Part shown: positions 1-64,000 of the stretch, one piece after another
Layout: each line of letters starts with the position of its first letter
How positions within the stretch are numbered: the first letter of the stretch is position 1
From: Pseudomonas sp. KBW05
GTDB lineage: Bacteria; Pseudomonadota; Gammaproteobacteria; Pseudomonadales; Pseudomonadaceae
Direction: 5' to 3'
Assembly: GCF_003852405.1 (NCBI RefSeq)
Contig: NZ_QAJM01000008.1
Coordinates: forward strand, 121,941 to 185,940
DNA length: 64,000 nucleotides
The notes under the pieces: model-generated
Database searches by the model: none
What the model was told of the DNA's origin: nothing
Seen by the model: only the letters and a program-made list of their open reading frames with translations
Position numbers and translations under genes: made by a program

Positions 1-2
1 CT

Positions 3-116
3 TCGGGGGCGTTGGCGCCGGTGATTGCCAAGACGTTTGGGTTGGATGAGGTGCAGGAGGCGCATCGGTTTTTGGAGGCGAATCAGCAGATCGGCAAGAT
101 TGTGGTGACGGTGTGA
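3..116 (+). CDS. C-terminal end of a zinc-type alcohol dehydrogenase / quinone oxidoreductase (cut by window edge)
   Basis: Only the last 37 codons lie in the window, ending in TGA at 114-116. The tail reads VIAKTFGLDEVQEAHRFLE and ends GKIVVTV. The pattern 'hydrophobic strand, V.EAHRFLE, GKIVV' closes NAD(P)H:quinone oxidoreductases and zinc-containing alcohol dehydrogenases of the MDR superfamily, where it forms the end of the catalytic domain. Nothing can be said about substrate, metal sites or start because the rest is outside the window. The assignment to the superfamily is fairly secure; the enzyme activity is inference. Confidence 0.75.
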   Translation, partial: SGALAPVIAKTFGLDEVQEAHRFLEANQQIGKIVVTV

Positions 117-326
117 GGGCGATGTCCTAGGACGATTCCCAAACTTGGGTAGCGGCTTGCCCGATTGCCTACGCATGCTCCAGAATCCGCCGGCTTGTGT
201 GCTTGGGGTGGTGGAATCTAAGGTTGCGCGGTCGCTGAATTTCTCGGTGATCGGGTTTAGTAGCCCACGGTTTAACCTAACAATTGCACGAGCTTCACCT
301 GTCAGACGTTCCCGTTTGAGCTTGAT

Positions 327-404
327 GGTGGCTGTGCGCAGGGCGCCCTCGGGCGCGCCGGTTTTGTTAGGTTCCACCGGTCTACTAACCTGCGTACAGC
401 TACC
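327..404 (+). ncRNA. Predicted structured leader RNA, three-way junction, upstream of the DUF6124 gene
   Basis: GGTGGCTGTGCGCAGG (327-342) pairs with CCTGCGTACAGCTACC (389-404) over all 16 positions: 14 Watson-Crick pairs plus two G-U pairs. The wobbles fit an RNA read from the + strand; on the other strand they would be A-C mismatches. Inside the stem are two further hairpins, GCGCC/GGCGC (343-356, CTCG loop) and CCGGT/ACCGG (358-362 with 376-380), giving a compact three-way junction. GGTTTAGTAGC occurs on both sides (about 251 and 412). The structure ends about 50 bases before the ATG at 457. It may be a cis-regulatory leader or a separate small RNA. I do not recognise a named RNA family. 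The rest of the 340-base gap (117-456) shows no convincing gene. Confidence 0.5.
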
Positions 405-456
405 GCCCTTTGGTTTAGTAGCGACGGGGTGGTGGCATCAGGTAAGGAACTTAACG

Positions 457-687
457 ATGGTTAACGATTCAACCACGCTCTTCACCGTCTCTACCGACGC
501 CAGCAACGAAACTCTCATCACCAACAGCTATGAGACATTCACGTCAGTCAGCACACTGCTGCTTGATCTATCCGAAGATTTGAACGGAAAACATCGCGAC
601 ATCGCGCTGGCAATTCACCAATTGAGTGAGTTGGGAGTGCTACTGACAGCCAAGCTCCTAGACCGTGAAGCACCTTGCACTAGCTGA
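457..687 (+). CDS. Small DUF6124-type protein
   Basis: This 76-residue protein contains the pattern TTLFTVSTDASNETLITNSY followed by a helix ending ALAIHQLSELGVLLTAKLLD. That matches the C-terminal half of the small, Pseudomonas-restricted DUF6124 (formerly DUF3077) proteins, which usually carry a longer variable N-terminus. No function is established for the family. The reading frame is open upstream to 145, but ATG 457 is chosen because AAGGA lies eight bases before it and the upstream part is the structured RNA region, whose translation looks like noise. No signal peptide or membrane segment is visible. The neighbourhood is accessory DNA between a dehydrogenase and an unknown gene. Confidence 0.65.
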   Translation: MVNDSTTLFTVSTDASNETLITNSYETFTSVSTLLLDLSEDLNGKHRDIALAIHQLSELGVLLTAKLLDREAPCTS

Positions 688-746
688 TCACTAGCCAGCC
701 AGAACGCGACCCGGCCTGATCGCTGGGTCGTAGTATGGGAAAAGAG

Positions 747-786
747 GACGGACTGATTTTTATAAAATAAATCCGTCACCTTTTTT
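747..786 (+). terminator. Rho-independent terminator after the DUF6124 gene
   Basis: GACGGA (747-752) pairs with TCCGTC (772-777); the inner A/T-rich stretch can extend the stem, and a run of six T follows at 781-786. It lies about 60 bases after the stop at 687 and before the next gene at 874, so it probably separates the two units. A second possible hairpin, GACCC/GGGTC, lies just upstream at about 707-728. Confidence 0.5.
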
Positions 787-873
787 CCGCCGCACGAGCT
801 ATTGCAGCATGGTCGTGTCGCACACGGTGATAACCTAACAAAATCAGCTAACAATCAAAAATACGGACAATAG

Positions 874-1488
874 ATGAACTCAGTTCAGATGTATCACAAT
901 CTCATGCAACGGATACGCGCTCGGTTTGACGTAATAGAGCTACTTCATATCTCGGAAGGCGAGTCTTTCACCCGCGCAGAGTCAGCCGCGTTCCAGGGGC
1001 GAAAAATAGTCGAAGGGATAGCGTATGCCTGCCTTATCGCAATCGAACATGGCGCTCAGCAGATACCTCGCGATGCAAAAAAGCAGTGGAACGCTGAAAA
1101 GATACTCAAGAATCTGAAATCCAAGGGTTTTGAAACTCTTCCAAGTCCAAGCACTATCCGTTCGGCAACCGAACAAGAGCGGGCAGACGGGTACGCCATT
1201 GTCGTCGAAGGCATACCTAAAAACCGCCTCACTCATGATCAAATTTCTGAAATTTACCAACGGCTACATGCTTGGCTTCATGAGGCGAATCCGTATGTAT
1301 ACGGCAGCTCTGACGCTTTCGGCACTGATAAGGCCGCAGTATTGTGGAAAGACCTGAGCGATTTAAAAACATTTTTGAAGCAACACTTAATCTCAGTACA
1401 AGGCGAAGCCATGTACTGCACATTATGGGACGTAAACGATGATCAAACGAAAATACTACCTCTGAGCAAATTTAATCTTGGTCCCTAA
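874..1488 (+). CDS. Hypothetical protein, 204 residues
   Basis: I do not recognise a family. The product is soluble, without signal peptide or membrane segment. It begins with a helical region (MYHNLMQRIRARFDVIELL) and has an EGESFTRAESAAFQGRKIVE segment, so an all-helical N-terminal half is likely. The base composition is clearly more A/T-rich than the flanking core genes and codon use is relaxed (AAA, GAA and ATA are frequent), suggesting recent acquisition. No good ribosome-binding site precedes ATG 874 (CGGACAATAG), so the start is uncertain. It stands alone between a terminator and the convergent sensor kinase gene. Confidence 0.6.
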   Translation: MNSVQMYHNLMQRIRARFDVIELLHISEGESFTRAESAAFQGRKIVEGIAYACLIAIEHGAQQIPRDAKKQWNAEKILKNLKSKGFETLPSPSTIRSATEQERADGYAIVVEGIPKNRLTHDQISEIYQRLHAWLHEANPYVYGSSDAFGTDKAAVLWKDLSDLKTFLKQHLISVQGEAMYCTLWDVNDDQTKILPLSKFNLGP

Positions 1489-1566
1489 CTAGGTATCAGC
1501 TCTGGCTCGGGAACGGACAATCATCCATGACAGCTTGTGCCCCCTTCGTGGCAAACAACTAGCCCC

Positions 1567-3405
1567 CTACCTCCCCAACAACTCCCTAACCCTCCCCCCC
1601 AACACCTCCACCGCAAACGGCTTCGTCAACACCCCCATCCCCGCCCCCAACTGCCCATACCCCATCACCGCATTCTCCGCATACCCCGTAATAAACAACG
1701 TCTTCAACCCCGGCCGCAGCGCCATCCCCGCCTCCGCCATCTGCCGCCCATTCATCCCGCCCGGCAAGCCCACGTCCGTCACCAGCAAATCAATATGCAC
1801 ATCCGAGCGCAGCAGTTTCAGCCCCGCCGCGCTGTCAGCCGCTTCGATGACGGTGTAGCCCAGTTCCCCGAGCACATCCGCGAGGAGCATGCGCACGGTG
1901 GATTCGTCGTCCACCAGCAACACGGTTTCGCCGTGTTGGGCGACTTCAATCGGGGTCTGCCCTGGCGTCAGTTCATCCCCCGGCGCCGCGCCGTGGTGGC
2001 GTGGGAGGTAGAGGGACACGCAGGTGCCCTCGCCCACGGCGGACTGGATGTGCACCTGCCCGCCCGATTGTTGGGCAAACCCGTAGATCATGGACAGGCC
2101 CAAGCCCGTGCCTTGGCCGATGGGTTTGGTGGTGAAGAAGGGTTCGAACACGTGGGCCATGACGTCTGGCGACATGCCAGTGCCGGTGTCGGTCACGCTC
2201 AGGCGCAGGTAGGGGCCTTCGGTGAGGTCGTGGGCGCGGGCGGTGTTTGGGTCGAGCCAGAGGTTGGCGGTTTCCAGTTGGATGCGGCCGCCTTCGGGCA
2301 TGGCGTCGCGGGCGTTGATGCACAGGTTGAGCAGGGCATTTTCCAGTTGGCTGACGTCGACGAAGGCGGTCCAGGCGTCAACGGCGCCCAGGGTTTCGAT
2401 CTGGATGCCGGGGCCGGCGGTGCGTTGGATGAGTTCGGCCATGCCGTACATCAGGGTGTTGACGTTGGTGGCGCGCGGTTCCAGGGTTTGCCGGCGGGAG
2501 AAGGCCAGCAGGCGTTGGGTGAGGACGGCGGCGCGCTTGGCCGAGCCTTGGGCGGCGACCATGTATTTGTCGACGTCGCTGAGGCGGCCCTGGTGAATAC
2601 GCCGGTTCATCAGTTCGAGGGCGCCGGAGATGCCGGCGAGCAGGTTGTTGAAGTCGTGGGCCAGGCCGCCGGTGAGTTGGCCGACGGCTTCCATTTTCTG
2701 CGATTGGCGCAGTTTTTCTTCGGCCTGCATCAGCATGGCGGTGCGTTCGGCCACGCGCTGCTCAAGGGTTTCGTTGAGGGCGCGCAGTTGGGCTTCGGCG
2801 TCGCGCAGGGCCTCGTCGGCGATGGTGCGTTCGAGCAGGTCGGCGGCTTGGCGGGCGAGGATGTCGAGCAGGCGCAGGTCGCGTTCGGACGGTTGGTGCG
2901 GCGTGCTCCAGTGGGTGGAGATCATGCCGAGCAGGCGCCCGTCGCGCGAGCGCAAGGGCGTGGTCTGGGCCGAACGGATGCCCGCGCGGCGGAAGGCGAT
3001 CAGGTCTTCGGTGCCGGCGATGTCGGCCCATTCTTCGAAGTCGGGGATGATGGCGCGCTGGCCCAACTGCAGGGCCATGGTGCAGCTGCTGTAGGCCATT
3101 GGACTCACCCATTGCCAGAATCCTACGGCCTCGGGCGGCAAGCCCCGTGAGCACAGCAGTTGCAGTTCGCCGCCATGGCCGGACGGATGGCCTTGAGGGC
3201 AGAGCAGCTGCATAGTGCCGAATTGCGAGCCGGTGATGGACACGGCGGCATCGACGATCTTGCCGTAGAGGGCTTCGAGGTCTTGCTCGCCGATCAGGTC
3301 CAGGCTGATGCGGTGCAGGAACTCGATGTCCGACAGCGCGGTTTCCGAGTCGCGGGAAGATCCACGGGGGAAGGCGGCCGGGAAGGCGGTGCGTAGGGTT
3401 TTCAT
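1567..3405 (-). CDS. Hybrid sensor histidine kinase / response regulator with GAF domain
   Basis: The 612-residue product has, in order, a GAF-type sensor domain (about 30-195), a coiled linker (about 200-240), a HisKA domain with phospho-accepting His250 in [15 protein letters not shown], an HATPase domain with N box ([14 protein letters not shown]) and G boxes ([15 protein letters not shown]), and a C-terminal receiver (about 490-610). The receiver has acidic VDDES and the likely phospho-acceptor Asp544 in VTDVGLPGG. No transmembrane helix is seen, so the sensor is probably cytoplasmic. The HDFNN and FEPFFTTK boxes place the kinase in the large group used in hybrid kinases of Pseudomonas. 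No output regulator lies next to it, so the partner is unknown. GGAGC precedes the start. Confidence 0.93.
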
Positions 3406-3512
3406 GGGGGCTCCGGGGAGCTGGCATTGAGCTATTAGCAGGTTATCAGCAAAGCTGTGACCACGCGAAACAGGGAGACGTTCGGTGGTGAAAGCTTTCT
3501 TTTACCCCCTGC

Positions 3513-4121
3513 TCAACTGTGGATCGGCAACGCCAACCCGAACACCACAAAAAACCCACCACACACCTTATTGAACCGCCGCCCAGTCCGCGCCAACCAC
3601 GGCCGCACCCGATGCGCAGCGCTGGCCACCATGTATTCAACGCAAAACTCCACCACGGCGTAGGTCAGCGCAATCGCCGCCGTCTGCGCGATAAGGTTCC
3701 TGTGGGGGTCGAGAAAAGGCGGAATAAACGCCGTAAACAACAGCAGCGCCTTGGGATTTGAAAGGGCCGACACCAACCCTTGGCGGAACAACGACCAGCG
3801 CCGCAGGCTTGGCACCCCGGCCATCTCCAGGCTAACGGGCGCAGACCGCCACAGCCCGAACCCCAACCACACCAGATACAGCCCGCCCCCAATCTTCAAG
3901 GCCGTGAACCAGCCGGCCGAAGCCTGGATCAGCGCCCCCAACCCCAACGCGCACAGCGACAGCACCAGGGCAAAGCCGAGCACGCCGCCGCTGATGGTGA
4001 ACAGCGTCCGGCGGCGCCCGTGAATCGCGCCGTGGGTCAGCGCCAACAAGGCATTGGGCCCCGGCACGACCGCGATGCCGCAGCAGGTAATCAGGTACAG
4101 CAACCAGGTTTCGAAGGGCAT
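3513..4121 (-). CDS. LysE/RhtB family amino-acid exporter
   Basis: The 202-residue product is an inner-membrane protein with about six hydrophobic helices. It has the family features PGPNALLALTHGAIHGRR near the N-terminus, GGVLGFAL, and ALSNPKALLLFTAFIPPFL in the middle. LysE/RhtB proteins export amino acids such as lysine, homoserine or threonine; the substrate cannot be read from the sequence. The frame is open for 25 more codons, but MPFETWLLYLIT is the standard beginning, so ATG 4121 is chosen. The gene is divergent from the LysR gene at 4234, which probably controls it. Confidence 0.9.
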   Translation of the reverse strand: MPFETWLLYLITCCGIAVVPGPNALLALTHGAIHGRRRTLFTISGGVLGFALVLSLCALGLGALIQASAGWFTALKIGGGLYLVWLGFGLWRSAPVSLEMAGVPSLRRWSLFRQGLVSALSNPKALLLFTAFIPPFLDPHRNLIAQTAAIALTYAVVEFCVEYMVASAAHRVRPWLARTGRRFNKVCGGFFVVFGLALPIHS

Positions 4122-4205
4122 GTTCAGGTCCGGCAGAGGTTGATTGATGGCTGCATCTTGCGAGGGAACAACTATCCTGAAAAGCGCATAATTCACAGCA
4201 TAGTC

Positions 4206-4220
4206 ATTCGATTAACGAAT
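4206..4220. promoter_or_regulatory. Candidate LysR-type operator between the exporter and its regulator
   Basis: ATTCG-ATTAA-CGAAT is a perfect five-base inverted repeat with a five-base centre, 14 bases before the LysR start. It fits the LysR box (T-N11-A, dyad) and lies in the 112-base divergent intergenic region, where a LysR protein would repress itself and activate the exporter. The assignment rests on position and symmetry only. Confidence 0.45.
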
Positions 4221-4233
4221 AGAGGTCAGTGCG

Positions 4234-5097
4234 ATGCCTTCCAGCGATTTGCAGATTGATTGGCTCAAGTGTTTTGTCGCGGTGGTGGACGCCGGTTCGC
4301 TGTCGGGCGCGGCTCATGAGGTCAACCGATCGCAGTCGGCCGTGAGCATGCAGATGAAAAAACTCGAAACGGCGCTGGGGCGGCCCTTGTTGAACCGTGG
4401 CCCACGCCACCTGCAACTGACCGATGACGGCCAGACGCTGCTGGGCTACGCACGGCGCATGCTGGCGCTGCACGCCGAGACCCAGGCGGCGTTTCACGGG
4501 GAGGCGTTGACGGGACGCATACGCCTGGGCGTCGCCGAGGACTACGCCGCCAAATACCTCACGCCGCTGCTCAAACGCTTTGCGCCACGCCACGCAGGGG
4601 TGGACATCGAACTGACCTGCGAACAATCGACCGCACTAATCCCTCGGCTACGCAGCGGTGACCTTGACCTGGCGCTGGTATCCAGGGACTCGCCGCAAAG
4701 TGGCACGTTTCTGTTTCATGAGCCGATGGTCTGGGTCGGCTCGCCGCAGTTCGAACTGTGGCGGCGCGACCCGCTGCCGATCGCCGTGTACGAAAGCGCC
4801 AGCCTGGCGCGGCGTTATGCGGTGAACTCACTGGCCCAGCAGGGCCGCCAGTTCAAGGTGGTGTACAACAGCTCCAGCCTGGCGGGCCAAGTGGCGGCCG
4901 TTGAAGGCGGACTGGCGATCGCCGCAATCACGCAGTGCACGGTGCAGCCATCGCTGCAGGTCTTGGGCAGTGAGCACGGCTTGGGAAATATCGAGCCTAT
5001 GGAGGTATCGATTCTACGCAGCCGGGCCTCGCGGGGGTCCAAGGCGGTCAACAGCCTGCACGCGTTTATCATTAGTGCGCTGAGGCATCAGGCGTGA
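4234..5097 (+). CDS. LysR family transcriptional regulator
   Basis: The 287-residue product has the LysR N-terminal winged helix-turn-helix (about 8-66): LKCFVAVVDAGSLSGAAHEV followed by RSQSAVSMQMKKLE. The substrate-binding fold begins near residue 92 (RIRLGVAEDYAAKYLTPLL). It is divergent from the LysE-type exporter, the usual arrangement for a LysR activator and its exporter target. The co-inducer would then be an amino acid or related compound, which is inference. The start at 4234 leaves a normal short N-terminus (MPSSDLQIDWLKCF). Confidence 0.93.
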   Translation: MPSSDLQIDWLKCFVAVVDAGSLSGAAHEVNRSQSAVSMQMKKLETALGRPLLNRGPRHLQLTDDGQTLLGYARRMLALHAETQAAFHGEALTGRIRLGVAEDYAAKYLTPLLKRFAPRHAGVDIELTCEQSTALIPRLRSGDLDLALVSRDSPQSGTFLFHEPMVWVGSPQFELWRRDPLPIAVYESASLARRYAVNSLAQQGRQFKVVYNSSSLAGQVAAVEGGLAIAAITQCTVQPSLQVLGSEHGLGNIEPMEVSILRSRASRGSKAVNSLHAFIISALRHQA

Positions 5098-5223
5098 TGT
5101 GCAGGCAAATGCGTCAACTCCCCGACGGCTATTCCAAATCCATCTATAGAACTGTCAAACATGACAGTGCCCGCCTTGGCCATTGGCGTTCAGAGTGAAT
5201 ACACGCCAACCGAGGACCTCATC

Positions 5224-5685
5224 ATGTCCAACTCCCAATCACATACGCTGCTTTGCACAGCCCTCATGACGGTGCTGACCAGCCTGGTAGCCTGCACGCC
5301 AAGCGTTATTGCTCCAACTGCCGCCAACATGTGCCCAGCCATTGGGAGTATTGAGCAGAGAAAGGAGGCACAAGGTTATAGCTATTTCGCCATTGCACCG
5401 GGCAACGGATGGAAAGGTGAAAATCCACTGGCAGAGGAACACTACCTCAAGGGGATGAAGTTCGAGTCAGCTGCAATCCGAACAGGTCAGGCAGGCCCGG
5501 GTGAGCGCGAGTATTACTTCGTGGCCTGTGATTATGAGGGGCCGGAGCAATTTGCATTTTTGAGAATGTCTCAGCGGTTTCCTGTGCGCCCTAAAGCACA
5601 GGGCTCGAACTGGACCCCGGAAGACTTCTGCCGGGCAAGCTCGGTGGGCGACTGCCCGTTCACCGTGTTCAGCGCGACGCGGTGA
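5224..5685 (+). CDS. Predicted lipoprotein, DUF3757-like
   Basis: From ATG 5224 the 153-residue product starts with a lipoprotein signal peptide: hydrophobic LLCTALMTVLTSL followed by the lipobox LVAC, Cys being the lipid anchor. The mature part has four further cysteines (MCPAIG, VACDYEG, DFCRAS, GDCPF), possibly two disulfides in the periplasm. The pattern CPAIGSI..., GWKGENPL and YYFVACDY resembles DUF3757 proteins of Pseudomonas, which have no known function; I hold that family match with moderate confidence. The frame is open 21 codons further upstream, but that extension would bury the signal peptide. The gene stands alone. Confidence 0.7.
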   Translation: MSNSQSHTLLCTALMTVLTSLVACTPSVIAPTAANMCPAIGSIEQRKEAQGYSYFAIAPGNGWKGENPLAEEHYLKGMKFESAAIRTGQAGPGEREYYFVACDYEGPEQFAFLRMSQRFPVRPKAQGSNWTPEDFCRASSVGDCPFTVFSATR

Positions 5686-5782
5686 CAATCAGGCCGCAAG
5701 CCCCACACTGGATTTTCGCCACGGCTGAAACTGTGCCCGCACCCTGCTAACCTGCGGCCCTTGCCTTTTACTGGAGCCTCCC

Positions 5783-6145
5783 GTGGCCCTATCAAAACGC
5801 GACAGCGCCCGTATCGAACGCGGCTTGGTCGCCGCGCTCACTGAGGCCTGCGAAACCGCCAAGGCGGAAATCCCGGGCTTCGATTGGCTGACCCACACCG
5901 TCAACTACGCCGACTTCCCCCAGAGCCTTGTCATCACCTGGGTGTTCGACACGCGGGCCAATAAGAATCACGCCCTGGCCACAGGTTTGGACGCACGCAT
6001 CCACGAACTCACCGCCATCGCCCTGCACGCCGCCGATATCCCGCCCGTGCCGTTGAAGCGTTGCGTGCACCTTGACAGTGAAGAAGCGTGCCAAACCCGG
6101 CACGGCGGCAACTGGCGCTTGCGCCTGACCCGCGCAGCCAACTAG
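5783..6145 (+). CDS. Conserved hypothetical protein, 120 residues
   Basis: The small soluble product begins MALSKRDSARIERGLVAALT from a GTG codon at 5783. It contains DWLTHTVNYADFPQSLVITW and CVHLDSEEACQTRHGGNWRL. Similar pseudomonad proteins are sometimes labelled 'Fis family regulator' in automatic annotation, but I see no helix-turn-helix, so I leave the function open. There is no signal peptide. GGAGCC lies ahead of the GTG. It precedes the exported protein at 6216 in the same orientation with a 70-base gap and may share its transcript. Confidence 0.7.
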   Translation: MALSKRDSARIERGLVAALTEACETAKAEIPGFDWLTHTVNYADFPQSLVITWVFDTRANKNHALATGLDARIHELTAIALHAADIPPVPLKRCVHLDSEEACQTRHGGNWRLRLTRAAN

Positions 6146-6215
6146 AGCCCGCCGCCCAACTGCTGGATAATGCCCTGCCCTGTCTCTCGCCTTTTTGATA
6201 CGGAAATCCCGCCCC

Positions 6216-7475
6216 ATGAAGTTGCCGTTTTCCGCCGCCGCTCTAACCACCGCTCTGCTGCTGCCCACCCTCGCCCACGCCGATGATGCCGCGCTGACCG
6301 ACACGCTCAAGGCCTTCACCCGCTGCGATGCGAGTTTCTTCAGCAGCCTGAACACCCACCGTGACGCCTGGCAGGCCTACGCGCCGCTCAAGCAGGAAAA
6401 AAACTTCACCTGGATCGCGGTTAAAAATCGCATCGACCACAATGCCAACCAGGTACCGGTCAGCGCGCCGCCCATCGCCGGTTTGAAGCTGTTGTCTTAC
6501 AGCGACGAAGTCACCGACCTCGGGCCGCTGGGGCTGTTTTATTACTGGGGCTTTATTGTCGACGGCGGCGTGGACGAGGTGGCCAAGCGCCTCGCGCCGC
6601 TGCTGGAACAACCGGGGGCGCTGCAAAAAGGCGACGGCGAATACACCCGCAGCGAGCTCAAGGTGGGCGACGGCTGGCAGTTCATCAAACCGCAACCGGG
6701 CAAGGCGCCGGGCATACGCCAGGTGGAACGTGTGCTGATCGTCGAGCCGGAGGGCAAGCAAGGCACGCAGTCACGGGTGAGTTGTTCGGTACAGGGTGGG
6801 GTCAACGCCGGGCTGCTGGCGCGGTTGCGGCCAGACATCGCGCCGGTGGACTACCCGCGCACGCAGGCCGAAATGAACATCAGCGATGTCGAGGTGCCGG
6901 CCAACGTGCTCCAGCAGCTTGGCGCACCGCTGTTGCAGCCGAAATTCAAAACGCTGAGCTACACCTACCTGTCGAAGAAAGGCGACGGCAGCAAGGACCT
7001 GCCGACGTCGGTCACGTTCAAGGCCGAGGGTGGTTTGCTGGTGAAGAACGAGGTCTACGGCCAGACCTTCAACGTGGACCGCCTGACTCAAGCGGACCTG
7101 ATCCAGTTGAAATCGAAAATGAACGGCGTCGGCGATGGCCGGGTGCTGCAAACCCGTGAAGCCGAACTGAAGGTGCCGGCCAGCTGGGCGCCGGGCCAGA
7201 CGCTGACCGCTCGACTGCGCATGGTCAACGTGCCCGCCCGCTCCACCGACAAATCCATCGAGACGTCGTTGACCTGCACCGTCGGCGCGCGCATTCCCGC
7301 ACGCCAGGTGTTTGCCGCGCTAACGGGCGACGCGATCAAACTGGCCTGCGACCAGGGTGACTACACGACCTCACGCGTGTTCATCGAAGACCTGGGCGTT
7401 GCCCTGACCCTGGAATCGACGTCGAGCCAGACGCACTATGTGAACGAATACACGGCGTTTGATGTGGTTCGCTGA
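6216..7475 (+). CDS. Exported hypothetical protein, about 419 residues
   Basis: The product begins with a clear Sec signal peptide (MKLPFSAAALTTALLLPTLAHA, cleavage before DDAAL), so it is periplasmic or secreted. The start at 6216 is chosen over an in-frame ATG seven codons upstream because it gives a standard signal peptide. The mature protein is rich in beta-type segments and contains two single-cysteine sites near SRVSCSVQGG and SLTCTVGARI that look like repeats of the same kind of domain. I do not recognise a family and see no catalytic motif. The gene is clearly real by codon use. Confidence 0.75.
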   Translation: MKLPFSAAALTTALLLPTLAHADDAALTDTLKAFTRCDASFFSSLNTHRDAWQAYAPLKQEKNFTWIAVKNRIDHNANQVPVSAPPIAGLKLLSYSDEVTDLGPLGLFYYWGFIVDGGVDEVAKRLAPLLEQPGALQKGDGEYTRSELKVGDGWQFIKPQPGKAPGIRQVERVLIVEPEGKQGTQSRVSCSVQGGVNAGLLARLRPDIAPVDYPRTQAEMNISDVEVPANVLQQLGAPLLQPKFKTLSYTYLSKKGDGSKDLPTSVTFKAEGGLLVKNEVYGQTFNVDRLTQADLIQLKSKMNGVGDGRVLQTREAELKVPASWAPGQTLTARLRMVNVPARSTDKSIETSLTCTVGARIPARQVFAALTGDAIKLACDQGDYTTSRVFIEDLGVALTLESTSSQTHYVNEYTAFDVVR

Positions 7476-7516
7476 CGCGCAGCGAATGGGGGCAAATCCT
7501 GCCCCCATGAGTCGCC

Positions 7517-8143
7517 CTATTTGGCGAACGCGTACTCGCCGCCCTGCTCCACCGCCTTGCGGTACGCTGGTCGGGCCTGGAACTTCTGCACCCAGGCGGC
7601 CAGGTTCGGATAGGCCGGCAACTTGCCCTGGGCCCCGGCGACTTCGCCGATAAAGCTCATCTGGATATCCGCACCGCTCAACTCATCTCCCACCAGATAC
7701 GGCGTGCGCCCCAGCACGTCGTTGAGGTAGCCCAGGTAATTGGCCACTTCCGACTCGATCCGCGGATGCAACGGCGCACCCGCCTCGCCCAGGCGGCCGA
7801 CGTAGAGGTTGAGCATCAACGGCAGCATGGCCGAGCCTTCGGCGAAGTGCAGCCATTGCACGTACTGATCGTACGTGGCAGTGGCCGGATCGGGTTGCAG
7901 GCGACCTGCGCCATGGCGGCGGATCAGGTAGTCGATGATCGCGGCGGACTCGATCAGTACCTGGCCACCGTCTTCAATCACCGGGGACTTGCCCAGCGGG
8001 TGGATGGCTTTGAGTTCCGGTGGGGCGAGGTTGGTTTTCGGGTCGCGTTGGTAGCGCTTGATCTGGTACGGCAGGCCGAGCTCCTCGAGCAGCCAGAGGA
8101 TGCGTTGCGAGCGGGAGTTGTTGAGATGATGGACGGTGATCAT
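7517..8143 (-). CDS. Glutathione S-transferase
   Basis: The 208-residue product has the two-domain GST layout. The thioredoxin-like N-terminal domain carries MITVHHLNNSRSQRILWLLE and the glutathione-contact loop GKSPVIEDGGQVLIESAAI with the conserved cis-Pro and Glu-Ser. The helical C-terminal domain (about 90-205) ends with KLPAYPNLAAWVQKFQARP. The active residue near SRSQR would be Ser. Bacterial enzymes of this type conjugate glutathione to electrophiles or act as peroxidases; the substrate is unknown. It is monocistronic and followed by REP elements. Confidence 0.92.
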   Translation of the reverse strand: MITVHHLNNSRSQRILWLLEELGLPYQIKRYQRDPKTNLAPPELKAIHPLGKSPVIEDGGQVLIESAAIIDYLIRRHGAGRLQPDPATATYDQYVQWLHFAEGSAMLPLMLNLYVGRLGEAGAPLHPRIESEVANYLGYLNDVLGRTPYLVGDELSGADIQMSFIGEVAGAQGKLPAYPNLAAWVQKFQARPAYRKAVEQGGEYAFAK

Positions 8144-8234
8144 GGCAGGGCTCCGCAGGGCGAGAGAAATGGAGTGCAGCAGGAGACTACGCTATCTACT
8201 GGACATTGAAGATCTAAATGTGGGAGCACGCTTG

Positions 8235-8324
8235 TGTGGGAGCGGGCTTGCTCGCGAAGGCGGTGGTTCAGTCACCCGATGTATTGACTGACACACCGCA
8301 TTCGCGAGCAAGCCCGCTCCCACA
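8235..8324. repeat. REP pair (GTGGGAGCGGGCTTGC type)
   Basis: TGTGGGAGCGGGCTTGCTCG and its inverse complement face each other across about 50 bases. The loop contains CAGTCACCCGATGTATTGAC, which also appears, slightly changed, in the pairs at 19253 and 62364. This is the common P. fluorescens-group REP dyad, here between the GST gene and the chemoreceptor gene. Confidence 0.9.
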
Positions 8325-8412
8325 GGAGATCTCAGCCCAGCCGGAATTTCGCGGTGTGGTCACTCAACGCCCAGCGGCCCTTACTCAAGGTATCCGAACA
8401 ACGAAGATCAAC

Positions 8413-8502
8413 TGTGGGAGCTGGCTTGCCTGCGATAGCGCCGGGTCAGGCGACATTTTTATCAGCAATGCCGCCGCCATCGCAGGCAAGCCAGCTCCCA
8501 CA
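8413..8502. repeat. REP pair (GTGGGAGCTGGCTTGC type)
   Basis: TGTGGGAGCTGGCTTGCCTG faces its inverse complement across about 50 bases. This is a second sequence class (CTGGCTTGCCTGCGAT instead of CGGGCTTGCTCGCGA), placed 90 bases from a pair of the first class and ending six bases before the chemoreceptor stop codon. The same class occurs at 46697. It may act as a transcript end for the chemoreceptor. Confidence 0.9.
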
Positions 8503-8507
8503 AGGAA

Positions 8508-10565
8508 TCACACCAGCCGGAATCGTGCGGTGTTGTCACTCAAGGCCTGGCTGCCCTTGCTCAGGGTATCCGCCGCACGGTTCACCGCCCGTGCACCATC
8601 AAGCAAGCGCCCCGCCGCCTGGTCCACTTGCTGGATATTGCCGCTCACTTCGTCCGCAGTCGCGGCCTGTTCTTCGACCGCCGTGGCGATCTGCGCCAGG
8701 GTGTCGGTGACGTTCTGCACCGCGCCGGCGATTTCGCCCAGGCGGGTGCCGAGCCCGGTGACCGACGCCGCATCGGTCAACGCTTGCTCACATGCGACGC
8801 CCATCAGGTTGACCGCCTGGCTCACCGTGGCACGCAGGCTGTCCACCGTGCTGGCGATCTGTGCGGTGGAGGCCTGGGTGCGTTGCGACAGGCTGCGCAC
8901 TTCATCCGCCACCACCGCGAAGCCACGCCCCTGCTCGCCGGCGCGGGCGGCTTCGATGGCCGCGTTGAGCGCCAGCAGGTTGGTCTGCTCGGCGATGCCC
9001 CGAATGGTGTCCACCACCGATTGAATCTGCTGGCCCTGGTGGCTGACTTGCTCCAGGGCGTTGGCGGTGTCCGTCAGGCGCTGGTTGAGTTGCTGGATGC
9101 TGGCCGTGGTGCGTTGGCTATCACGGCTGCTGTCTTCGGCGATGCGCCGGGTCTGCTGGGCGCTGCCCGACGCTTGTTCGCAGCTACGGGCGACGCCCAG
9201 GGAGGTCGCGGCCAGTTGGGTGGCAGCGGCGGCGATCTGGCTGATTTGTTGTTGCTGGTCTTCGACTTCGTTGAGGGTGCTGCCCGATTGCGCATTGAGG
9301 GTGACCACCGCCGAGCCCAACTGCTGCGTCTCGTGGTTGACCCCCAGCAAGCTGGTGCGCAACTGCACCACCGCGACGTTCAGCGCAATGCTGATGGCCG
9401 CCAGTTCGTCACGCCCCTGCACCGCCACTTCCACGCAGAGGTTGCCGTCACGCAGCGACTCCGCCAGCGTGGTGATGCCACTGGCGCTGCGGCGGATCGA
9501 GGCTTGCAGGCACATGAACAGGTACAGCGCCGCCAACGCCAGCAGGCTGAACGTCGCCGCCACCGGCACGATCTGCTGGAGGGAACGATCGTGGTAGTGG
9601 CCGAGGCGCGCGTCCAGGGACGTCAGCGACTGGTTGCGCAGGGCGCCCAGGCTGCCGAGCATGACATCGACACTGCCTTCGAAGGCGGAGGTGTCGAGTT
9701 TGATGGTGCCACCGAACACGCCATCGTCGAGAATCTTGAGCTGGTTATCGAGGGTTTGCAGGCTGTTGTCATACTGCGCGGTCCACGCCTCCATGCCTGC
9801 GTACTGCTTGGCCTTGAGCGACGCGGCGGCCTTGACCAACTGGTCGCGCGCGTCGCCGATGCGGCCGCGCAGGTCGCGCATCTGCAAGCGGCTTTGCAAG
9901 GTGAACTGCCCGGACGCGATAGACGATTGCCCCACACTGGCCATGCGCCCGACACGCTCGATCAGGTCAGGGGTGTGCTGGGTGGAAATCTGCATCAGCA
10001 GGTAGGTTTCCAGCCAGGGATCGAGGATCAGGCCAGTGTCCAGCGTCACCTGCTCGCGCAGGGTTTGCATGGCGGTCAGGGCCGAGGTGAAGCGGTCATA
10101 GCCGTCCGGCCACCAACCTACGGTGCGCAGGGATTGGGAGTCCATGCCTTTGACGGTGGCCTGCAACGCCTCGAAGCGCGCGAGGGTGTCGGCGCTGGCG
10201 TGCTGGGCTTTCAGCGACTCGCCCAGGGTTTGCAGGTTTTGCAACAGCAGCGGGTAATTGGCATCGACCTTGTCCATCGCCGCCTTCGCCGCCGGGGTGG
10301 GTGCGTGCAGGATGTCGGCGGCTTTCCAGCGCGCGGCCAGGTTGCGCTGGGCGGTCAATTGGCCGTCCAGTGCATCCAGGGCCAGCAGTTGGCGAACGCC
10401 GGACTGCTCGCTGGAGATCACCGCCAATTTGGCGCGATAGTCCTGCCCGATCATCCACAGGCTGCCGGCCAAAGGCAGCATGAACAGGAGGAACAGGATC
10501 TGGAACTTGCGTGCAAAACCAAAACGGCCGAGCAGGCGGATACCGGGTGATAAAAAGCTGTGCAT
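8508..10565 (-). CDS. Methyl-accepting chemotaxis protein
   Basis: The 685-residue receptor has a first transmembrane helix (about 22-42, [18 protein letters not shown]), a long, mostly helical periplasmic sensor (about 43-330), a second transmembrane helix ([20 protein letters not shown]), a HAMP-like linker, and a cytoplasmic signalling domain. The hairpin tip has [20 protein letters not shown] and [16 protein letters not shown], the CheW/CheA contact region. The helical bundle sensor lacks Cache signatures, so the ligand is not predictable. It acts in the inner membrane, controlling flagellar motion through CheA. It is monocistronic; RefSeq-style start ATG 10565 leaves a normal cytoplasmic N-terminus. 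Confidence 0.95.
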
Positions 10566-10880
10566 GTCGGACCACTCCCCAAAAACGACCCATGCGGTGC
10601 ACCGCTGGGCAAAGCCTTGAAATGACTAACGGCAAAACGCCATGTCATTGATTAGCTTGGCTCTAGCAAGATACGGGCCGATGGCAGGACGCTGGAATCA
10701 GGCGGGGTGGCACGCTAAAAGTGCACGCGTCGTGCGCGAAAATGGGGCAAAAGCACTCAGTATCGAGGGCGCATCTGTAACTAATGGCGCAACGCGTACC
10801 TGCAGTGGAATCACTTCCTGCTGATCACGCCTTTTGCACCCGCTCAGACTGAAATCTCCTAACACCACTGGAGATTCATC
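10566..10880. other. Intergenic region between chemoreceptor and M35-type peptidase genes
   Basis: These 315 bases separate divergent genes and hold no convincing ORF. A short dyad GCACG-CGT-CGTGC lies near 10722-10734. CACTTCCTGCTGA near 10813 resembles the TTCCTA motifs found around the Mor-type gene at 12.6-13.1 kb but is one base off. CACCACTGGAGATTCATC just before 10881 supplies a GGAG ribosome-binding site for the peptidase gene. Confidence 0.4.
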
Positions 10881-11411
10881 ATGCCTCGTCAACTGACCAG
10901 CTCCGAAGCAAGAACCTATCGTGCAGCACGCTGGGCTGCACTGCGCTCCCTCAACTACACCATCGGCCAACTGAATGCGGGCAATGCCGCCGTCGCTCAG
11001 GTCTGGATGGGTGTCAACCACCCTATGGACCTGCGCGAGCTGGCACGGCGCCTAGGCATTATCCATGCGGCGCTGGCCGGTATTCATCAAGCTCAGATCG
11101 TTTTTGACGACAGCACAAACTCACACACCAATTGGTACGCCGAGGTCAATGTGAACCTGCGCGGCGCCGCACACTCCATCACACTGGCACAGCCCTTCTT
11201 CGACGCTTCAACGTACGGTAATGACTCGCGCGCCAGCACCTTGATTCATGAAGTCAGTCATTTCCGCGATGTGCTGGACACCGACGACAACGCTGACGGG
11301 CGCGCCGCCTGCCTGCGATTGGTGCAGCAGGCGCAGCAACATGACGGTGATCTCAACAGCGTCATCACCAATGCCGATAGCTGGGCGTACCTAGTAGAAG
11401 ACAGCTATTGA
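10881..11411 (+). CDS. M35 (aspzincin)-type zinc metallopeptidase domain protein
   Basis: The 176-residue product carries HEVSH at 123-127 (HExxH: His123 and His127 bind zinc, Glu124 is the base). Thr134 and Asp136 follow at the spacing of the T-x-D element of aspzincins, where Asp is the third zinc ligand. NADSWAYLVE near the C-terminus matches the NADxYxYF end of the family. M35 enzymes cleave before lysine or in basic proteins and are best known from fungi and as domains of bacterial toxins. No signal peptide is seen, so export by Sec is unlikely; the protein may be an effector-type toxin or act inside the cell. GGAG precedes the ATG. A terminator separates it from the next gene. Confidence 0.75.
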   Translation: MPRQLTSSEARTYRAARWAALRSLNYTIGQLNAGNAAVAQVWMGVNHPMDLRELARRLGIIHAALAGIHQAQIVFDDSTNSHTNWYAEVNVNLRGAAHSITLAQPFFDASTYGNDSRASTLIHEVSHFRDVLDTDDNADGRAACLRLVQQAQQHDGDLNSVITNADSWAYLVEDSY

Positions 11412-11433
11412 GCTATTACTGATGCTGCAAGGC

Positions 11434-11461
11434 AAAAAGCCTGTTTTCGAACAGGCTTTTT
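11434..11461. terminator. Rho-independent terminator
   Basis: AAAAAGCCTGTT-TTCG-AACAGGCTTTTT: a 12-base perfect inverted repeat with a TTCG loop and a T run on both strands, 22 bases after the peptidase gene and 25 bases before the next start. Confidence 0.9.
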
Positions 11462-11486
11462 CATCACCCAGGAAAAGGAGTTGATC

Positions 11487-11951
11487 ATGGACCGTCGTTT
11501 TTTGACCGCCGCTTCACTGGCCGCACTTTATTTGTTAGCCACCCCCGCGCACGCATTGAACACTGAAGAAGTTGAACCCCAAACGCTGAAAGACTATGCC
11601 ATCACATTGAATGCCAGTGCTGGTAACTTTCAGTGGCAGCAATTATGGAAAACCACGCGCACGGCTGGATACTTTAGCGAGCAATCGTCCACTCACTTCA
11701 CCGCGCCGATGAAGCAAGTTCCCGATCTCGTATCCACCGTACTTAGCAGCGCAACCAGTGTTAAGCCCTTCGCCTCCACTCGCGCAACCTACCGCTATGA
11801 CTTCGCGGAAAAAGTGGGCCAGGTCAACAAGGTCACCGTCACCGCACTATGCGTCGATGTGGACTGGCGTTCCCTCCCCAACGGAACCGCCGTTGATGAT
11901 ACAGAGAAGATGAAGACGGTCAGTTTATTGCTGGCCAAACCCTGCCCATGA
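11487..11951 (+). CDS. Exported hypothetical protein next to the M35 peptidase
   Basis: The 154-residue product has a signal peptide (MDRRFLTAASLAALYLLATPAHA, cleavage before LNTEE), so it is periplasmic. Two cysteines (ALCVDV and KPCP at the end) could form a disulfide. I do not recognise a family. ATG 11487 has AAGGAG seven bases before it; an ATG two codons earlier is less well placed. A small periplasmic protein beside a peptidase gene recalls immunity proteins of secreted toxins, but the terminator between them argues against a tight operon, so this is speculation. Confidence 0.7.
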   Translation: MDRRFLTAASLAALYLLATPAHALNTEEVEPQTLKDYAITLNASAGNFQWQQLWKTTRTAGYFSEQSSTHFTAPMKQVPDLVSTVLSSATSVKPFASTRATYRYDFAEKVGQVNKVTVTALCVDVDWRSLPNGTAVDDTEKMKTVSLLLAKPCP

Positions 11952-11956
11952 TGCAA

Positions 11957-11987
11957 ACAGCCACCCGAGGCAATCTCGGGTGGCTGT
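11957..11987. terminator. Bidirectional terminator between convergent genes
   Basis: ACAGCCACCCGAG (11957-11969) pairs with CTCGGGTGGCTGT (11975-11987) across a five-base loop, followed by ATCTTT. It sits six bases after the exported-protein gene and eleven before the muramidase stop, so it serves both. Confidence 0.8.
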
Positions 11988-11997
11988 ATCTTTACCG

Positions 11998-12537
11998 TTA
12001 CAACGCACTCGCCAACAAATCCGCTTCCTTGCAACGGCGGGTGGAATAGCGGTCACCAAAATTGCGCAAATTACTTTCTGCGGCCTTCCAGTCCCCCGCC
12101 ACCACTTGCGCCCAGAACTTTGGAGTGCGAATGGCGAGGTTGCCATATTGGAAGGCAACTGAAGCGATCACCGTCTGCATCGGTGCCGGCAATGCATCAA
12201 ACGGGCGCCCGGCAGCTTTGCTGTAGTCGCTGCTCAAGCGTGCGATAAAGGGCGCCTTGTAAGCCTCGTCAATCCTGCATGCATCGTCTGCGCTGACGTT
12301 CAGCGGCAGCGTTTGCAAGCGCGCTACGGCCTTCGCACCGATCAGGCCAAGGTAAGGTGCAAGTCGCTCAGCAAGGTCTTTGGGCAGCATATCCAGATTT
12401 TTCTGCTGCCCCAGATCAAAGCCTGTGCCTATGGTGACCCCGCTCCTGCTGTGTTCCGGGTCCGGCACATAACCGCGTGTGGCCGGCCCACCTTCGAGCC
12501 TGGCAATAAATGCCATATCAATCGAATGACTGGACAT
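11998..12537 (-). CDS. Pesticin-like muramidase (T4-lysozyme fold)
   Basis: The 179-residue protein starts DMAFIARLEGG and continues GYVPDPEHSRSGVTIGTGFD followed by LGQQ, the hallmark of the pesticin C-terminal muramidase family. Glu15 is the likely acid; Thr35 and Asp41 keep the six-residue spacing of the catalytic Thr/Asp pair of pesticin. The helical remainder (FDALPAPMQTVIASVAFQYG, KAAESNLRNFGDRY) fits a T4-lysozyme-like C-lobe. The enzyme would cut peptidoglycan between MurNAc and GlcNAc. It has no signal peptide, and no holin or spanin gene adjoins it. Such stand-alone domains occur as phage endolysins and secretion-system effectors. It is divergent from a Mor-family activator, with shared motifs between them. 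Confidence 0.8.
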   Translation of the reverse strand: MSSHSIDMAFIARLEGGPATRGYVPDPEHSRSGVTIGTGFDLGQQKNLDMLPKDLAERLAPYLGLIGAKAVARLQTLPLNVSADDACRIDEAYKAPFIARLSSDYSKAAGRPFDALPAPMQTVIASVAFQYGNLAIRTPKFWAQVVAGDWKAAESNLRNFGDRYSTRRCKEADLLASAL

Positions 12538-12556
12538 GGGTAGTTCCCTCTTGGTT

Positions 12557-12666
12557 TAGGAAACTCAAGTCCATCACTCAGGCGGGATCATCTTCAGAAG
12601 GTAAAACTTCCCTACTTTCATAGGTAAAGTTTCCTACTTATTGTCGGCGTTCATTACTTCCTAAGC
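12557..12666. promoter_or_regulatory. Cluster of TTCCTA-type repeats between muramidase and Mor-family gene
   Basis: Two direct repeats, GGTAAAACTTCCCTACTT (12600-12617) and GGTAAAGTTTCCTACTTA (12623-12640), start 23 bases apart, roughly two helical turns. A third, shorter copy CATTACTTCCTAAG follows at 12652-12665, and an inverted TTTAGGAAAC lies near 12556-12565 on the muramidase side. A further copy is at 13080. Repeats spaced this way in front of an activator gene look like its binding sites. Which protein binds is inference. Confidence 0.55.
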
Positions 12667-12700
12667 TCTGACCAGCTCTCACGCCAAGGAGGTAAGACCG

Positions 12701-13084
12701 ATGGAACCGATCGACCTGGGACACATTGATGTCCACCAACTCCCCCACTCCCTTCAGGTGTTGGTTGCCTGTATCGGTTTGGAAGATGCTTTCCGCCTGA
12801 CGTGCGTGTATGGCGGCCGCCCTAAATACATTCCAAAACAGGTTCAACGCACTTCGTTGGCGCTGATCTTGTCAACGGAATCACTACAAGCGCTGATCAA
12901 TGATTTCGCGGGTATTGCTTTGGAAATACCGAAGTCCGACCATTTTTTTCGGCAGATCCGTAATCAACATATTCAAATGGGTATTTCCAACGGTGTATCG
13001 CGAAGTGTATTGGCCGAAAAGTATGGGTTGAGCCTGCGGCAGATCGCCAATATCCGGCGCCAGGAAACTTGTCTTCATCGGTAA
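12701..13084 (+). CDS. Mor family (phage Mu middle-operon-type) transcriptional activator
   Basis: The 127-residue product has the layout of Mu Mor/C activators: an N-terminal dimerisation part (LVACIGLEDAFRLTCVYGG, with the RP.YIPK segment typical of the family) and a C-terminal helix-turn-helix (NGVSRSVLAEKYGLSLRQIA). In Mu, Mor activates middle genes by binding a short dyad at the promoter. Here no transposase, head or tail gene accompanies it, so it appears to be a domesticated regulator. AAGGAGG lies about eight bases before ATG 12701. Likely targets are the divergent muramidase gene, itself and the DUF2589 genes. Confidence 0.8.
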   Translation: MEPIDLGHIDVHQLPHSLQVLVACIGLEDAFRLTCVYGGRPKYIPKQVQRTSLALILSTESLQALINDFAGIALEIPKSDHFFRQIRNQHIQMGISNGVSRSVLAEKYGLSLRQIANIRRQETCLHR

Positions 13085-13096
13085 TTACTTCCTACT
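13080..13096 (+). promoter_or_regulatory. TTCCTA-type motif upstream of the DUF2589 genes
   Basis: GGTAATTACTTCCTACT overlaps the stop of the Mor-type gene and lies 70 bases before the first DUF2589 start. It is a further copy of the repeat found at 12600 and 12623. Between it and the gene is a direct repeat GCGCACT-TTC-GCGCACT (about 13133-13149). Confidence 0.45.
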
Positions 13097-13166
13097 GAAT
13101 CAGAAAGTTCAGCATGGATAGATTGAAGTTGCGCACTTTCGCGCACTCACGATAAGGAAATTAGAC

Positions 13167-13817
13167 ATGGCAGATATTGATAAAGGTCTCATTGGAGGCG
13201 TGATAGCCGCCCTTCCTCTGGACAAGATGATCACTGGCCCGCTGATGGCAATGATTCAGGCACAAGTCGCTGCGAGCAAAGCCTATGCGGACTTCCTCAT
13301 GGGCGTGTGCATCCAGGACGGCAAGGCCGTTTCGGTGCAGTTCGACTACGACGAAACCCTGGTTGATGAACAAGGTGTCTACAAGGGCACAGTCAGCAAG
13401 TCCATGCGCATTCCGCTGCTGGCCGCCATCAGCCACCCCAACATCACCATCCAAGAAGGCAGCATCGAGTTCGAGCTGACCATCACCCAGATGGCCGAGG
13501 ACAAAAGCTCCACTGATGTTTCCGGTGGCTTTGACGCCAAAATGGGCTGGGGCCCGTTCAGCGTGACCGTGAAAGGCTCCGCCAGCCACAAGTCCAGCCA
13601 GACCCGCAAGACCGACACCCGCGCACGCTACGAAATCAAGACCAAAATCGTGCGTCAGGACCCACCGGAAGCGCTGATGCGCGTCATCGACTTCCTCACC
13701 GATGCAGCGACCAAACCGGTCATGCTGCCAAACGCCACTGCAACCAGCCCGACGGAACTGCCAAAAGCAGGGGTACTGCCTTTGCCTGACGCCAAGCCTG
13801 CGGAAAAAACCAAGTAA
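13167..13817 (+). CDS. DUF2589 domain protein (first of two)
   Basis: The 216-residue product matches DUF2589 in its centre: MRIPLLAAISHPNITIQEG, then EFELTITQM, followed by a glycine-rich GGFDAKMGWGPFSVTVKGSA segment and RARYEIKTKIV. DUF2589 proteins have no assigned function; they are predicted beta-rich and typically occur as adjacent paralogues. The N-terminus is helical and mildly hydrophobic (LIGGVIAALPLDKMITGPL) but not a signal peptide. The last 35 residues are low-complexity, rich in Pro, Ala and Lys. ATAAGGAAATTAGAC gives a good ribosome-binding site. A paralogue follows 56 bases downstream. Confidence 0.8.
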   Translation: MADIDKGLIGGVIAALPLDKMITGPLMAMIQAQVAASKAYADFLMGVCIQDGKAVSVQFDYDETLVDEQGVYKGTVSKSMRIPLLAAISHPNITIQEGSIEFELTITQMAEDKSSTDVSGGFDAKMGWGPFSVTVKGSASHKSSQTRKTDTRARYEIKTKIVRQDPPEALMRVIDFLTDAATKPVMLPNATATSPTELPKAGVLPLPDAKPAEKTK

Positions 13818-13825
13818 CGCCAACC

Positions 13826-13845
13826 GCCCCGCCTCACGGCGGGGC
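13826..13845 (+). other. Intercistronic stem-loop between the DUF2589 genes
   Basis: GCCCCGCC-TCAC-GGCGGGGC forms a perfect eight-pair GC stem with a four-base loop and no T run. It sits nine bases after the first stop and 28 before the next ATG. It could stabilise the upstream transcript or lower downstream expression rather than terminate. Confidence 0.5.
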
Positions 13846-13873
13846 AACCCACTCGACCTGAAAGGAATCCACC

Positions 13874-14437
13874 ATGGCATTTTTCTCACGCCCCAAGGAA
13901 CCCATGTCGGCCAGTGACTTGAGCCACATCACCCGCGGGTTGCACCAGGCAGCAGCGGCCACGCACAACCTGATCGCCCAGCAATACATCGCCTTGTTCG
14001 ACCAATTCTTCGATTACAACGTTGAAGACCTGGGCACGCCGATGAAGGCCAAGATGGTCGATATCGCCCTGACCGAGGGCCATACCATCACCGTACCGCT
14101 GATCGCACTGGTGGCCCCCAAGGGTTTGGCGCTGCACAAAATGGATGTAGACCTGTCGGTAAAGATGCACAGCACCGAAGTGCAGAAGGCCAGCCACGAC
14201 TTGGAAAATGGCGACCTGCAGAGTGAGAAGTTTTTTGTGACCTTCGGCACCACCAAGCGCGAAGGCCAGGAGCGTGATCCCGACGAAGTGCAGATCCGCA
14301 TCGAATTCAAGGCCTGCGAACCACCGGAGGCGATCAACCGCATCATCGAGGAATACACCAACCTGATCAGCCCACTGGCTCACGCCCCCGCCAAACCGCC
14401 CACTGCCGAACAGGAGCCTTCAGACTTCGCGCCCTGA
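13874..14437 (+). CDS. DUF2589-like domain protein (second of two)
   Basis: The 187-residue product parallels its upstream neighbour: a helical start (DLSHITRGLHQAAAATHNLI), then MVDIALTEGHTITVPLIALV, MDVDLSVKMHSTEV and EVQIRIEFKACEPPEAINRI. The last element matches QDPPEALMRVI of the first gene, so the two are paralogues within one family. No function is known. There is no signal peptide. AAGGAATCCACC precedes ATG 13874. The tandem pair suggests a heteromeric assembly, which is inference. Confidence 0.75.
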   Translation: MAFFSRPKEPMSASDLSHITRGLHQAAAATHNLIAQQYIALFDQFFDYNVEDLGTPMKAKMVDIALTEGHTITVPLIALVAPKGLALHKMDVDLSVKMHSTEVQKASHDLENGDLQSEKFFVTFGTTKREGQERDPDEVQIRIEFKACEPPEAINRIIEEYTNLISPLAHAPAKPPTAEQEPSDFAP

Positions 14438-14453
14438 CGGCAATCCTGAGGGC

Positions 14454-14744
14454 TTATTTGCCCATCTTGTACCGGTCAAAATTGTTGATGTGATCATCCA
14501 GATTATCCTCAAGCATCATCCGGTACTGATCGCAGAAATACTTCAACATCGCCTCCCGCGCCTCGGCCATTTCCGCGCCGGACTTGAAGTTGCGCGCACT
14601 GGCCCAGGCATTGAAGCGGGTGGTGCCAAACATCATCGAGGCGCTGACCTGGCCGAGGTTTTCCTCAGCCTTGAGCTGCTCGTTGGACAGTTCGATGTGC
14701 GCATCTGCGCGGTCGTAAAAAGCTTGGTCGGTGGCATCTGCCAT
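14454..14744 (-). CDS. DUF3144 family protein
   Basis: The 96-residue acidic protein has the DUF3144 pattern FYDRADAHIELSNEQLKAEE, then VSASMMFGTTRFNAWASARN and a helical C-terminus (AEAREAMLKYFCDQYRMML). The family is found in many proteobacteria, is predicted all-helical and has no known function. It is convergent with the second DUF2589 gene (16-base gap) and lies upstream of nothing in its own orientation except trmK, which starts 30 bases beyond its own start side; a functional link to the DUF2589 genes is only positional. Confidence 0.85.
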   Translation of the reverse strand: MADATDQAFYDRADAHIELSNEQLKAEENLGQVSASMMFGTTRFNAWASARNFKSGAEMAEAREAMLKYFCDQYRMMLEDNLDDHINNFDRYKMGK

Positions 14745-14773
14745 TGCGGGAATCCTTATTGAATAACGGTCTG

Positions 14774-15469
14774 TCAGGCCAGCAGCGCGGTGATCCAGCG
14801 GGCCTGTTGGGCGATCTCTTGTAGCGTCGCCTCGGGCACCGCCTGGCGCGCCTGTTCAAGGCTGGCAAGGGTCTTCTGTTTCTGGCGCAGCATGCGTTGC
14901 CACTTGGCCAAAAATGCCGGGCTGCGCGCCTGCATTTGCAGTGGGCCAAAGTACAGTTGCTCGGCACTGTACTGCACCGGCTCGCTGCGCTCAGCGACGA
15001 TGATTTCGTAGTAGAAACGGTTTTCGTGCAGCAACTCTTCAGTGAGGATGGCGTAGCCGTTGTCCATCAACCATTGGCGCAACGGTTGCTCGCCGCCGTT
15101 GGGTTGCAGGATCAGGCGCTCCTGGCCACTGAGGTACGCCTTGCCGCTGTCGAGGATATCGCGGATGGTCTCGCCGCCCATGCCGCAGATGCTGATTGCA
15201 CTGATGCGGTCTTGCGCTTCGATGGCCGCCAAGCCGTTGGCCAGGCGCACCGTGACGTGCTGCTCCAGGCCGTTGTCACGCACCGTGCGTAGGGCCGCAT
15301 GAAACGGCGTGGTCGCCACCTCACCGGCCACCGCCGCGCTGATCGCGCCCCGGCGCAGCAAGGCCACCGGCAAGTAGCCGTGATCGGAGCCAATATCGGC
15401 CAGGCGCGCGCCCAGAGGCACGTTTGCCGCCACGCGCTCCAGGCGCGCGGATAAAGTGTGTTCGTTCAA
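14774..15469 (-). CDS. trmK: tRNA (adenine22-N1)-methyltransferase TrmK family
   Basis: The 231-residue product has the TrmK/COG2384 Rossmann methyltransferase signature: SAM motif I ADIGSDHGYLPVALL, then ISICGMGGETIRDIL and ILQPNGGEQPLRQWL. In Bacillus, TrmK methylates N1 of A22 in the D loop of tRNAs. A coiled C-terminal part (KWQRMLRQKQKTLASLEQAR) matches the family. It starts five bases after the GntR-type gene, so the two are probably cotranscribed although not obviously related. Length is normal for the family. Confidence 0.88.
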   Translation of the reverse strand: MNEHTLSARLERVAANVPLGARLADIGSDHGYLPVALLRRGAISAAVAGEVATTPFHAALRTVRDNGLEQHVTVRLANGLAAIEAQDRISAISICGMGGETIRDILDSGKAYLSGQERLILQPNGGEQPLRQWLMDNGYAILTEELLHENRFYYEIIVAERSEPVQYSAEQLYFGPLQMQARSPAFLAKWQRMLRQKQKTLASLEQARQAVPEATLQEIAQQARWITALLA

Positions 15470-15474
15470 CTGCC

Positions 15475-16185
15475 CTACTCTCCCGAAAAACGATCGCGGC
15501 TATTGGTCAAGTGCAGCACCATCGCGGCGCGTGCAGCGTCCGGGTCCTGGCGCTTGATCGCGTTGAAGATCGCCTCATGCTCCAGGTGCGCCAGTTGCCC
15601 CAATTGGGCGAAGTCCGCGCCACCCCGTTCGGCGGCCTTGACCTGAGTGCGCGGAATCATCGCAGTTCCCAGGTGCAGCATGATTTCGCTGAAGAAAGTA
15701 TTGCCGGTGGCTTCGGCGATCAATTGGTGGAAGCGTTTGTCTGCTTCCACGCAACTGTCGTTGTTGGCCAGGGAGGCCTGGTAGTCGCTCAGCACTTCGC
15801 GCATTCGCGCCAATTGCGCGTCGCTGCGGCGTTGGGCGGCCAGCGCCACGGCCTGCACCTCCAGGCCCAGGCGCAACTCCAGCATGCTGCGCACGCTGGC
15901 GAGCGTGTCCACATGCAGGCGCAGCCCGGACTGCGCTTGCGGCGCCAGCACAAAGGTGCCGATGCCGTGGCGCGTCTCCACCAACCCCGACGCCTGCAAC
16001 TTGGACAGTGCCTCGCGCACCACGGTGCGGCTGACACCATGCTCGGCCACGATGGTGGATTCGGACGGCAATTTTTCACCGGGCTGCAACTGCCCGAGCA
16101 GGATGCGCTGGGTCAGCACTTCAACCACACCTTGGGCGAGGTTGCTGGAGCGTTTACGCACAGGAGGCGCGCTTTCAATGGGCAT
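15475..16185 (-). CDS. GntR family regulator, FadR/FCD subfamily, probably of glucarate use
   Basis: From ATG 16185 the protein has 236 residues. The GntR winged helix (about 15-80) shows GQLQPGEKLPSESTIVAEHG, VSRTVVREALSKLQASGLVE and RHGIGTFVL. The FCD effector domain follows, with its metal/acid-ligand histidines and Asp expected in the ELRLGLEV, RFHQLIAEATGN and HEAIFNAI helices. It is divergent from the MFS transporter and glucarate dehydratase genes, whose product substrate is the likely effector. Two TTGTATGA sites lie in the gap between. An in-frame GTG at 16227 is an alternative start; neither has a strong ribosome-binding site. Confidence 0.88.
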   Translation of the reverse strand: MPIESAPPVRKRSSNLAQGVVEVLTQRILLGQLQPGEKLPSESTIVAEHGVSRTVVREALSKLQASGLVETRHGIGTFVLAPQAQSGLRLHVDTLASVRSMLELRLGLEVQAVALAAQRRSDAQLARMREVLSDYQASLANNDSCVEADKRFHQLIAEATGNTFFSEIMLHLGTAMIPRTQVKAAERGGADFAQLGQLAHLEHEAIFNAIKRQDPDAARAAMVLHLTNSRDRFSGE

Positions 16186-16270
16186 CGTGACGGGTCCACG
16201 GGGTTGGGCTGGGAGGGAGCTTAACACCCTGCCCGGAGGTGACGCTGGGTTGATTGAAAAAGCGACCTAC

Positions 16271-16469
16271 TTGTATGACAACCAACCTTAAAACCTGTCA
16301 TGCCGATTTTCAGACCCATCACTTACTCGCGAATCGCCAACCTGCTGAAAATCAAAAAAACCCAGTAAAAACAACGTAAATAACCAAAACAAGCAATCAT
16401 CTTCTGGCCTTATAAGAACAAATCGCCTACCACCGCATTGCAGACCGCAGAAAACCACTTGTATGATGT
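16271..16469. promoter_or_regulatory. Two candidate FCD-GntR operators in front of the glucarate genes
   Basis: TTGTATGACAA (16271-16281) fits the dyad TNGT-N3-ACNA used by FadR/LldR-type GntR proteins. TTGTATGATGT (16459-16469) is an imperfect second copy, 178 bases further and 55 bases before the MFS start. They flank the A/T-rich divergent promoter region (296 bases) between the regulator and the transporter. This arrangement would allow looping repression. Confidence 0.5.
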
Positions 16470-16523
16470 CTATCAACAAGGCACCCAAACCCGCATAAAA
16501 ATAATCAGGGGGAGTTTTGAATT

Positions 16524-17885
16524 GTGAACAATTCAAACCATGCATCTGCCGCACCAGACAATGATTCCACCCTCACGCGTGCCGTGAGCAAAGTGAAGAG
16601 CCATGTGCTCCCACTGTTCGTGATCATGTTCATCCTCAACTACATCGACCGGGTCAATATCGGCTTTGTGCGCACGCACATGGAACACGACCTGGGCATC
16701 GGCGCGGCGGCGTACGGTTTCGGCGCCGGGCTATTCTTCATTGGCTACGCGCTCTTCGAAGTGCCTTCCAATATGCTGCTGCAAAAGGTCGGTGCACGGA
16801 TCTGGCTGACCCGCATCATGTTCACCTGGGGCATCGTCGCCACGCTGATGGCGTTCATCCAGAACGAAACCCACTTCTACATCCTGCGCTTCCTGCTGGG
16901 CGTGGCCGAGGCGGGTTTCTTCCCCGGCGTGATCTATTACTTCACCCGCTGGCTGCCCGCTGCCGAGCGCGGCAAGGCCATCGCGATTTTCCTCAGCGGC
17001 TCGGCGGTTGCGTCGCTGATTTCCGGGCCGTTGTCGGGGGCGCTGTTGCAGATCGAGGGCTTCGGCTTTCACGGCTGGCAGTGGATGTTTGCCATCGAAG
17101 GTTTGGCCTCTGTGGCGCTGGGGTTCTTTGTGTGGTTCTGGCTGGACTCCAAGCCCCACGACGCCAAATGGATGACCCGCGAGGAACAGGACGCGCTGGT
17201 CAACGCCATCGACCGCGAACAACGCGAGCGTGAGGCGCTGATCACGGTCAAACCGACCATCGGCAAGCTGCTCAAGGATCGCCAGATCCTGCTGTTCTGC
17301 GCCCTGTACTTCTGCATCCAACTGACGATCTACGCCGCCACGTTCTGGCTGCCGAGCATCATCAAGAAGATGGGCGACTTGAGTGATGTGCAGGTGGGGT
17401 TCTTCAACTCGATCCCGTGGCTGATCTCGATCATCGCCATGTACGCCTTCGCATCGCTGTCGGGCAAGTTCAAGTTCCAGCAGGCCTGGGTTGCGGCGGC
17501 GTTGTTGATTGCGGCGGCAGGCATGTTCATGTCCACCACTGGCGGGCCGGTGTTTGCCTTTGTGGCGATCTGCTTTGCGGCCATCGGTTTCAAGTCGGCG
17601 TCGTCGCTGTTCTGGCCGATCCCCCAGGGCTACCTGGATGTGCGCATCGCGGCGGCGGTGATCGCGCTGATCAATTCCATCGGCAACCTCGGCGGTTTTG
17701 TCGCGCCGACCACCTTTGGTTTCCTGGAACAAACCACCGGCTCGATCCAGGGCGGCCTCTACGGCCTGGCCGGCACTTCGGTGCTTGCCGCGATCCTGGT
17801 GTTTTTTGCCAAGACTTCGCCCTCTGCCGTGCTGGCGGCGCCAAGCGCCGTGCCCACCGGCGCTGCCATCAGCAAACCTCTCTGA
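16524..17885 (+). CDS. gudP: MFS transporter, probable D-glucarate/galactarate permease
   Basis: The 453-residue product has about twelve hydrophobic helices and belongs to the anion:cation symporter branch of the major facilitator superfamily. Typical motifs are FILNYIDRVNIGFVRTHMEH in helix 1 and the long N-terminal LPLFVIMF lead, with AEAGFFPGVIYYFTRWLPAA around helix 4-5. That branch includes GudP, GarP and phthalate carriers. The substrate is assigned from the glucarate dehydratase gene 19 bases downstream in the same orientation. GTG 16524 is preceded by GGGGGAG at ten bases. A hexuronate carrier would be the main alternative. Confidence 0.85.
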   Translation: MNNSNHASAAPDNDSTLTRAVSKVKSHVLPLFVIMFILNYIDRVNIGFVRTHMEHDLGIGAAAYGFGAGLFFIGYALFEVPSNMLLQKVGARIWLTRIMFTWGIVATLMAFIQNETHFYILRFLLGVAEAGFFPGVIYYFTRWLPAAERGKAIAIFLSGSAVASLISGPLSGALLQIEGFGFHGWQWMFAIEGLASVALGFFVWFWLDSKPHDAKWMTREEQDALVNAIDREQREREALITVKPTIGKLLKDRQILLFCALYFCIQLTIYAATFWLPSIIKKMGDLSDVQVGFFNSIPWLISIIAMYAFASLSGKFKFQQAWVAAALLIAAAGMFMSTTGGPVFAFVAICFAAIGFKSASSLFWPIPQGYLDVRIAAAVIALINSIGNLGGFVAPTTFGFLEQTTGSIQGGLYGLAGTSVLAAILVFFAKTSPSAVLAAPSAVPTGAAISKPL

Positions 17886-17904
17886 GCCCAATTAGGAACC
17901 TGCC

Positions 17905-19230
17905 ATGAACACGCCAGTAGTCACACACTTTCAAGTCATTCCCGTCGCCGGCCACGACAGCATGCTGCTCAATCTCAGCGGCGCCCACGGCCCGTATTTC
18001 ACGCGCAATATCGTCATTCTCAAGGACAGCAGCGGCCACACCGGCGTCGGCGAAGTGCCCGGCGGCGAACGTATCCGCGAAACCCTGGAAGACGCGCGCA
18101 GCCTGGTGATCGGCCAACCCATCGGCCAGTACCAGCGCATCCTCAACCAGATGCGCAGCACCTTTGCCTCGCGGGACTCGGCCGGGCGCGGCCTGCAGAC
18201 CTTTGACCTGCGCATCACCATTCATGCCGTCACCGCCATGGAGGCGGCGTTGCTCGACCTGCTGGGGCAGTTCCTCGAAGTGCCCGTGGCCGCTTTGCTC
18301 GGCGAAGGGCAGCAGCGCGATGCGGTCAAAATGCTCGGCTACCTGTTCTACGTCGGCGACCGCAACGCCACCGACCTGGCCTACCGCAACGAAGCGGATG
18401 CCGATGACGACTGGTTCCGCCTGCGCCACGAACAGGCGCTGACCAGCGACGCCGTGGTGCGCCTGGCCGAAGCCGCCAAGGCCAAGTACGGCTTCAACGA
18501 CTTCAAACTCAAAGGGGGTGTATTGAGCGGCGACGCCGAAATCGAAGCCGTCACCGCCCTGGCCGAACGCTTCCCCGATGCGCGCATCACCCTCGACCCG
18601 AACGGTGCCTGGTCATTGAAAGAAGCCATCCGCCTGTGCCGCGATCAGCACCATGTACTCGCTTACGCCGAAGACCCATGCGGTGCGGAGAACGGTTATT
18701 CCGGCCGCGAAGTCATGGCCGAATTCCGCCGTGCCACCGGCCTGAAAACCGCCACCAACATGATCGCCACCGACTGGCGCGAGATGGGCCACGCGATCCA
18801 ACTGCAATCGGTGGACATCCCACTGGCTGACCCACACTTTTGGACGATGCAGGGCTCGGTACGCGTCGCGCAGATGTGCCATGAGTGGGGCCTGACCTGG
18901 GGCTCGCACTCCAACAACCATTTCGATATTTCCCTGGCGATGTTCACCCAGGTCGCCGCCGCCGCGCCGGGCGACATCACCGCCATCGACACCCACTGGA
19001 TCTGGCAGGACGGCCAGCGCCTGACCCGCGAACCGTTGAAAATCGAAGGGGGTTACGTGCAGATGCCGAGCAAGCCCGGGCTGGGGGTCGACATCGACAT
19101 GGACGCCGTGGCCAAGGCGCACGAGCTGTACAAAGGCATGGGCCTCGGTGCGCGAGATGACAGCGTGGCGATGCAGTTTCTGATTCCGGGGTGGACGTTC
19201 AACAACAAGCAGCCGTGCCTGGTGCGATGA
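17905..19230 (+). CDS. gudD: Glucarate dehydratase
   Basis: The 441-residue enolase-superfamily enzyme converts D-glucarate to 5-keto-4-deoxyglucarate in the cytoplasm. The N-terminal capping domain carries [19 protein letters not shown]. The barrel shows the catalytic KLKGG lysine, metal ligands in DPNGAW and EDPCG, the ATNMIATDW segment and the catalytic His in [13 protein letters not shown]. These features and the length match GudD closely. It forms an operon with the upstream transporter gene, and the GntR regulator at 15475 presumably controls both. The downstream aldolase and dehydrogenase steps are not in this window. Confidence 0.95.
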
Positions 19231-19252
19231 GCTAGAGAACAGAGATCAAAAA

Positions 19253-19342
19253 TGTGGGAGCGGGCTTGCTCGCGAATGCGGTGGGCCAGTCACCTGATGA
19301 GTTGGCTGATCCAGCGCCTTCGCGAGCAAGCCCGCTCCCACA
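19253..19342. repeat. REP pair (GTGGGAGCGGGCTTGC type)
   Basis: TGTGGGAGCGGGCTTGCTCG and its inverse complement are separated by a loop with CAGTCACCTGATGAGTTGGC, close to the loops at 8235 and 62364. It lies between gudD and the antitoxin gene and may end both convergent transcripts. Confidence 0.9.
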
Positions 19343-19364
19343 TTTCGATCGCGTCGCTCTGAAG

Positions 19365-19733
19365 TCAGGGCTTGCGGGTGACGACGGGCGCTTTCTTGAT
19401 CGCAATCGGCTGCACGGTAAGCTCAACGCCCAACGCCAACATCAGCTTCTGGATCGTCTCATAGCGCGTTTTCGAGCCGCCTTTGAGCGTCTTGTACAGG
19501 CTCTCCCGATTAACTCCCGCCGCCTCGGCCACCTTGTTCACCCCCTGGGCCTTGGCGACTTCGGCGAGTGCCTTCATCAGTATCTGCGGGTCCTGGGACT
19601 TCATGCTTTGTGCCAGATAAGCACTGATCACTTCCGGGCTGTCCAGGAAGCGCGAGGCTTCGTAGACGCTGGTGCCGGAGGTATCCAGATCGAGGATCGG
19701 CATGTCCTCGGGTTTGAATGTCGATTCGCTCAT
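19365..19733 (-). CDS. Putative addiction-module antidote (HigA-like, COG3636 type)
   Basis: The 122-residue product has a helix-turn-helix in its C-terminal half (VNKVAEAAGVNRESLYKTLK followed by GGSKTRYETIQKLM), the pattern of antidote proteins that bind the operator and neutralise a RelE/HigB-like toxin. The N-terminal part (EASRFLDSPEVISAYL) is the usual toxin-binding portion. It starts one base after the toxin stop, the inverted toxin-first order of this family. The C-terminal tail is Lys/Pro-rich and slightly longer than normal. Confidence 0.88.
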   Translation of the reverse strand: MSESTFKPEDMPILDLDTSGTSVYEASRFLDSPEVISAYLAQSMKSQDPQILMKALAEVAKAQGVNKVAEAAGVNRESLYKTLKGGSKTRYETIQKLMLALGVELTVQPIAIKKAPVVTRKP

Positions 19734-19734
19734 T

Positions 19735-20037
19735 TCATTGACCTCTCAGGGCATCGAGGATCTCTTTTGCCCGTTTGATTCCTCGTTTTTGGTCGGTTTT
19801 ATCGCTGCCCCACACCATCAGGTAGGCCGTGATTCCCGTGCGCACAAAGTAGATTCTGTAGCCGGGCCCGACAAACACGCGCATCTCACTCAGCCCTTCG
19901 CCTGCCGGCTCGCAATCGCCGAAGTTGTTTTCTTCGGCGCGGTCCAGCCGGGTGAGCACCGCCGTTTTTCCGCAAACATCCCGCATACCGTCGAGCCATG
20001 TATCAAACTCCGGCGTCCTGCCGATCAGGTTAGTCAC
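19735..20037 (-). CDS. RelE/ParE superfamily toxin (HigB-like, COG3657 type)
   Basis: The 100-residue basic protein contains the family core TRLDRAEENNFGDCEPAGEG, LSEMRVFVGPGYRIYFVRTG and DKTDQKRGIKRAKEIL. It would act as a ribosome-dependent mRNA endonuclease held in check by the adjacent antidote. The conserved Lys/Arg and Tyr of the active face (YRIYF, KRGIKRAK) are present, so the toxin looks intact. The pair lies in a small accessory stretch between the gud genes and two unknown gene groups. Only a short promoter region (20038-20282) is available to it. Confidence 0.9.
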   Translation of the reverse strand: MTNLIGRTPEFDTWLDGMRDVCGKTAVLTRLDRAEENNFGDCEPAGEGLSEMRVFVGPGYRIYFVRTGITAYLMVWGSDKTDQKRGIKRAKEILDALRGQ

Positions 20038-20282
20038 ACAATCACCTGTAGCCTACTGGCTACTCCTTGCCAATGCTAGTGGATTTTTAAGTCTGGTGCG
20101 CTCCAGATAAAAAACCCTAGTCCAGCGCCCGCAGGAGCGGCCTGGCAATTCTATGAGCGCGTGTTTCTCTGGTGAATCAGGTGACATCTCCCACCATTGA
20201 TCTTCACACCCGCGCGCCCCTCGCTTTGCGTAGAATGCGACGCCTCGTCATCAGGACCGTCTCAACCCAGGAGGGGTAACGC

Positions 20283-20798
20283 ATGCAACCCGACACCACG
20301 ATCAAAAAACTCCAGCTCAAGGACCAACTGCGCAGCGAGCCTTCCAAGGCCTGGGCGCCGGTAGAACAAGCCCTCGCTTATCTTGCGCTGATGACCCCCA
20401 TACTGCTGCTTGCCGAGTACTTTGGTATCACCGACACGTTCAAGATGAACTTGCTCGTTGGCGGGGCCATAGGTGCAGTCATAGGCTCGACTTTCAACTT
20501 CTTCAGCAGCATGGCACTGTCCCAATGGACCGTGCCCGGCCAGGTCGATCCAGAGGCCGTACGCAGCGCCATGCTCGCCCTGAAATACGTCGAACCACAG
20601 CCCGGCGTGTACCAGCCGAAAAGGCCGCTGTTCAGCCTGTTTCATCGCTACCAGTCCGAGCGCATCACCCTGCAAGCCATGGGCGGTAATACGCTCATCA
20701 GCGGCCCTTACAAACAGCTGAAACTGCTCTCGGCCTTCATGCTCCCCGACGCGCAATCCCCAGCATCCGATCACACGCCGCCCACAGTGCAAGGCTGA
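20283..20798 (+). CDS. Hypothetical membrane protein, 171 residues
   Basis: Two adjacent hydrophobic segments (ALAYLALMTPILLLAEYFGI and LLVGGAIGAVIGSTFNFF) near the N-terminus suggest a hairpin in the inner membrane, with the rest in the cytoplasm. I do not recognise a family. AGGAGGGG lies six bases before ATG 20283, a strong ribosome-binding site. The product is convergent with the gene at 20823 (24-base gap). The upstream 245 bases hold the toxin promoter and no further gene. Confidence 0.65.
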   Translation: MQPDTTIKKLQLKDQLRSEPSKAWAPVEQALAYLALMTPILLLAEYFGITDTFKMNLLVGGAIGAVIGSTFNFFSSMALSQWTVPGQVDPEAVRSAMLALKYVEPQPGVYQPKRPLFSLFHRYQSERITLQAMGGNTLISGPYKQLKLLSAFMLPDAQSPASDHTPPTVQG

Positions 20799-20822
20799 TA
20801 GGTTGTCGGAGATCAACAGCGC

Positions 20823-22145
20823 TCAGGACATGAAATTTCGCATCAACTTGAACAAGTTGCCGGGCATGAGCCAGCGCGTGCCTGGCTGGTCAGGGCGGTC
20901 CGCGCTGTAGTCCATGACGGTATGATTGGGCGACTCGCGACCAAAGGTCGCCGGCGCCTGATCGTCAGGACGAGCGGCTGGCTCGATCAGCCGGCCGGTT
21001 GCTTTGTCCAGCACATAGCCCGCGGCTTTGCCTTCTTCGGTAAGCGTCCAAACGCCATCGACGTTCGTGACATGCGCTTTGAAAGGGGGAAGTTTCACGT
21101 TCTTGTGGGTGGTAACCACAACATTGTCGTTGATGCTGATTGACTTGTAGGACGCGAACTTGCGGTCAAGTGAGGTTTGCGTAGTGCCTTCGGCTGAGAA
21201 CTTGATCACCATCTGCTCAAGAAAAGCCAGATCACTGGTGTTTTGCAGCGCACCGTAACCAGGATCGAGAAAGTGGCGTAGAAAGCCCCGGTCGATAAGC
21301 GTGCTGTTGATCGCCGTGCCGTTCAAGATGCGTGAAGCGGTGGCTGCATCCTCTGCCTGGAAGTCTACCGTAACCATGTACCCCTCCAGGTCGTAACCCT
21401 TGCCGTTGTTGGCATTCAGGAGCTGGCGGCCATCGTTGTGATGGCGATAGTCAGCCAGTAAACCGGCCACGTTATCGACATTGCGCAAATCTGCACCTTG
21501 CTCCTGCGCATACGCGTACATTTGCGACAGTAATTCACGATCATCTCGGGTGAGAAAGTCATAAGCACTTTGACTCATGTTGAGCATGGTCATTGGAGCT
21601 TTGGCAACTGGGGGCTCGATGCCGAGAAACAAGCGGGAGACCATGATCTCCCGCCCACTGGCAGATACATCGGCAGTATTTGCAGTGCCAGACGCGGCGG
21701 AAGCCTGCAACTCCTTCCACGCGGCGCACCGCTCGTTGATGGTAAAGGAGCCCCCCTCATCGTGGGCAATCAGATTCAACTGGTCGCGCGCGAGGCCTTT
21801 GAACGGATTGCTATCAGCGCCGTCGATGAAGCAGGTAGCTTGCCGAGCCCGAGCTAGAAGCTCCGCCCCCTCGGAATCAGATTGTGCTTTGTTGGCGAGA
21901 TAGGCTTCTGCGGCAAGTGTGTCGCGCCCGTCCTTATGAGTGTCGCGGGCTTTAGCCCGTTCTGCCGCCTCGCTAAGTTGGCGGGCCAGCGTTGACAACG
22001 TGCTGATCGTACCAGTGTCGCCCTCGGTGTTTGAGGTATTGCTTTCACCGTCCACAGGCATAACCGATGGCGCGTGGACAGCGCTAGAGGGAACGCTTGC
22101 CAAGCGACTGTCCGCTAAAGAAAACCGCGTCACAATAGTATTCAT
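20823..22145 (-). CDS. Hypothetical protein, 440 residues, effector-like composition
   Basis: The product begins MNTIVTRFSLADSRL with a Ser/Thr-rich, low-complexity N-terminus of about 70 residues, an unstructured lead of the kind seen in proteins exported by type III systems; this is suggestive only. A possible domain follows with SAYDFLTRDDRELLSQMYAY and the C-terminal region DGVWTLTEEGKAAGYVLDKA. I do not recognise a family. ATG 22145 is chosen because GGAGGA lies five bases before it; an upstream ATG would overlap that site. It is the second gene of an operon with the exported protein at 22673, 45 bases upstream. Confidence 0.65.
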   Translation of the reverse strand: MNTIVTRFSLADSRLASVPSSAVHAPSVMPVDGESNTSNTEGDTGTISTLSTLARQLSEAAERAKARDTHKDGRDTLAAEAYLANKAQSDSEGAELLARARQATCFIDGADSNPFKGLARDQLNLIAHDEGGSFTINERCAAWKELQASAASGTANTADVSASGREIMVSRLFLGIEPPVAKAPMTMLNMSQSAYDFLTRDDRELLSQMYAYAQEQGADLRNVDNVAGLLADYRHHNDGRQLLNANNGKGYDLEGYMVTVDFQAEDAATASRILNGTAINSTLIDRGFLRHFLDPGYGALQNTSDLAFLEQMVIKFSAEGTTQTSLDRKFASYKSISINDNVVVTTHKNVKLPPFKAHVTNVDGVWTLTEEGKAAGYVLDKATGRLIEPAARPDDQAPATFGRESPNHTVMDYSADRPDQPGTRWLMPGNLFKLMRNFMS

Positions 22146-22190
22146 GACCATCCTCCATACCCCACACACACGAGAATTTAAAGCAACTAA

Positions 22191-22673
22191 CTAATAGCTA
22201 TAGTGATAAGTCACCGAGTCAGTACCGGCGGGATAAGCAAGTCGTGCACCACCATCTTTTACATGATGTTTTATTGTGACCGATGCGCCCCTGCCGAATG
22301 GCAGATCATCAAAATCATGCAACGTACCCGACATACTCGGCCAGATTGGCCTGCAATTGTTTTCCAACCCCTGGAAGGGCCGGAAATAGCAAAGTTCTAC
22401 TTTTTCGTCGAGCGTTTGAGGGTACGACGTTGTTCGCCACTCAATACCCCGCAACTTCATCGATCGCCCGACTGTCGCATCCGGAAAATCCGTATTGCTC
22501 AGACCAAAAAAAGATAAACCCGTACCACCAATTGATATCACGGTAATAACATCCGGCGCATCGGTCTTAGTGATCGTCGCGTCCACCGCGTAAACGGCAC
22601 CGCTGAAGGATAGCAACGCAGCAACCAGAAAACCGACCCGATAGTTACATGGAAAAAACATTAGCCTCTTCAT
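22191..22673 (-). CDS. Exported hypothetical protein, 160 residues
   Basis: From ATG 22673 the product has a signal peptide (CNYRVGFLVAALLSFSGAVY then AVDAT), so it is exported to the periplasm or beyond. Mature segments IGGTGLSFFGLSNTDFPDAT, IEWRTTSYPQ and VTIKHHVKDGG look beta-rich. A pair of cysteines (ELCYF, NNCRPIW) may form a disulfide. I do not recognise a family. The DNA is clearly more A/T-rich than average here. AGGGTGAT precedes the start. The unknown 440-residue gene follows in the same operon. Confidence 0.65.
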   Translation of the reverse strand: MKRLMFFPCNYRVGFLVAALLSFSGAVYAVDATITKTDAPDVITVISIGGTGLSFFGLSNTDFPDATVGRSMKLRGIEWRTTSYPQTLDEKVELCYFRPFQGLENNCRPIWPSMSGTLHDFDDLPFGRGASVTIKHHVKDGGARLAYPAGTDSVTYHYSY

Positions 22674-22920
22674 AATTATCACCCTAGCGTCAGGAGTTAA
22701 TACAAAAGAATCAAACCAATCAACCTGTAAGAACCACGCCACCACTCTTGCACGAATTAACAATCACCAACATCCACCCACTTCCTAAAATAATGAACGA
22801 CAACTCCGTCATACTTAAAAGTAGGATCACGCCAGAAACTTCCTAGTCCCCTGCCCCCTCTACCAAAACCGCCGATTTCCAGTCATGATCCGCGCCTCAC
22901 TTTCAAGGACGATAACAACA

Positions 22921-23946
22921 GTGAAAAACGCCCTCCGCGCCTTGCTCTTGATTGGCCTCACCACACCCGCATTCGCCGACAACGCCCCTATCGGTTTCCA
23001 GAACACCACCCTCCCCGACGCGCAGAACAACCGCCCGTTGCAGATGGTCGTCTGGTACCCCGCCAACACCAAAGCCAAACCGGAATTGATCCGCGACGAT
23101 GCCGTGTTCTACGGCGCCCTCGCCGTACCCGACGCGCCGCCTGCCAGTGGTAAACATCCGCTGGTGGTGATGTCCCATGGCAACGGCGGCAATTGGGGCA
23201 ACCAGCTGTGGCTGGCCAGTGCGCTGGCCCACAAGGGCTACATCGTTGCGGCGGTCAACCACCCCGGCACCACCAGCAAAGACCGCAGCCCGGAAGCCGC
23301 CGCGCAATTGTGGCAGCGGCCCAAGGACCTGAGCCGGGCCATCGATGCGGTGCTCGCGCAGCCGCAGCAGTTTGGCGCAGTCGCCCCGCAGCGGATTGCC
23401 GCCATCGGGCACTCCCTCGGTGGCTGGACCGTGCTGGAGCTCGCCGGCGCGCGCTTCGACCCCGCGCTGTTCGCCAAGGATTGCGCGGCCCACGTGCAGC
23501 TGTCCGGCTGCATCGCCTATCAGAAGACGAACCCCGACAGCACCCAGATGGCGGCCGACTTGCGCGACAAGCGCGTCACCGCCGTGGTGTCCCTGGACCT
23601 GGGCCTGTCACGCGGCATGACCGACGCCAGCCTCGCCGCACTGCCGGTGCCGGTATTGGTGCTGGCGGCAGCGGCGAACGGGCCGGATCTGCCCGCTGAA
23701 TTGGAGTCTACGGACCTGGCCAAGCGTCTGCCCAAGGCAACGGCACAGTATTTGAAGATCGACGACGCCACCCACTTCAGCTTTATGGCGATCTGCAAAC
23801 CCACGGGCGAGGCGCTGATCGAAGAAAGCTCGCCCGGTGACGGGATGATTTGTCACGATGCCAAGGGCGCGCGGCCACGGGAAGTGATCCAGCAGCAGGT
23901 GGTAGGATTGATCACCGATTTCCTGGCGCGGCCTGCAGCCAAGTAG
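22921..23946 (+). CDS. Exported alpha/beta hydrolase, dienelactone-hydrolase-like
   Basis: From GTG 22921 the product has 341 residues and a signal peptide (KNALRALLLIGLTTPAFA, cleavage before DNAPI). The fold shows the oxyanion segment VVMSHGNGGNWGNQLWLA, the nucleophile elbow GHSLGG (catalytic Ser) and a late His in DDATHFSFM. The group (COG4188) contains esterases and lipase-like periplasmic enzymes; the substrate is unknown. An in-frame ATG 12 codons upstream lacks a ribosome-binding site, whereas AAGGA lies eleven bases before the GTG. It is followed 31 bases later by a MocR-type regulator in the same orientation. Confidence 0.85.
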   Translation: MKNALRALLLIGLTTPAFADNAPIGFQNTTLPDAQNNRPLQMVVWYPANTKAKPELIRDDAVFYGALAVPDAPPASGKHPLVVMSHGNGGNWGNQLWLASALAHKGYIVAAVNHPGTTSKDRSPEAAAQLWQRPKDLSRAIDAVLAQPQQFGAVAPQRIAAIGHSLGGWTVLELAGARFDPALFAKDCAAHVQLSGCIAYQKTNPDSTQMAADLRDKRVTAVVSLDLGLSRGMTDASLAALPVPVLVLAAAANGPDLPAELESTDLAKRLPKATAQYLKIDDATHFSFMAICKPTGEALIEESSPGDGMICHDAKGARPREVIQQQVVGLITDFLARPAAK

Positions 23947-23977
23947 CAGCGGTTCGGCTTGATCGGCAGGAGGATCC

Positions 23978-25372
23978 ATGGACAAGACCACCACCACGCC
24001 CTTCGCCTACCAAGCCGTCTACCGTTACCTCGTCGAGTTGATCGAGACCGCCCCGGCGCAAGGCGTGCACAAGCTGCCATCTCTGCGCCAACTGGCCCAG
24101 CGCCTGGGGGTGTCGGTCTCGACCACCAAGTACGCCTATGCATTGCTCGAAGATGAAGGACGCATCTGCGCCAGACCCAAGCAGGGTTATTTCACTCGGT
24201 TGATGCCAGTTGTTGCAGTGAATGAACGCTTACCCAACCTGCTTGACCAGGTTTTCGCCAGCGCCCGCCAACCGGGCATGCTGGCCCTGAGCAGCGACGC
24301 ACCGGCCATGTTGCTGTCGCTGGAAAACCCATTGCTGATGATCGAGCGCGAACTGGCTCGCCACTACCCACGCTCGCCCACCCCGCTCTTCCTGCCGTTC
24401 GGTGAAGCCGAATTACGCGCGGCACTGGCCGAACGCTACACCCGTTCCACTGACGACTATTGGCAGGCGGATCAGGTGTACATCGGCGCGGACCTGCACA
24501 GTGTACTGGCGTTGTCGTTGCGCGCACTGGACCTGGAAGGCAGCGTGGCGCTGGTGGAATCACCCTGTTCGTGGGCGATCCTGCGCCAGTTGCAGGCGGC
24601 CCGGATCCGCGTGATCGAAGTGCCGCTCGACGCCGACGGGCGCTTTGACCTCGGTGCACTGAATGACGTGCTCAACCACGAACCCATCCGCCTGGCCGTA
24701 CTGTCCTCGACGGTGAACACGCCCCACGGCAGCGTGACACCGGCCCAGGACAAGCAACAGATCTGTCAGTGGCTGGCGCAAAGGGCGATCTGGCTGTTCG
24801 AAAACGACACGTACGGCGAGCTGTACTTCGCCGCGCAACCGGCCCGTTACCGCGACTTTGCCGACCCACAGAAGCTGCTGGTGTTCTCCACCTTCGACAA
24901 GGTCATCGGTGCGGAAGCGCCCTACGGTTACGTGCTGTGTCGCGGCCACGCGGCGCAGTTGCAGCAGCAGTTCCGGGAGCGGGCATTCCGCCTCTCGCCG
25001 AGCCGCCAGAAAGCCATCGCCAAACTGTTCGGCACCCGGCGTTTCGACCTGCATCTACAGGCCCTGCGCGCCCTGCTGATGGAGCACATGACGCGCCTGC
25101 GCAGCCTGCTGGATGAACACGGCGCAGGCCAGTTCCACGTGACCTCCCCGCAAGGTGGTGCGTGCTTCTGGCTGGCGGCCACGCACCCAACCGACATGCG
25201 CCAAGTGTTCGAACGCCTGCTGGCCCAGCGAATCGTCATCGCCCCGGGGGAGCTGTTCAGCCAGCAAGGTGCCTGGAAACATCACCTGCGCCTGAGCTTC
25301 ACCCTCGACTGGAGCAAGGATATTGCCCAAGCCGTGCAGCAACTGGCCCAGGCCATCCGTCACAGCCCATAG
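23978..25372 (+). CDS. MocR-type regulator (GntR helix-turn-helix fused to aminotransferase fold)
   Basis: The 464-residue product has a GntR winged helix (about 10-75: [20 protein letters not shown] then [13 protein letters not shown]) and a class-I aminotransferase-like domain (about 110-460). The PLP lysine is probably the K in [16 protein letters not shown]. MocR proteins use the PLP domain to sense vitamins or amino acids. Its gene overlaps the 3' end of the convergent panB-like gene, and the two neighbouring products may be functionally linked. RBS AGGAGGATCC precedes ATG 23978. Confidence 0.92.
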
Positions 25373-26175
25373 CAATGCCGCGCCTCGGGGAAACGACCGT
25401 GGCGCACGTCGTCGGCATACCGCGCGCAGGCATCGCGGATCACTGCGCCCACGTCGGCGTACTGTTTGACGAAGCGCGGCAAATGCGCACCGCCCAGGCC
25501 CAGCACATCTTCAGTGACCAGCACCTGGCCGTCGCAAGCCGGTGAAGCGCCAATGCCAATGGTGGGCATTTTCGAGTCCAGGGTGATCTGCCGGGCCACG
25601 CCTTCGGCAACCCCTTCCAGCAGCAGGCTGAAGGCCCCGGCTTGCAGATTTGCGCGCGCATCCTCGGCAATCACCGCGCCGGTCTCGGCCGTGAGGCCCT
25701 GGGCCTTGAACCCGCCCATCACGTTGACGAACTGCGGCATCAACCCCACATGCGCCATCACCGGAATGCCGCGTGCCACCAGAAACTCGACGGTGCCCGC
25801 CAACGCCTGGTTGGCTTCCAGCTTGACCGCATCGCAACCCGTACGCGCCAGCACCTGGGCGCAATTGCGAAAAGCTTGCTCGTTGGACTCCTGGTAACTG
25901 CCAAACGGCATGTCAGCAATGACACAGGCCAGCCGCGTGCTATCGACCACCGCACGGGTGTGGCCGATGATTTCTTCGAGCTGCATGCTCAGGGTCGATG
26001 GCCGGCCGTAACCGACCATGGCCGTGGAGTCGCCGATCAGGATGAAGTCCACCAGTGGGTCGATCAGCGTGGCAATGGCGCTGGAATAGGCGGTCAGGGA
26101 GACGATTTTCTGCTGGCCCTTCATCGCCACCAGTTGCGGGACGGTCATGCGTTTGGTGCGGGTGTGGATGCTCAT
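25360..26175 (-). CDS. panB: 3-Methyl-2-oxobutanoate hydroxymethyltransferase (ketopantoate hydroxymethyltransferase)
   Basis: The 271-residue TIM-barrel enzyme transfers a hydroxymethyl group to 2-oxoisovalerate, giving ketopantoate for pantothenate and CoA. Motifs are [18 protein letters not shown], the metal-binding [38 protein letters not shown] and the catalytic region [15 protein letters not shown] with [15 protein letters not shown]. The normal Asp-Ser-Asp metal pocket appears modified (GDSTAMV), but the rest fits. panC is not beside it, and most pseudomonads carry panBC elsewhere, so this may be a second copy. ATG 26175 is preferred over the TTG one codon earlier. Confidence 0.88.
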
Positions 26176-26340
26176 CAATGTCTTCCGTTAGCGCTGGATG
26201 CTCGGGTATTGCACGGCCCGATTATTGGCGAAACGCGAGGCGATTCAATGCACAGATCGGCGCTAAAAAGCGACCCAGGGAAACGGTCACGGTTTTTTAA
26301 ACTGGTATCATTCACCCATTCACCCGTCGGATAAAAACCC

Positions 26341-26493
26341 ATGAATCGCCAGAAAAAACTGCAGCAACTGTTCAAGGCCAAAGCAAAGAAGGCCAACGCC
26401 AAACTGGCGCCCAAACCCAAAGACAAATACATCAGCAAAGCCGACCGCCTGAAGCTGGCTGAAGAAGCCGCCCCGGCTGCGGAACAGGAGTGA
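26341..26493 (+). CDS. DUF2986 family small basic protein
   Basis: The 50-residue protein starts MNRQKKLQQLFKAKAKKANA and contains KPKDKYISKADRLKLAEEA, matching DUF2986. It is strongly basic in the first 35 residues, with an acidic end. Function is unknown; RNA or ribosome association would be a guess. It is too short for a standard length cut-off. It stands alone between the divergent panB gene and the dmeR operator. Confidence 0.85.
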   Translation: MNRQKKLQQLFKAKAKKANAKLAPKPKDKYISKADRLKLAEEAAPAAEQE

Positions 26494-26521
26494 CCCAAGC
26501 CGCTTGGCACCGCGCCTTGTT

Positions 26522-26574
26522 ATAGGGGGGCGGGGTATGCAATGATCGCCCCCATCATAGGTAGGGGGGGTATA
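26522..26574. promoter_or_regulatory. Predicted DmeR/RcnR-type operator with G-tract
   Basis: ATAGGGGGGCGGGGTATGC (26522-26540) and GTAGGGGGGGTATA (26561-26574) are two A/T-flanked G-tracts, with a CCCCC run between (26549-26553). RcnR-family repressors bind a G-tract flanked by TA/AT repeats, so this fits the adjacent repressor gene. The proximal G-tract lies seven bases before the ATG at 26578 and may also serve as its ribosome-binding site. Confidence 0.7.
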
Positions 26575-26577
26575 TCC

Positions 26578-26853
26578 ATGGGCCACGTATCCGCAAACAA
26601 AGACAGCTTGATCAAACGCGTAAAACGCATCGCCGGGCAGATCCAGGCCCTTGAGCGCGAGCTGGAAGCGGACGCCGACTGCGCCAAGACCCTGCACCTG
26701 GTCGCCGCCACACGCGGCGCGATCAACGGCCTGATGGAAGAAATCATCGAAGACCATGCCAGGGCGCACGTGGCCGACCCGACCCTCTCCGAGGAAGCGC
26801 GCAGCAGGGGCGTCGAAGAGCTGCTTGAAGCCATCCGGCGCTACTCCAAATGA
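26578..26853 (+). CDS. dmeR: Cobalt/nickel-responsive repressor of the RcnR/CsoR family (DmeR)
   Basis: The 91-residue all-helical repressor begins MGHVSANKDSLIKRVKRIAG. His3, Cys35, His60 and His64 are all present, the Ni/Co ligand set of RcnR. This distinguishes it from copper-type CsoR and formaldehyde-type FrmR. Metal binding should release DNA and allow expression of the efflux gene whose start overlaps its stop (ATGA). An in-frame ATG 12 codons upstream lies inside the operator and is rejected. The tandem arrangement with DmeF matches DmeRF of rhizobia. Confidence 0.93.
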   Translation: MGHVSANKDSLIKRVKRIAGQIQALERELEADADCAKTLHLVAATRGAINGLMEEIIEDHARAHVADPTLSEEARSRGVEELLEAIRRYSK

Positions 26854-27746
26854 GCCTCGCCAATAGCCATACCCACGAACACGTGTTCCTCGGCTCATCC
26901 CACGATGAAAACGCCCGGCGCACCTTGTGGGTCGTGTTGCTGACGGTGGCGATGATGGTGGTGGAAATCGCCGCCGGCGCAATCACCGGCTCCATGGCCC
27001 TGCTCGCTGACGGCTTTCACATGGCCACCCATGCGGGTGCGTTGGGTATTGCTGCCGCTGCGTACGCCTATGCCAAACGGCATGCGAACAGTCCGCGCTA
27101 CAGCTTTGGCACAGGCAAGGTCGGCGACCTCGGTGGCTTTGCCTCGGCGTTGATCCTGGCGTTGGTGTCGCTGGGGATTGGCGTGGAGTCGGTGATGCGC
27201 CTGCTCGACCCTGCCGAGGTGCAATTCGGCACCGCCACCTTGATCGCCGTGGTTGGCCTGGTCGTCAATATCGTCAGTGCGCTGCTCTTGGGCCACGGTC
27301 ATAGCCACGATCACGACCATCACCACGGCCATGACAACAACCTGCGCTCTGCCTACGTCCACGTCATCGCCGACGCACTGACCTCCGTGCTCGCCATTGC
27401 CGCGTTGCTGGCCGGGCGCTACTTGGGCTGGGTGTGGCTGGACCCGGTGATGGGCATTGTCGGCGCCATCGTCATTGCGCGCTGGGCCTGGAGCTTGATG
27501 GGGGTGACCGCTGGCGTGCTGCTGGACCGCACTGACGAGCACGTCGCCGCCGAGATCCGCGAGCGGGTTGAACAACCTGGCGATGCACGGATCACCGACT
27601 TGCACGTCTGGCGTGTCGGGCCAGACGCCCATGCGGCGATTGTCAGCGTGGTGGGCAGTGCGACGACGGATGCCGAGGGCATTCGCGAGCGCCTCAAGCC
27701 GGTTCACGAAGTGAGCCACCTCACCGTCGAGTTTCGTGCCGTGTAA
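26850..27746 (+). CDS. dmeF: Cation diffusion facilitator, Co/Ni efflux (DmeF)
   Basis: The 298-residue inner-membrane protein starts with a His-rich lead (NSHTHEHVFLGSSHDENARR) and has six helices. The metal sites are GSMALLADGFHMATHAGAL (Asp in helix 2) and HVIADALTSVLAIAAL (His/Asp in helix 5). The loop between helices 4 and 5 is a His cluster (HGHSHDHDHHHGHD). A C-terminal cytoplasmic domain follows (ITDLHVWRVGPDAHAAIVSV). It exports cobalt and nickel by proton antiport. ATG overlaps the dmeR stop, so the two are translationally coupled. Confidence 0.93.
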   Translation: MSLANSHTHEHVFLGSSHDENARRTLWVVLLTVAMMVVEIAAGAITGSMALLADGFHMATHAGALGIAAAAYAYAKRHANSPRYSFGTGKVGDLGGFASALILALVSLGIGVESVMRLLDPAEVQFGTATLIAVVGLVVNIVSALLLGHGHSHDHDHHHGHDNNLRSAYVHVIADALTSVLAIAALLAGRYLGWVWLDPVMGIVGAIVIARWAWSLMGVTAGVLLDRTDEHVAAEIRERVEQPGDARITDLHVWRVGPDAHAAIVSVVGSATTDAEGIRERLKPVHEVSHLTVEFRAV

Positions 27747-27779
27747 CCACGGCCACTTCTTCCAACCCCGGGTGAACCC

Positions 27780-27960
27780 TTGGCTAAAGATATCGAGAAT
27801 CCCTGCATCTCCACCTGTCAGCTCAGCGGCGATCTTTGCGTCAGCTGCGGGCGCAACAAGGACGACATCCGTAAATGGAAAAAGATGAAACGCCCGGAGA
27901 AAATGGCCGCCGTGCAACGGGCGACCCAGCGTTTGAAGGCGCTGAAAAAGGCCAAGTAGC
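27780..27960 (+). pseudogene. DUF1289 small cysteine-motif protein with a +1 frameshift
   Basis: From TTG 27780 the frame gives ENPCISTCQLSGDLCVSCGR and then RKWKKMKRPE, the DUF1289 pattern with its four cysteines. At 27900-27904 there are five A where four would keep the usual continuation KMAAVQRATQRLKALKKAK, which is found in the next frame and ends at TAG 27958. In the first frame translation would run on to TGA 28011-28013, overlapping the nuclease gene. Either the gene is broken, or the homopolymer is a sequencing error, or a long variant is made. DUF1289 function is unknown. It follows dmeF by 33 bases. Confidence 0.65.
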
Positions 27961-27962
27961 CG

Positions 27963-28760
27963 TCAGGTACGTCCCACCGAGCCCGACACGGGAAGGTTGC
28001 CGAGCAACTTGAGCCCGGTACTTTTCACAAAGGTGTCGTAGTCCATCGGCTTCTGGATGCGGGTTTCGGTGTTGGGCAACACGTATGCCCAGGCGCGCTT
28101 GGACGAGGCGTCATACACCAACTTGAACAGCCGTGTCGGCACCCACACCCGGTTGTCGCCGATGGTGCTGTAGCCGGCGTCGAACAGCGGGCCGGTGAAC
28201 ACATACACATCGCCGCCGGCACGCACGGCAAACTTGCGCACATCCGCCTCGACCTTGCTCCAGATCTTGCGGTTGTTGGTAGGGTCTTGCGGCACCATGT
28301 TCGACAACGCAAACGACTGGGCCATGGCATTGGCGTTGGGCGCGTCGGCGGCTGGGGATTGGTGGCCACGGTCCACGGCCGGGTGCTGGCTGCGGTAGTC
28401 GCTCAACTCGGCGCGGCCACTTTTAGGAATGCGCGGGTCGGCGTAGAACTGGTTGGTACGCTCCTCGCCCTTGGCGTCTTTCAATTGCGCGGCATTCAGG
28501 CGTTCAACTACCACCAGCGGGGTCTTGCTGGTTTGCGAATAGAGCACTGCAAAGTGATCGGAGCACAGCGCCAGGGGTTTCATGGCGGCAGGCACCGTGG
28601 CGGTGTTGATCGGTTTTGCGGTGGGAAACAGCTCGGCGCAACTGTCGAATGACAGCTGTTTTTGTTGCTGGGTATAGAGGTCTGACTGACTGCGGGCATT
28701 CGCCCCGGCGGAAAGCAAAACAAGGGCTGACAGCCCAACGGCAATTTTGCGTAGGTACAT
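27963..28760 (-). CDS. Secreted DNA/RNA non-specific endonuclease (NucA family)
   Basis: The 265-residue product has a signal peptide (RKIAVGLSALVLLSAGANA). The nuclease core carries DRGHQSPAAD with the catalytic His, then FALSNMVPQDPTNNRKIWSK with the metal-binding Asn; this matches the bba-Me family of Serratia-type nucleases. It probably degrades nucleic acids in the periplasm or outside for nutrient or phosphate supply. No immunity gene is visible. The 3' end is close to the DUF1289 remnant. Two cysteines (DSCAEL, ALCSDH) may form a disulfide. Confidence 0.9.
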   Translation of the reverse strand: MYLRKIAVGLSALVLLSAGANARSQSDLYTQQQKQLSFDSCAELFPTAKPINTATVPAAMKPLALCSDHFAVLYSQTSKTPLVVVERLNAAQLKDAKGEERTNQFYADPRIPKSGRAELSDYRSQHPAVDRGHQSPAADAPNANAMAQSFALSNMVPQDPTNNRKIWSKVEADVRKFAVRAGGDVYVFTGPLFDAGYSTIGDNRVWVPTRLFKLVYDASSKRAWAYVLPNTETRIQKPMDYDTFVKSTGLKLLGNLPVSGSVGRT

Positions 28761-28854
28761 GGGTTAAATCTTCAGAAGAGAGTCAAGCGACAGGCTCCGG
28801 CGAGCGGAGCCAAGTGGATGATATTGCAGGGATTACTGACTACAGGATGTCAGA

Positions 28855-30072
28855 TTAGTGCCCGACGGCTGCAGGTTTTCCCGCACCCCGCGCTCCCGGC
28901 TTGAACCCATGGCTGCGAGCGCCCCAGGCCAGCGCAAATGACAGCGCGATCAGCACCAGCATCGCCCACGGAAACGACGCCGCTCCCCAGGTCTCCAGCA
29001 ACACCCCGCCGGCCACGCCGCTGGCGGCAATCGCGCTATTCCACGCCACCACATTCAGCGACAGCGCGACGTCAGCGCCCTCTCCCGCCGCGTCGGCCAG
29101 GGCGGTTTGCAACAGTGTCGCGGCGCCGCCGAAGCTCAGGCCCCACACGGCGACACCGAGGTAAATCACCAGGGGCAAGTTTCCGACAAAACCAAACACC
29201 ACGCTGACCCCCGCGAACGTCGCGAGGCTGACTAAAACGGTTTGGCGCAGTAACGGCTCGACCAATCTGGCCGTCAGCCAAATCCCCGCCAACGCGGCCA
29301 CCCCAAACACCAGCAGCACCCCATCCACTCGCGCCGCCAGGCCTGCTTGCGCCACAAACGGGGCGATGTAGGTGTACAGAATGTTGTGCGCCAGCATCCA
29401 ACTGATCACCACCGCCAGCACCGGCCGCACGCCCGGCGTGGTCAGCACCTGGCCCAGGGACACACGCTGATGCGCGGCCTGCGGTGGATAGTCCGGGACC
29501 TTCACCAACACCCAGACGATCAGCCCCAACGTCAGCGCCGACATCAGGCCGAACGTGGTGCGCCAACCCATCAACCCGCCCAGCCACGTGCCCAGCGGCA
29601 CACCCAGCGACAATGCGATCGGCGTGCCGACCATCGCCAATGCCAGCGCCCTACCCTGCTGGTGCGGCGCGACCATGCGCCGGGCGTAACCGGCCAACAG
29701 GCTCCAGGCCAATCCGGCTGCGACACCGGCAAAAAAACGCGCGACCAGGGTCACGCCAAAGTGGGACGACAGCGCCGTAATGGAGTTGAACAACAGGAAG
29801 CCGACGATGGTGAGCAGCAGCACATTACGTCGGCGCCAACCACGGGTCGCAATGGTCATGGGGATCACCGCGAGCACCGAGCCCAGCGCATACGCGGTGA
29901 CCATCTGCCCAGCCATCGACGGCGAGATCGCCAGGCCCTCGCTGATCAATGGCAGCAGGCCCGCAGGCAAGGTTTCGGTGACGATGCAGATAAAACCGGT
30001 CATGGCCAGGGCGAGCAAGGCGCCGATGGGCAGGCGTTCGGATGACGCGGATAAGCTGAGTGAGGGGGTCAC
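28855..30072 (-). CDS. MFS transporter, DHA1-type efflux
   Basis: The 405-residue product has twelve predicted helices and the AraJ/YdhP-type signature FICIVTETLPAGLLPLISE, MAGQMVTAYALGSVLAVIP, and RFFAGVAAGLAWSLLAGYAR. Such carriers export sugars or drugs by proton antiport. The start is GTG 30072, with AAGGAG five bases upstream. It is divergent from a TetR-type regulator across a 121-base region that contains a long inverted repeat, so it is probably repressed by that protein. Substrate is unknown. Confidence 0.92.
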   Translation of the reverse strand: MTPSLSLSASSERLPIGALLALAMTGFICIVTETLPAGLLPLISEGLAISPSMAGQMVTAYALGSVLAVIPMTIATRGWRRRNVLLLTIVGFLLFNSITALSSHFGVTLVARFFAGVAAGLAWSLLAGYARRMVAPHQQGRALALAMVGTPIALSLGVPLGTWLGGLMGWRTTFGLMSALTLGLIVWVLVKVPDYPPQAAHQRVSLGQVLTTPGVRPVLAVVISWMLAHNILYTYIAPFVAQAGLAARVDGVLLVFGVAALAGIWLTARLVEPLLRQTVLVSLATFAGVSVVFGFVGNLPLVIYLGVAVWGLSFGGAATLLQTALADAAGEGADVALSLNVVAWNSAIAASGVAGGVLLETWGAASFPWAMLVLIALSFALAWGARSHGFKPGARGAGKPAAVGH

Positions 30073-30095
30073 GGGAAACTCCTTGGAGGCACTTA

Positions 30096-30165
30096 AATAC
30101 TGATCGATACAAATGTTGCAGGCGCCGACAGCACGTTGTCAACGACTTATGTATCGACTAGTATT
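30096..30165. promoter_or_regulatory. Candidate TetR operator pair between MFS and TetR genes
   Basis: AATACTGATCGATAC (30096-30110) and GTATCGACTAGTATT (30151-30165) are inverted copies matching at 13 of 15 positions, 40 bases apart and 24 and 28 bases from the two divergent starts. Symmetric placement before both genes suggests one site per promoter. Confidence 0.65.
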
Positions 30166-30193
30166 TATCTCGCTTCCCCACCGGAGACCACAG

Positions 30194-30832
30194 ATGGCAC
30201 AAATGGGCCGCCCCCGTAACTTCGACCGCGACCACGCCGTGGAACAGGCCATGCACCTGTTCTGGCAACACGGCTACGACGCCACTTCCCTCGCCCAGCT
30301 CAAAACCGGCCTGGGTGGCGGCATCTCCGCGCCGAGTTTTTACGCCGCGTTCGGCTCCAAAGAAGCCTTGTTCAACGAATGCGTGCAGCGCTACCTGGCG
30401 ACCTACGCCCAAGTCACCGAATGCCTGTGGGACGAAACCCTGCTGCCGCGCCAAGCCATCGAGACCGCACTGCGCCAGTCGGCGCGCATGCAGTGTGAAG
30501 ACGGGCATCCCAAGGGCTGCATGGTGGCGCTTGGTGTCATGAGTGCACCGAGCCCCGAGAATGCGCGGGTGGCGGATGCGCTGACGCAATCCCGGGTGCG
30601 CACGCGGGCGGGAATCGTGGCCTGTGTCGAGCGGGCGATCCGCGCAGGGCAATTGCCCGATATGCCGAGCGGCGCAGCGATGGCCGCGGTGTTCGACAGC
30701 TTTTTGCAGGGCGTTTCGATCCTCGCGCGCGATAACGTGCCCCATGCCGTCATCGACGCGGCGATTACCCAACTGCTGCTGACGTGGGACGTCGCTGCCT
30801 CGGTTGTAGCGCCACGTATCAAGCACTACTGA
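30194..30832 (+). CDS. TetR/AcrR family transcriptional regulator
   Basis: The 212-residue product has the TetR helix-turn-helix at the N-terminus: GRPRNFDRDHAVEQAMHLFW then HGYDATSLAQL and SFYAAFGSKEALFNEC. The C-terminal part (PRQAIETALRQSARMQCEDG, HPKGCMVALG) resembles the subgroup next to MFS and quinone-responsive genes. The frame extends 27 codons upstream into the intergenic operators, so ATG 30194 is chosen. It is divergent from the MFS efflux gene, its likely target. Confidence 0.92.
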   Translation: MAQMGRPRNFDRDHAVEQAMHLFWQHGYDATSLAQLKTGLGGGISAPSFYAAFGSKEALFNECVQRYLATYAQVTECLWDETLLPRQAIETALRQSARMQCEDGHPKGCMVALGVMSAPSPENARVADALTQSRVRTRAGIVACVERAIRAGQLPDMPSGAAMAAVFDSFLQGVSILARDNVPHAVIDAAITQLLLTWDVAASVVAPRIKHY

Positions 30833-30963
30833 TGGGCTGACAATCCATAAAAAGCCAGCAGGCCCTTTGCCACCTCTATATAGTAACGCTTCGCATTAGC
30901 GGATTACCCAAGGAGCGCGCACCCTCTTGAAGACGGTGCGCGTCATCGTTCAGAAGGATCTTT

Positions 30964-32826
30964 ATGCAAGGCTTTACTCTCCTCCCGGCACGCCTGTTCG
31001 GCGTGCTGGCCGTGGTCGTTTGCGGGCTGTTCACTGCACACGTGCAGGCCGATGACACCGACCACTCACTCACCATTGAAAAAAACACCCAGTCTTATGT
31101 GGTCAACGCCGACGGCAGCTTTGTGCTCGACGTGGAAATGATCGCCAAGGTCAATGAAGAGCGCGCAATCAAATTGCACGCCCAGCGTCCCCTGGCCTTC
31201 AACCGCACACTGGAAACCCTGAAGGTCGTCGAGGCCTACACCCAGAAAGCCAGCGGCCGCAAAATCCGCGTGCAACCCAAGCAGATCAAGGAACAGCAGG
31301 AGCAGGCTTCGGCGGATGCGCCGATGTTCCAGGATTCGCGGGTCAAAGTGGTGATCTTCCCGGATGTGGCCGTGGGCGACCGCCTGGTCCTGCGGTATCA
31401 GCGTCAGCGCAACAAGCCGTTGTTTCCCCAGCAGTTCGAAGACATGAACGCGCCGGACTTCTACCACACCGAGCAGACCAGCTATTCCTACGATATGCCG
31501 GCGAACATGCCGCTGTACGCGGACGCCAAAGGCTACAAGGCGTCCACGCCTGCGGCGGCGCCCGGCCGCAAGATCTATCGCTGGGACCTGCAACCCACCG
31601 AGAAATCCCGCATAGAGAACGGCGCTGTCGCCTACACCGACTACGGGCAATTCATGGCCGTCTCGACGTTCGCCGACTACACGCAATTTGCCCAAGCCTA
31701 CGCTGCCCGGGCCCAGGTTGAAGTGACACCCGCCATCACGCAGCTGGCCAAGGAACTCACCGCCCAGCTCGACACGCCCCACAGCAAAGCCCTGGCGCTA
31801 AGTGACTGGGTGCGCAAGAACATTCGCTACGTCGCCGTGTACGTCGGCGCCGGCGGCGTGGTGCCACACCCGGCACAGGCCGTACTGGACAACCGCTACG
31901 GCGACTGCAAAGACCATGTCGCCCTGCTCGAAGCCCTGCTCAAGGCCGTGGCCATCGAAAGCTCGCCCGCGCTGATCAACTTCGGCAACGCCTACGCCCT
32001 GCCAACCGTGCCAACGCTGGGGCTGCTCAACCATGCCATCACCTACGTGCCAAGCCTGGACCTGTACCTGGACTCCACCGCCACACCGCTTGCGGCCGGC
32101 TACCTGCCGATCCCGGAACTGGGCAAACCGGTGCTGCTGACCCAGACCGGCGTACTGGAACGCACGCCGATCAGCCAACTGAACAAGGTCGATAACACAC
32201 TGACATTCAACGTCGCAGACAGCGGTGCCGCCGACTTCAACAACATCTCCACCGTGGAAGGCTGGAGCGCAGAGTTCAATCGTTTCGTATTCAAATCGCT
32301 GCCCCCTGCCGACATGAAACAACTGACGCAGAAAATCCTCAGCCTGTACGGCCAGTCCGGTGGTGGCGAGGTCGAAAGCGACTCGCTGGAAGGCAACGCG
32401 CCGACCTTCAAGTCTGTGATCAAGGGCCACACCGACAACCTGGTCAACCTCCCTGGACCCACCGGCGTACCGACCCTCTCCAGCCTCGCCGGCGGCATCT
32501 CCCAGAACGTGTTTGCGTTTATGGCCGAGAAGGAACGCACCCAGAACTTCACCTGCCTCTCTGGCGAAATCTCGGAGCAGGCCCGCTTCGACTTCCCCAA
32601 GACGGTAAACATTCTGGCAGTGCCCAAGGCGGTGTCGCTCAAACAAGGCGGCTTCGATTACCAGGCCACCTACGCCCAGGATGGCAACGGCGTGGTGGTC
32701 ACCCGCCACTACCAGTTCAACCACACCGACGCGCAATGCAGCCCGCAGGATTTCATTGCGATGAAGCCGGCGATTGAAGGGATGGTCAATGATCTGAAAA
32801 GTCAGGTGATTGTGCAGACGTTGTAA
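30964..32826 (+). CDS. Exported DUF3857 / transglutaminase-like protein
   Basis: The 620-residue product has a signal peptide (LFGVLAVVVCGLFTAHVQA). The DUF3857 domain spans about residues 40-210. A transglutaminase-like domain (about 245-350) has Cys315 in NRYGDCKDH, His in LNHAITYV and Asp in LYLDSTATPL, so the catalytic triad appears complete. A long beta-rich C-terminal part follows. Family members are periplasmic and of uncertain role, possibly cell-wall or protein modification. GAAGGATCTTT precedes ATG 30964. It is monocistronic, followed by a GC dyad and the tRNA-Asn terminator. Confidence 0.88.
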   Translation: MQGFTLLPARLFGVLAVVVCGLFTAHVQADDTDHSLTIEKNTQSYVVNADGSFVLDVEMIAKVNEERAIKLHAQRPLAFNRTLETLKVVEAYTQKASGRKIRVQPKQIKEQQEQASADAPMFQDSRVKVVIFPDVAVGDRLVLRYQRQRNKPLFPQQFEDMNAPDFYHTEQTSYSYDMPANMPLYADAKGYKASTPAAAPGRKIYRWDLQPTEKSRIENGAVAYTDYGQFMAVSTFADYTQFAQAYAARAQVEVTPAITQLAKELTAQLDTPHSKALALSDWVRKNIRYVAVYVGAGGVVPHPAQAVLDNRYGDCKDHVALLEALLKAVAIESSPALINFGNAYALPTVPTLGLLNHAITYVPSLDLYLDSTATPLAAGYLPIPELGKPVLLTQTGVLERTPISQLNKVDNTLTFNVADSGAADFNNISTVEGWSAEFNRFVFKSLPPADMKQLTQKILSLYGQSGGGEVESDSLEGNAPTFKSVIKGHTDNLVNLPGPTGVPTLSSLAGGISQNVFAFMAEKERTQNFTCLSGEISEQARFDFPKTVNILAVPKAVSLKQGGFDYQATYAQDGNGVVVTRHYQFNHTDAQCSPQDFIAMKPAIEGMVNDLKSQVIVQTL

Positions 32827-32834
32827 GGGCAAGG

Positions 32835-32862
32835 TTCACGCGCGATAGACGTCGCGCGTGAA
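32835..32862 (+). terminator. GC-rich dyad after the DUF3857 gene
   Basis: TTCACGCGCGA (32835-32845) pairs perfectly with TCGCGCGTGAA (32852-32862) across six bases, nine bases after the stop codon. There is no T run, so it may protect the 3' end or terminate with a factor. Confidence 0.5.
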
Positions 32863-32883
32863 CGGCCGGGCCAAATCCAAGGC

Positions 32884-32913
32884 AAAAAAAAGCCTGCATC
32901 TCTGCAGGCTTTT
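32884..32913 (-). terminator. Terminator of tRNA-Asn
   Basis: Read on the minus strand, AAAAGCCTGCA-GAGA-TGCAGGCTTTT ends in a run of eight T, seven bases after the tRNA 3' end. The stem also has T residues on the + strand, so it can serve the DUF3857 transcript as well. Confidence 0.85.
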
Positions 32914-32920
32914 CTCTATC

Positions 32921-32996
32921 TGGCTCCACGACCTGGACTCGAACCAGGGACCCAATGATTAACAGTCATTTGCTCTACCAACTGAGCTATCGCGGA
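32921..32996 (-). tRNA. tRNA-Asn (GTT)
   Basis: The 76-base minus-strand sequence starts TCCGCGATAGCTCAGTTGG and ends GGAGCCA with CCA encoded. D loop (AGCTCAGTTGGTAGAGC), anticodon arm with GTT at 32961-32963, and T loop (GGTTCGAGTCC) all fold; the acceptor stem pairs TCCGCGA with TCGTGGA, including a G-T pair. Single copy in the window, followed by its own terminator. Confidence 0.97.
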
Positions 32997-33046
32997 ATTC
33001 GCCGTATGTTACTGATTAAAAAGAAGAAGTCAAGCTTCTTAAGCCA

Positions 33047-33943
33047 TTAAAGCGGATGAGCGGTCAGAAGTGCCTGCTCTTTGGCCAGATCCAACCAGGC
33101 CCGTGCTGCTGGCGGCAGGTGGGCGCTGCCGCGCCAGGCCAGGGCGATGTGCCAGTCGGTGTGGGGCTCGTCCAGGGGGATCAGGGCGATGCCGGCGTGT
33201 TGGTGCTTGTGCGCCAACATGCGCGGCAGGAAGGCGACGCCCAGACCTGCAGAGACCAGATCGACGATAAAGTCGATCTGTCCGCTGCGGGCGGCGACGC
33301 GTGGGGTCACGCCTTTGCGCTCGCAGGCGGCGAGGATCTTGGCATTCAGGGCGAAGCCGGCCTCGAACAGGATGAACGGTGAGTCGGCAAGATCAGTGAA
33401 ATCGATGCGGGTGCGTTGTGCCAACGGATGGTCCACCGGCAACACGGCCATCAAGGGTTCGTTGCGCACCGGCTGGTAATCAAAGTCTTCATCCACCGGT
33501 AACAGCAGGGCTGCCAGGTCCACCTCCCCCGCTTCCAGGCATTCGCGCAGTTTTTTGCTGCCGTATTCGGTGAGTTCGATTTCGATGTCGGGATAGCGGC
33601 GGCGGTAGGTCGCAAACATCGCGGCGAACAGCACGCCGCACCCTACCGGTGGCAAGCCGATGCGCAGCACGCCGCGCTTGAGGCCGCGCAAGTCGTTGAT
33701 CTCGGCCACCAGGTCGTTGTGTTCGGCGAGCAGCACCAGGGCACGCCGGTAGGTCATTTCACCGGCGGCGGTCAGTTCGTTGCGGTGCCCGAGACGATTG
33801 AGCAACGGCATGCCCAGCTCGTCCTCCAGAGTCTTGACCGCCTTACTGACCGTGGATTGGGTCAGGGACACCACCTCAGCCGCCTGGGAGAAACCGCCCT
33901 GGCGCACCACTTCGACAAAGGTACGCAGCGTTCTGAGGTTCAT
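33047..33943 (-). CDS. LysR family transcriptional regulator
   Basis: The 298-residue product has the LysR helix-turn-helix (MNLRTLRTFVEVVRQGGFSQ then AAEVVSLTQSTVSKAVKTLE) and the effector domain from about residue 90 (VLRIGLPPVGCGVLFAAMFA). The loop TEYGSKKLRECLEAGEVDLA is typical of regulators for aromatic or organic-acid catabolism. It is divergent from lldD across about 100 bases, so control of lactate use is plausible, but many lactate operons use a GntR regulator instead. No clear operator dyad was found in the gap. Confidence 0.92.
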   Translation of the reverse strand: MNLRTLRTFVEVVRQGGFSQAAEVVSLTQSTVSKAVKTLEDELGMPLLNRLGHRNELTAAGEMTYRRALVLLAEHNDLVAEINDLRGLKRGVLRIGLPPVGCGVLFAAMFATYRRRYPDIEIELTEYGSKKLRECLEAGEVDLAALLLPVDEDFDYQPVRNEPLMAVLPVDHPLAQRTRIDFTDLADSPFILFEAGFALNAKILAACERKGVTPRVAARSGQIDFIVDLVSAGLGVAFLPRMLAHKHQHAGIALIPLDEPHTDWHIALAWRGSAHLPPAARAWLDLAKEQALLTAHPL

Positions 33944-34044
33944 CGGTATTCCTTTAGCGACTGGGTTCTAGTTGAAAAAGTTGTTTTTATCATGCCAGAG
34001 CTTTGCTTATCGTGAACCCCCTTTGACCTGTGGAGTTTACGCTG

Positions 34045-35181
34045 ATGATCATTTCGTCCGCTTCCGATTACCGTGAAGCCGCCCGACGCAAGCTGCCGCG
34101 CTTTCTGTTCGATTACATCGACGGTGGTGCCAACGCTGAGCACACGATGCGCGCCAACGGTTCGGACTTGGCGAATATCAGCCTGCGTCAACGCATTCTG
34201 CGCAATGTCGACAACCTGAGCCTCAAGACCACGCTGTTTGGCCAGGAGCTGGCGCTGCCGGTGATCCTCAGCCCTGTCGGCCTGACGGGCATGTATGCGC
34301 GTCGCGGTGAGGTGCAAGCGGCCAAGGCGGCGGCGAACAAGGGCATTCCCTTCTGCCTGTCCACGGTGTCGGTGTGCCCGATTGAAGAGGTCGCGTCACA
34401 AAGCCCGCAGGCGATCTGGTTCCAACTCTATGTGCTCAAGGACCGCGGCTTCATGCGCAACGCCCTGGAGCGTGCGCAAGCTGCCGGGGTCACCACGCTG
34501 GTGTTCACCGTGGACATGCCCACCCCTGGGTCACGCTACCGGGATGCGCATTCGGGCATGTCCGGCCCCTTCGCCGCGTCGCGGCGCATGCTGCAGGCGG
34601 TCACCAAGCCACAGTGGGCCTTGGATGTCGGGTTGCTGGGCCGCCCCCATGACTTGGGCAACATCTCCAGGTACCTGGGCAAACCCACCCATCTGGAAGA
34701 CTACATCGGCTGGCTGGCCAACAACTTCGACCCGTCGATCAGCTGGAACGACTTGGAGTGGATCCGCGATTTCTGGAAGGGCCCGATGATCATCAAGGGC
34801 ATCCTCGACCCACAGGACGCCAAGGACGCCGTGAGTTTCGGCGCGGATGGCATCGTGGTCTCCAACCATGGCGGCCGGCAACTGGACGGCGTGCTGTCCA
34901 CCGCCAAGGCGTTGCCGCCGATTGCCGAGGCCGTCGGTGATGACCTGACGGTATTGGTAGACTCGGGCGTACGCTCCGGGCTCGACGTGGTGCGCATGCT
35001 CGCCCTCGGGGCCAAGGCGTGCCTGCTGGGACGTTCCACCGTCTACGCACTGGCCGCCGACGGCCAGCACGGGGTGGAAAACCTGCTGGATATCTTCGCC
35101 AAGGAAATGCGCGTGGCCATGACATTGACCGGCGTGACCTCAATCGACCAGATCGACCACACGACGTTGGTGGGCCAATAG
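34045..35181 (+). CDS. lldD: L-lactate dehydrogenase (FMN, quinone-linked)
   Basis: The 378-residue product starts [20 protein letters not shown], the standard LldD beginning. FMN-family features are [47 protein letters not shown] and the active-site region [14 protein letters not shown] with catalytic His and Arg, then [14 protein letters not shown]. It oxidises L-lactate to pyruvate and passes electrons to quinone at the inner membrane. An upstream in-frame ATG at 34030 is rejected because GGAG lies correctly before 34045. No lactate permease gene adjoins it; the divergent LysR may control it. Confidence 0.93.
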
Positions 35182-35270
35182 CCAAATAACCGGCGCCACT
35201 CTTTACATTCGCACGGGCGTGCCAATTACAGTCGATTGATTTAAAAGAAGTTTTATAAAAACAAACTATT

Positions 35271-35286
35271 TGGCATGAATCTCGCT
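35271..35286 (+). promoter_or_regulatory. Candidate sigma-54 promoter upstream of the diguanylate cyclase
   Basis: TGGCATGAATCTCGCT has GG and GC ten bases apart, the -24/-12 arrangement of sigma-54 promoters (TGGCAC-N5-TTGC), with one mismatch in each half. It lies about 185 bases before the start and has an A/T-rich stretch (about 35240-35270) just upstream that could bend DNA. The rest of the 290-base gap (35182-35471) has no recognisable gene. Confidence 0.4.
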
Positions 35287-35471
35287 CTAACTCTTTTCAA
35301 GCAGGTTAGGCGATGACAAGACGTGTGGCAGTGCCCAGGGGTTATAACCCACTGCAAAGCGGTTTAAACTGTTTCCAATGTTTTACGGAACTGAGGGAAC
35401 AGTACTACGCATGGCACTCGCCACTCTTATCGAGCCTGTAAGACAGTTAAGTGCTTAGAGGCTGATAGTTT

Positions 35472-36398
35472 ATGAAAACACCGACCCAGACCCACGCAAT
35501 CGACTTCGACAGTGCCAAGTTGCAACGCCTGGGTTTCGGTCAACCGTCCGTTCTGGCACGCCGCCCCACCACGGTCGCCCAGCTGCGTCAGCAGTTGAGC
35601 ATGCACTTGCAGACCAGCCTGGAGCCCGAACGCATCCTCGGCCTGTTCTTCCGCGAGATCCAGCGCCTGGTCCCCCTCGACGCCCTCCAGTACCGCCACG
35701 AAGCCAGCGACCTGCGCCTGGAGTTCGGCCATCGCGGTCATCATTCGGTGAGCTACGCGTTGAGCCATGAAGGTGAGCACCTGGGTGAGCTGGTGTTCCG
35801 CCGCAACCAGCGCTTGCAGGAAGAAGAACTGAGCCAGCTCGAATCCCTGCTGGCCACCCTGCTCTACCCAATGCGCAACGCCCTGCTCTATCGCGCAGCG
35901 ACCCGCAGCGCCCTGCTCGATCCCCTGACAGAAACCGGTAACCGCATTGCCATGGACCAGACCCTGCAACGGGAAATCGACATGGCACGCCGGCACCTGA
36001 CCCCGCTGTCACTGCTGATGCTGGACATCGATCACTTCAAGGTCATCAACGATACCCACGGCCATACCGCCGGCGACAGCGTGCTGCGCGCCGTGGCCCA
36101 GGCCATCAAGAACCAGTTGCGCAACGTCGATATGGTGTTCAGGTTTGGCGGGGAAGAGTTTCTGATCCTGCTGTCCAACACCGGCCGGGATGCGGCGGCG
36201 ATGGTCGGCGAGCGCCTGCGCCAGGCGACACAAGCCCAGGATTATTGGGCGGACGGTGAAAGAATCGAATTGACCGTCAGCCTTGGCTGCTCGACCCTGC
36301 TGGCCGCAGAATCGGCCGAAAGCCTGTTGCGCCGGGCCGACAGCGCCTTGTACGTGGCCAAGCGCGAAGGTCGCAACCGCTTGGCAATGGCGGGGTAG
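35472..36398 (+). CDS. Diguanylate cyclase (GGDEF)
   Basis: The 308-residue product has an N-terminal GAF-like sensory part (about 35-140, LEPERILGLFFREIQRLVPL) and a GGDEF domain (about 155-305) with DIDHFKVINDTHGHTAGDSV and the signature RFGGEEFLILLSN. The residues that bind GTP and metal are intact, so it should make cyclic di-GMP. No transmembrane helix is seen. The allosteric RxxD site is not obvious just before the signature. It lies near the RbdA-like gene that can also degrade this second messenger. Confidence 0.92.
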   Translation: MKTPTQTHAIDFDSAKLQRLGFGQPSVLARRPTTVAQLRQQLSMHLQTSLEPERILGLFFREIQRLVPLDALQYRHEASDLRLEFGHRGHHSVSYALSHEGEHLGELVFRRNQRLQEEELSQLESLLATLLYPMRNALLYRAATRSALLDPLTETGNRIAMDQTLQREIDMARRHLTPLSLLMLDIDHFKVINDTHGHTAGDSVLRAVAQAIKNQLRNVDMVFRFGGEEFLILLSNTGRDAAAMVGERLRQATQAQDYWADGERIELTVSLGCSTLLAAESAESLLRRADSALYVAKREGRNRLAMAG

Positions 36399-36406
36399 AC
36401 CCCGCC
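36389..36406. terminator. Stem-loop between convergent genes
   Basis: GGCGGGGT (36389-36396) pairs with ACCCCGCC (36399-36406), overlapping the cyclase stop codon. It lies 14 bases before the end of the convergent TenA-like gene. There is no T run, so termination strength is uncertain. Confidence 0.4.
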
Positions 36407-36419
36407 ATCACGGGTCACA

Positions 36420-37214
36420 TCACGCTTCGCTGGCGACGCGCACCTGGCGCTCACGCACTGGCGCTTTCTCTTTCTCCAGGCGCATGCAGCTTTCCAGGAA
36501 CAGGTACATGTAGTCGTAGCTCTTGCACACGGCCTGGCGCAGCTCTGCCTGCAAAGCCTTGGTCGGGTTCATGCCGGCCAGGGTGCAGATGATTTCCAGC
36601 GCTTCCCACGGGTGGGCGTCATCGTACTGGGCATGCATCTTCAGCCACTTCATGGCGCGCTTGCGCTCTTCCTCGGGGAAGGCGGCCGCGTAGACACCGG
36701 TAGAACACACCACGGCGGACCACTCCCCCGTCGCCCCCTCAATGGCGTAGTTGGTCGCGGCCACGGCCACGATCAGCGAGTCGGCTGAGCTGGTGTGCCA
36801 GCACCAGTGGCTCAAGGCGTGCAGTTCCGGCGGGACGTTCTGCGCCTGCAACTCCTCGAGGCTGACGCCATGGGCACGGGCCCAATGCACCCAATAATCG
36901 GCGTGGTTCAACTCCACGCGAATATTGCGCATCAGCCAACGCCGCGCCATATCCTCCCCAGGATGGCGGGCAAACTTGGTCTTGGTGAGGTTCTGTGCCA
37001 TGTACAAGGCAAACTGTTCAACCACGGGCCAGCCACCGATCAGGTAGTGACGCAGGGTCTTGGCGCTGAGCGTGTTATCGCGCATGCGCTGGTACAGTTC
37101 GTGTTCGACAACGCGACGCTTGCTCTCGCTACAGTCCTGGATCAATTGCTGCGCCCAGGCGGGGTAACTCGAGGCTTCCATTAGCGGGCCGGTTCTGTTG
37201 AATGTGTCGATCAC
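36420..37214 (-). CDS. TenA/PqqC-like iron-oxygenase-fold protein
   Basis: The 264-residue all-helical product has the heme-oxygenase-like fold signatures MARRWLMRNIRVELNHADYW and CWHTSSADSLIVAVAATNYA, then IEGATGEWSAVV and MHAQYDDAHPWEALEIICTL. Conserved Glu, His and Asp of these helices could bind iron. Such proteins are often labelled 'TenA family transcriptional regulator', but they are more likely enzymes. The role in pseudomonads is not established. GTG 37214 has AAGGAG eight bases ahead. It lies next to the RbdA-like gene, as in P. aeruginosa. Confidence 0.85.
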   Translation of the reverse strand: MIDTFNRTGPLMEASSYPAWAQQLIQDCSESKRRVVEHELYQRMRDNTLSAKTLRHYLIGGWPVVEQFALYMAQNLTKTKFARHPGEDMARRWLMRNIRVELNHADYWVHWARAHGVSLEELQAQNVPPELHALSHWCWHTSSADSLIVAVAATNYAIEGATGEWSAVVCSTGVYAAAFPEEERKRAMKWLKMHAQYDDAHPWEALEIICTLAGMNPTKALQAELRQAVCKSYDYMYLFLESCMRLEKEKAPVRERQVRVASEA

Positions 37215-37259
37215 TATAAGGCTCCTTTTTAAGTGTGATAGTACAGACCAGCAGAGGTT

Positions 37260-39722
37260 TCAGCGGAATGTGCCGGGCGCCTTGAACAGCAGAGGCTGCG
37301 GCCGCACAGGTCGACACTGCAAGCTGTCAAAGGTAAACAATTGCGGGCGCTCGATCAGATAGCCCTGAGCGTAGTCAACACCTATCTCAAGTAGAGCCTG
37401 TTCGATATGGGGTGTTTCAACAAATTCGGCAATTGTGCGCTTACCCATGACGTGGCCGATGTGGTTGATCACTTCGACCATGGCGCGGTTAATCGGGTCG
37501 TCCAGCATATCCTTTACGAAACTTCCATCGATCTTCAGGAAGTCTACAGGTAAATGTTTGAGATAAGCGAATGAGGACATTCCGGCACAAAAGTCGTCGA
37601 GCGAGAAGTGACAACCTAACGCTTTGAGTTCATTAATAAAGCGAATAGCGCTGCCCAGATTGGCAATGGCGCTGGTTTCAGTTATTTCAAAACAGATCAT
37701 CGCTGGCGGAATACTGTAAGCCGCGAATTTCTCACGTAAAAAACCAAGAAAGTCGTCATCGCCAATCGTAATACCTGACAGATTGATCGCACACATCGCC
37801 ATCGGCCGGCCCGGCCGCTCACGCATGCAGTTGGCGATGATCTTGAACACGTTCTCCACCACCCAACGGTCCAGCGACGTCATCAGGCCGTAACGCTCAG
37901 CGGCCGGAATAAAGCTGTCGGGCAGAATAATGCGGCCCGCCTCATCGTGCAGGCGCAGGAGGATTTCAACATGGCCAGTGCCCCCATCGGTATGCCCCAA
38001 GGGTGAGATTTCCTGGGCGTACAGGCAGAAGCGGTTTTCTTCCAGGGCCATGTGCAAGCGTTGCACCCAAGCCATCTCGCCAAAACGCAGGGACAGCTCC
38101 GAGTCATCGGCATGGTAGACCTGCACCCGGTTGCGCCCCTTCTCCTTGGCCATGTAGCAGGCCATGTCCGCCGCACGCAGCGAGGTTTCGAGGGTGGTCG
38201 GCACGTGCGAAATATGCACCAGGCCAATGCTCACGGTGGTCATGAACGGCCGGCCCTTCCACACAAAATGCAGGCTTTGCACGGTATGGCGCAGGCTCTC
38301 GGCGATTTTTTCCGCCACGGGCGCCGGGCAGTTTTCCAGCAGGATGCCGAACTCATCGCCCCCCAACCGGGCCAAGGTGTCGCCTTCGCGCAGGTCCGAT
38401 TGCAACAGCGCACAGATATGGCGCAGCAACTCATCGCCGGCCGCATGCCCGCAGGTGTCGTTGACCAGCTTGAATTGGTCCAGGTCGAGGAACATCAACG
38501 CGTGCCGTGGGTTTTGCTGACGGCCAACGTGGTGCAACACCTGCTCCAGGCGGAACTCGAACTCACGGCGGTTGGCCAGGCCAGTCAAGGCGTCGTGGGT
38601 GGCCTGCCATGAGAGGTTGGCGATGTACTGGCGTTCCTGCGTCATGTCGTGCAGCACCAGCACCGCACCGCTGACCTTGCCGGCGCTGCGGATCGGCGCT
38701 CCGACCAGCGTCACCGAGACCGTGCTGCCATCCAGGCGCTGGATCAGCTTGGAATGCTCGCTGCCGCCACTGAGCTGGCCCTTGATGATGTGTTCGATCA
38801 GGGTAAAACCGTCGGGCTCGGCGTTTTCATCGAGCAGATTGAACAGCGCAGCCAGGGGCAGGCCTTGGGCCTGGGCGGACTTCCAGTGGGTCAACGCCTC
38901 GGCGGCCGGGTTCATGTAGGCGATGGCGCCGTCAACGTCGGTAGTAATGACGCCATCGCCAATCGACTCCAGCGTAATCTGCGCACGCTCCTTTTCCGCC
39001 TGCAACGCGTCGGCGAAGGCATGGCGCTGGGTCAGCAGTTTGCGCGTACGCAACAGGGCCAGCGCGATCAGGCCCAGGGCGGTGGCCAGGTTGGTGGTCA
39101 ACAGCAGCCGCAGGATCATCCGCGAGCCTTCGCCCAAGGCATCGCTGAAGGCCTTGGCGGCCGGGGTCACGCCGTCATTGATGGCAATGATGCGCGCCTT
39201 CCACTGCCGCACGTCGTTGGCGCTGACGTGATCCGAGCGGATAGCGCGGTGCATCTCCTGGGCCAGGTCATCCAATTGCACCAGGTAACCGTCGCCTACC
39301 GTCCACAGTTCGATGGCTTTTTCCAGATAGCTGAAATGACGGAAGTTGAGGTACAGCCAGATCAGGCTGGAGACATCATCGGGATGGTTGCCGCCCTTGA
39401 GGATGCCCTGGCGGGCCGCGGCGATATCCGGGGTGGAATGGTCGAGGGCGATGCGCAATTCATGCCCGCCCTGGGGCACGGCGATGGCCTGCTGGTACTT
39501 GAGGAACGTGGCTTCGTCGCGGTTATCGGCGTAGAGGGTGAGGTAGTAGATGGCGTCCTTCTGGCCCTTGGACCACAAGCTTTCGCCTGCTACGTAGCCG
39601 CGCACTGCTGAAAGCACGTAGAGACTGACACAGCCCAACAATGCCTGGAACAGCACGACGGCGATAAAGGGCCACACAATGCCCAACAGCCGAGGCGTTC
39701 CGAGAGTCCGCTTTTGCTTCAT
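37260..39722 (-). CDS. rbdA: Dual GGDEF-EAL cyclic di-GMP protein, RbdA-like
   Basis: The 820-residue product has an N-terminal transmembrane helix (WPFIAVVLFQALLGCVSLYV), a periplasmic sensor (about 45-215), a second helix (LRLLLTTNLATALGLIALAL), a PAS domain (about 265-385), a GGDEF domain (LARLGGDEFGILL, near 457) and an EAL domain (from about 580). The EAL signature reads EILLR; ITETSAI, DDFCAGMSSFAYLKHLP, KIDG and AEFVET are present, so phosphodiesterase activity is likely. Domain order, length and neighbours match RbdA (PA0861), which promotes biofilm dispersal. The start at 39722 is preferred over one 14 codons upstream. Confidence 0.88.
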   Translation of the reverse strand: MKQKRTLGTPRLLGIVWPFIAVVLFQALLGCVSLYVLSAVRGYVAGESLWSKGQKDAIYYLTLYADNRDEATFLKYQQAIAVPQGGHELRIALDHSTPDIAAARQGILKGGNHPDDVSSLIWLYLNFRHFSYLEKAIELWTVGDGYLVQLDDLAQEMHRAIRSDHVSANDVRQWKARIIAINDGVTPAAKAFSDALGEGSRMILRLLLTTNLATALGLIALALLRTRKLLTQRHAFADALQAEKERAQITLESIGDGVITTDVDGAIAYMNPAAEALTHWKSAQAQGLPLAALFNLLDENAEPDGFTLIEHIIKGQLSGGSEHSKLIQRLDGSTVSVTLVGAPIRSAGKVSGAVLVLHDMTQERQYIANLSWQATHDALTGLANRREFEFRLEQVLHHVGRQQNPRHALMFLDLDQFKLVNDTCGHAAGDELLRHICALLQSDLREGDTLARLGGDEFGILLENCPAPVAEKIAESLRHTVQSLHFVWKGRPFMTTVSIGLVHISHVPTTLETSLRAADMACYMAKEKGRNRVQVYHADDSELSLRFGEMAWVQRLHMALEENRFCLYAQEISPLGHTDGGTGHVEILLRLHDEAGRIILPDSFIPAAERYGLMTSLDRWVVENVFKIIANCMRERPGRPMAMCAINLSGITIGDDDFLGFLREKFAAYSIPPAMICFEITETSAIANLGSAIRFINELKALGCHFSLDDFCAGMSSFAYLKHLPVDFLKIDGSFVKDMLDDPINRAMVEVINHIGHVMGKRTIAEFVETPHIEQALLEIGVDYAQGYLIERPQLFTFDSLQCRPVRPQPLLFKAPGTFR

Positions 39723-39793
39723 GAAGTCCCTTGCACATGCACTGCTTGATACGCACGCGAACATCCGCTTCCGTTAGCACAGCCCAGTTCAAA

Positions 39794-41596
39794 TCAACGT
39801 ACTTGTTGCAAATGCCCATAGAGCTTGGCGTACAACCCACCCTCGGCAATCAGCTGCTGATGGTCGCCGTCCTCGGCAATGTGACCGCCGTCAAACACTA
39901 AAACTCGATCTGCCTGCTTAACCGCCGACAAGCGGTGGGCGATGATCAGTGTAGTACGCCCACTGAGAAACCGCGCCAGCGCCTGGTGCAGGTTGTACTC
40001 AGTGGCCGCATCGAGGGCCGAGGTCGCCTCATCGAGGATCACCACTTTCGGCTCCGCCAACACCATGCGCGCAATCGCCAGGCGTTGCCGCTGCCCACCG
40101 GAAAAACGCACCCCGGAACGCCCCACCACACTGTCCAAACCCATCGGCAGAGCCTTGACGGTAGCATCCAGCTGGGCAATTTCCAGTGCCTGCCAGCAGG
40201 CTTGATCGCTGCGGGTACGGCCCATCGTGAGGTTGGCGCGCACGGTGTCGTTGAACAAGGCAGGATGTTGCAGCACCACGGCGACGTTCTCGCGGATGGT
40301 CTCCAGGCCGATTTCCTGCTGGGTTGCACCGCCAAAACGGATGCTGCCGGCCTGCGGCGTGTAAAGCCCGAGCAACAGTTGCACCAGGGTACTTTTGCCG
40401 CCGCCGCTGGCACCGACAATCGCGACCTTTTCCCCCGGCGCAATGGCCAGGTTCAACTGGTCGAGCACCAGGTCTTCGCCGTAGCCGAAATCAAGGCCGC
40501 GCACTTCAATACCGACGGTTTCATGCCCGACAAATGGGTCTTCGCCACCGGCGTATTGCGGCTCGTCAGCCCGCGCCAGCAGCTCGTTGATCCGCGTCAG
40601 CGCACCGCCCGCCGCGTAGTAGGCGTATTGCAGGTTGAGCAGCTGCTCCACCGGGCCGATCATGAACCACAGGTAGCTGAACACCGCGAGCATCTGGCCG
40701 ATGGACAGGTCGGAAAACAACACCGTGAGCATCGCCGCCGCGCGGAAGATGTCGATGCCGAACTGGAACAGCAAGCCACTGGCACGGCTGGAGGCGTCGG
40801 TTTTCCACTGCGAATGGATCGCGTAGTCACGCACTTCCTGGGCACGCTGGCCCAGGCGCCCAAGGAAAAAGCCCTGGCGGTTGCCGGCGCGCACTTCCTG
40901 GATGGCATCGAGGGTTTCGGTCAGCGCCTGGGTAAACCGCGAGGTGCTGTCGTTTTCCAGTTTTTTCAGGTGTTTGACGCGCTTGCCCAACTGCACCGTG
41001 GCGTAGATCACCAACGGGTTGAACAACAGGATCAGCAACGCCAGCTGCCAATGCATCCACACCAGGATCGCCGAGGTGCCGACCAGGGTGAGCATGGCCA
41101 CCAGGAAGCGGCTGAGGGTTTCACCGACGAACTTGTCGAGGGTGTCCAGGTCGGTGACCAGGTGCGTGGTGACTGTGCCGCTGCCCAGGCTTTCGTATTC
41201 ACCGAGGGAAATGCGCTTGAGCCGTTCGATCAGCCGCACGCGGATGCGATACACGATGTCCTTGGCCAACCGCGCAAACAACCGCGCCTGCACCACGTTG
41301 AACACCAGCGCGCCGCAGCGCAACAGCAGGGTCACCAACAGCATCAGGCCGATGTAACCGGCGGCTTTCTGCCAGCCCAGGGGCAGCGCGTGGTTCATCA
41401 CCTTGAGCGCGGCATCGCCGTGGCCCAGGAGGACTTCGTCCACCAGCAAGGGCAATAACAGCGGAATGGGCACGCTGCACAGCGTCGCCAGCACGGCAAC
41501 GCCATTGGCGATCCACAGGGATTTCTTGTGACGCAGGGCCAGGCGGCGAATTTCCGCCCAGGTCAGTCGATCAGTGCGTTGAGCGGGTTCATGCAC
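39794..41596 (-). CDS. ABC transporter, fused permease and ATPase (exporter type)
   Basis: The 600-residue product has six transmembrane helices in the first 330 residues and an ATPase domain with Walker A (GASGGGKST), signature FSGGQRQR and Walker B (VVILDEATSAL), plus the H loop AHRLSAV. It belongs to the MsbA/lipid-or-drug half-transporter group and should work as a homodimer in the inner membrane. The substrate is unknown. It overlaps the DsbA-like gene by eight bases, so it is in one operon with it and trhO. The position matches PA0860. Confidence 0.92.
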   Translation of the reverse strand: MHEPAQRTDRLTWAEIRRLALRHKKSLWIANGVAVLATLCSVPIPLLLPLLVDEVLLGHGDAALKVMNHALPLGWQKAAGYIGLMLLVTLLLRCGALVFNVVQARLFARLAKDIVYRIRVRLIERLKRISLGEYESLGSGTVTTHLVTDLDTLDKFVGETLSRFLVAMLTLVGTSAILVWMHWQLALLILLFNPLVIYATVQLGKRVKHLKKLENDSTSRFTQALTETLDAIQEVRAGNRQGFFLGRLGQRAQEVRDYAIHSQWKTDASSRASGLLFQFGIDIFRAAAMLTVLFSDLSIGQMLAVFSYLWFMIGPVEQLLNLQYAYYAAGGALTRINELLARADEPQYAGGEDPFVGHETVGIEVRGLDFGYGEDLVLDQLNLAIAPGEKVAIVGASGGGKSTLVQLLLGLYTPQAGSIRFGGATQQEIGLETIRENVAVVLQHPALFNDTVRANLTMGRTRSDQACWQALEIAQLDATVKALPMGLDSVVGRSGVRFSGGQRQRLAIARMVLAEPKVVILDEATSALDAATEYNLHQALARFLSGRTTLIIAHRLSAVKQADRVLVFDGGHIAEDGDHQQLIAEGGLYAKLYGHLQQVR

Positions 41597-42224
41597 AGGC
41601 TGCTCGCTCCAGCCATCGACCCAACAGCGGCGAGAGCTCGGCCAGCGGCTGATAACCGTTGGTCAGCAAGGCCAGTTGACCATTGCGCTCAGCCAGCAGC
41701 GTCGGGAAACCGGCGATGCCCAAGTCCTGCACCCAGGTAAAATCGGCGGCGGTTGCGGCGTGCTGCTCGGCACGGTCGAACGCGCCGGCAAACTCGATAC
41801 GCGGGATGCCCGCCTGCTCGGCCAGCTCCACCAGCACGCTGGCGAGGGTCACGTCACGGCCCTCGACATAAAACGCGCGCTGGATCAGCCCCAGCAAGGT
41901 CCACGCACAATCCGGCGCCAGGCTGCGCGCGGTGACGATGGCACGGCACGCAGGCTCGGTGTCGTAGACAAAACCGTCGGGCAATGCACCCTCGCGCTTG
42001 AACGGCTGGCCAGTGGCGTCGGTGACGGCCTGCCAGTGTTCAAGGATGTAGCGCCGGGTCGTCGGCTCCAGTGCCGCACCGCTGCCGGTGCGCAAGCCGC
42101 CCACCACCAGGTGCACTTCCACACCGGTAGCGCGGGCCTGCTCCACCAGCGCTTCGGCCACCGGGGCAAACCCCCAGCACCAGGAACACATCGGGTCCAT
42201 TACATAGAGCAGGCGCGCGGACAT
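41589..42224 (-). CDS. DsbA-family thioredoxin-fold protein (COG3531)
   Basis: The 211-residue product starts MSARLLYVMDPMCSWCWGFA; CSWC is the redox-active pair of the DsbA/FrnE group. It has no signal peptide, so unlike DsbA it acts in the cytoplasm. The helical insert (DCAWTLLGLIQRAFYVEGRD) and cis-Pro loop (LGIAGFPTLLAERNGQLALL) are typical. It is three bases after trhO and overlaps the ABC gene, so all three are cotranscribed. The specific substrate is unknown. Confidence 0.9.
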   Translation of the reverse strand: MSARLLYVMDPMCSWCWGFAPVAEALVEQARATGVEVHLVVGGLRTGSGAALEPTTRRYILEHWQAVTDATGQPFKREGALPDGFVYDTEPACRAIVTARSLAPDCAWTLLGLIQRAFYVEGRDVTLASVLVELAEQAGIPRIEFAGAFDRAEQHAATAADFTWVQDLGIAGFPTLLAERNGQLALLTNGYQPLAELSPLLGRWLERAACA

Positions 42225-42227
42225 GGC

Positions 42228-43169
42228 TCAGGCCTCGGAAGGTGATTGCTTATAGTTGAAGCCAATCGGGTGCGGCATATTGCGGGCCTTGGCCAGTTCA
42301 ATCTGCTTCTGCCGGTCGATTGCGCTACGGCGGGTCTTCTCCGGCAGCTTATCCCAGCAATGTGGACAGCTGATGCCAGCCGCGTAGTGTTCGGATGCGC
42401 GGTCTTCGGCGCTGATCGGTGTGCGGCAGGCATGACATTGATCGTAGTCGCCTTCGCTCAAGTCGTGGCGCACGGTCACGCGATTGTCGAAAACAAAGCA
42501 GTCGCCCTGCCACTTGGTTTCTTCCTGCGGCACCTCTTCGAGGTACTTCAGGATGCCGCCCTTGAGGTGGTAGACCTCGTCGAAGCCTTCGCTGAGCATG
42601 TAGCTCGACGCTTTCTCGCAACGAATGCCGCCGGTGCAGAACATGGCGACTTTCTTGTGCTTGGCCGGGTCGAAGTTAGCTTTGATATAGTCAGGAAATT
42701 CGCGAAAACTGGTGGTTTTCGGGTCGATCGCACCTTCAAACGTACCGATCGACACTTCGTAGTCGTTGCGGGTGTCGATCAACAGCACTTCCGGGTCGCT
42801 GATCAACGCGTTCCAATCCTGCGGATCAACGTAGGTGCCGACTTTTTTGTTCGGATCGACGCCTTCGACGCCCAGGGTCACGATCTCTTTCTTCAGCTTG
42901 ACCTTGGTGCGGTAGAACGGCTGGTCGTCGCAGTACGACTCTTTGTGGTCGATATCGACCATGCGTGGGTCGTTTTTCAGCCAGGCCATCAGGCCATCAA
43001 TGCCTTCGCGGCTGCCGGAAACGGTGCCATTGATGCCTTCTTCGGCGATCAGCAAGGTGCCTTTGATGCCGTTGTCGACCATCGCCTGCAGCAGGGGCTC
43101 GCGCAGGGCGACGTAATCTTCGAGGGTGACGAACTTATACAGTGCCGCCACGACAATCGGTTGAGTCAT
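42228..43169 (-). CDS. trhO: tRNA uridine-34 hydroxylase TrhO
   Basis: The 313-residue rhodanese-type protein (formerly YceA) hydroxylates U34 in tRNA, using oxygen, in the first step to 5-methoxy/oxyacetyl uridine. Features are the N-terminal [20 protein letters not shown], the rhodanese domain with the conserved Cys in [16 protein letters not shown], and a C-terminal zinc-like Cys cluster (CHACRTP, CPHCWDK). Length and order match the family. Its operon continues with the DsbA-like and ABC genes. It is separated from bolA by a terminator. Confidence 0.93.
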
Positions 43170-43216
43170 GGGTGTTCTCTCCAGGTGGCTACCCTCGTAA
43201 AGGGTGAACCGGATGC

Positions 43217-43246
43217 AAAAAAAACGCGCCGGCTAAGCGGCGCGTT
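43217..43246 (-). terminator. Terminator after bolA
   Basis: On the minus strand, AACGCGCCG-CTTAGC-CGGCGCGTT is followed by a run of eight T. It lies 25 bases after the bolA stop codon and 48 before the trhO start, so it separates the two units. Confidence 0.85.
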
Positions 43247-43270
43247 GCGGATTCTATCAGGGATAACCCG

Positions 43271-43564
43271 TCAATGTCCGCCAGCGCAGGTCGGCGAGGC
43301 CGGGGCTGCGTCGATTTTCGCCCATTCTTCAGGCGTGTAGGTATGCAGCGCCAGCGCATGAAACTCGCTCATCAGGTCACCCAGGGTGGCGTAGACCGTC
43401 TGGTGGCGCTTGACGCAGTTAAGCCCTTCGAACTGCGGGCTGACCAGCACGGCCTTGAAGTGGGTCTGCAACCCACGGCTGTGCATGTGGCTTTCGTCCA
43501 GCACGCTCAAGTGCTCCGGGCTCAAGGCGGCGAGCGCCGTTTCGATACGCTGTTGCATGGTCAT
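43271..43564 (-). CDS. bolA: BolA family protein
   Basis: The 97-residue protein has the BolA fold with LSPEHLSVLDESHMHSRGLQ, then THFKAVLVSPQFEGLNCVKR and the helix HQTVYATLGDLM ending HALALHTYTPEEW. BolA-like proteins work with monothiol glutaredoxins in iron-sulfur trafficking and some bind DNA; the conserved His and a Cys are present. It follows the DUF2059 gene by six bases, so they share a transcript. The context matches PA0857. Confidence 0.94.
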   Translation of the reverse strand: MTMQQRIETALAALSPEHLSVLDESHMHSRGLQTHFKAVLVSPQFEGLNCVKRHQTVYATLGDLMSEFHALALHTYTPEEWAKIDAAPASPTCAGGH

Positions 43565-43570
43565 TCCTGC

Positions 43571-44089
43571 TTACTTCTTCTTGGCCGGTGCGGCGGCTTT
43601 GGGTGCCAGCTCGTTGGTCATGTCGTCCAACAGCTTGTTCACCACCGGCACGGCGCTTTCCAGCTTTTGCTGGGTCATCTGGGCCGATTGCTGGGTCAGT
43701 TGCGGCATTTTTTCCAGGACTTTCTTGCCCAGTGGCGACTGGTAGAAGGCAACCAGGTCCTTGAGTTCGGATTCGCTGAAGTTGGTGGTGTAGAGCTTGA
43801 CCATGTCCGGCTTCAGCTTCGGCCAGCCGATCGCCTGGTCCAGGGCAGCGTTGGCCTTGGCCTGGTAGCTGTCCAGTACGGATTGCTTGGCGGCGGGCGC
43901 CTTGGTTTGTTCGAAACGCTGGGCGAACATTTGCTGCACTTGCATGTACACCGGGGTACCCAGCTTGTCGGCATGGGCCAGGGTAAGGAAGGCTTCGGCA
44001 CTGGCGTTGTGGCTGGCGGTATCGGCAAGAACCTGGCCGCTGGCGCAAACCAGAGCAACCGCGGTACAGATGGCACGAAGACGAGTCAT
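43571..44089 (-). CDS. Exported DUF2059 protein
   Basis: The 172-residue product has a signal peptide (MTRLRAICTAVALVCASGQV then LADT) and a helical DUF2059 core with VKLYTTNFSESELKDLVAFY and QSPLGKKVLEKMPQLTQQSA. The C-terminus is Lys/Ala-rich (KAAAPAKKK). Periplasmic location is expected; the function is unknown. It is the first gene of a two-gene unit with bolA. Confidence 0.9.
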   Translation of the reverse strand: MTRLRAICTAVALVCASGQVLADTASHNASAEAFLTLAHADKLGTPVYMQVQQMFAQRFEQTKAPAAKQSVLDSYQAKANAALDQAIGWPKLKPDMVKLYTTNFSESELKDLVAFYQSPLGKKVLEKMPQLTQQSAQMTQQKLESAVPVVNKLLDDMTNELAPKAAAPAKKK

Positions 44090-44282
44090 CGAGTTTCCTT
44101 TTCTAGCAGGCGAGGTAAGACCCCAAGGGCGCCCATTCTGCGCCTAAAAAACCTCGCGGCTCAACCCCGAGCCTTGCCGGGCAAGGATTCTCGAGGGATG
44201 AACCCGATGAAACGTCTTTTGGGGAACCCCACAGGCCAATCACGGCCTAAACTGCGCAAACCGCTATCAAGGAGAGTGCCCG

Positions 44283-45665
44283 ATGAGCCGTATCGAAACC
44301 GACAGCCTGGGAGAAGTCCAAGTCCCGGATGACGCTTACTGGGGCGCGCAGACCCAACGCTCGCTGGTGAATTTCGCCATCGGCGAGCAACGCATGCCCC
44401 TGGCGGTATTGCACGCCCTGGCCCTGATCAAAAAGGCCGCCGCCCGGGTCAACAGCCGCAACGGCGACTTGCCCGCCGATATCGCCCGCCTGATCGAGCA
44501 GGCTGCCAACGAAGTGCTCGCAGGCCAGCATGACGACCAGTTCCCCCTGGTGGTGTGGCAGACCGGCAGCGGCACCCAGAGCAACATGAACGCCAATGAA
44601 GTGATTGCCGGCCGCGCCAACGAACTGTCGGGCAAACCCCGTGGCGGCAAGAGCCCGGTGCATCCCAATGACCATGTGAACCGCTCCCAGAGTTCCAACG
44701 ACTGCTTTCCCACCGCCATGAGCATTGCCGCCGTGCAAGCGGTGCACCAGCGCCTGTTGCCGGCGATTGCCACACTCTCCGGCGGCCTCGCCGAACAGGC
44801 AGCGCAGCACATGAAGCTGGTGAAGACCGGCCGCACCCATATGATGGACGCCACGCCGATCACCTTCGGCCAGGAACTCTCGGCCTTCATCGCCCAGCTT
44901 GACTACGCCGAACGCGCCGTGCGCAGCGCCCTGCCCGCCGTGTACGAGCTGGCCCAGGGCGGCACCGCGGTGGGCACCGGCCTTAACGCGCCCCATGGCT
45001 TCAGCGAGGCGATTGCCTCCGAGCTGGCGGCGTTGTCCGGCCTTCCTTTCGTCACCGCGCCGAATAAATTTGCCGCCCTCTCCGGCCATGAGCCGCTGGT
45101 GACGCTGCACGGCGCGCTGAAAACCCTGGCGGTGGCGCTGATGAAAATCGCCAACGACCTGCGCCTGCTGGGCTCCGGCCCGCGGGCCGGGTTCGCCGAG
45201 GTCAAGTTGCCGGCCAACGAGCCCGGCAGTTCGATCATGCCGGGCAAGGTCAACCCGACCCAATGCGAAGCTCTGTCGATGCTGGCCTGCCAGGTGCTGG
45301 GCAATGACGTGACCATCGGCATTGCCGCCAGCCAGGGGCACTTGCAGTTGAACGTGTACAAGCCGGTGATCATCCACAACCTGCTGGAATCGATCCGCTT
45401 GTTGGCCGACGGCTGCAATAACTTCCAGGAACACTGCGTGGCCGGGCTTGAGCCCGACGCCGTGCAGATGGCCGAGCACCTGGAGCGCGGGCTGATGCTG
45501 GTGACGGCGCTCAACCCGCATATCGGCTACGACAAATCCGCCGAGATCGCCAAGAAGGCCTACGCCGAAGGGCTGACGCTACGGGAAGCGGCGCTGGCGC
45601 TGGGCTACCTCACCGATGCCGAGTTCGACCAGTGGGTACGCCCGGAAGACATGCTGGGCGCTTAA
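44283..45665 (+). CDS. fumC: Fumarate hydratase, class II
   Basis: The 460-residue enzyme interconverts fumarate and malate in the citric acid cycle. Features are the early [20 protein letters not shown], the [13 protein letters not shown] region, the active-site [14 protein letters not shown] and [13 protein letters not shown] (general base), and the signature [16 protein letters not shown]. Length matches FumC. It is the iron-free form, used when iron is low or oxidative stress is high. AAGGAG lies about ten bases before ATG 44283. It overlaps the convergent EamA transporter gene by four bases. Confidence 0.96.
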
Positions 45666-46618
45666 GACGCCATGCGTAACCGCCGGGCCTTGAGCCCGGC
45701 AATCAACGACGGCGCCAGCGCCACGGTCGCCGACCCCAGCACCACCACCAACGCCCCGGCATAGCCCAGGGCGTTGATGTCTTCGGCCTGCACAAAGTCT
45801 GGCCACCACCACGCCGCCAAGGCCACCGCGACAAAAGTCACCAACGGCGTGAGCGCCAGGGTCGCGCTGACCCGCGAGGCTTCCCAATGCGCCAGCGCTT
45901 CGGCAAACGCGCCGTAGGCCACCAGGGTGTTCATGCAACATGCCAGCAACAGCCAGCCTTGCAGCGGGCTCAAGTCCAGGGCTTCCAGCGGATGTGCCCA
46001 CGGCGTAAGCAACACCGCGCAACACAGGTAGATCACCATCATCACTTGCAGCGAATTCCACACCGTCAGCAACTGCTTCTGGCCCAAGGCGTAGAACACC
46101 CAAATGGTCGTGGCCAGGAGGATGGTCAGCACGCCGGCGGTGTAAGCGCCCAGGGACGTCAGCAACTCCTCCAAACGTTGATTGAAGAACAAGCCAAAGC
46201 CGCAGATCAGCACGATCAGGCCGACAACCTGCCCCAGGCTGAAACGCTCCTTGAACACGAACACGCTGGCGATCATCAGAAAGATCGGGCCCATCTGCAC
46301 CACCAGTTGTGCGGTGCCGGGGCTGAGCATTTTCAGGCCCACCAGGTACAGCACATAGTTGCCCACCAGGCCGCACACGGCCATGCCCACCAGCCAGCCG
46401 CCCTTGGGCCCGAGCACGTTGAGACGGGGCAAGCGTTTGCTCAACGCCAGGTAAATGAACAGGCAACCGCCGGCGACGGTCAGGCGAAACCAGGTGACGG
46501 TGATCGGGTCCATCACCTGCAGCACCTGCTTGAGTTTGATCGGCAGGATGCCCCAGAGCAGCGCGGTCAACAGGGTCAGGAGAAAACCATAGACCCAGCG
46601 GCCGGAAGAGATGTGCAT
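45662..46618 (-). CDS. EamA/DMT family transporter
   Basis: The 318-residue product has ten predicted helices in two repeated halves (e.g. [20 protein letters not shown] and the second-half [20 protein letters not shown]), typical of the drug/metabolite transporter superfamily. Substrate is unknown. The frame is open to 46798, but the upstream part translates the REP element, so ATG 46618 ([12 protein letters not shown]) is used. Both halves have the expected [19 protein letters not shown] type helix. It is convergent with fumC. Confidence 0.9.
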
Positions 46619-46696
46619 GAGTGCCCCAGAAGCCAGAGGAAGTGGAGCGGGCATTCTAGGGGCAAGTGAGCGGATTGGGATACGACACAGTTCAAA

Positions 46697-46799
46697 TGTG
46701 GGAGCTGGCTTGCCTGCGATGCAGACACCTCGGTGAGTCAGATGTACCGAGGTGATGCTATCGCAGGCAAGCCAGCTCCCACACAAGCCCGCTCCCACA
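46697..46799. repeat. REP pair (GTGGGAGCTGGCTTGC type) with an extra half-site
   Basis: TGTGGGAGCTGGCTTGCCTG faces its inverse complement, with a loop that has its own dyad (CACCTCGGTGAG/TACCGAGGTGAT). It is followed by an extra AAGCCCGCTCCCACA, half of the other REP class, so two classes are fused here. It lies between the EamA and thiolase genes. Confidence 0.85.
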
Positions 46800-46825
46800 G
46801 TTTGATCCGGTTTCTTCAGTGGGGT

Positions 46826-48010
46826 TTAGCGTACGGCTTCGAACAGGCCCGTGGCGCCCATGCCGCCACCGACGCACATGGTGACAATGCCGTAACGCAA
46901 CTTGCGCCGCTGCAACTCCCGCACCAAATGCCCCACCTGCCGCGAACCGGTCATGCCGAACGGATGCCCGATGGAGATCGAGCCACCGTTGACGTTGTAC
47001 TTCGCGTTATCGATCTCCAACCGATTGCGCGCATACAGGCACTGCGACGCAAACGCTTCATTCAACTCCCACAAATCAATGTCCGCCACCTGCAAGCCCT
47101 TGGCCTTGAGCAGCTTGGGCACCGAGAACACCGGGCCGATGCCCATCTCGTCAGGCTCGCAACCGGCCACGGTAAAGCCACGGAAAAACGCCTTCGGCTT
47201 GAGCCCCAGTTCCAGGGCTTTCTCCAGGCTCATCACCAGGGTCATCGAGGCGCCGTCGGACAGTTGCGACGAGTTACCCGCCGTCACCGAACCGTCTTCG
47301 GCGAACACCGGCTTCAAGCCTTGCAGGCTGGCCAAGGTCGTGTCCGGGCGGTTGCAGTCATCACGATCCACCACCCCATCGAGGATCTGCACCGCGCCGG
47401 TATTCTTGTCCTCGACCTTGTACTTGACCGTCATCGGCACGATTTCATCGTTGAACAAGCCATCAGCCTGGGCCTGGGCCGTGCGTTGCTGGCTTTGCAG
47501 GGCGTACAGGTCCTGTTCTTCGCGGCTGACGTGGTAGCGCCGCGCAACGATTTCGGCGGTCTGGCCCATGGGGAAATAGATGCCCGGCACCTGCTCCTTG
47601 AGCAGCGGGTTGATCAGGTTATCGGTGTTGACGCTTTTCATGGTCAGGCTGATGGACTCGACACCGCCAGCCACGATGATGTCGCTGCATCCCGAGGCAA
47701 TCTGGTTGGCCGCAATCGCGATCGCCTGCAAGCCCGACGAACAGAAACGGTTAAGCGTCATGCCTGCCGTGCCAGTACCCAACTGCGACAACACCGCCAC
47801 ATTGCGCCCAATGTTGTAGCCCTGGGCGCCCTCGTTGGAACCGGCGCCGACAATGCAATCCTCCACCGTCGCCGGGTCGATGCCGTTACGGCTGAGCAGC
47901 GCGTTGACGCAATGGGCCGCCATGTCATCCGGGCGGGTCTGGTTGAACTTGCCGCGAAAGGATTTGGCCAGGCCGGTTCGCACGCTGTCGACGATCACTA
48001 CTTCACGCAT
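46826..48010 (-). CDS. Acetyl-CoA C-acyltransferase (thiolase)
   Basis: The 394-residue product has the thiolase I/II folds with the acylated Cys in NRFCSSGLQAIAIAANQI, GGVESISLTMKSV, NVNGGSISIGHPFGMTGSRQ (catalytic His) and the second Cys in CVGGGMGATGLFEAVR. It belongs to the branch of 3-ketoacyl-CoA or beta-ketoadipyl-CoA thiolases. Which chain length it acts on is unclear. It is monocistronic, with no fad or paa gene nearby. Confidence 0.93.
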   Translation of the reverse strand: MREVVIVDSVRTGLAKSFRGKFNQTRPDDMAAHCVNALLSRNGIDPATVEDCIVGAGSNEGAQGYNIGRNVAVLSQLGTGTAGMTLNRFCSSGLQAIAIAANQIASGCSDIIVAGGVESISLTMKSVNTDNLINPLLKEQVPGIYFPMGQTAEIVARRYHVSREEQDLYALQSQQRTAQAQADGLFNDEIVPMTVKYKVEDKNTGAVQILDGVVDRDDCNRPDTTLASLQGLKPVFAEDGSVTAGNSSQLSDGASMTLVMSLEKALELGLKPKAFFRGFTVAGCEPDEMGIGPVFSVPKLLKAKGLQVADIDLWELNEAFASQCLYARNRLEIDNAKYNVNGGSISIGHPFGMTGSRQVGHLVRELQRRKLRYGIVTMCVGGGMGATGLFEAVR

Positions 48011-48101
48011 GGGCTACCTCGATCTTGTCGTTGTTGGGAGATGGATCGAGCATAGATCCAGCTGATTCCAACCGCGACGATCATTCACCCCATAGATAGG
48101 C

Positions 48102-49619
48102 CTACTTCTTCTTGCCTTTCTTATCGTGTTTGTCGGACTTCTCGAACGCCTCCTCCAGCGCCAGGTTGATGGTGCGCAACACCTTGACCCGTGCCCAACG
48201 CTTGTCGTTGGCCTCCACCAACGTCCACGGCGCGATCTCAGTGCTGGTGCGGTCAACCATATCGCCGACCGCCGCACGGTAGTCGTCCCACTTGTCGCGG
48301 TTGCGCCAGTCGTCTTCGGTGATCTTGAAACGCTTGAACGGGATTTCCTCACGGGCCTGGAAGCGTTCCAGTTGGGTCTGCTTGTCGATGGCCAGCCAGA
48401 ACTTGACCACGATCACGCCGGCGTCGCGCAGTTGCTCTTCGAAGTCATTGATCTCGCCATAGGCGCGCATCCAGTCGGCCGGCGTGCAGAAGCCTTCAAT
48501 GCGTTCCACCAGCACGCGGCCGTACCAGGAGCGGTCGAACACGGTGAACATGCCGCGCGCCGGGATCTTCTGCCAGAAGCGCCACAGGTACGGCTGGGCG
48601 CGCTCGTCTTCACTGGGCGCGGCAATCGGCACGATGTGGTACTGACGCGGGTCCAGCGCCGCCGCCACCCGGCGGATCGCACCGCCCTTGCCCGCCGCAT
48701 CGTTGCCTTCAAACACCGTGACCAGCGCGTGTTTGCGCATGCGTTTGTCGCGCATCAGGCCGGACAGCCGCGCCTGCTCGGTGATCAGCTGTTCTTCGTA
48801 ATCGTCCTTCTCCAGGCGCTGGCTCAAGTCGAGGCTGTCGAGCAGGCTTTTCTTGTCCACCGACGCAATCAGCGGCGCCGGGTTCATGCCGCTGGCCTTG
48901 CCCTTGGGCAGTTTCAGGGCATTTTGGATGCCTTCCAGCAGCAGCTTGCCCACGGTGAGGCTGCGGTAATGCGCATCCACGCCTTCGATCACATGCCACG
49001 GTGCATAGTCGCGGCTGGTGCGGCGCAGGATGCGCTCGCCGAAATGCACGAACTTGTCGTAGGTCTCGGACTGCTGCCAGTCCAGCGGGCTGATGCGCCA
49101 GCTGTGCAGCGGGTCGTCGGCCAAGGCCTTGAGCCGCGCCTTCATCTGCTTCTTGGAGAGGTGGAACCAGAACTTGAAGATCAGCGCGCCTTCATCGCAG
49201 AGCATCTTTTCCAGGCGCTCGGCACCGGCGATGGCCTGGTCCAGGCGGGCGTCCTTGATCTGCCCATGCACGCGGCTTTGCAGCATCTGGCTGTACCAGT
49301 TGCCGAAGAACACCCCCATGCGGCCCTTGGCGGGCAACTGGCGCCAGTAACGCCAGGCCGGTGGCCGGGCCAGTTCTTCGTCGGTCTGCTGGTCGAAGGT
49401 GCGCACTTCGATCAGGCGCGGGTCCATCCACTCGTTCAACAGCTTGACGGTCTCGCCCTTGCCGGCGCCTTCGATGCCGTTGATCAGGATAATCACCGGG
49501 AAACGCTTCTGCTGTTGCAGCTCGTACTGCACTTCCAGCAGGGCTTCGCGCAGGGCGGGCACTTCGGCGTCGTAGGTGTCTTTGTCGATGGCGTGACCGA
49601 TTTCGGCGGATTCGAACAT
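48102..49619 (-). CDS. pap: Polyphosphate:AMP phosphotransferase (two-domain PPK2)
   Basis: The 505-residue protein has two PPK2 kinase domains. The first (about 35-255) carries Walker A-like INGIEGAGKGETVKLLNEWM but a weaker lid; the second (about 290-500) has VFEGNDAAGKGGAIRRVAAA and FDRSWYGRVLVERIEGF. Two-domain PPK2 enzymes of Pseudomonas use polyphosphate to convert AMP to ADP, the second domain being the main catalyst. ATG 49619 is chosen; the longer frame lacks a ribosome-binding site and begins with an unrelated lead. The C-terminus is Lys-rich. Confidence 0.92.
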   Translation of the reverse strand: MFESAEIGHAIDKDTYDAEVPALREALLEVQYELQQQKRFPVIILINGIEGAGKGETVKLLNEWMDPRLIEVRTFDQQTDEELARPPAWRYWRQLPAKGRMGVFFGNWYSQMLQSRVHGQIKDARLDQAIAGAERLEKMLCDEGALIFKFWFHLSKKQMKARLKALADDPLHSWRISPLDWQQSETYDKFVHFGERILRRTSRDYAPWHVIEGVDAHYRSLTVGKLLLEGIQNALKLPKGKASGMNPAPLIASVDKKSLLDSLDLSQRLEKDDYEEQLITEQARLSGLMRDKRMRKHALVTVFEGNDAAGKGGAIRRVAAALDPRQYHIVPIAAPSEDERAQPYLWRFWQKIPARGMFTVFDRSWYGRVLVERIEGFCTPADWMRAYGEINDFEEQLRDAGVIVVKFWLAIDKQTQLERFQAREEIPFKRFKITEDDWRNRDKWDDYRAAVGDMVDRTSTEIAPWTLVEANDKRWARVKVLRTINLALEEAFEKSDKHDKKGKKK

Positions 49620-49773
49620 GGGCAGCTCCGTTTCAAGATGGCTCAAGACTAGCGGATTGGGCAGCAACACGCGGGAGGAAATTCCACCGGCGCTTGCCAT
49701 GGGTCAATTCATTGCCCATTGATCGGCTAGAATGGCGGCCTTGTCTTTACCTGCTTCAAACTATGAGCCGCCC

Positions 49774-51753
49774 ATGACCCCCATCACCCACGCCCAGCTC
49801 GACTGGGACGAACAAGGTCGCCCGCACTCGCGGGTCTTCGACGACGTGTATTTCTCCGACCAGTCGGGCCTTGAAGAAACCCGCTACGTGTTCCTCGAAC
49901 AGAACCGCCTGCAGGAACGCTTTGCGGCCCTGCCGGTGGGTGGGCGGCTGGTGATTGGCGAGACCGGCTTCGGCACGGGCCTGAATTTCCTGTGCGCCTG
50001 GCAGTTGTTCGAACAGCACGCGGTGGCCGGGGCGCGGCTGCATTTTGTCAGCGTGGAAAAATACCCGCTGAGCCATGCCGACCTGCAACGCGCCCTCGCC
50101 CTCTGGCCCGAGCTGGCAGCATTGACTGAGCAACTGCTGGCCCAGTACATCGCCATCCACCAAGGCTTTCAACGCATCGTGCTGGACAACGGCCGCGTGA
50201 CCCTGACTCTGTTGATCGGCGACGTGCTGGAGCAACTTCCCCAGCTCGATGCACAGATCGACGCATGGTTTCTCGACGGCTTCGCGCCGGCGAAAAACCC
50301 TGAGATGTGGACCGCTGAGCTGTTCGCCGAACTGGCCCGGTTGGCAGCGCCAGGCTCGACCATCAGCACGTTCACCAGCACCGGTTGGGTAAGGCGGCTG
50401 ATCAACGCCGCCGGGTTCAAAATGAAGCGCACGCCGGGCATCGGCCATAAATGGGAAATTTTGCGCGGCGAGTTCCTCGGTTGGCCCGAAGAGGCGACGC
50501 CGCCAACCGTTGCGAAGCCCTGGTTCGCCCGGCCTCCAGAGCCCAGGGGCGAGCGTCGGGCCTTGGTGATCGGGGGCGGCCTGGCTGGCTGCGCAACGGC
50601 GGCCAGCCTGGCAACACGAGGTTGGCAGGTCAGTTTACTGGAGCGCCACACCGCCCTCGCCCAGGAAGCATCAGGTAACCCCCAAGGCGTGCTGTACCTC
50701 AAGCTTTCGGCCCATGGCACGGCGTTGTCGCAGATGATCGTCGCCGGTTTCGGCCACACGCGGCGCCTGCTCGAACACTTGCACCGCGGCGTCGACTGGG
50801 ACGGCTGCGGCGTACTGCAATTGGCTTTCGACGCGAAGGAGGCACAGCGCCAGGCGCAGCTCACAGAGGCCTTTGCCCCCCAACTGCTGCACCTGCTGGA
50901 CCGCGACCACGCCCAGTTAAAAGCCGGTATTGCCCTTGAACACGGTGGGCTGTTTTTCCCCGAGGGCGGCTGGGTGCATCCACCCGCATTGTGCCAATGG
51001 CAAGCCAGCCACCCCGGGATCACCGTGCTGCCCCATCACAACGTACTCGATCTGCGCAAAACCGATGATCGCTGGCAGGCCTGGGACGGCGAGCGCCTGC
51101 TCGCCAGCGCGCCGGTGGTGATACTGGCAGGCGCCGCCGAGGTCCAGCGTTTCGCCGACCTGCCCCTCAAGCGCATTCGTGGGCAAATTACCCGGCTGCC
51201 ACAGACTGCGCAAAGCCAGGCCCTGGCCACCGTGGTGTGCGCCGAAGGCTACGTCGCCCCACCGCGCCTGGGCGAACACACCCTTGGGGCCAGCTTTGAT
51301 TTCAAGAACGAAGACCTCACGCCCACCACCGCTGACCATGCCGGCAACCTGGCCATGCTCCGGGACATCTCGCCAGACCTTTCCCAACGCCTGCATGCCG
51401 ACACCGTCGACCCCGCCACCCTGCAAGGTCGCGCCGCGTTCCGCTGCACCAGCCCGGACTACTTGCCGATTGTGGGCCCGCTGGCCGACAGTGCGGCCTT
51501 TACCCAAACCTATGCCGCGCTGAGCAAGGATGCACGCTGCGTTCCGGACACGCCGTGCCCCTGGCAGGACGGACTGTATGTCAACAGCGGCCATGGCTCC
51601 CGGGGCCTGATCACCGCGCCGCTGTCTGCCGAACTGCTGGCGGCCTGGCTCGACAACGAGCCCTTGCCGGTGCCGCGCAGTGTGGCCGAAGCCTGCCACC
51701 CTAACCGATTCGCGGTGCGCAAACTGGTGCGCAGCACGGCCAAAAAAACCTAG
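49774..51753 (+). CDS. mnmC: Bifunctional tRNA mnm5s2U modification enzyme MnmC
   Basis: The 659-residue product has an N-terminal methyltransferase domain (about 1-235; VIGETGFGTGLNFLCAWQLF, FLDGFAPAKNPEMW) and a C-terminal FAD-dependent oxidoreductase (from about 260; ALVIGGGLAGCATAASLATR, then LYVNSGHGSRGLITAPLSAE). It first removes the carboxymethyl group and then methylates at U34 of tRNAs. Domain order and length match MnmC. The start is ATG 49774 (MTPITHAQLDW). It is convergent with the giant NEL-type gene, overlapping by four bases. Confidence 0.94.
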   Translation: MTPITHAQLDWDEQGRPHSRVFDDVYFSDQSGLEETRYVFLEQNRLQERFAALPVGGRLVIGETGFGTGLNFLCAWQLFEQHAVAGARLHFVSVEKYPLSHADLQRALALWPELAALTEQLLAQYIAIHQGFQRIVLDNGRVTLTLLIGDVLEQLPQLDAQIDAWFLDGFAPAKNPEMWTAELFAELARLAAPGSTISTFTSTGWVRRLINAAGFKMKRTPGIGHKWEILRGEFLGWPEEATPPTVAKPWFARPPEPRGERRALVIGGGLAGCATAASLATRGWQVSLLERHTALAQEASGNPQGVLYLKLSAHGTALSQMIVAGFGHTRRLLEHLHRGVDWDGCGVLQLAFDAKEAQRQAQLTEAFAPQLLHLLDRDHAQLKAGIALEHGGLFFPEGGWVHPPALCQWQASHPGITVLPHHNVLDLRKTDDRWQAWDGERLLASAPVVILAGAAEVQRFADLPLKRIRGQITRLPQTAQSQALATVVCAEGYVAPPRLGEHTLGASFDFKNEDLTPTTADHAGNLAMLRDISPDLSQRLHADTVDPATLQGRAAFRCTSPDYLPIVGPLADSAAFTQTYAALSKDARCVPDTPCPWQDGLYVNSGHGSRGLITAPLSAELLAAWLDNEPLPVPRSVAEACHPNRFAVRKLVRSTAKKT

Positions 51754-54700
51754 GGCATCAAGCACCCACCCAGGTCTTGCTGTCTCAACGCCTCCTGGGT
51801 CAGGCGCTCCAGCTCTCTGTTTTCAGCCGTCACCTGTTCTTGAAGAATGGCCCCCATCTGTTCACGGTAGGCCGTGTCGTCCAGCGTCAGGCTCTGGTCG
51901 AACACCGCACTCATGCGCTCGTCGAATGGCTCATTCAAAGCCTCGAAACTGGCAGAGTGCCTGCGCTTGAGGTATTGCTGCCAGAACGGCAACTCCACCA
52001 GGTATCGCAATAAGCGTGGCGAAAGCTCCGCCGCCTTGATCTGGAACTCCGCTTCATTCAAGTCGCTGGCTGTCACCCCACCGAGTGCCGCGAAGCGCAT
52101 GTGCCGAGGCTGCCCAGGCAAATGAAAGCGGTCCACCAGCCCAGTGCGAAACGCCAGGTGGACCTCCAATGGATCGGCCAGCGGGTGTTCAAGGCTATGG
52201 TTATGCGCAAGCCGTTCCAGTTGATCGAGGCGAAACAGGCCACGGGCCAGCTTCAATAATGGCGTGGCCGTCAATTGCCCTGTGGCGGCAAGCTGCTCGG
52301 CCTGGCGAATTTGCGTCAATACCTCCAGCGCACCGAAACTGACTGCCGCCGCATCATCGCAATTGAGCGGAGTGGCCGCTCGCTGGAACACCCCTTCACG
52401 CAATTCACTGTCGCCAGCAGTCGCTTCCAGCACAGTCCAGACGCGGCGGTCCATGTCTTCGTGCACTTGGGAGGTGTCTGCCGCGCCACCGAGCTCGGCC
52501 AGCAGATTGAACAAGCCATCGGAGCCCGGCTCGTCCCTGAGGCCGGCCCAGATGCGGCCTTTCTCGGCAAACCCTTCAACTCGGTCATCGGCCAACCACA
52601 AATCGCGGGCCTTTTGTTCGGTCAAACGGGCAATATCATCCTCCAGATACCCCATGCCTACCCCGTGGTTGCGGCGGTAATCGCGCAGCAGCAACTGGCT
52701 GGGCACATCCAGCGGGTTATGCCGCAAATTAACGGCCTGGGCGTAGCTGCGAGGCACCTGGAACAACCACTCGGGCAGAGTGGTGATGTCATTCTCCCGC
52801 AGGTCGAGATTCTCCAGATATGGCAAGCGGGCCACGCCCTTGGGAAACTCCTTGAGTCGGCAATTGCGCAGGTTCAGCTCGCGCAAGACAAACATGCGGC
52901 CCACATCCGGCGGGTCCAGCAGCAGGTTATTGCTCAGATTCAGCATCTGAAGGCTGCGCAGCCCGGCCAGCGTCGCCCGCGTGTGCTCGGTCAATTGCAG
53001 GGCGTTATTGGCCAGGCACAGGTATTCCAACTGCTTCATGTGCGAGAGCACCTCCGGGAACCGCGTGATCTTGTTGTCTCCCAGATTCAAAAACATCACG
53101 TTCTTGAAGTGCTTGAGGAAATACGCGACGGCGTCGTCCAGGCCCATGTTCCCCAATGACAACAGTTTCACATGATCAAAACCAACCTGCGCCGGCAGGA
53201 TCGGCAAAGGATCGTGAAGCATGCCATCGAGGGACAGACTTTCCACGCTTCGATGGTGATGATCAAGCCGTTGGGTCATGCGCCTCCACCCCTGCTCGAT
53301 GGTCTTGAGCACTTGGTGTCGACTCAAGCGATAGCCCCAGAGCGGCGAACCCTGAGATGTGTAGGTGGAGCGGTCACTGCGCCAGGTTTTCAACGTGCGG
53401 TGCAATGTCTCAAACTGCTGCTGCAACACTTCGATGGCTTTGGCCCGACTCAGATGATCGACACCCGCATCCTGGATAATGTTGGCCAGCTCGCTGTCAT
53501 CGAGCCGTGGGTAGAGCTTTCGCACCTTGCGCAACAGCGCGGGCTCCGTCGCCCCTGCCCTGGCAGGCGCGGCCTGAACGCAGGACAAGGCTGGCGCCTC
53601 GATATCCTCAGCCTCCCCGCGCAGATACGCCGCTACGCGCGGCCGATGCTCCTGCGTGTGCTGGCGAATCCGGCTGAGCAGGCGCTGTGACGCCCGCTCT
53701 TCAAGGAGCTCAAGGGGGATGCGGGAACGCTGGGGCAAGGCATCCACCAATGCCTGATAAAAACCCAGGGAGCCGCCGGCCACTGTATCCAGTGGCTGAG
53801 AGGCCTCATCAAACGCCTGGAAACCATCAGCCGTCTGCACCAGCGTGCGGCGTAAACTGGCCTGGGGGTCACCCATCGCGCCAAGCACTTCGCCACGTAG
53901 CGTGCCTTCGCGCAATTGCATGAACAGGTCGCGAGGCCAGCCCGGTACATCCCGCAACACGCCCAAGGCAAGACGTCGAGTGTCCGGCACGGCCTGCTCT
54001 GGCCAGTACAGGCCGGCAATCGCGATGTCTTCACGCTGGCGCGCCAAGGCGCCTGATGCGCGCTCTGCCAAGCTCAGGGGCACACGTCCGGTCAGGTCCA
54101 GGGCGCGGCGCTGACTGTCGGTGGCCTGACTTAGCAACTCCCAGGCGACGCGGTTGGACAGCTGCGGATAAGCGTTCCTGAATGCAACCAGCGCCCCCTG
54201 AGCGTCGCCCTCCTGCTCTTCGTAGAGCTTCTGCGTCAGTGATTGCCGGCGGTTTTTGAGCGTCGCCAGCAATCGACGCTGCAACACCGCCGCAGCCTTG
54301 TCCAAGGCGACCGTTTCGCCCAGTAGCCCTTTGCGTTCCTCGGCGGTGAGTGCCTGCAACACCGTCTCCATGACTTGACCCTCCTGGAGATGACGCTGCG
54401 TAAGATGAACGCTAAGGTCCTCATAATCGAAGGGACTCACATCCGGATAACTTTCCAGCAAATAATCTTCGTCATCGAGCAGTTCGATAAACCGCCCCTT
54501 GGGCCACCCCGACATCAACGGAATCGCCAGCATCTGCGTGCGTGCGGTGTCGGCTGTGGGCGTTTCACCAAGCTCTAGCTGACCAATCAAGCGGGCGACT
54601 TTTTGATGCTGCCTGAAGCGCACCCACACATCCTCGAACCGTTGCGACAAAGCACCCTGCTCCATCGCCAGGCGTTGCGCCTGGGTGTGGCTTGTATCGC

Positions 54701-56582
54701 TGATCGCGGCTATCGCCCGTGTGTCTTCCGGCACCAGAGAGCCCAATTCAGGGTCGAGTCGAGTCAAGGCATAGCGCAGGTCTCGCCAGTGCTCGGGCTG
54801 CTCGAACACATGTTGCCACCCGCCCCGGCTGTTGTGCCTCAGCGCCGGGCGATAAGCCTGCGCACGTGTCGGATGGTTGATACGCCACTGACCAATGCCC
54901 GGGTCGTAGCCAATTGAATAGACCGAACCGTCGATTTTGATCCACGACTGGCCCTTCGCCTGGCAAATGCCCTTGCTGTTGGTTGCCCACGGCGTGTCGA
55001 TGGGCAACGTTTGACGGTAAGGCGCCAACCGCGGTCGCCACAGTGCCGGGCGGTGATCGGAACGGGCAATCGCCTCAACCTTGCCGAAAAAATCTGCCGA
55101 CGTCAGCCTGGCCTTGAGCGTCCCCACCACCCGGCCCGCTGCTGCGAACGCCACCATGGCGGCCAGGCTGTCGCCAATATTGACCAGGTGCCGCAACGCC
55201 TCTGCGTTGTCATCGTGCAGCCAGTCTTCGACGCCGTCGAACACCTCCCCCAGCAGTTGCCCGACGGCGACGCCCAACATCAATTCGCCCAGTACCGGCA
55301 CCACAAAGGACGCCACGTTGAGCAGGTCCAGCCCTGCGTCGAAGTAAGCCTGCCAGCGCGCCTGGTCGGCATCCTCATCGACCTGCGCCGTGGGCACCGC
55401 AAGGGCCAGGGCGTCACGCTGGATCTTCCCGGTGAAGGCATTGAAAAAGAACTCGGAAAAACTGCTCGTGACCGGCACGGGCTCCAGTTGACCCAATGTG
55501 CGCCCCTTGTCGAAGCGCTGGAAAAAACCCAGGCGTTCGTGCTCATCCAGGTAGCGGGCAAACGCGGTGCGGTAGGAAGTGACTTGCAGTTTCAAGGTCA
55601 GGTAGCGCTTGAAATCTTCCAGCGTCTCATACTCGTACCAGGGCCGGACGGGCTCGTTGGGCATATACACCAGGATCGTCCCCCCGCCCAACTGGCCGGG
55701 CTCATCGTCGCAGACCACCAACACCCCCCAGAGGCAGGCATCGTCGATGTTCATCCCCTGCCAGATCAGCGGTTTTTCCAGCGGGCTCAAATACGCCAGG
55801 TCGTTGGCGGGGCGATCGGCCTTGATCAACTTGAGCAACCGTTTACCCAGCGCTTCGTTGACGTGTCCCTGCGCACAGGCGATGTGCAGGTCCATCTGCA
55901 TGTCGAGCATTTTCGCGTGCCCTATCTGCACGCACGTGGCGTTGTACCCCAACCCCGCCTGGGGGGCTTCTCCCCAAGGGGTAGGCAAGTCAAAGACCTG
56001 CCGTATATGGCGCTGGTAGGCCTCTCCCAGGTCCAGTTCACGGCAATATTCGACAAACTGCGCGGCGCTCAGCCCCGTTACCTCTTTGCGCGTGGCCGCC
56101 GAACGAACGACGGTTCCCGCAGCCATCCCTCCACCGCGGGCCTTGGCAGCATCGAAGTTGTGCATGGCCGCTAGCACCAGGCTGGTTTTTTCCCAGCTCA
56201 CCGTTTCGATCAAGGGGCCGGTCAGCGGTGGCATCAAGCCAGTGAGTTGACGCGTGGTCACCTCCAGCTGATCGCGCTCCACATCAACAGTGGCAACTCC
56301 CTTGCTGAGCAAAAATGTGTGCAGGCGCTCCACACAGAACTGATGCAGAGGTTGCAGGCGCGACAGCAACGCCTTGACCTGTTTGCGCGGTTGCTCACTG
56401 TCGCGATGGGCTTGTTCGAGGGCCGCAAGCGTGGCGGGCTCGGCCTCGACCAACCAGGTGGGCAAGGTCTTTCGCAGCACCCGGGCTTTGTCCAGGTCAC
56501 CGGTCATGTCCAGCAGTACGGCCAGCAGTTCATCTTCAGTCACAGGCTCTGTGACTGCACTCAAATCACGTTTATCCGTCAT
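51750..56582 (-). CDS. Giant leucine-rich-repeat protein with NEL-type E3 ubiquitin-ligase domain (effector-like)
   Basis: The 1610-residue product starts MTDKRDLSAVTEPVTEDELL. The long N-terminal part (about 1-1100) resembles the DUF6543 / dermonecrotic-toxin-type region of pseudomonad toxins and has hydrophobic stretches (VASFVVPVLGELMLGVAVGQ, near 420-440; AAMVAFAAAGRVVG near 480) that could insert in membranes. Leucine-rich repeats follow (about 1135-1295, e.g. NVMFLNLGDNKITRFPEVLS). The C-terminal NEL domain (about 1360-1590) has the likely catalytic Cys1408 in LNCDDAAAVSF. NEL enzymes ubiquitinate eukaryotic host proteins after type III injection. No secretion system, chaperone or signal peptide is visible here. 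AAGGA precedes ATG 56582. Confidence 0.85.
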   Translation of the reverse strand: MTDKRDLSAVTEPVTEDELLAVLLDMTGDLDKARVLRKTLPTWLVEAEPATLAALEQAHRDSEQPRKQVKALLSRLQPLHQFCVERLHTFLLSKGVATVDVERDQLEVTTRQLTGLMPPLTGPLIETVSWEKTSLVLAAMHNFDAAKARGGGMAAGTVVRSAATRKEVTGLSAAQFVEYCRELDLGEAYQRHIRQVFDLPTPWGEAPQAGLGYNATCVQIGHAKMLDMQMDLHIACAQGHVNEALGKRLLKLIKADRPANDLAYLSPLEKPLIWQGMNIDDACLWGVLVVCDDEPGQLGGGTILVYMPNEPVRPWYEYETLEDFKRYLTLKLQVTSYRTAFARYLDEHERLGFFQRFDKGRTLGQLEPVPVTSSFSEFFFNAFTGKIQRDALALAVPTAQVDEDADQARWQAYFDAGLDLLNVASFVVPVLGELMLGVAVGQLLGEVFDGVEDWLHDDNAEALRHLVNIGDSLAAMVAFAAAGRVVGTLKARLTSADFFGKVEAIARSDHRPALWRPRLAPYRQTLPIDTPWATNSKGICQAKGQSWIKIDGSVYSIGYDPGIGQWRINHPTRAQAYRPALRHNSRGGWQHVFEQPEHWRDLRYALTRLDPELGSLVPEDTRAIAAISDTSHTQAQRLAMEQGALSQRFEDVWVRFRQHQKVARLIGQLELGETPTADTARTQMLAIPLMSGWPKGRFIELLDDEDYLLESYPDVSPFDYEDLSVHLTQRHLQEGQVMETVLQALTAEERKGLLGETVALDKAAAVLQRRLLATLKNRRQSLTQKLYEEQEGDAQGALVAFRNAYPQLSNRVAWELLSQATDSQRRALDLTGRVPLSLAERASGALARQREDIAIAGLYWPEQAVPDTRRLALGVLRDVPGWPRDLFMQLREGTLRGEVLGAMGDPQASLRRTLVQTADGFQAFDEASQPLDTVAGGSLGFYQALVDALPQRSRIPLELLEERASQRLLSRIRQHTQEHRPRVAAYLRGEAEDIEAPALSCVQAAPARAGATEPALLRKVRKLYPRLDDSELANIIQDAGVDHLSRAKAIEVLQQQFETLHRTLKTWRSDRSTYTSQGSPLWGYRLSRHQVLKTIEQGWRRMTQRLDHHHRSVESLSLDGMLHDPLPILPAQVGFDHVKLLSLGNMGLDDAVAYFLKHFKNVMFLNLGDNKITRFPEVLSHMKQLEYLCLANNALQLTEHTRATLAGLRSLQMLNLSNNLLLDPPDVGRMFVLRELNLRNCRLKEFPKGVARLPYLENLDLRENDITTLPEWLFQVPRSYAQAVNLRHNPLDVPSQLLLRDYRRNHGVGMGYLEDDIARLTEQKARDLWLADDRVEGFAEKGRIWAGLRDEPGSDGLFNLLAELGGAADTSQVHEDMDRRVWTVLEATAGDSELREGVFQRAATPLNCDDAAAVSFGALEVLTQIRQAEQLAATGQLTATPLLKLARGLFRLDQLERLAHNHSLEHPLADPLEVHLAFRTGLVDRFHLPGQPRHMRFAALGGVTASDLNEAEFQIKAAELSPRLLRYLVELPFWQQYLKRRHSASFEALNEPFDERMSAVFDQSLTLDDTAYREQMGAILQEQVTAENRELERLTQEALRQQDLGGCLMP

Positions 56583-56804
56583 CGAAAAGCGTCCTTGTCG
56601 CGTAGCTAAACAAAGGTCCACCCTAAGGCCACGGACAGAAAATACGCATCCGAATATCGGCGCGATCAGCCTCATGATCGACCAGCGTTTTGCATGCATC
56701 CTGCATCTATATAACGCCCCCTGTGGCCAGCCCACGCGGCGCCTGAAGCTCCCCTGAAGAGGTTAAGGCCAACTGCCTTATAACTTATTGTTCTAAAACT
56801 CCCA

Positions 56805-56810
56805 CTATAG
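56805..56810 (+). promoter_or_regulatory. Possible -10 element of the NAGGN operon
   Basis: CTATAG lies 82 bases before the amidotransferase start in the only A/T-rich stretch of the 300-base gap between the divergent giant gene and this operon. A hairpin GCGCCC-TTT-GGGCG follows at about 56833. The assignment is based on position and a single hexamer and is weak. Confidence 0.3.
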
Positions 56811-56891
56811 CCCCGTGTCAGTTTCTGGGTACGCGCCCTTTGGGCGTATTGAGTGTTCCCCCTCCCCAACGGAAAAACCGGTAAGGAATTT

Positions 56892-58664
56892 ATGTGCGGA
56901 TTAGCTGGCGAGTTACGTTTTGATCAACAACCTGCCGACCTGGCAGCGATAGAACGAATTACCCATCATCTGGCCCCCCGTGGCCCGGACGCCTGGGGCT
57001 TCCATGCCCAGGGCCCAATTGCCCTGGGCCACCGTCGCCTGAAAATCATGGACTTGTCGGACGGCTCGGCCCAACCGATGGTTGACGCCCAACTGGGCCT
57101 GTCCCTGGCCTTCAATGGCGCCATCTACAATTTCCCGGAACTGCGTGAAGAGCTGGAAGCCTTGGGCTACGCCTTCTATTCCGGCGGTGACACTGAGGTG
57201 CTGCTCAAGGGTTATCACGCCTGGGGTGAAGCATTGCTGCCCAAGCTCAACGGCATGTTTGCGTTTGCCATCTGGGAGCGCGACGCCCAGCGCCTGTTTA
57301 TCGCCCGCGACCGTCTCGGCGTGAAGCCGCTGTACCTGTCGCGCACCGGCCAGCGCCTGCGCTTTGCCTCGGCGCTACCAGCGCTGCTCAAAGGTGGCGA
57401 CATCAACCCGATTCTCGATCCGGTCGCCCTCAACCACTATCTGAACTTCCACGCCGTGGTCCCGGCGCCGCGCACCTTGCTGGCGGGCATTGAAAAACTG
57501 CCACCGGCGAGCTGGATGCGCATCGACGCCAGCGGCAAGACCGAGCAGAAAACCTGGTGGACCCTGCCCTACGGCCCACATGAGGATGAAAAAAACCTCA
57601 CGCTGGAAGACTGGACCGACCGCGTCCTCGACAGCACCCGCGAAGCCGTGGCCATCCGCCAACGTGCCGCGGTGGATGTAGGCGTATTGCTCTCCGGTGG
57701 CGTCGATTCGAGCATGCTCGTCGGCCTGCTCCGTGAAGCCGGGGTAAAGGACTTGTCGACCTTCTCCATCGGCTTTGAAGACGCCGGCGGCGAGGCCGGC
57801 AACGAGTTCCAGTACTCGGACCTGATCGCCAAGCATTACGGCACCCGTCACCACCAACTGCGCATCGCCGAAAGCGAGATCATCGAGCAGCTGCCAGCAG
57901 CGTTCCGCGCCATGAGCGAGCCGATGGTCAGCCACGACTGCATCGCCTTCTACTTGCTGTCGCGGGAAGTGGCCAAGCATTGCAAGGTGGTACAAAGCGG
58001 CCAAGGCGCCGACGAGTTGTTCGCCGGTTACCACTGGTATCCGCAGGTGGACGGCGCAAGTGACCCTTACGCCGCCTATCGAGAGGCGTTTTTCGACCGC
58101 AGCTACGCCGACTATGCAGCCACTGTCGCACCGCAATGGCTGACCGCCAATGACGCCGCCGGCGACTTCGTGCGCGAACACTTCGCCATGCCCGGCGCCA
58201 CTGCCGCCGTGGACAAGGCCTTGCGCCTGGACAGCACGGTGATGCTGGTGGATGACCCGGTCAAACGCGTCGACAACATGACCATGGCCTGGGGCCTGGA
58301 AGCGCGGACGCCGTTCCTCGACTATCGACTGGTGGAACTTTCGGCCCGGGTGCCGGGCAAATTCAAACTGCCCGACGGCGGCAAGCAAGTGCTCAAGGAA
58401 GCCGCGCGCCGGGTGATTCCAAGTGAAGTCATCGACCGCAAGAAAGGCTACTTCCCAGTTCCCGGCCTCAAGCACTTGCAGGGCGACACCTTGAACTGGG
58501 TGCGCGACCTGCTGCTGGACCCGAGCCAGGATCGTGGCCTGTTCAACCCGGCCATGCTCGACCGCCTGCTCACCGACCCGCAGGGCCAACTGACCCCGTT
58601 GCGCGGCTCCAAGCTGTGGCAACTGGCGGCGCTGAACCTGTGGCTCAGTGAACAAGGAATCTGA
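56892..58664 (+). CDS. N-acetylglutaminylglutamine amidotransferase (asparagine-synthase type)
   Basis: The 590-residue product begins MCGLAGELRFDQQPADLAAI; Cys2 is the glutaminase nucleophile exposed after Met removal. The class II amidotransferase domain (about 1-190; HHLAPRGPDAWGFHAQGPIA, FNGAIYNFPELREELE) is followed by the synthetase domain with the PP-loop VLLSGGVDSSMLVGLL. The next gene encodes the NAGGN synthetase, so this enzyme would amidate N-acetylglutamylglutamine derivatives to NAGGN, an osmoprotectant dipeptide. ATG 56892 follows AAGGAATTT. The longer frame would hide the nucleophile and is rejected. Confidence 0.93.
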   Translation: MCGLAGELRFDQQPADLAAIERITHHLAPRGPDAWGFHAQGPIALGHRRLKIMDLSDGSAQPMVDAQLGLSLAFNGAIYNFPELREELEALGYAFYSGGDTEVLLKGYHAWGEALLPKLNGMFAFAIWERDAQRLFIARDRLGVKPLYLSRTGQRLRFASALPALLKGGDINPILDPVALNHYLNFHAVVPAPRTLLAGIEKLPPASWMRIDASGKTEQKTWWTLPYGPHEDEKNLTLEDWTDRVLDSTREAVAIRQRAAVDVGVLLSGGVDSSMLVGLLREAGVKDLSTFSIGFEDAGGEAGNEFQYSDLIAKHYGTRHHQLRIAESEIIEQLPAAFRAMSEPMVSHDCIAFYLLSREVAKHCKVVQSGQGADELFAGYHWYPQVDGASDPYAAYREAFFDRSYADYAATVAPQWLTANDAAGDFVREHFAMPGATAAVDKALRLDSTVMLVDDPVKRVDNMTMAWGLEARTPFLDYRLVELSARVPGKFKLPDGGKQVLKEAARRVIPSEVIDRKKGYFPVPGLKHLQGDTLNWVRDLLLDPSQDRGLFNPAMLDRLLTDPQGQLTPLRGSKLWQLAALNLWLSEQGI

Positions 58665-58667
58665 TTG

Positions 58668-60401
58668 ATGAAACCTCATGCAGCGGCTTACAGCCAACGC
58701 CTACTGAGGGGCCAGGCGCCATCCTACGAGCGCCTGCAAGCCCGACTGGCGGAAGATGGTAGCCCGCAGAGCCCTGGCCCCATCGTCGTGCATTGCGGCT
58801 GGGGACGCCTGTTGATCGGGCACACCTTCGCCGACCCGTCGAGCCTGGCCCTGGAGTTGCTCAATGAGCAGGCCGGTGAACGGGACATCGCCCTGTACGT
58901 GGCCGCGCCCCAGCAGATCCTCGGGATCGACCCGCAGCAGCTGTTCCTCGACCCGTCTGACACCCTGCGCCTGTGGTTCACCGACTATCGCCCGGCGACC
59001 CGTGTGTTTCGCGGCTTTCGCATCCGCCGCGTGCAGACCGAGGCCGATTGGCTGGCGGTCAACCAGCTCTATCAAGGGCGCGGCATGCTGCCCGTCGATG
59101 CCGACCGCCTGACGCCGCGCCATCAAGGTGGCCCGGTGTATTGGCTGGCGGAGGATGAAGACAGCGGCGCGGTGATCGGCAGCGTGATGGGCCTGAATCA
59201 CCAGAAGGCGTTTCACGACCCGGAGAACGGCAGCAGCCTGTGGTGCCTGGCAGTCGACCCGCACTGCACGCGCCCCGGCGTCGGCGAAGTGCTGGTGCGC
59301 CACTTGATCGAGCATTTCATGAGCCGTGGCCTGAGTTACCTGGACCTGTCGGTGTTGCACGACAACCGCCAGGCCAAAAACCTCTACGCCAAGCTGGGGT
59401 TTCGCGCGCTGACCACCTTTGCGATCAAGCGCAAGAACGGCATCAACCAACCGCTGTTCCTCGGCCCTGGCCCGCAGGCAGGGTTCAATCCCTACGCGCG
59501 GATCATTGTCGAGGAAGCCCACCGGCGCGGCATTGATGTGCAGGTGGATGATGCCGACGCGGGCCTGTTCACCCTCAGCCACGGCGGGCGCCGCGTGCGC
59601 TGTCGCGAGTCGTTGAGCGACCTGACCAGCGCCATCAGCATGACCTTGTGCCAGGACAAGAGCCTGACCCACAAAACGCTCAAGGCTGCCGGTTTGAAAC
59701 TGCCGTCGCAGCAATTGGCCGGCAGTGCCGATGACAACCTGGAGTTCCTCGACGAACACCAGCGCATCGTCGTCAAGCCGCTGGATGGCGAGCAAGGCCA
59801 GGGCGTCGCGGTGGATTTGCAGAGCATCGAGGAGGTGCAGCAGGCGATTGAAGCGGCACGCCAGTTCGACAGCCGCGTGCTGCTGGAGAGCTTTCACGAG
59901 GGGCTGGACCTGCGCATCCTGGTGATCGGCTTTGAAGTGGTCGCCGCGGCGATCCGACGCCCCGCTGAAGTGACCGGTGACGGTCATCACAGCGTCGGCG
60001 CGCTGATCGAAGCCCAGAGCCGTCGCCGTCAGGCAGCGACCGATGGTGAAAGCAAAATCCCTCTGGACGCCGAAACCGAGCGCACCCTGCACGCGGCGGG
60101 CTACGACTACAGCAGCATCCTGCCCCGCGGCCAGACCCTGGCTGTGCGCCGCACCGCCAACCTGCATACCGGCGGCTGCCTGGAAGACGTCACCGCGATC
60201 CTGCACCCCACGCTGGTGGACGCCGCCGTGCGTGCGGCCCGCGCCCTGGACATCCCCATGGTGGGCCTGGACCTGATGGTGCCCGCCGCCGACCAACCCG
60301 AGTATGTCTTTATCGAAGCCAACGAACGGGCCGGACTGGCCAATCATGAACCGCAGCCGACGGCTGAGCGGTTTGTGGATTTGTTGTTTCCTCACAGTTA
60401 G
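58668..60401 (+). CDS. ngg: N-acetylglutaminylglutamine synthetase (GNAT plus ATP-grasp)
   Basis: The 577-residue product has an N-terminal GNAT acetyltransferase domain (about 105-270; LWCLAVDPHCTRPGVGEVLV, LHDNRQAKNLYAKLGFRA) and a C-terminal ATP-grasp ligase domain (VVKPLDGEQGQGVAVDL, RVLLESFHEGLDLRILVIGF and FIEANERAGLANHEPQPT). It acetylates and joins two glutamine/glutamate units for NAGGN. ATG 58668 is chosen over the TTG one codon before because AAGGA lies eight bases ahead. It starts three bases after the amidotransferase stop, so the two are one operon. Confidence 0.92.
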   Translation: MKPHAAAYSQRLLRGQAPSYERLQARLAEDGSPQSPGPIVVHCGWGRLLIGHTFADPSSLALELLNEQAGERDIALYVAAPQQILGIDPQQLFLDPSDTLRLWFTDYRPATRVFRGFRIRRVQTEADWLAVNQLYQGRGMLPVDADRLTPRHQGGPVYWLAEDEDSGAVIGSVMGLNHQKAFHDPENGSSLWCLAVDPHCTRPGVGEVLVRHLIEHFMSRGLSYLDLSVLHDNRQAKNLYAKLGFRALTTFAIKRKNGINQPLFLGPGPQAGFNPYARIIVEEAHRRGIDVQVDDADAGLFTLSHGGRRVRCRESLSDLTSAISMTLCQDKSLTHKTLKAAGLKLPSQQLAGSADDNLEFLDEHQRIVVKPLDGEQGQGVAVDLQSIEEVQQAIEAARQFDSRVLLESFHEGLDLRILVIGFEVVAAAIRRPAEVTGDGHHSVGALIEAQSRRRQAATDGESKIPLDAETERTLHAAGYDYSSILPRGQTLAVRRTANLHTGGCLEDVTAILHPTLVDAAVRAARALDIPMVGLDLMVPAADQPEYVFIEANERAGLANHEPQPTAERFVDLLFPHS

Positions 60402-60434
60402 CTGACGGTTTGAGAGATGTGTTGCCTGACCCGG

Positions 60435-60507
60435 CGCCTTCGCGAGCAAGCCCGCTCCCACATTTAGAACGCATTCCAATGTGGGAGCGGGCTTGCTCGC
60501 GAAGGCG
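60435..60507. repeat. REP pair, outward-facing order, inside the NAGGN gene cluster
   Basis: CGCCTTCGCGAGCAAGCCCG and its inverse complement (60481 onward) meet with the GTGGGAG ends inward, opposite to the other pairs. They are separated by only about 20 bases. It lies between the synthetase and the M42 peptidase genes and could lower expression of the peptidase. Confidence 0.9.
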
Positions 60508-60549
60508 TCAGTACTGGCGACATCTACCCTTGAACCAACAGGAGTCTTT

Positions 60550-61734
60550 ATGAGCCAAACCATCCCCGAACCCGACCTCAACTACCTGCAAAAAGTCCTC
60601 CTGGAAATGCTCGCCATTCCCAGCCCCACCGGGTTTACCGACACCATCGTGCGTTACGTCGCCGAGCGCCTGGAGGAGCTGGGTATCCCCTTTGAGATGA
60701 CCCGGCGCGGCACCATTCGCGCCACCCTCAAGGGCCAGAAAAACAGCCCCGACCGCGCCGTGTCCGCCCACCTCGACACCATCGGTGCCGCCGTGCGGGC
60801 GATCAAGGACAACGGCCGCCTGACCCTGGCGCCGGTGGGCTGCTGGTCGAGCCGTTTTGCCGAAGGCAGCCGCGTCAGCCTGTTTACCGACAACGGCGTG
60901 ATCCGTGGCAGCGTGCTGCCGCTGATGGCCTCCGGGCACGCGTTCAACACCGCTGTAGATGAAATGCCGGTGAGTTGGGACCACGTGGAGCTGCGCCTGG
61001 ACGCCTACTGCGCGACCCGCGCCGATTGCGATTCCCTGGGGATCAGCGTCGGTGACTATGTGGCCTTCGACCCGCTGCCCGAGTTCACTGAAAGCGGGCA
61101 CATCAGCGCCCGTCACCTCGACGACAAGGCCGGCGTGGCCGCCCTGCTCGCGGCGCTCAAAGCCATCGTCGACAGCGGCGCGCCATTGCTGATCGACTGC
61201 CACCCGCTGTTCACCATCACCGAAGAAACCGGCAGTGGCGCAGCGGCCGCCCTGCCCTGGGATGTCAGCGAGTTTGTCGGCATTGATATCGCCCCGGTTG
61301 CCCCCGGCCAGCACTCCAGTGAGCATGCGGTGAGCGTGGCGATGCAGGATTCCGGTGGGCCGTATGACTATCACCTGTCCCGGCACCTGCTGCGCCTGGC
61401 GGCGGACAACGAACTGCCGGTGCGCCGCGACCTGTTCCGTTACTACTTCAGTGACGCGCACTCGGCCGTGACCGCCGGCCACGATATCCGCACGGCACTG
61501 CTGGCGTTTGGTTGTGATGCGACCCACGGCTACGAGCGCACCCATATCGATAGCCTCGCGGCCTTGAGCCGCCTGTTGGGGGCGTACATTCTCAGCCCGC
61601 CGGTGTTCGCCAGCGATGCGCAACCGGCCCAGGGTTCACTGGACCGCTTCAGTCATCAGCTGGAACACGAGACGCAGATGGAGAGCGACACACGGGTGCC
61701 GTCCGTGGACAGCCTGGTCGGCCAGAAAACCTGA
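60550..61734 (+). CDS. NAGGN-system M42 family metallopeptidase
   Basis: The 394-residue product starts MSQTIPEPDLNYLQKVLLEM. It has the M42/M20-type features AIPSPTGFTDTIVRYVAERL, AHLDTIGAA with metal-binding His and Asp, HLDDKAGVAALLAAL, ITEETGSGAAAALP (catalytic Glu) and AHSAVTAGHDI. NAGGN operons of pseudomonads commonly include such a gene, proposed to degrade or recycle the dipeptide. The frame is open upstream through the REP; ATG 60550 is chosen because AGGAGTCTTT precedes it. It is third in the operon. Confidence 0.9.
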   Translation: MSQTIPEPDLNYLQKVLLEMLAIPSPTGFTDTIVRYVAERLEELGIPFEMTRRGTIRATLKGQKNSPDRAVSAHLDTIGAAVRAIKDNGRLTLAPVGCWSSRFAEGSRVSLFTDNGVIRGSVLPLMASGHAFNTAVDEMPVSWDHVELRLDAYCATRADCDSLGISVGDYVAFDPLPEFTESGHISARHLDDKAGVAALLAALKAIVDSGAPLLIDCHPLFTITEETGSGAAAALPWDVSEFVGIDIAPVAPGQHSSEHAVSVAMQDSGGPYDYHLSRHLLRLAADNELPVRRDLFRYYFSDAHSAVTAGHDIRTALLAFGCDATHGYERTHIDSLAALSRLLGAYILSPPVFASDAQPAQGSLDRFSHQLEHETQMESDTRVPSVDSLVGQKT

Positions 61735-61803
61735 GGCTGGCAACTGCTGGTAACAAAGGCCCCGGCGCAGTAGCATCGCCGGGATTCTAAAGCCGAGGCT
61801 TGT

Positions 61804-62031
61804 ATGCTGATTCCCTACGACGCACTTGAAGTCGACACCCTGACCCGCCTCATTGAAGATTTCGTCACCCGCGACGGCACCGACAATGGCGACGACACGC
61901 CCCTGGAAACCCGCGTATTGCGCGTACGCCAGGCGCTGACCAAGGGCCAGGCACTGATCGTGTTCGACCCCGAAAGCGAGCAATGCCAGTTGATGCTCAA
62001 GCACGACGTGCCCAAGCATCTGTTCGACTGA
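61804..62031 (+). CDS. YheU family protein
   Basis: The 75-residue acidic protein begins MLIPYDALEVDTLTRLIEDF and continues VTRDGTDNGDDTPLETRVLR, ending LKHDVPKHLFD. The pattern matches YheU, a small conserved gamma-proteobacterial protein without assigned function. It ends four bases before the csrA gene on the other strand. Confidence 0.9.
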   Translation: MLIPYDALEVDTLTRLIEDFVTRDGTDNGDDTPLETRVLRVRQALTKGQALIVFDPESEQCQLMLKHDVPKHLFD

Positions 62032-62035
62032 GGGT

Positions 62036-62233
62036 TTACGGGTTAGCGGCGGCCGGGGTTTCTGCGGCTTGGCGCTCGAGGATTTTCTGATACACCTCGG
62101 CGCGGTGCACATTGACCCCCACCGGCGCCTCGACCCCGAACTTCACCTGGGAGCCGTTCAGCTCGATGATGTGCAAGGCGATGTCATCGCCGATGGAAAT
62201 GCTTTCGCCTACAGCACGGCTAAGTACCAGCAT
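62036..62233 (-). CDS. csrA: Carbon storage regulator CsrA / RsmA
   Basis: The 65-residue protein starts [20 protein letters not shown] and has [20 protein letters not shown], ending EIYQ-type [11 protein letters not shown]. The RNA-binding residues (Leu4, Arg6, Arg44-type VHR) are kept. It binds GGA motifs in mRNA leaders and controls secondary metabolism and biofilm through Gac/Rsm. It is a monocistronic minus-strand gene, with AAAGGA before ATG 62233. Pseudomonas carries several paralogues (rsmA, rsmE); which one this is cannot be told from length alone. Confidence 0.95.
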
Positions 62234-62363
62234 GGCGGTAGTCCTTTAAGAGTGACAGGACCTTGACCATGCGCGATTGCGCGGGAGTACAGCAATGGCT
62301 TGCGGCAAAATCAGGCCTGACCTACATCCACCGGTAATTTCCCTGACAGACCACACCCCAAAC

Positions 62364-62453
62364 TGTGGGAGCGGGCTTGCTCGCGAAAGCGGTGTTCCAG
62401 TCGCCTAATATATTGGCTGACACACTGTCTTCGCGAGCAAGCCCGCTCCCACA
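62364..62453. repeat. REP pair (GTGGGAGCGGGCTTGC type)
   Basis: TGTGGGAGCGGGCTTGCTCG and its inverse complement are separated by a loop containing CAGTCGCCTAATATATTGGC, related to the loops at 8235 and 19253. It lies between csrA and the short-chain dehydrogenase gene. Confidence 0.9.
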
Positions 62454-62483
62454 TTAGTACCGGTGTGCAACCTGAGATTGTGC

Positions 62484-63299
62484 TCAGGCTTTGCTCGCCT
62501 GCGCCTTGGCCCGCATCTTATCGGCCATGGTGGTCATTTCGTCATACAGCAGCTGCGGATTCTTCTGCTTCAACGCCCACGCCATCCGCCCCTGTTCGTG
62601 GGGCAAAATCATAAATTCGCCTGCAGCCACACGCTGGTAGATGTAGTCGGCAATATCCGCCGCCGAAATTGGCGAGCTTTCCAGCAATTTGCCGACCTGC
62701 GCTTTCATCGCGGGCGTCGGCCCGCGGAACGAATCCAGCAGGTTGGTCTGGAAAAACGACGGGCACACCACGTGTACGCCGACTTCCTGTTGCTTGAGCT
62801 CCACCAGCAGGCTTTCCGACAAGGCCACCACGCCGGCCTTGGCCACGTTGTAGTTGCTCATGGCCGGCCCTTGCATCAGCGCGGCCATCGAGGCGATGTT
62901 GATGATGCGGCCCTTGCTCTTTTCCAGCAGCGGCAGGAACGCTTTGCAGCCCTTGACCACGCCCATCAGGTTGATCGCGATCTGCCAGTCCCAATCCTCC
63001 AGGGACAGTTCAGCGAAGAAACCGCCCGAGGCCACGCCGGCATTGTTAACGATCACATCGATACCGCCGAGCTTCACTTCGCAGGCCTGGGCAAACGCGG
63101 TGAGCTGGCTGTAGTCGCGCACGTCGCAACGCTGGACGAAACCATCGCCACCCGCCTCGCGCACGAGCTTGAGGGTTTCTTGCAGGCCCGGCTCGCTGAC
63201 GTCCGACAAGGCCAACTGCCAACCCTCGCGGGCCCAGCGCAGAGCGATTTCGCGACCCAGGCCGGACCCGGCGCCAGTGATCATCATGCGATTTTGCAT
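62484..63299 (-). CDS. Short-chain dehydrogenase/reductase
   Basis: The 271-residue product has the SDR fold: cofactor motif TGAGSGLGREIA, NNAG (VIVNNAGVASGG), catalytic Ser in NIASMAALMQGPAMSNYNVA and the YNVAK pair (Tyr, Lys). Asp in SDVSEPG suggests NAD(H) preference. The substrate is unknown. It is monocistronic, and the 299-base stretch to the next gene (63300-63598) holds only a promoter-like element for DUF3309. Confidence 0.93.
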   Translation of the reverse strand: MQNRMMITGAGSGLGREIALRWAREGWQLALSDVSEPGLQETLKLVREAGGDGFVQRCDVRDYSQLTAFAQACEVKLGGIDVIVNNAGVASGGFFAELSLEDWDWQIAINLMGVVKGCKAFLPLLEKSKGRIINIASMAALMQGPAMSNYNVAKAGVVALSESLLVELKQQEVGVHVVCPSFFQTNLLDSFRGPTPAMKAQVGKLLESSPISAADIADYIYQRVAAGEFMILPHEQGRMAWALKQKNPQLLYDEMTTMADKMRAKAQASKA

Positions 63300-63506
63300 A
63301 GGAAGTTGCCTTGTGGTTCACGGAAGAAGTGATCGGCAGTGTAGCGAAGGTTTTTCCCACACCCACGCCCCATAAAGTTGCTGAATGCCCCAGGCAAACC
63401 CGCGGCCGGGTCGGAGCATGGCGCACTGCACAAGTTCAATAACTTTCAACTAAGGCTGCGTATTAAAAGAAATAAGCCGGTGTGCAAAATGCTTTAAAAA
63501 AACTTG

Positions 63507-63534
63507 GAATTTTCCACGCAGGGCACCAGTCGGA
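63507..63534 (+). promoter_or_regulatory. Candidate AlgU (sigma-22) promoter for the DUF3309 gene
   Basis: GAATTT (63507-63512), a 17-base spacer, then TCGGA (63530-63534) resemble GAACTT-N16/17-TCTGA with one mismatch in each element. It lies about 65 bases before ATG 63599. DUF3309-type small membrane proteins are often stress genes, which fits. Confidence 0.45.
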
Positions 63535-63598
63535 GTTATTAAGCCGTCTGTGATTAAACCTGCAGACCTATTGCTCAATAACCAGAAGGTACAAAACC

Positions 63599-63751
63599 AT
63601 GAGCCTCATTCTGATCATTATCCTGATCCTCCTGCTGGTCGGTGGCCTGCCCGTATTCCCACACTCACGCAATTGGGGTTATGGCCCGTCGGGTATCCTT
63701 GGTGTGGTTCTGGTGGTGTTGCTGGTGTTGTTGTTGCTCGGCCGGATATAA
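63599..63751 (+). CDS. DUF3309 small membrane protein
   Basis: The 50-residue protein has two hydrophobic helices: MSLILIIILILLLVGGLPVF and GILGVVLVVLLVLLLLGRI, joined by PHSRNWGYGPS. This is the DUF3309 pattern of proteobacterial inner-membrane miniproteins. Function is unknown, but many are induced by envelope or salt stress. It is too short for a standard length cut-off. CAGAAGGTACAAAACC precedes the ATG (AAGG). It is followed by a strong terminator. Confidence 0.9.
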   Translation: MSLILIIILILLLVGGLPVFPHSRNWGYGPSGILGVVLVVLLVLLLLGRI

Positions 63752-63760
63752 ACGGCAGGC

Positions 63761-63793
63761 AAAAAAAGAGGCCCTCTAGAGGGCCTCTTTTTT
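63761..63793. terminator. Bidirectional terminator
   Basis: AAAAAAGAGGCCCTC followed by GAGGGCCTCTTTTTT, around a TA centre: a near-perfect 15-base inverted repeat with A/T tails on both sides. It ends DUF3309 on the + strand and the partial gene on the minus strand. Confidence 0.92.
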
Positions 63794-63805
63794 ATGGCCG
63801 GTTAG

Positions 63806-64000
63806 TTAGTCCGGCTTACCATCAACCACACCTGCGGTGTTATCCAGCAGGCTCTTGGTGGCGGTCTGCAGGAACGACTCAAGCTTCTGCTTCAGTGCAG
63901 CCTCGTCCGGCGATTCCGGGATGACTTTACCGCTTGGGTTGGCACCCAGTTCGAATTCCCACAACTTCGGTGGCATTTCCTTAGGGATGCTCCGATCAAC
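63806..64000 (-). CDS. Unidentified protein, C-terminal 64 residues (cut by window edge)
   Basis: The minus-strand frame ends in TAA at 63806-63808. The visible end reads KEMPPKLWEFELGANPSG, then PESPDEAALKQKLESFLQ and finishes GVVDGKPD. The composition is that of a real soluble protein end, but I do not recognise the family. The start lies outside the window. Its terminator adjoins it. Confidence 0.6.
   Translation of the reverse strand, partial: VDRSIPKEMPPKLWEFELGANPSGKVIPESPDEAALKQKLESFLQTATKSLLDNTAGVVDGKPD

Follow-up and report, generated by a model that had tools for sequence, protein, structure and literature searches.

What does a 3.7-kb block of phage-type genes do in the chromosome of Pseudomonas sp. 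KBW05? The window analysed here is a 64-kb stretch of this genome, and all coordinates refer to it. The block contains genes for an M35 peptidase, an exported protein (EXP), a pesticin-type muramidase (MUR), a Mor activator (MOR) and two DUF2589 proteins (D25A and D25B).

Extent and content of the block

The extent of the block was defined by comparison with one syntenic Pseudomonas (L280), which carries 173 bp in its place. The block and its genes are as follows.

10760..14467, no strand: whole block, with edges where homology with L280 ends (10759) and restarts (14468)
10881..11411, +: M35 (aspzincin) metallopeptidase gene; PF14521, 1.5e-13; 176 aa
11487..11951, +: EXP, exported protein of unknown family; 154 aa counted from the ATG at 11487; signal-peptide-like N-terminus
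11998..12537, -: pesticin-type muramidase MUR; PF16754 Pesticin, 1.7e-44; 179 aa
12701..13084, +: Mor-family transcription activator MOR; PF08765, 2.9e-8, 34.1 bits against a cut-off of 24.9; PHROG_836 (late activator), 2.2e-24; 127 aa
13167..13817, +: DUF2589-A (D25A); PF11655, 2.9e-23, 83.4 bits against a cut-off of 23; 216 aa
13874..14437, +: DUF2589-B (D25B); PF11655, 7.2e-16, 59.3 bits against a cut-off of 23; 187 aa
14454..14744, -: DUF3144 gene; PF11342, 1.5e-29; flank, outside the unit

The genes named in an earlier sequence-only reading of this DNA, and their order, were confirmed by profile matches (M35, MUR, Mor, both DUF2589 proteins and DUF3144) and by the presence of the exported protein. 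That reading had also found no transposase, capsid, tail or integrase genes; in agreement, seven proteins scanned against Pfam and PHROG gave no credible match to any of these families. As regards a complete prophage or tailocin, integrase, capsid and tail genes are absent among the block proteins, and the flanks, comprising MCP and DUF3144-TrmK-FadR-MFS-enolase-like genes, are collinear in L280. DUF3144 had been included in the cluster, but is rejected as a member of the unit because it occurs in Pseudomonas without DUF2589 and adjoins TrmK at the site where the block is missing; no paper on DUF3144 was found in the open-access literature.

MUR corresponds to the endolysin of a lysis cassette (PF16754), and its start is not signal-peptide-like. 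It is about 50% identical to Vibrio phage proteins over 98% of its length and it matches pesticin structures, with T35 and D41 aligned to pesticin T201 and D207. E15 precedes the aligned range and was equated with pesticin E178 by position; roles for E178, T201 and D207 are given in an excerpt of PMC9927483. All three MUR residues are invariant in 14/14 sequences, among which three pairs come from the same genomes. The same domain occurs in the T6SS effector VgrG3cp and in phage endolysins of the pesticin type; MUR is a stand-alone protein like the Vibrio phage lysins, with neither an uptake domain nor a VgrG.

The M35 protein contains HEVSH, an HExxH-like motif, and on hydropathy its start is not signal-peptide-like. 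EXP has two conserved cysteines and is present at 38/40 loci of this type in the Pseudomonas sample; it has no Pfam match above the cut-off and no PDB match. A role for EXP as an inhibitor of MUR is unlikely, because EXP persists at 30 of the 31 MUR-less loci.

The Mor activator and its candidate repeats

MOR is the sole PF08765 match in the genome. Like the Mu-type middle/late activators (Mor/C), it matches PF08765 and PHROG_836 and precedes the genes under its putative control; unlike them, it sits in a chromosomal block without phage structural genes and is accompanied by candidate repeats only. The open-access literature held nothing relevant on Mor in Pseudomonas, or on a Mor-like activator with an endolysin in P. 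putida. The repeats are distributed as follows.

10808..10827, +: degenerate repeat GAATCACTTCCTGCTGATCA preceding the M35 gene; TTCCTG in 6/6 window-type sequences compared; position read by eye from the sequence
12551..12570, -: TTCCTA site facing MUR, from the word count
12600..12619, +: TTCCCTA site 1 upstream of Mor; differs among relatives
12623..12642, +: TTCCTA site 2 upstream of Mor, 23 bp past site 1
12650..12669, +: TTCCTA site 3 upstream of Mor, from the word count
13080..13100, +: repeat before DUF2589-A; overlaps the Mor stop codon; exact match 13080-13095

The repeat that the earlier reading had placed before the activator, the muramidase and the DUF2589 genes is real: TTCC(C)TA, a word picked post hoc from that very finding, occurs 13 times in the window, and five of these copies lie within the muramidase-Mor and Mor-DUF2589 gaps (245 bp in all), against 0.05 expected from window density. 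First-order resampling (n = 2000) gave a mean of 0.27 and a maximum of 3, five copies being reached in 0/2000. Four of the five copies are preserved as TTCCTA in five related window-type loci; site 1 upstream of Mor is intact in L032 only and changed in the other four. Among the possible co-regulated cargo genes, M35 is preceded by the degenerate repeat in 6/6 sequences, and none was seen by eye ahead of EXP. Putida-type loci have zero or one TTCC(C)TA in the stretch upstream of Mor. The clustering is consistent with one small Mor regulon, as had been suggested. Genome-wide, the pattern with up to one mismatch gave 13 matches, only 2 of them in the block, against 12 for a reversed control; a genome-wide Mor regulon defined by this simple pattern was rejected, the count outside the block being at background level, and no distant regulon members are therefore claimed.

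The DUF2589 pair in bacteria and viruses

The starts of D25A and D25B are not signal-peptide-like, and comparison with solved structures gave no useful match. In the Pseudomonas sample, from whose locus counts L081 (G185) was excluded, Mor adjoins the pair at 39/40 loci of this type, and gene order is preserved at several chromosomal sites. The identities of D25A, D25B, MOR and EXP correlate over 35 loci (Spearman 0.70-0.86), a correlation that common descent alone would also produce, and dN/dS is 0.03-0.29 where computable. Mor, the DUF2589 pair and EXP are co-inherited and under purifying selection. The grouping of activator, DUF2589 pair and muramidase proposed from the sequence thus stands for the first two and is weaker than proposed for the third, since the muramidase is present at only 9/40 loci; a pesticin match is absent genome-wide in 30 of the 31 genomes whose locus has no copy, and at 31/40 loci no lysin of the tested families lies nearby (stretches of 9-18 kb). 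Exceptions to the pairing are G316, with one PF11655 match, and G185, with one weak match below cut-off. At L184 the two DUF2589 genes are 5 kb apart, and at the related locus L080 both are fragmented.

In other bacteria the proposed link between lysin and DUF2589 recurs with other enzyme families. The pair has been found next to six peptidoglycan hydrolase families: pesticin, Phage_lysozyme (T4-type), GH19, Amidase_3, Muramidase PF11860 and an M15-type endolysin, the last recognised by a PDB match (4.5e-5) and belonging to no Pfam family. Phage_lysozyme is present at the DUF2589 locus in 9/10 genomes of one family and also at Burkholderia L120. A lysin lies within 3 kb of the pair at 21 of 28 loci, which are not independent of one another, and lysin density there is 12-fold that farther out in the same stretches; the lysin queries were partly taken from the loci tested, and the count is 15/22 after removal of the six source loci. 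This count excludes L124, scores L184 as far, though its lysozyme adjoins its DUF2589-B gene, and does not score as a lysin a 513-aa protein of L121 (annotated as peptidoglycan-binding) that has no Pfam match. The open-access literature searched has almost nothing on DUF2589 and nothing on PF11655, and recurrence of the pair beside six wall-enzyme families provides a first functional lead.

Proteins of other kinds also accompany the pair. Barnase-like proteins with signal-peptide-like starts are found at five loci, an RNAse_A_bac protein at one, and a Tle1-type phospholipase also lies near the pair; the exported RNase-like proteins fit release or killing. Two Vibrio plasmids carry a Mor relative, at distances of 1.2 and 3.5 kb from the pair. 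Nothing relevant on lysozyme, barnase and Mor in Pantoea was found in the open-access literature.

Viral contigs carry the pair as well, in mixed contexts that include RecT, SSB and ParB-like genes and, by eye, portal- or terminase-like ones. One of the searches behind this kept the best 80 of 228 relatives; the PHROG scan of neighbours covered 105/149 ORFs, 44 having been removed by hand, mostly short or antisense. The second DUF2589 gene is missing in 8/106 viral stretches, and in five of those eight the DUF2589 gene begins at most 193 bp into the stretch. The 106 count two contigs twice (L158/L187 and L153/L195) and exclude L147-L149 because these resemble bacterial chromosome. They were searched with a second, viral profile built from seven seed ORFs, two of which (L158 and L160) were picked by eye; Pseudomonas-based profiles alone detected the second gene in 21/26 stretches (L150-L175). 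Against annotated phages D25A gave one weak match, to a 4-kb faecal contig, and the profile of D25B itself found no confirmed relative among viral contigs.

Possible modes of action

The favoured, though still tentative, reading of these sequences is that the block is a domesticated, phage-type, Mor-switched envelope-opening module that would free neighbouring proteins. A signal of unknown nature would raise the level of Mor, which would bind the TTCCTA sites and activate its own gene, MUR and the DUF2589 operon, probably together with the M35 gene. D25A and D25B would form a hetero-assembly that takes the signal-less MUR to or across the inner membrane; cutting of the wall, probably confined to a minority of cells, would then let out M35, EXP and other contents. 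Loci lacking a lysin of their own would have to draw on a wall enzyme encoded elsewhere in the genome. The presence of the same pair beside other wall-cutting enzymes in other bacteria suggests an undescribed cell-opening route for protein release. Counted against the module were the loci without a nearby lysin (31/40), the lack of holin and spanin, the mixed viral contexts, the reported DUF2589-related genes of one archaeon, Archaeoglobus fulgidus, which lacks murein, and the few repeats at putida-type loci.

The working mode would be like that of lysis-type (type 10) release, minus a recognisable holin or spanin. In Yersinia entomophaga (the ALC cluster with RoeA) and Serratia (ChiWXYZ), a cell-wall enzyme cluster is tied to exoprotein release, according to portions of PMC10101115 and PMC10847048. 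These systems and the block share a chromosomal phage-type wall enzyme with a dedicated regulator; the block differs in its two DUF2589 proteins, its Mor-family activator and the absence of a detected holin or spanin, and release by it is putative. Holin families had no match among the seven proteins, and a simple hydropathy scan of 10400-15000 for ORFs of at least 25 aa with a membrane-like stretch (mean hydropathy at least 1.9) gave only two, both antisense over the DUF2589 genes. Likewise, no spanin family matched the seven proteins and no small membrane-type ORF lies on the sense strand in the block region. A broader and more doubtful proposal is that DUF2589-A/B form the core of an undescribed phage and bacterial machine replacing holin and spanin, in which a soluble assembly of the two proteins would deliver interchangeable hydrolases to the wall under swapped regulators and release toxins and enzymes. 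If the pair does replace holin and spanin, this would be a new protein-release route in Gram-negative bacteria.

The pair might instead be a general scaffold, chaperone or envelope-assembly factor of phages, archaea and bacteria, with the lysin as one client or frequent neighbour and no lysis. The DUF2589-related genes reported from Archaeoglobus fulgidus (PMC3949148) favour such a role, as do the lysin-less Pseudomonas loci and the mixed viral contexts; the recurrence of six lysin families beside the pair, the lysozyme in nine of ten genomes of one family and the raised lysin density around the pair speak against it, and we regard it as possible but somewhat unlikely. M35, barnase-like and RNase A-like proteins and Tle1-type phospholipases are kinds found among antibacterial effectors. 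Their presence near the pair at different loci, and the signal-less starts of MUR and the DUF2589 proteins in the window, would suit a non-lytic device that exports lysin and further effectors, whether to rival cells or into the medium. Such a device is unlikely, however: families of secretion ATPases, tubes, sheaths and membrane channels are absent among the seven proteins scanned, the RNase-like proteins bear signal-peptide-like starts of their own, and an unsystematic look identified no immunity gene.

The small size of the block, its phage-type activator and lysin, and its patchy distribution might also suggest abortive infection, whereby a phage would trigger Mor and the host would lyse ahead of phage maturation. 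This is improbable, given that a PADLOC search with the seven proteins returned a single match up to E = 1 (Mor, 0.053), that viral contigs themselves carry the pair, and that no sensor gene was seen. Least probable of all is a decaying phage remnant retained by chance; a Mor protein and an endolysin of phage type, and the fragmented genes of L080, would fit it, but the dN/dS values and the invariant active-site residues of MUR disfavour it, as does the preserved order at several chromosomal sites.

The proposed envelope-opening module, with its putative lysis of a minority of cells, can also be likened to explosive cell lysis, known from biofilms of Pseudomonas aeruginosa and reportedly driven by an endolysin of the pyocin cluster. 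The block has a different lysin and regulator and no pyocin genes. The likeness lies in sub-population lysis: in those biofilms a lysing sub-population frees cytosolic content, according to an extract of PMC4834629.

Gene content and limits of the block

Genes in the window run in the order M35 metallopeptidase, exported protein (EXP), pesticin-type muramidase (MUR, minus strand), Mor-family activator (MOR), DUF2589-A and DUF2589-B (D25A and D25B) and DUF3144. Genome-wide searches found MUR and MOR each to be the sole match to its Pfam family, while D25A and D25B were the only PF11655 matches. A terminator-like hairpin with A and T runs at its sides was seen by eye between M35 and EXP (11434-11461).

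The limits of the block were examined using nine DUF3144-centred stretches from other Pseudomonas. In one of these, L280 (from genome G017), MCP, DUF3144, TrmK, FadR, MFS and enolase-like genes are collinear with the window, and no block genes separate MCP from DUF3144; in L281 DUF3144 still adjoins TrmK, and in the remaining seven it is placed elsewhere. DNA homology between the window and L280 ends at 10759 and restarts at 14468, with 173 bp of unrelated sequence at the block's place in L280. The unit is therefore about 10760-14467 and DUF3144, which a sequence-only reading had counted as a member, lies in the flank. A search of 60 Pseudomonas genomes gave DUF3144 in 13, the window's own among them; G009 and G057 are the only DUF2589-positive genomes among the other 12.

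Conservation and co-occurrence in Pseudomonas

Of the 299 Pseudomonas genomes searched, 46 gave a DUF2589 match, which exceeded the cut-off in 45. Forty Mor-type loci were compared, the window's own and 39 others (L042-L080), genes on the compared stretches being called by a simple GC-frame method. The sequence-only reading had proposed to check whether Mor, the DUF2589 pair and the muramidase co-occur. Mor and the pair adjoin in 39 of the 40 loci (exception L053); the muramidase is present in only nine. EXP is found in 38, being absent from L053 and L054. The 40 loci divide into four at the window's site, five with MUR at other places and 31 without MUR (9/9 against 0/31 for MUR); tamB, named by eye, is directly downstream in 29 of these 31. 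M35 is restricted to the window's site among the stretches compared. Two stretches carry Mor at the usual putida-type site with the pair absent on the stretch examined:

L039:10001-10366, Mor gene, Pseudomonas soli
L040:10001-10366, Mor gene, P. capeferrum

In L080 (7796-9000), D25A and D25B are both fragmented, with pieces in different frames. A D25B tail (NEFIEAATVR-like) following a Pro-rich stretch is conserved in 18 of 20 aligned putida-type DUF2589-B proteins; this C-terminal tail may be a docking peptide. A second type of DUF2589 locus comprises six loci, one of them in G278, which has the Mor type too. These combine a GH19 lysin, its Pfam match being demonstrated for L082, with a small companion protein and a regulator that by eye is AraC-like.

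The window has 13 copies of the repeat word TTCC(C)TA, which was chosen after the sequence-only reading had named the repeat; five of them fall in the 245 bp of the two gaps flanking MOR, a number reached by none of 2000 first-order resamplings. Four of the five are retained in five related loci, the first copy upstream of MOR in only one of the five, and M35 is preceded by a weaker copy. Upstream of Mor there are 0 or 1 such words in putida-type loci and 0-2 in the five other MUR loci.

Against six relatives, dN/dS was 0.06-0.12 for MOR, 0.05-0.16 for D25A, 0.03-0.16 for D25B, 0.11-0.29 for EXP and 0.03-0.08 for MUR (one comparison without usable dS), ratios which are rough as several dS values exceed 1. 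EXP is the quickest-evolving member, with a mean identity over 35 loci of 0.47 versus 0.66-0.76 for D25A, D25B and MOR.

DUF2589 pairs and lysins elsewhere

DUF2589 is rare. It occurs in 9 of 398 genomes of a phylum sample (two of the nine are Pseudomonas), in 4 of 337 of another class of the phylum (two overlap the phylum sample) and in 10 of 246 of one family with enterobacterial-type gene content. Two adjacent genes are its usual arrangement. In nine of these last ten genomes, which together hold 36 Phage_lysozyme matches, one such match lies at the DUF2589 locus; in the tenth, a GH19 gene lies 2.9 kb away. Elsewhere the neighbouring lysin is Amidase_3, Muramidase PF11860, GH19 or an M15-type endolysin. 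Pfam itself describes pesticin as a distant relative of phage lysozyme, so the count of six lysin families does not imply six independent folds. A lysin lies within 3 kb of DUF2589 in 21 of 28 loci (15 of 22 with six source loci removed, the lysin queries having come partly from the tested loci), with 21 lysin hits in 165 kb inside 3 kb versus three in 293 kb outside; the loci are phylogenetically non-independent.

A small protein of ~90 residues, in many cases with the motif GEHQ, accompanies the pair in the second Pseudomonas type, some enterobacterial-type loci, Vibrio plasmids and elsewhere; the 40 stretches L042-L081 showed no copy, and the one member scanned had no Pfam family. Two more protein families follow DUF2589-A in L117 and L119. 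Their L119 members had no Pfam match, and one family may be a diverged second DUF2589.

L084:9359-9634, small ~90-residue protein
L115:7497-7763, small ~90-residue protein
L121:7911-8186, small ~90-residue protein
L117:9077-10381, two families after DUF2589-A
L119:6785-8028, two families after DUF2589-A

D25A was found on 106 viral stretches, and in 98 of them a second DUF2589 gene lies within two genes; at 88% identity they fall into 24 clusters. The second viral profile behind this count was seeded with seven ORFs, two of which were picked by eye. L158 has the order D25B, D25A, endolysin match and small ORFs, two with a membrane-like stretch; a weak Rz-like spanin match (2.4e-4) was obtained in L166, and in L152 an endolysin lies nearby. 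Other viral pairs adjoin RecT, SSB or ParB-like genes, or portal- and terminase-like genes (by eye). Among 105 viral neighbours scanned, the commonest families have 3-4 members each, and endolysin and spanin families 2-3. On these data, a role in lysis fits only some of the viral cases.

A candidate wall-opening module

MUR matches pesticin structures, and Vibrio phage proteins are ~50% identical to it across 98% of its length. PMC9927483 reports pesticin E178, T201 and D207 as important for catalysis. By alignment MUR T35 corresponds to T201 and D41 to D207, while E15 was assigned by position alone; none of the three residues varies in any of the 14 MUR sequences compared, three pairs of which share a genome.

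The best reading, which we hold tentatively, is a Mor-switched wall-opening module made of phage-type parts. A signal would raise Mor, which, judging from the repeats, would act on the promoters; the DUF2589 pair might act at the membrane or on the lysin, as its neighbourhood suggests; MUR, given its family and active-site residues, would cut the wall; and M35, EXP or other proteins might then be released. The module is similar in logic to type 10 release as described in PMC10101115 and PMC10847048, but has no recognisable holin or spanin and is for that reason not classed with it.

Possible cargo is found at other loci. Proteins with signal-peptide-like starts in five stretches (L147, L177, L179, L181 and L182) give a joint profile matching barnase and binase (3.5e-14); the L177 protein scanned alone had no Pfam match. 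An RNAse_A_bac protein (1.5e-8) is also encoded in L147, and a Tle1-like phospholipase (2.8e-69) in L116. RNase-like genes, their products with signal-peptide-like starts, lie downstream of DUF2589-lysozyme genes:

L147:5188-5718, RNAse_A_bac
L181:11372-11905, putative, by likeness to the L147 RNAse_A_bac gene
L179:6384-6908, barnase-like, as in four other stretches

By analogy, M35 and EXP in the window would occupy a place comparable to that of these candidate cargo proteins. On a Vibrio plasmid, 5-7 kb separate the DUF2589 pair from a gene (L122:394-1917) whose annotation is TcdA/TcdB-type glycosyltransferase domain protein.
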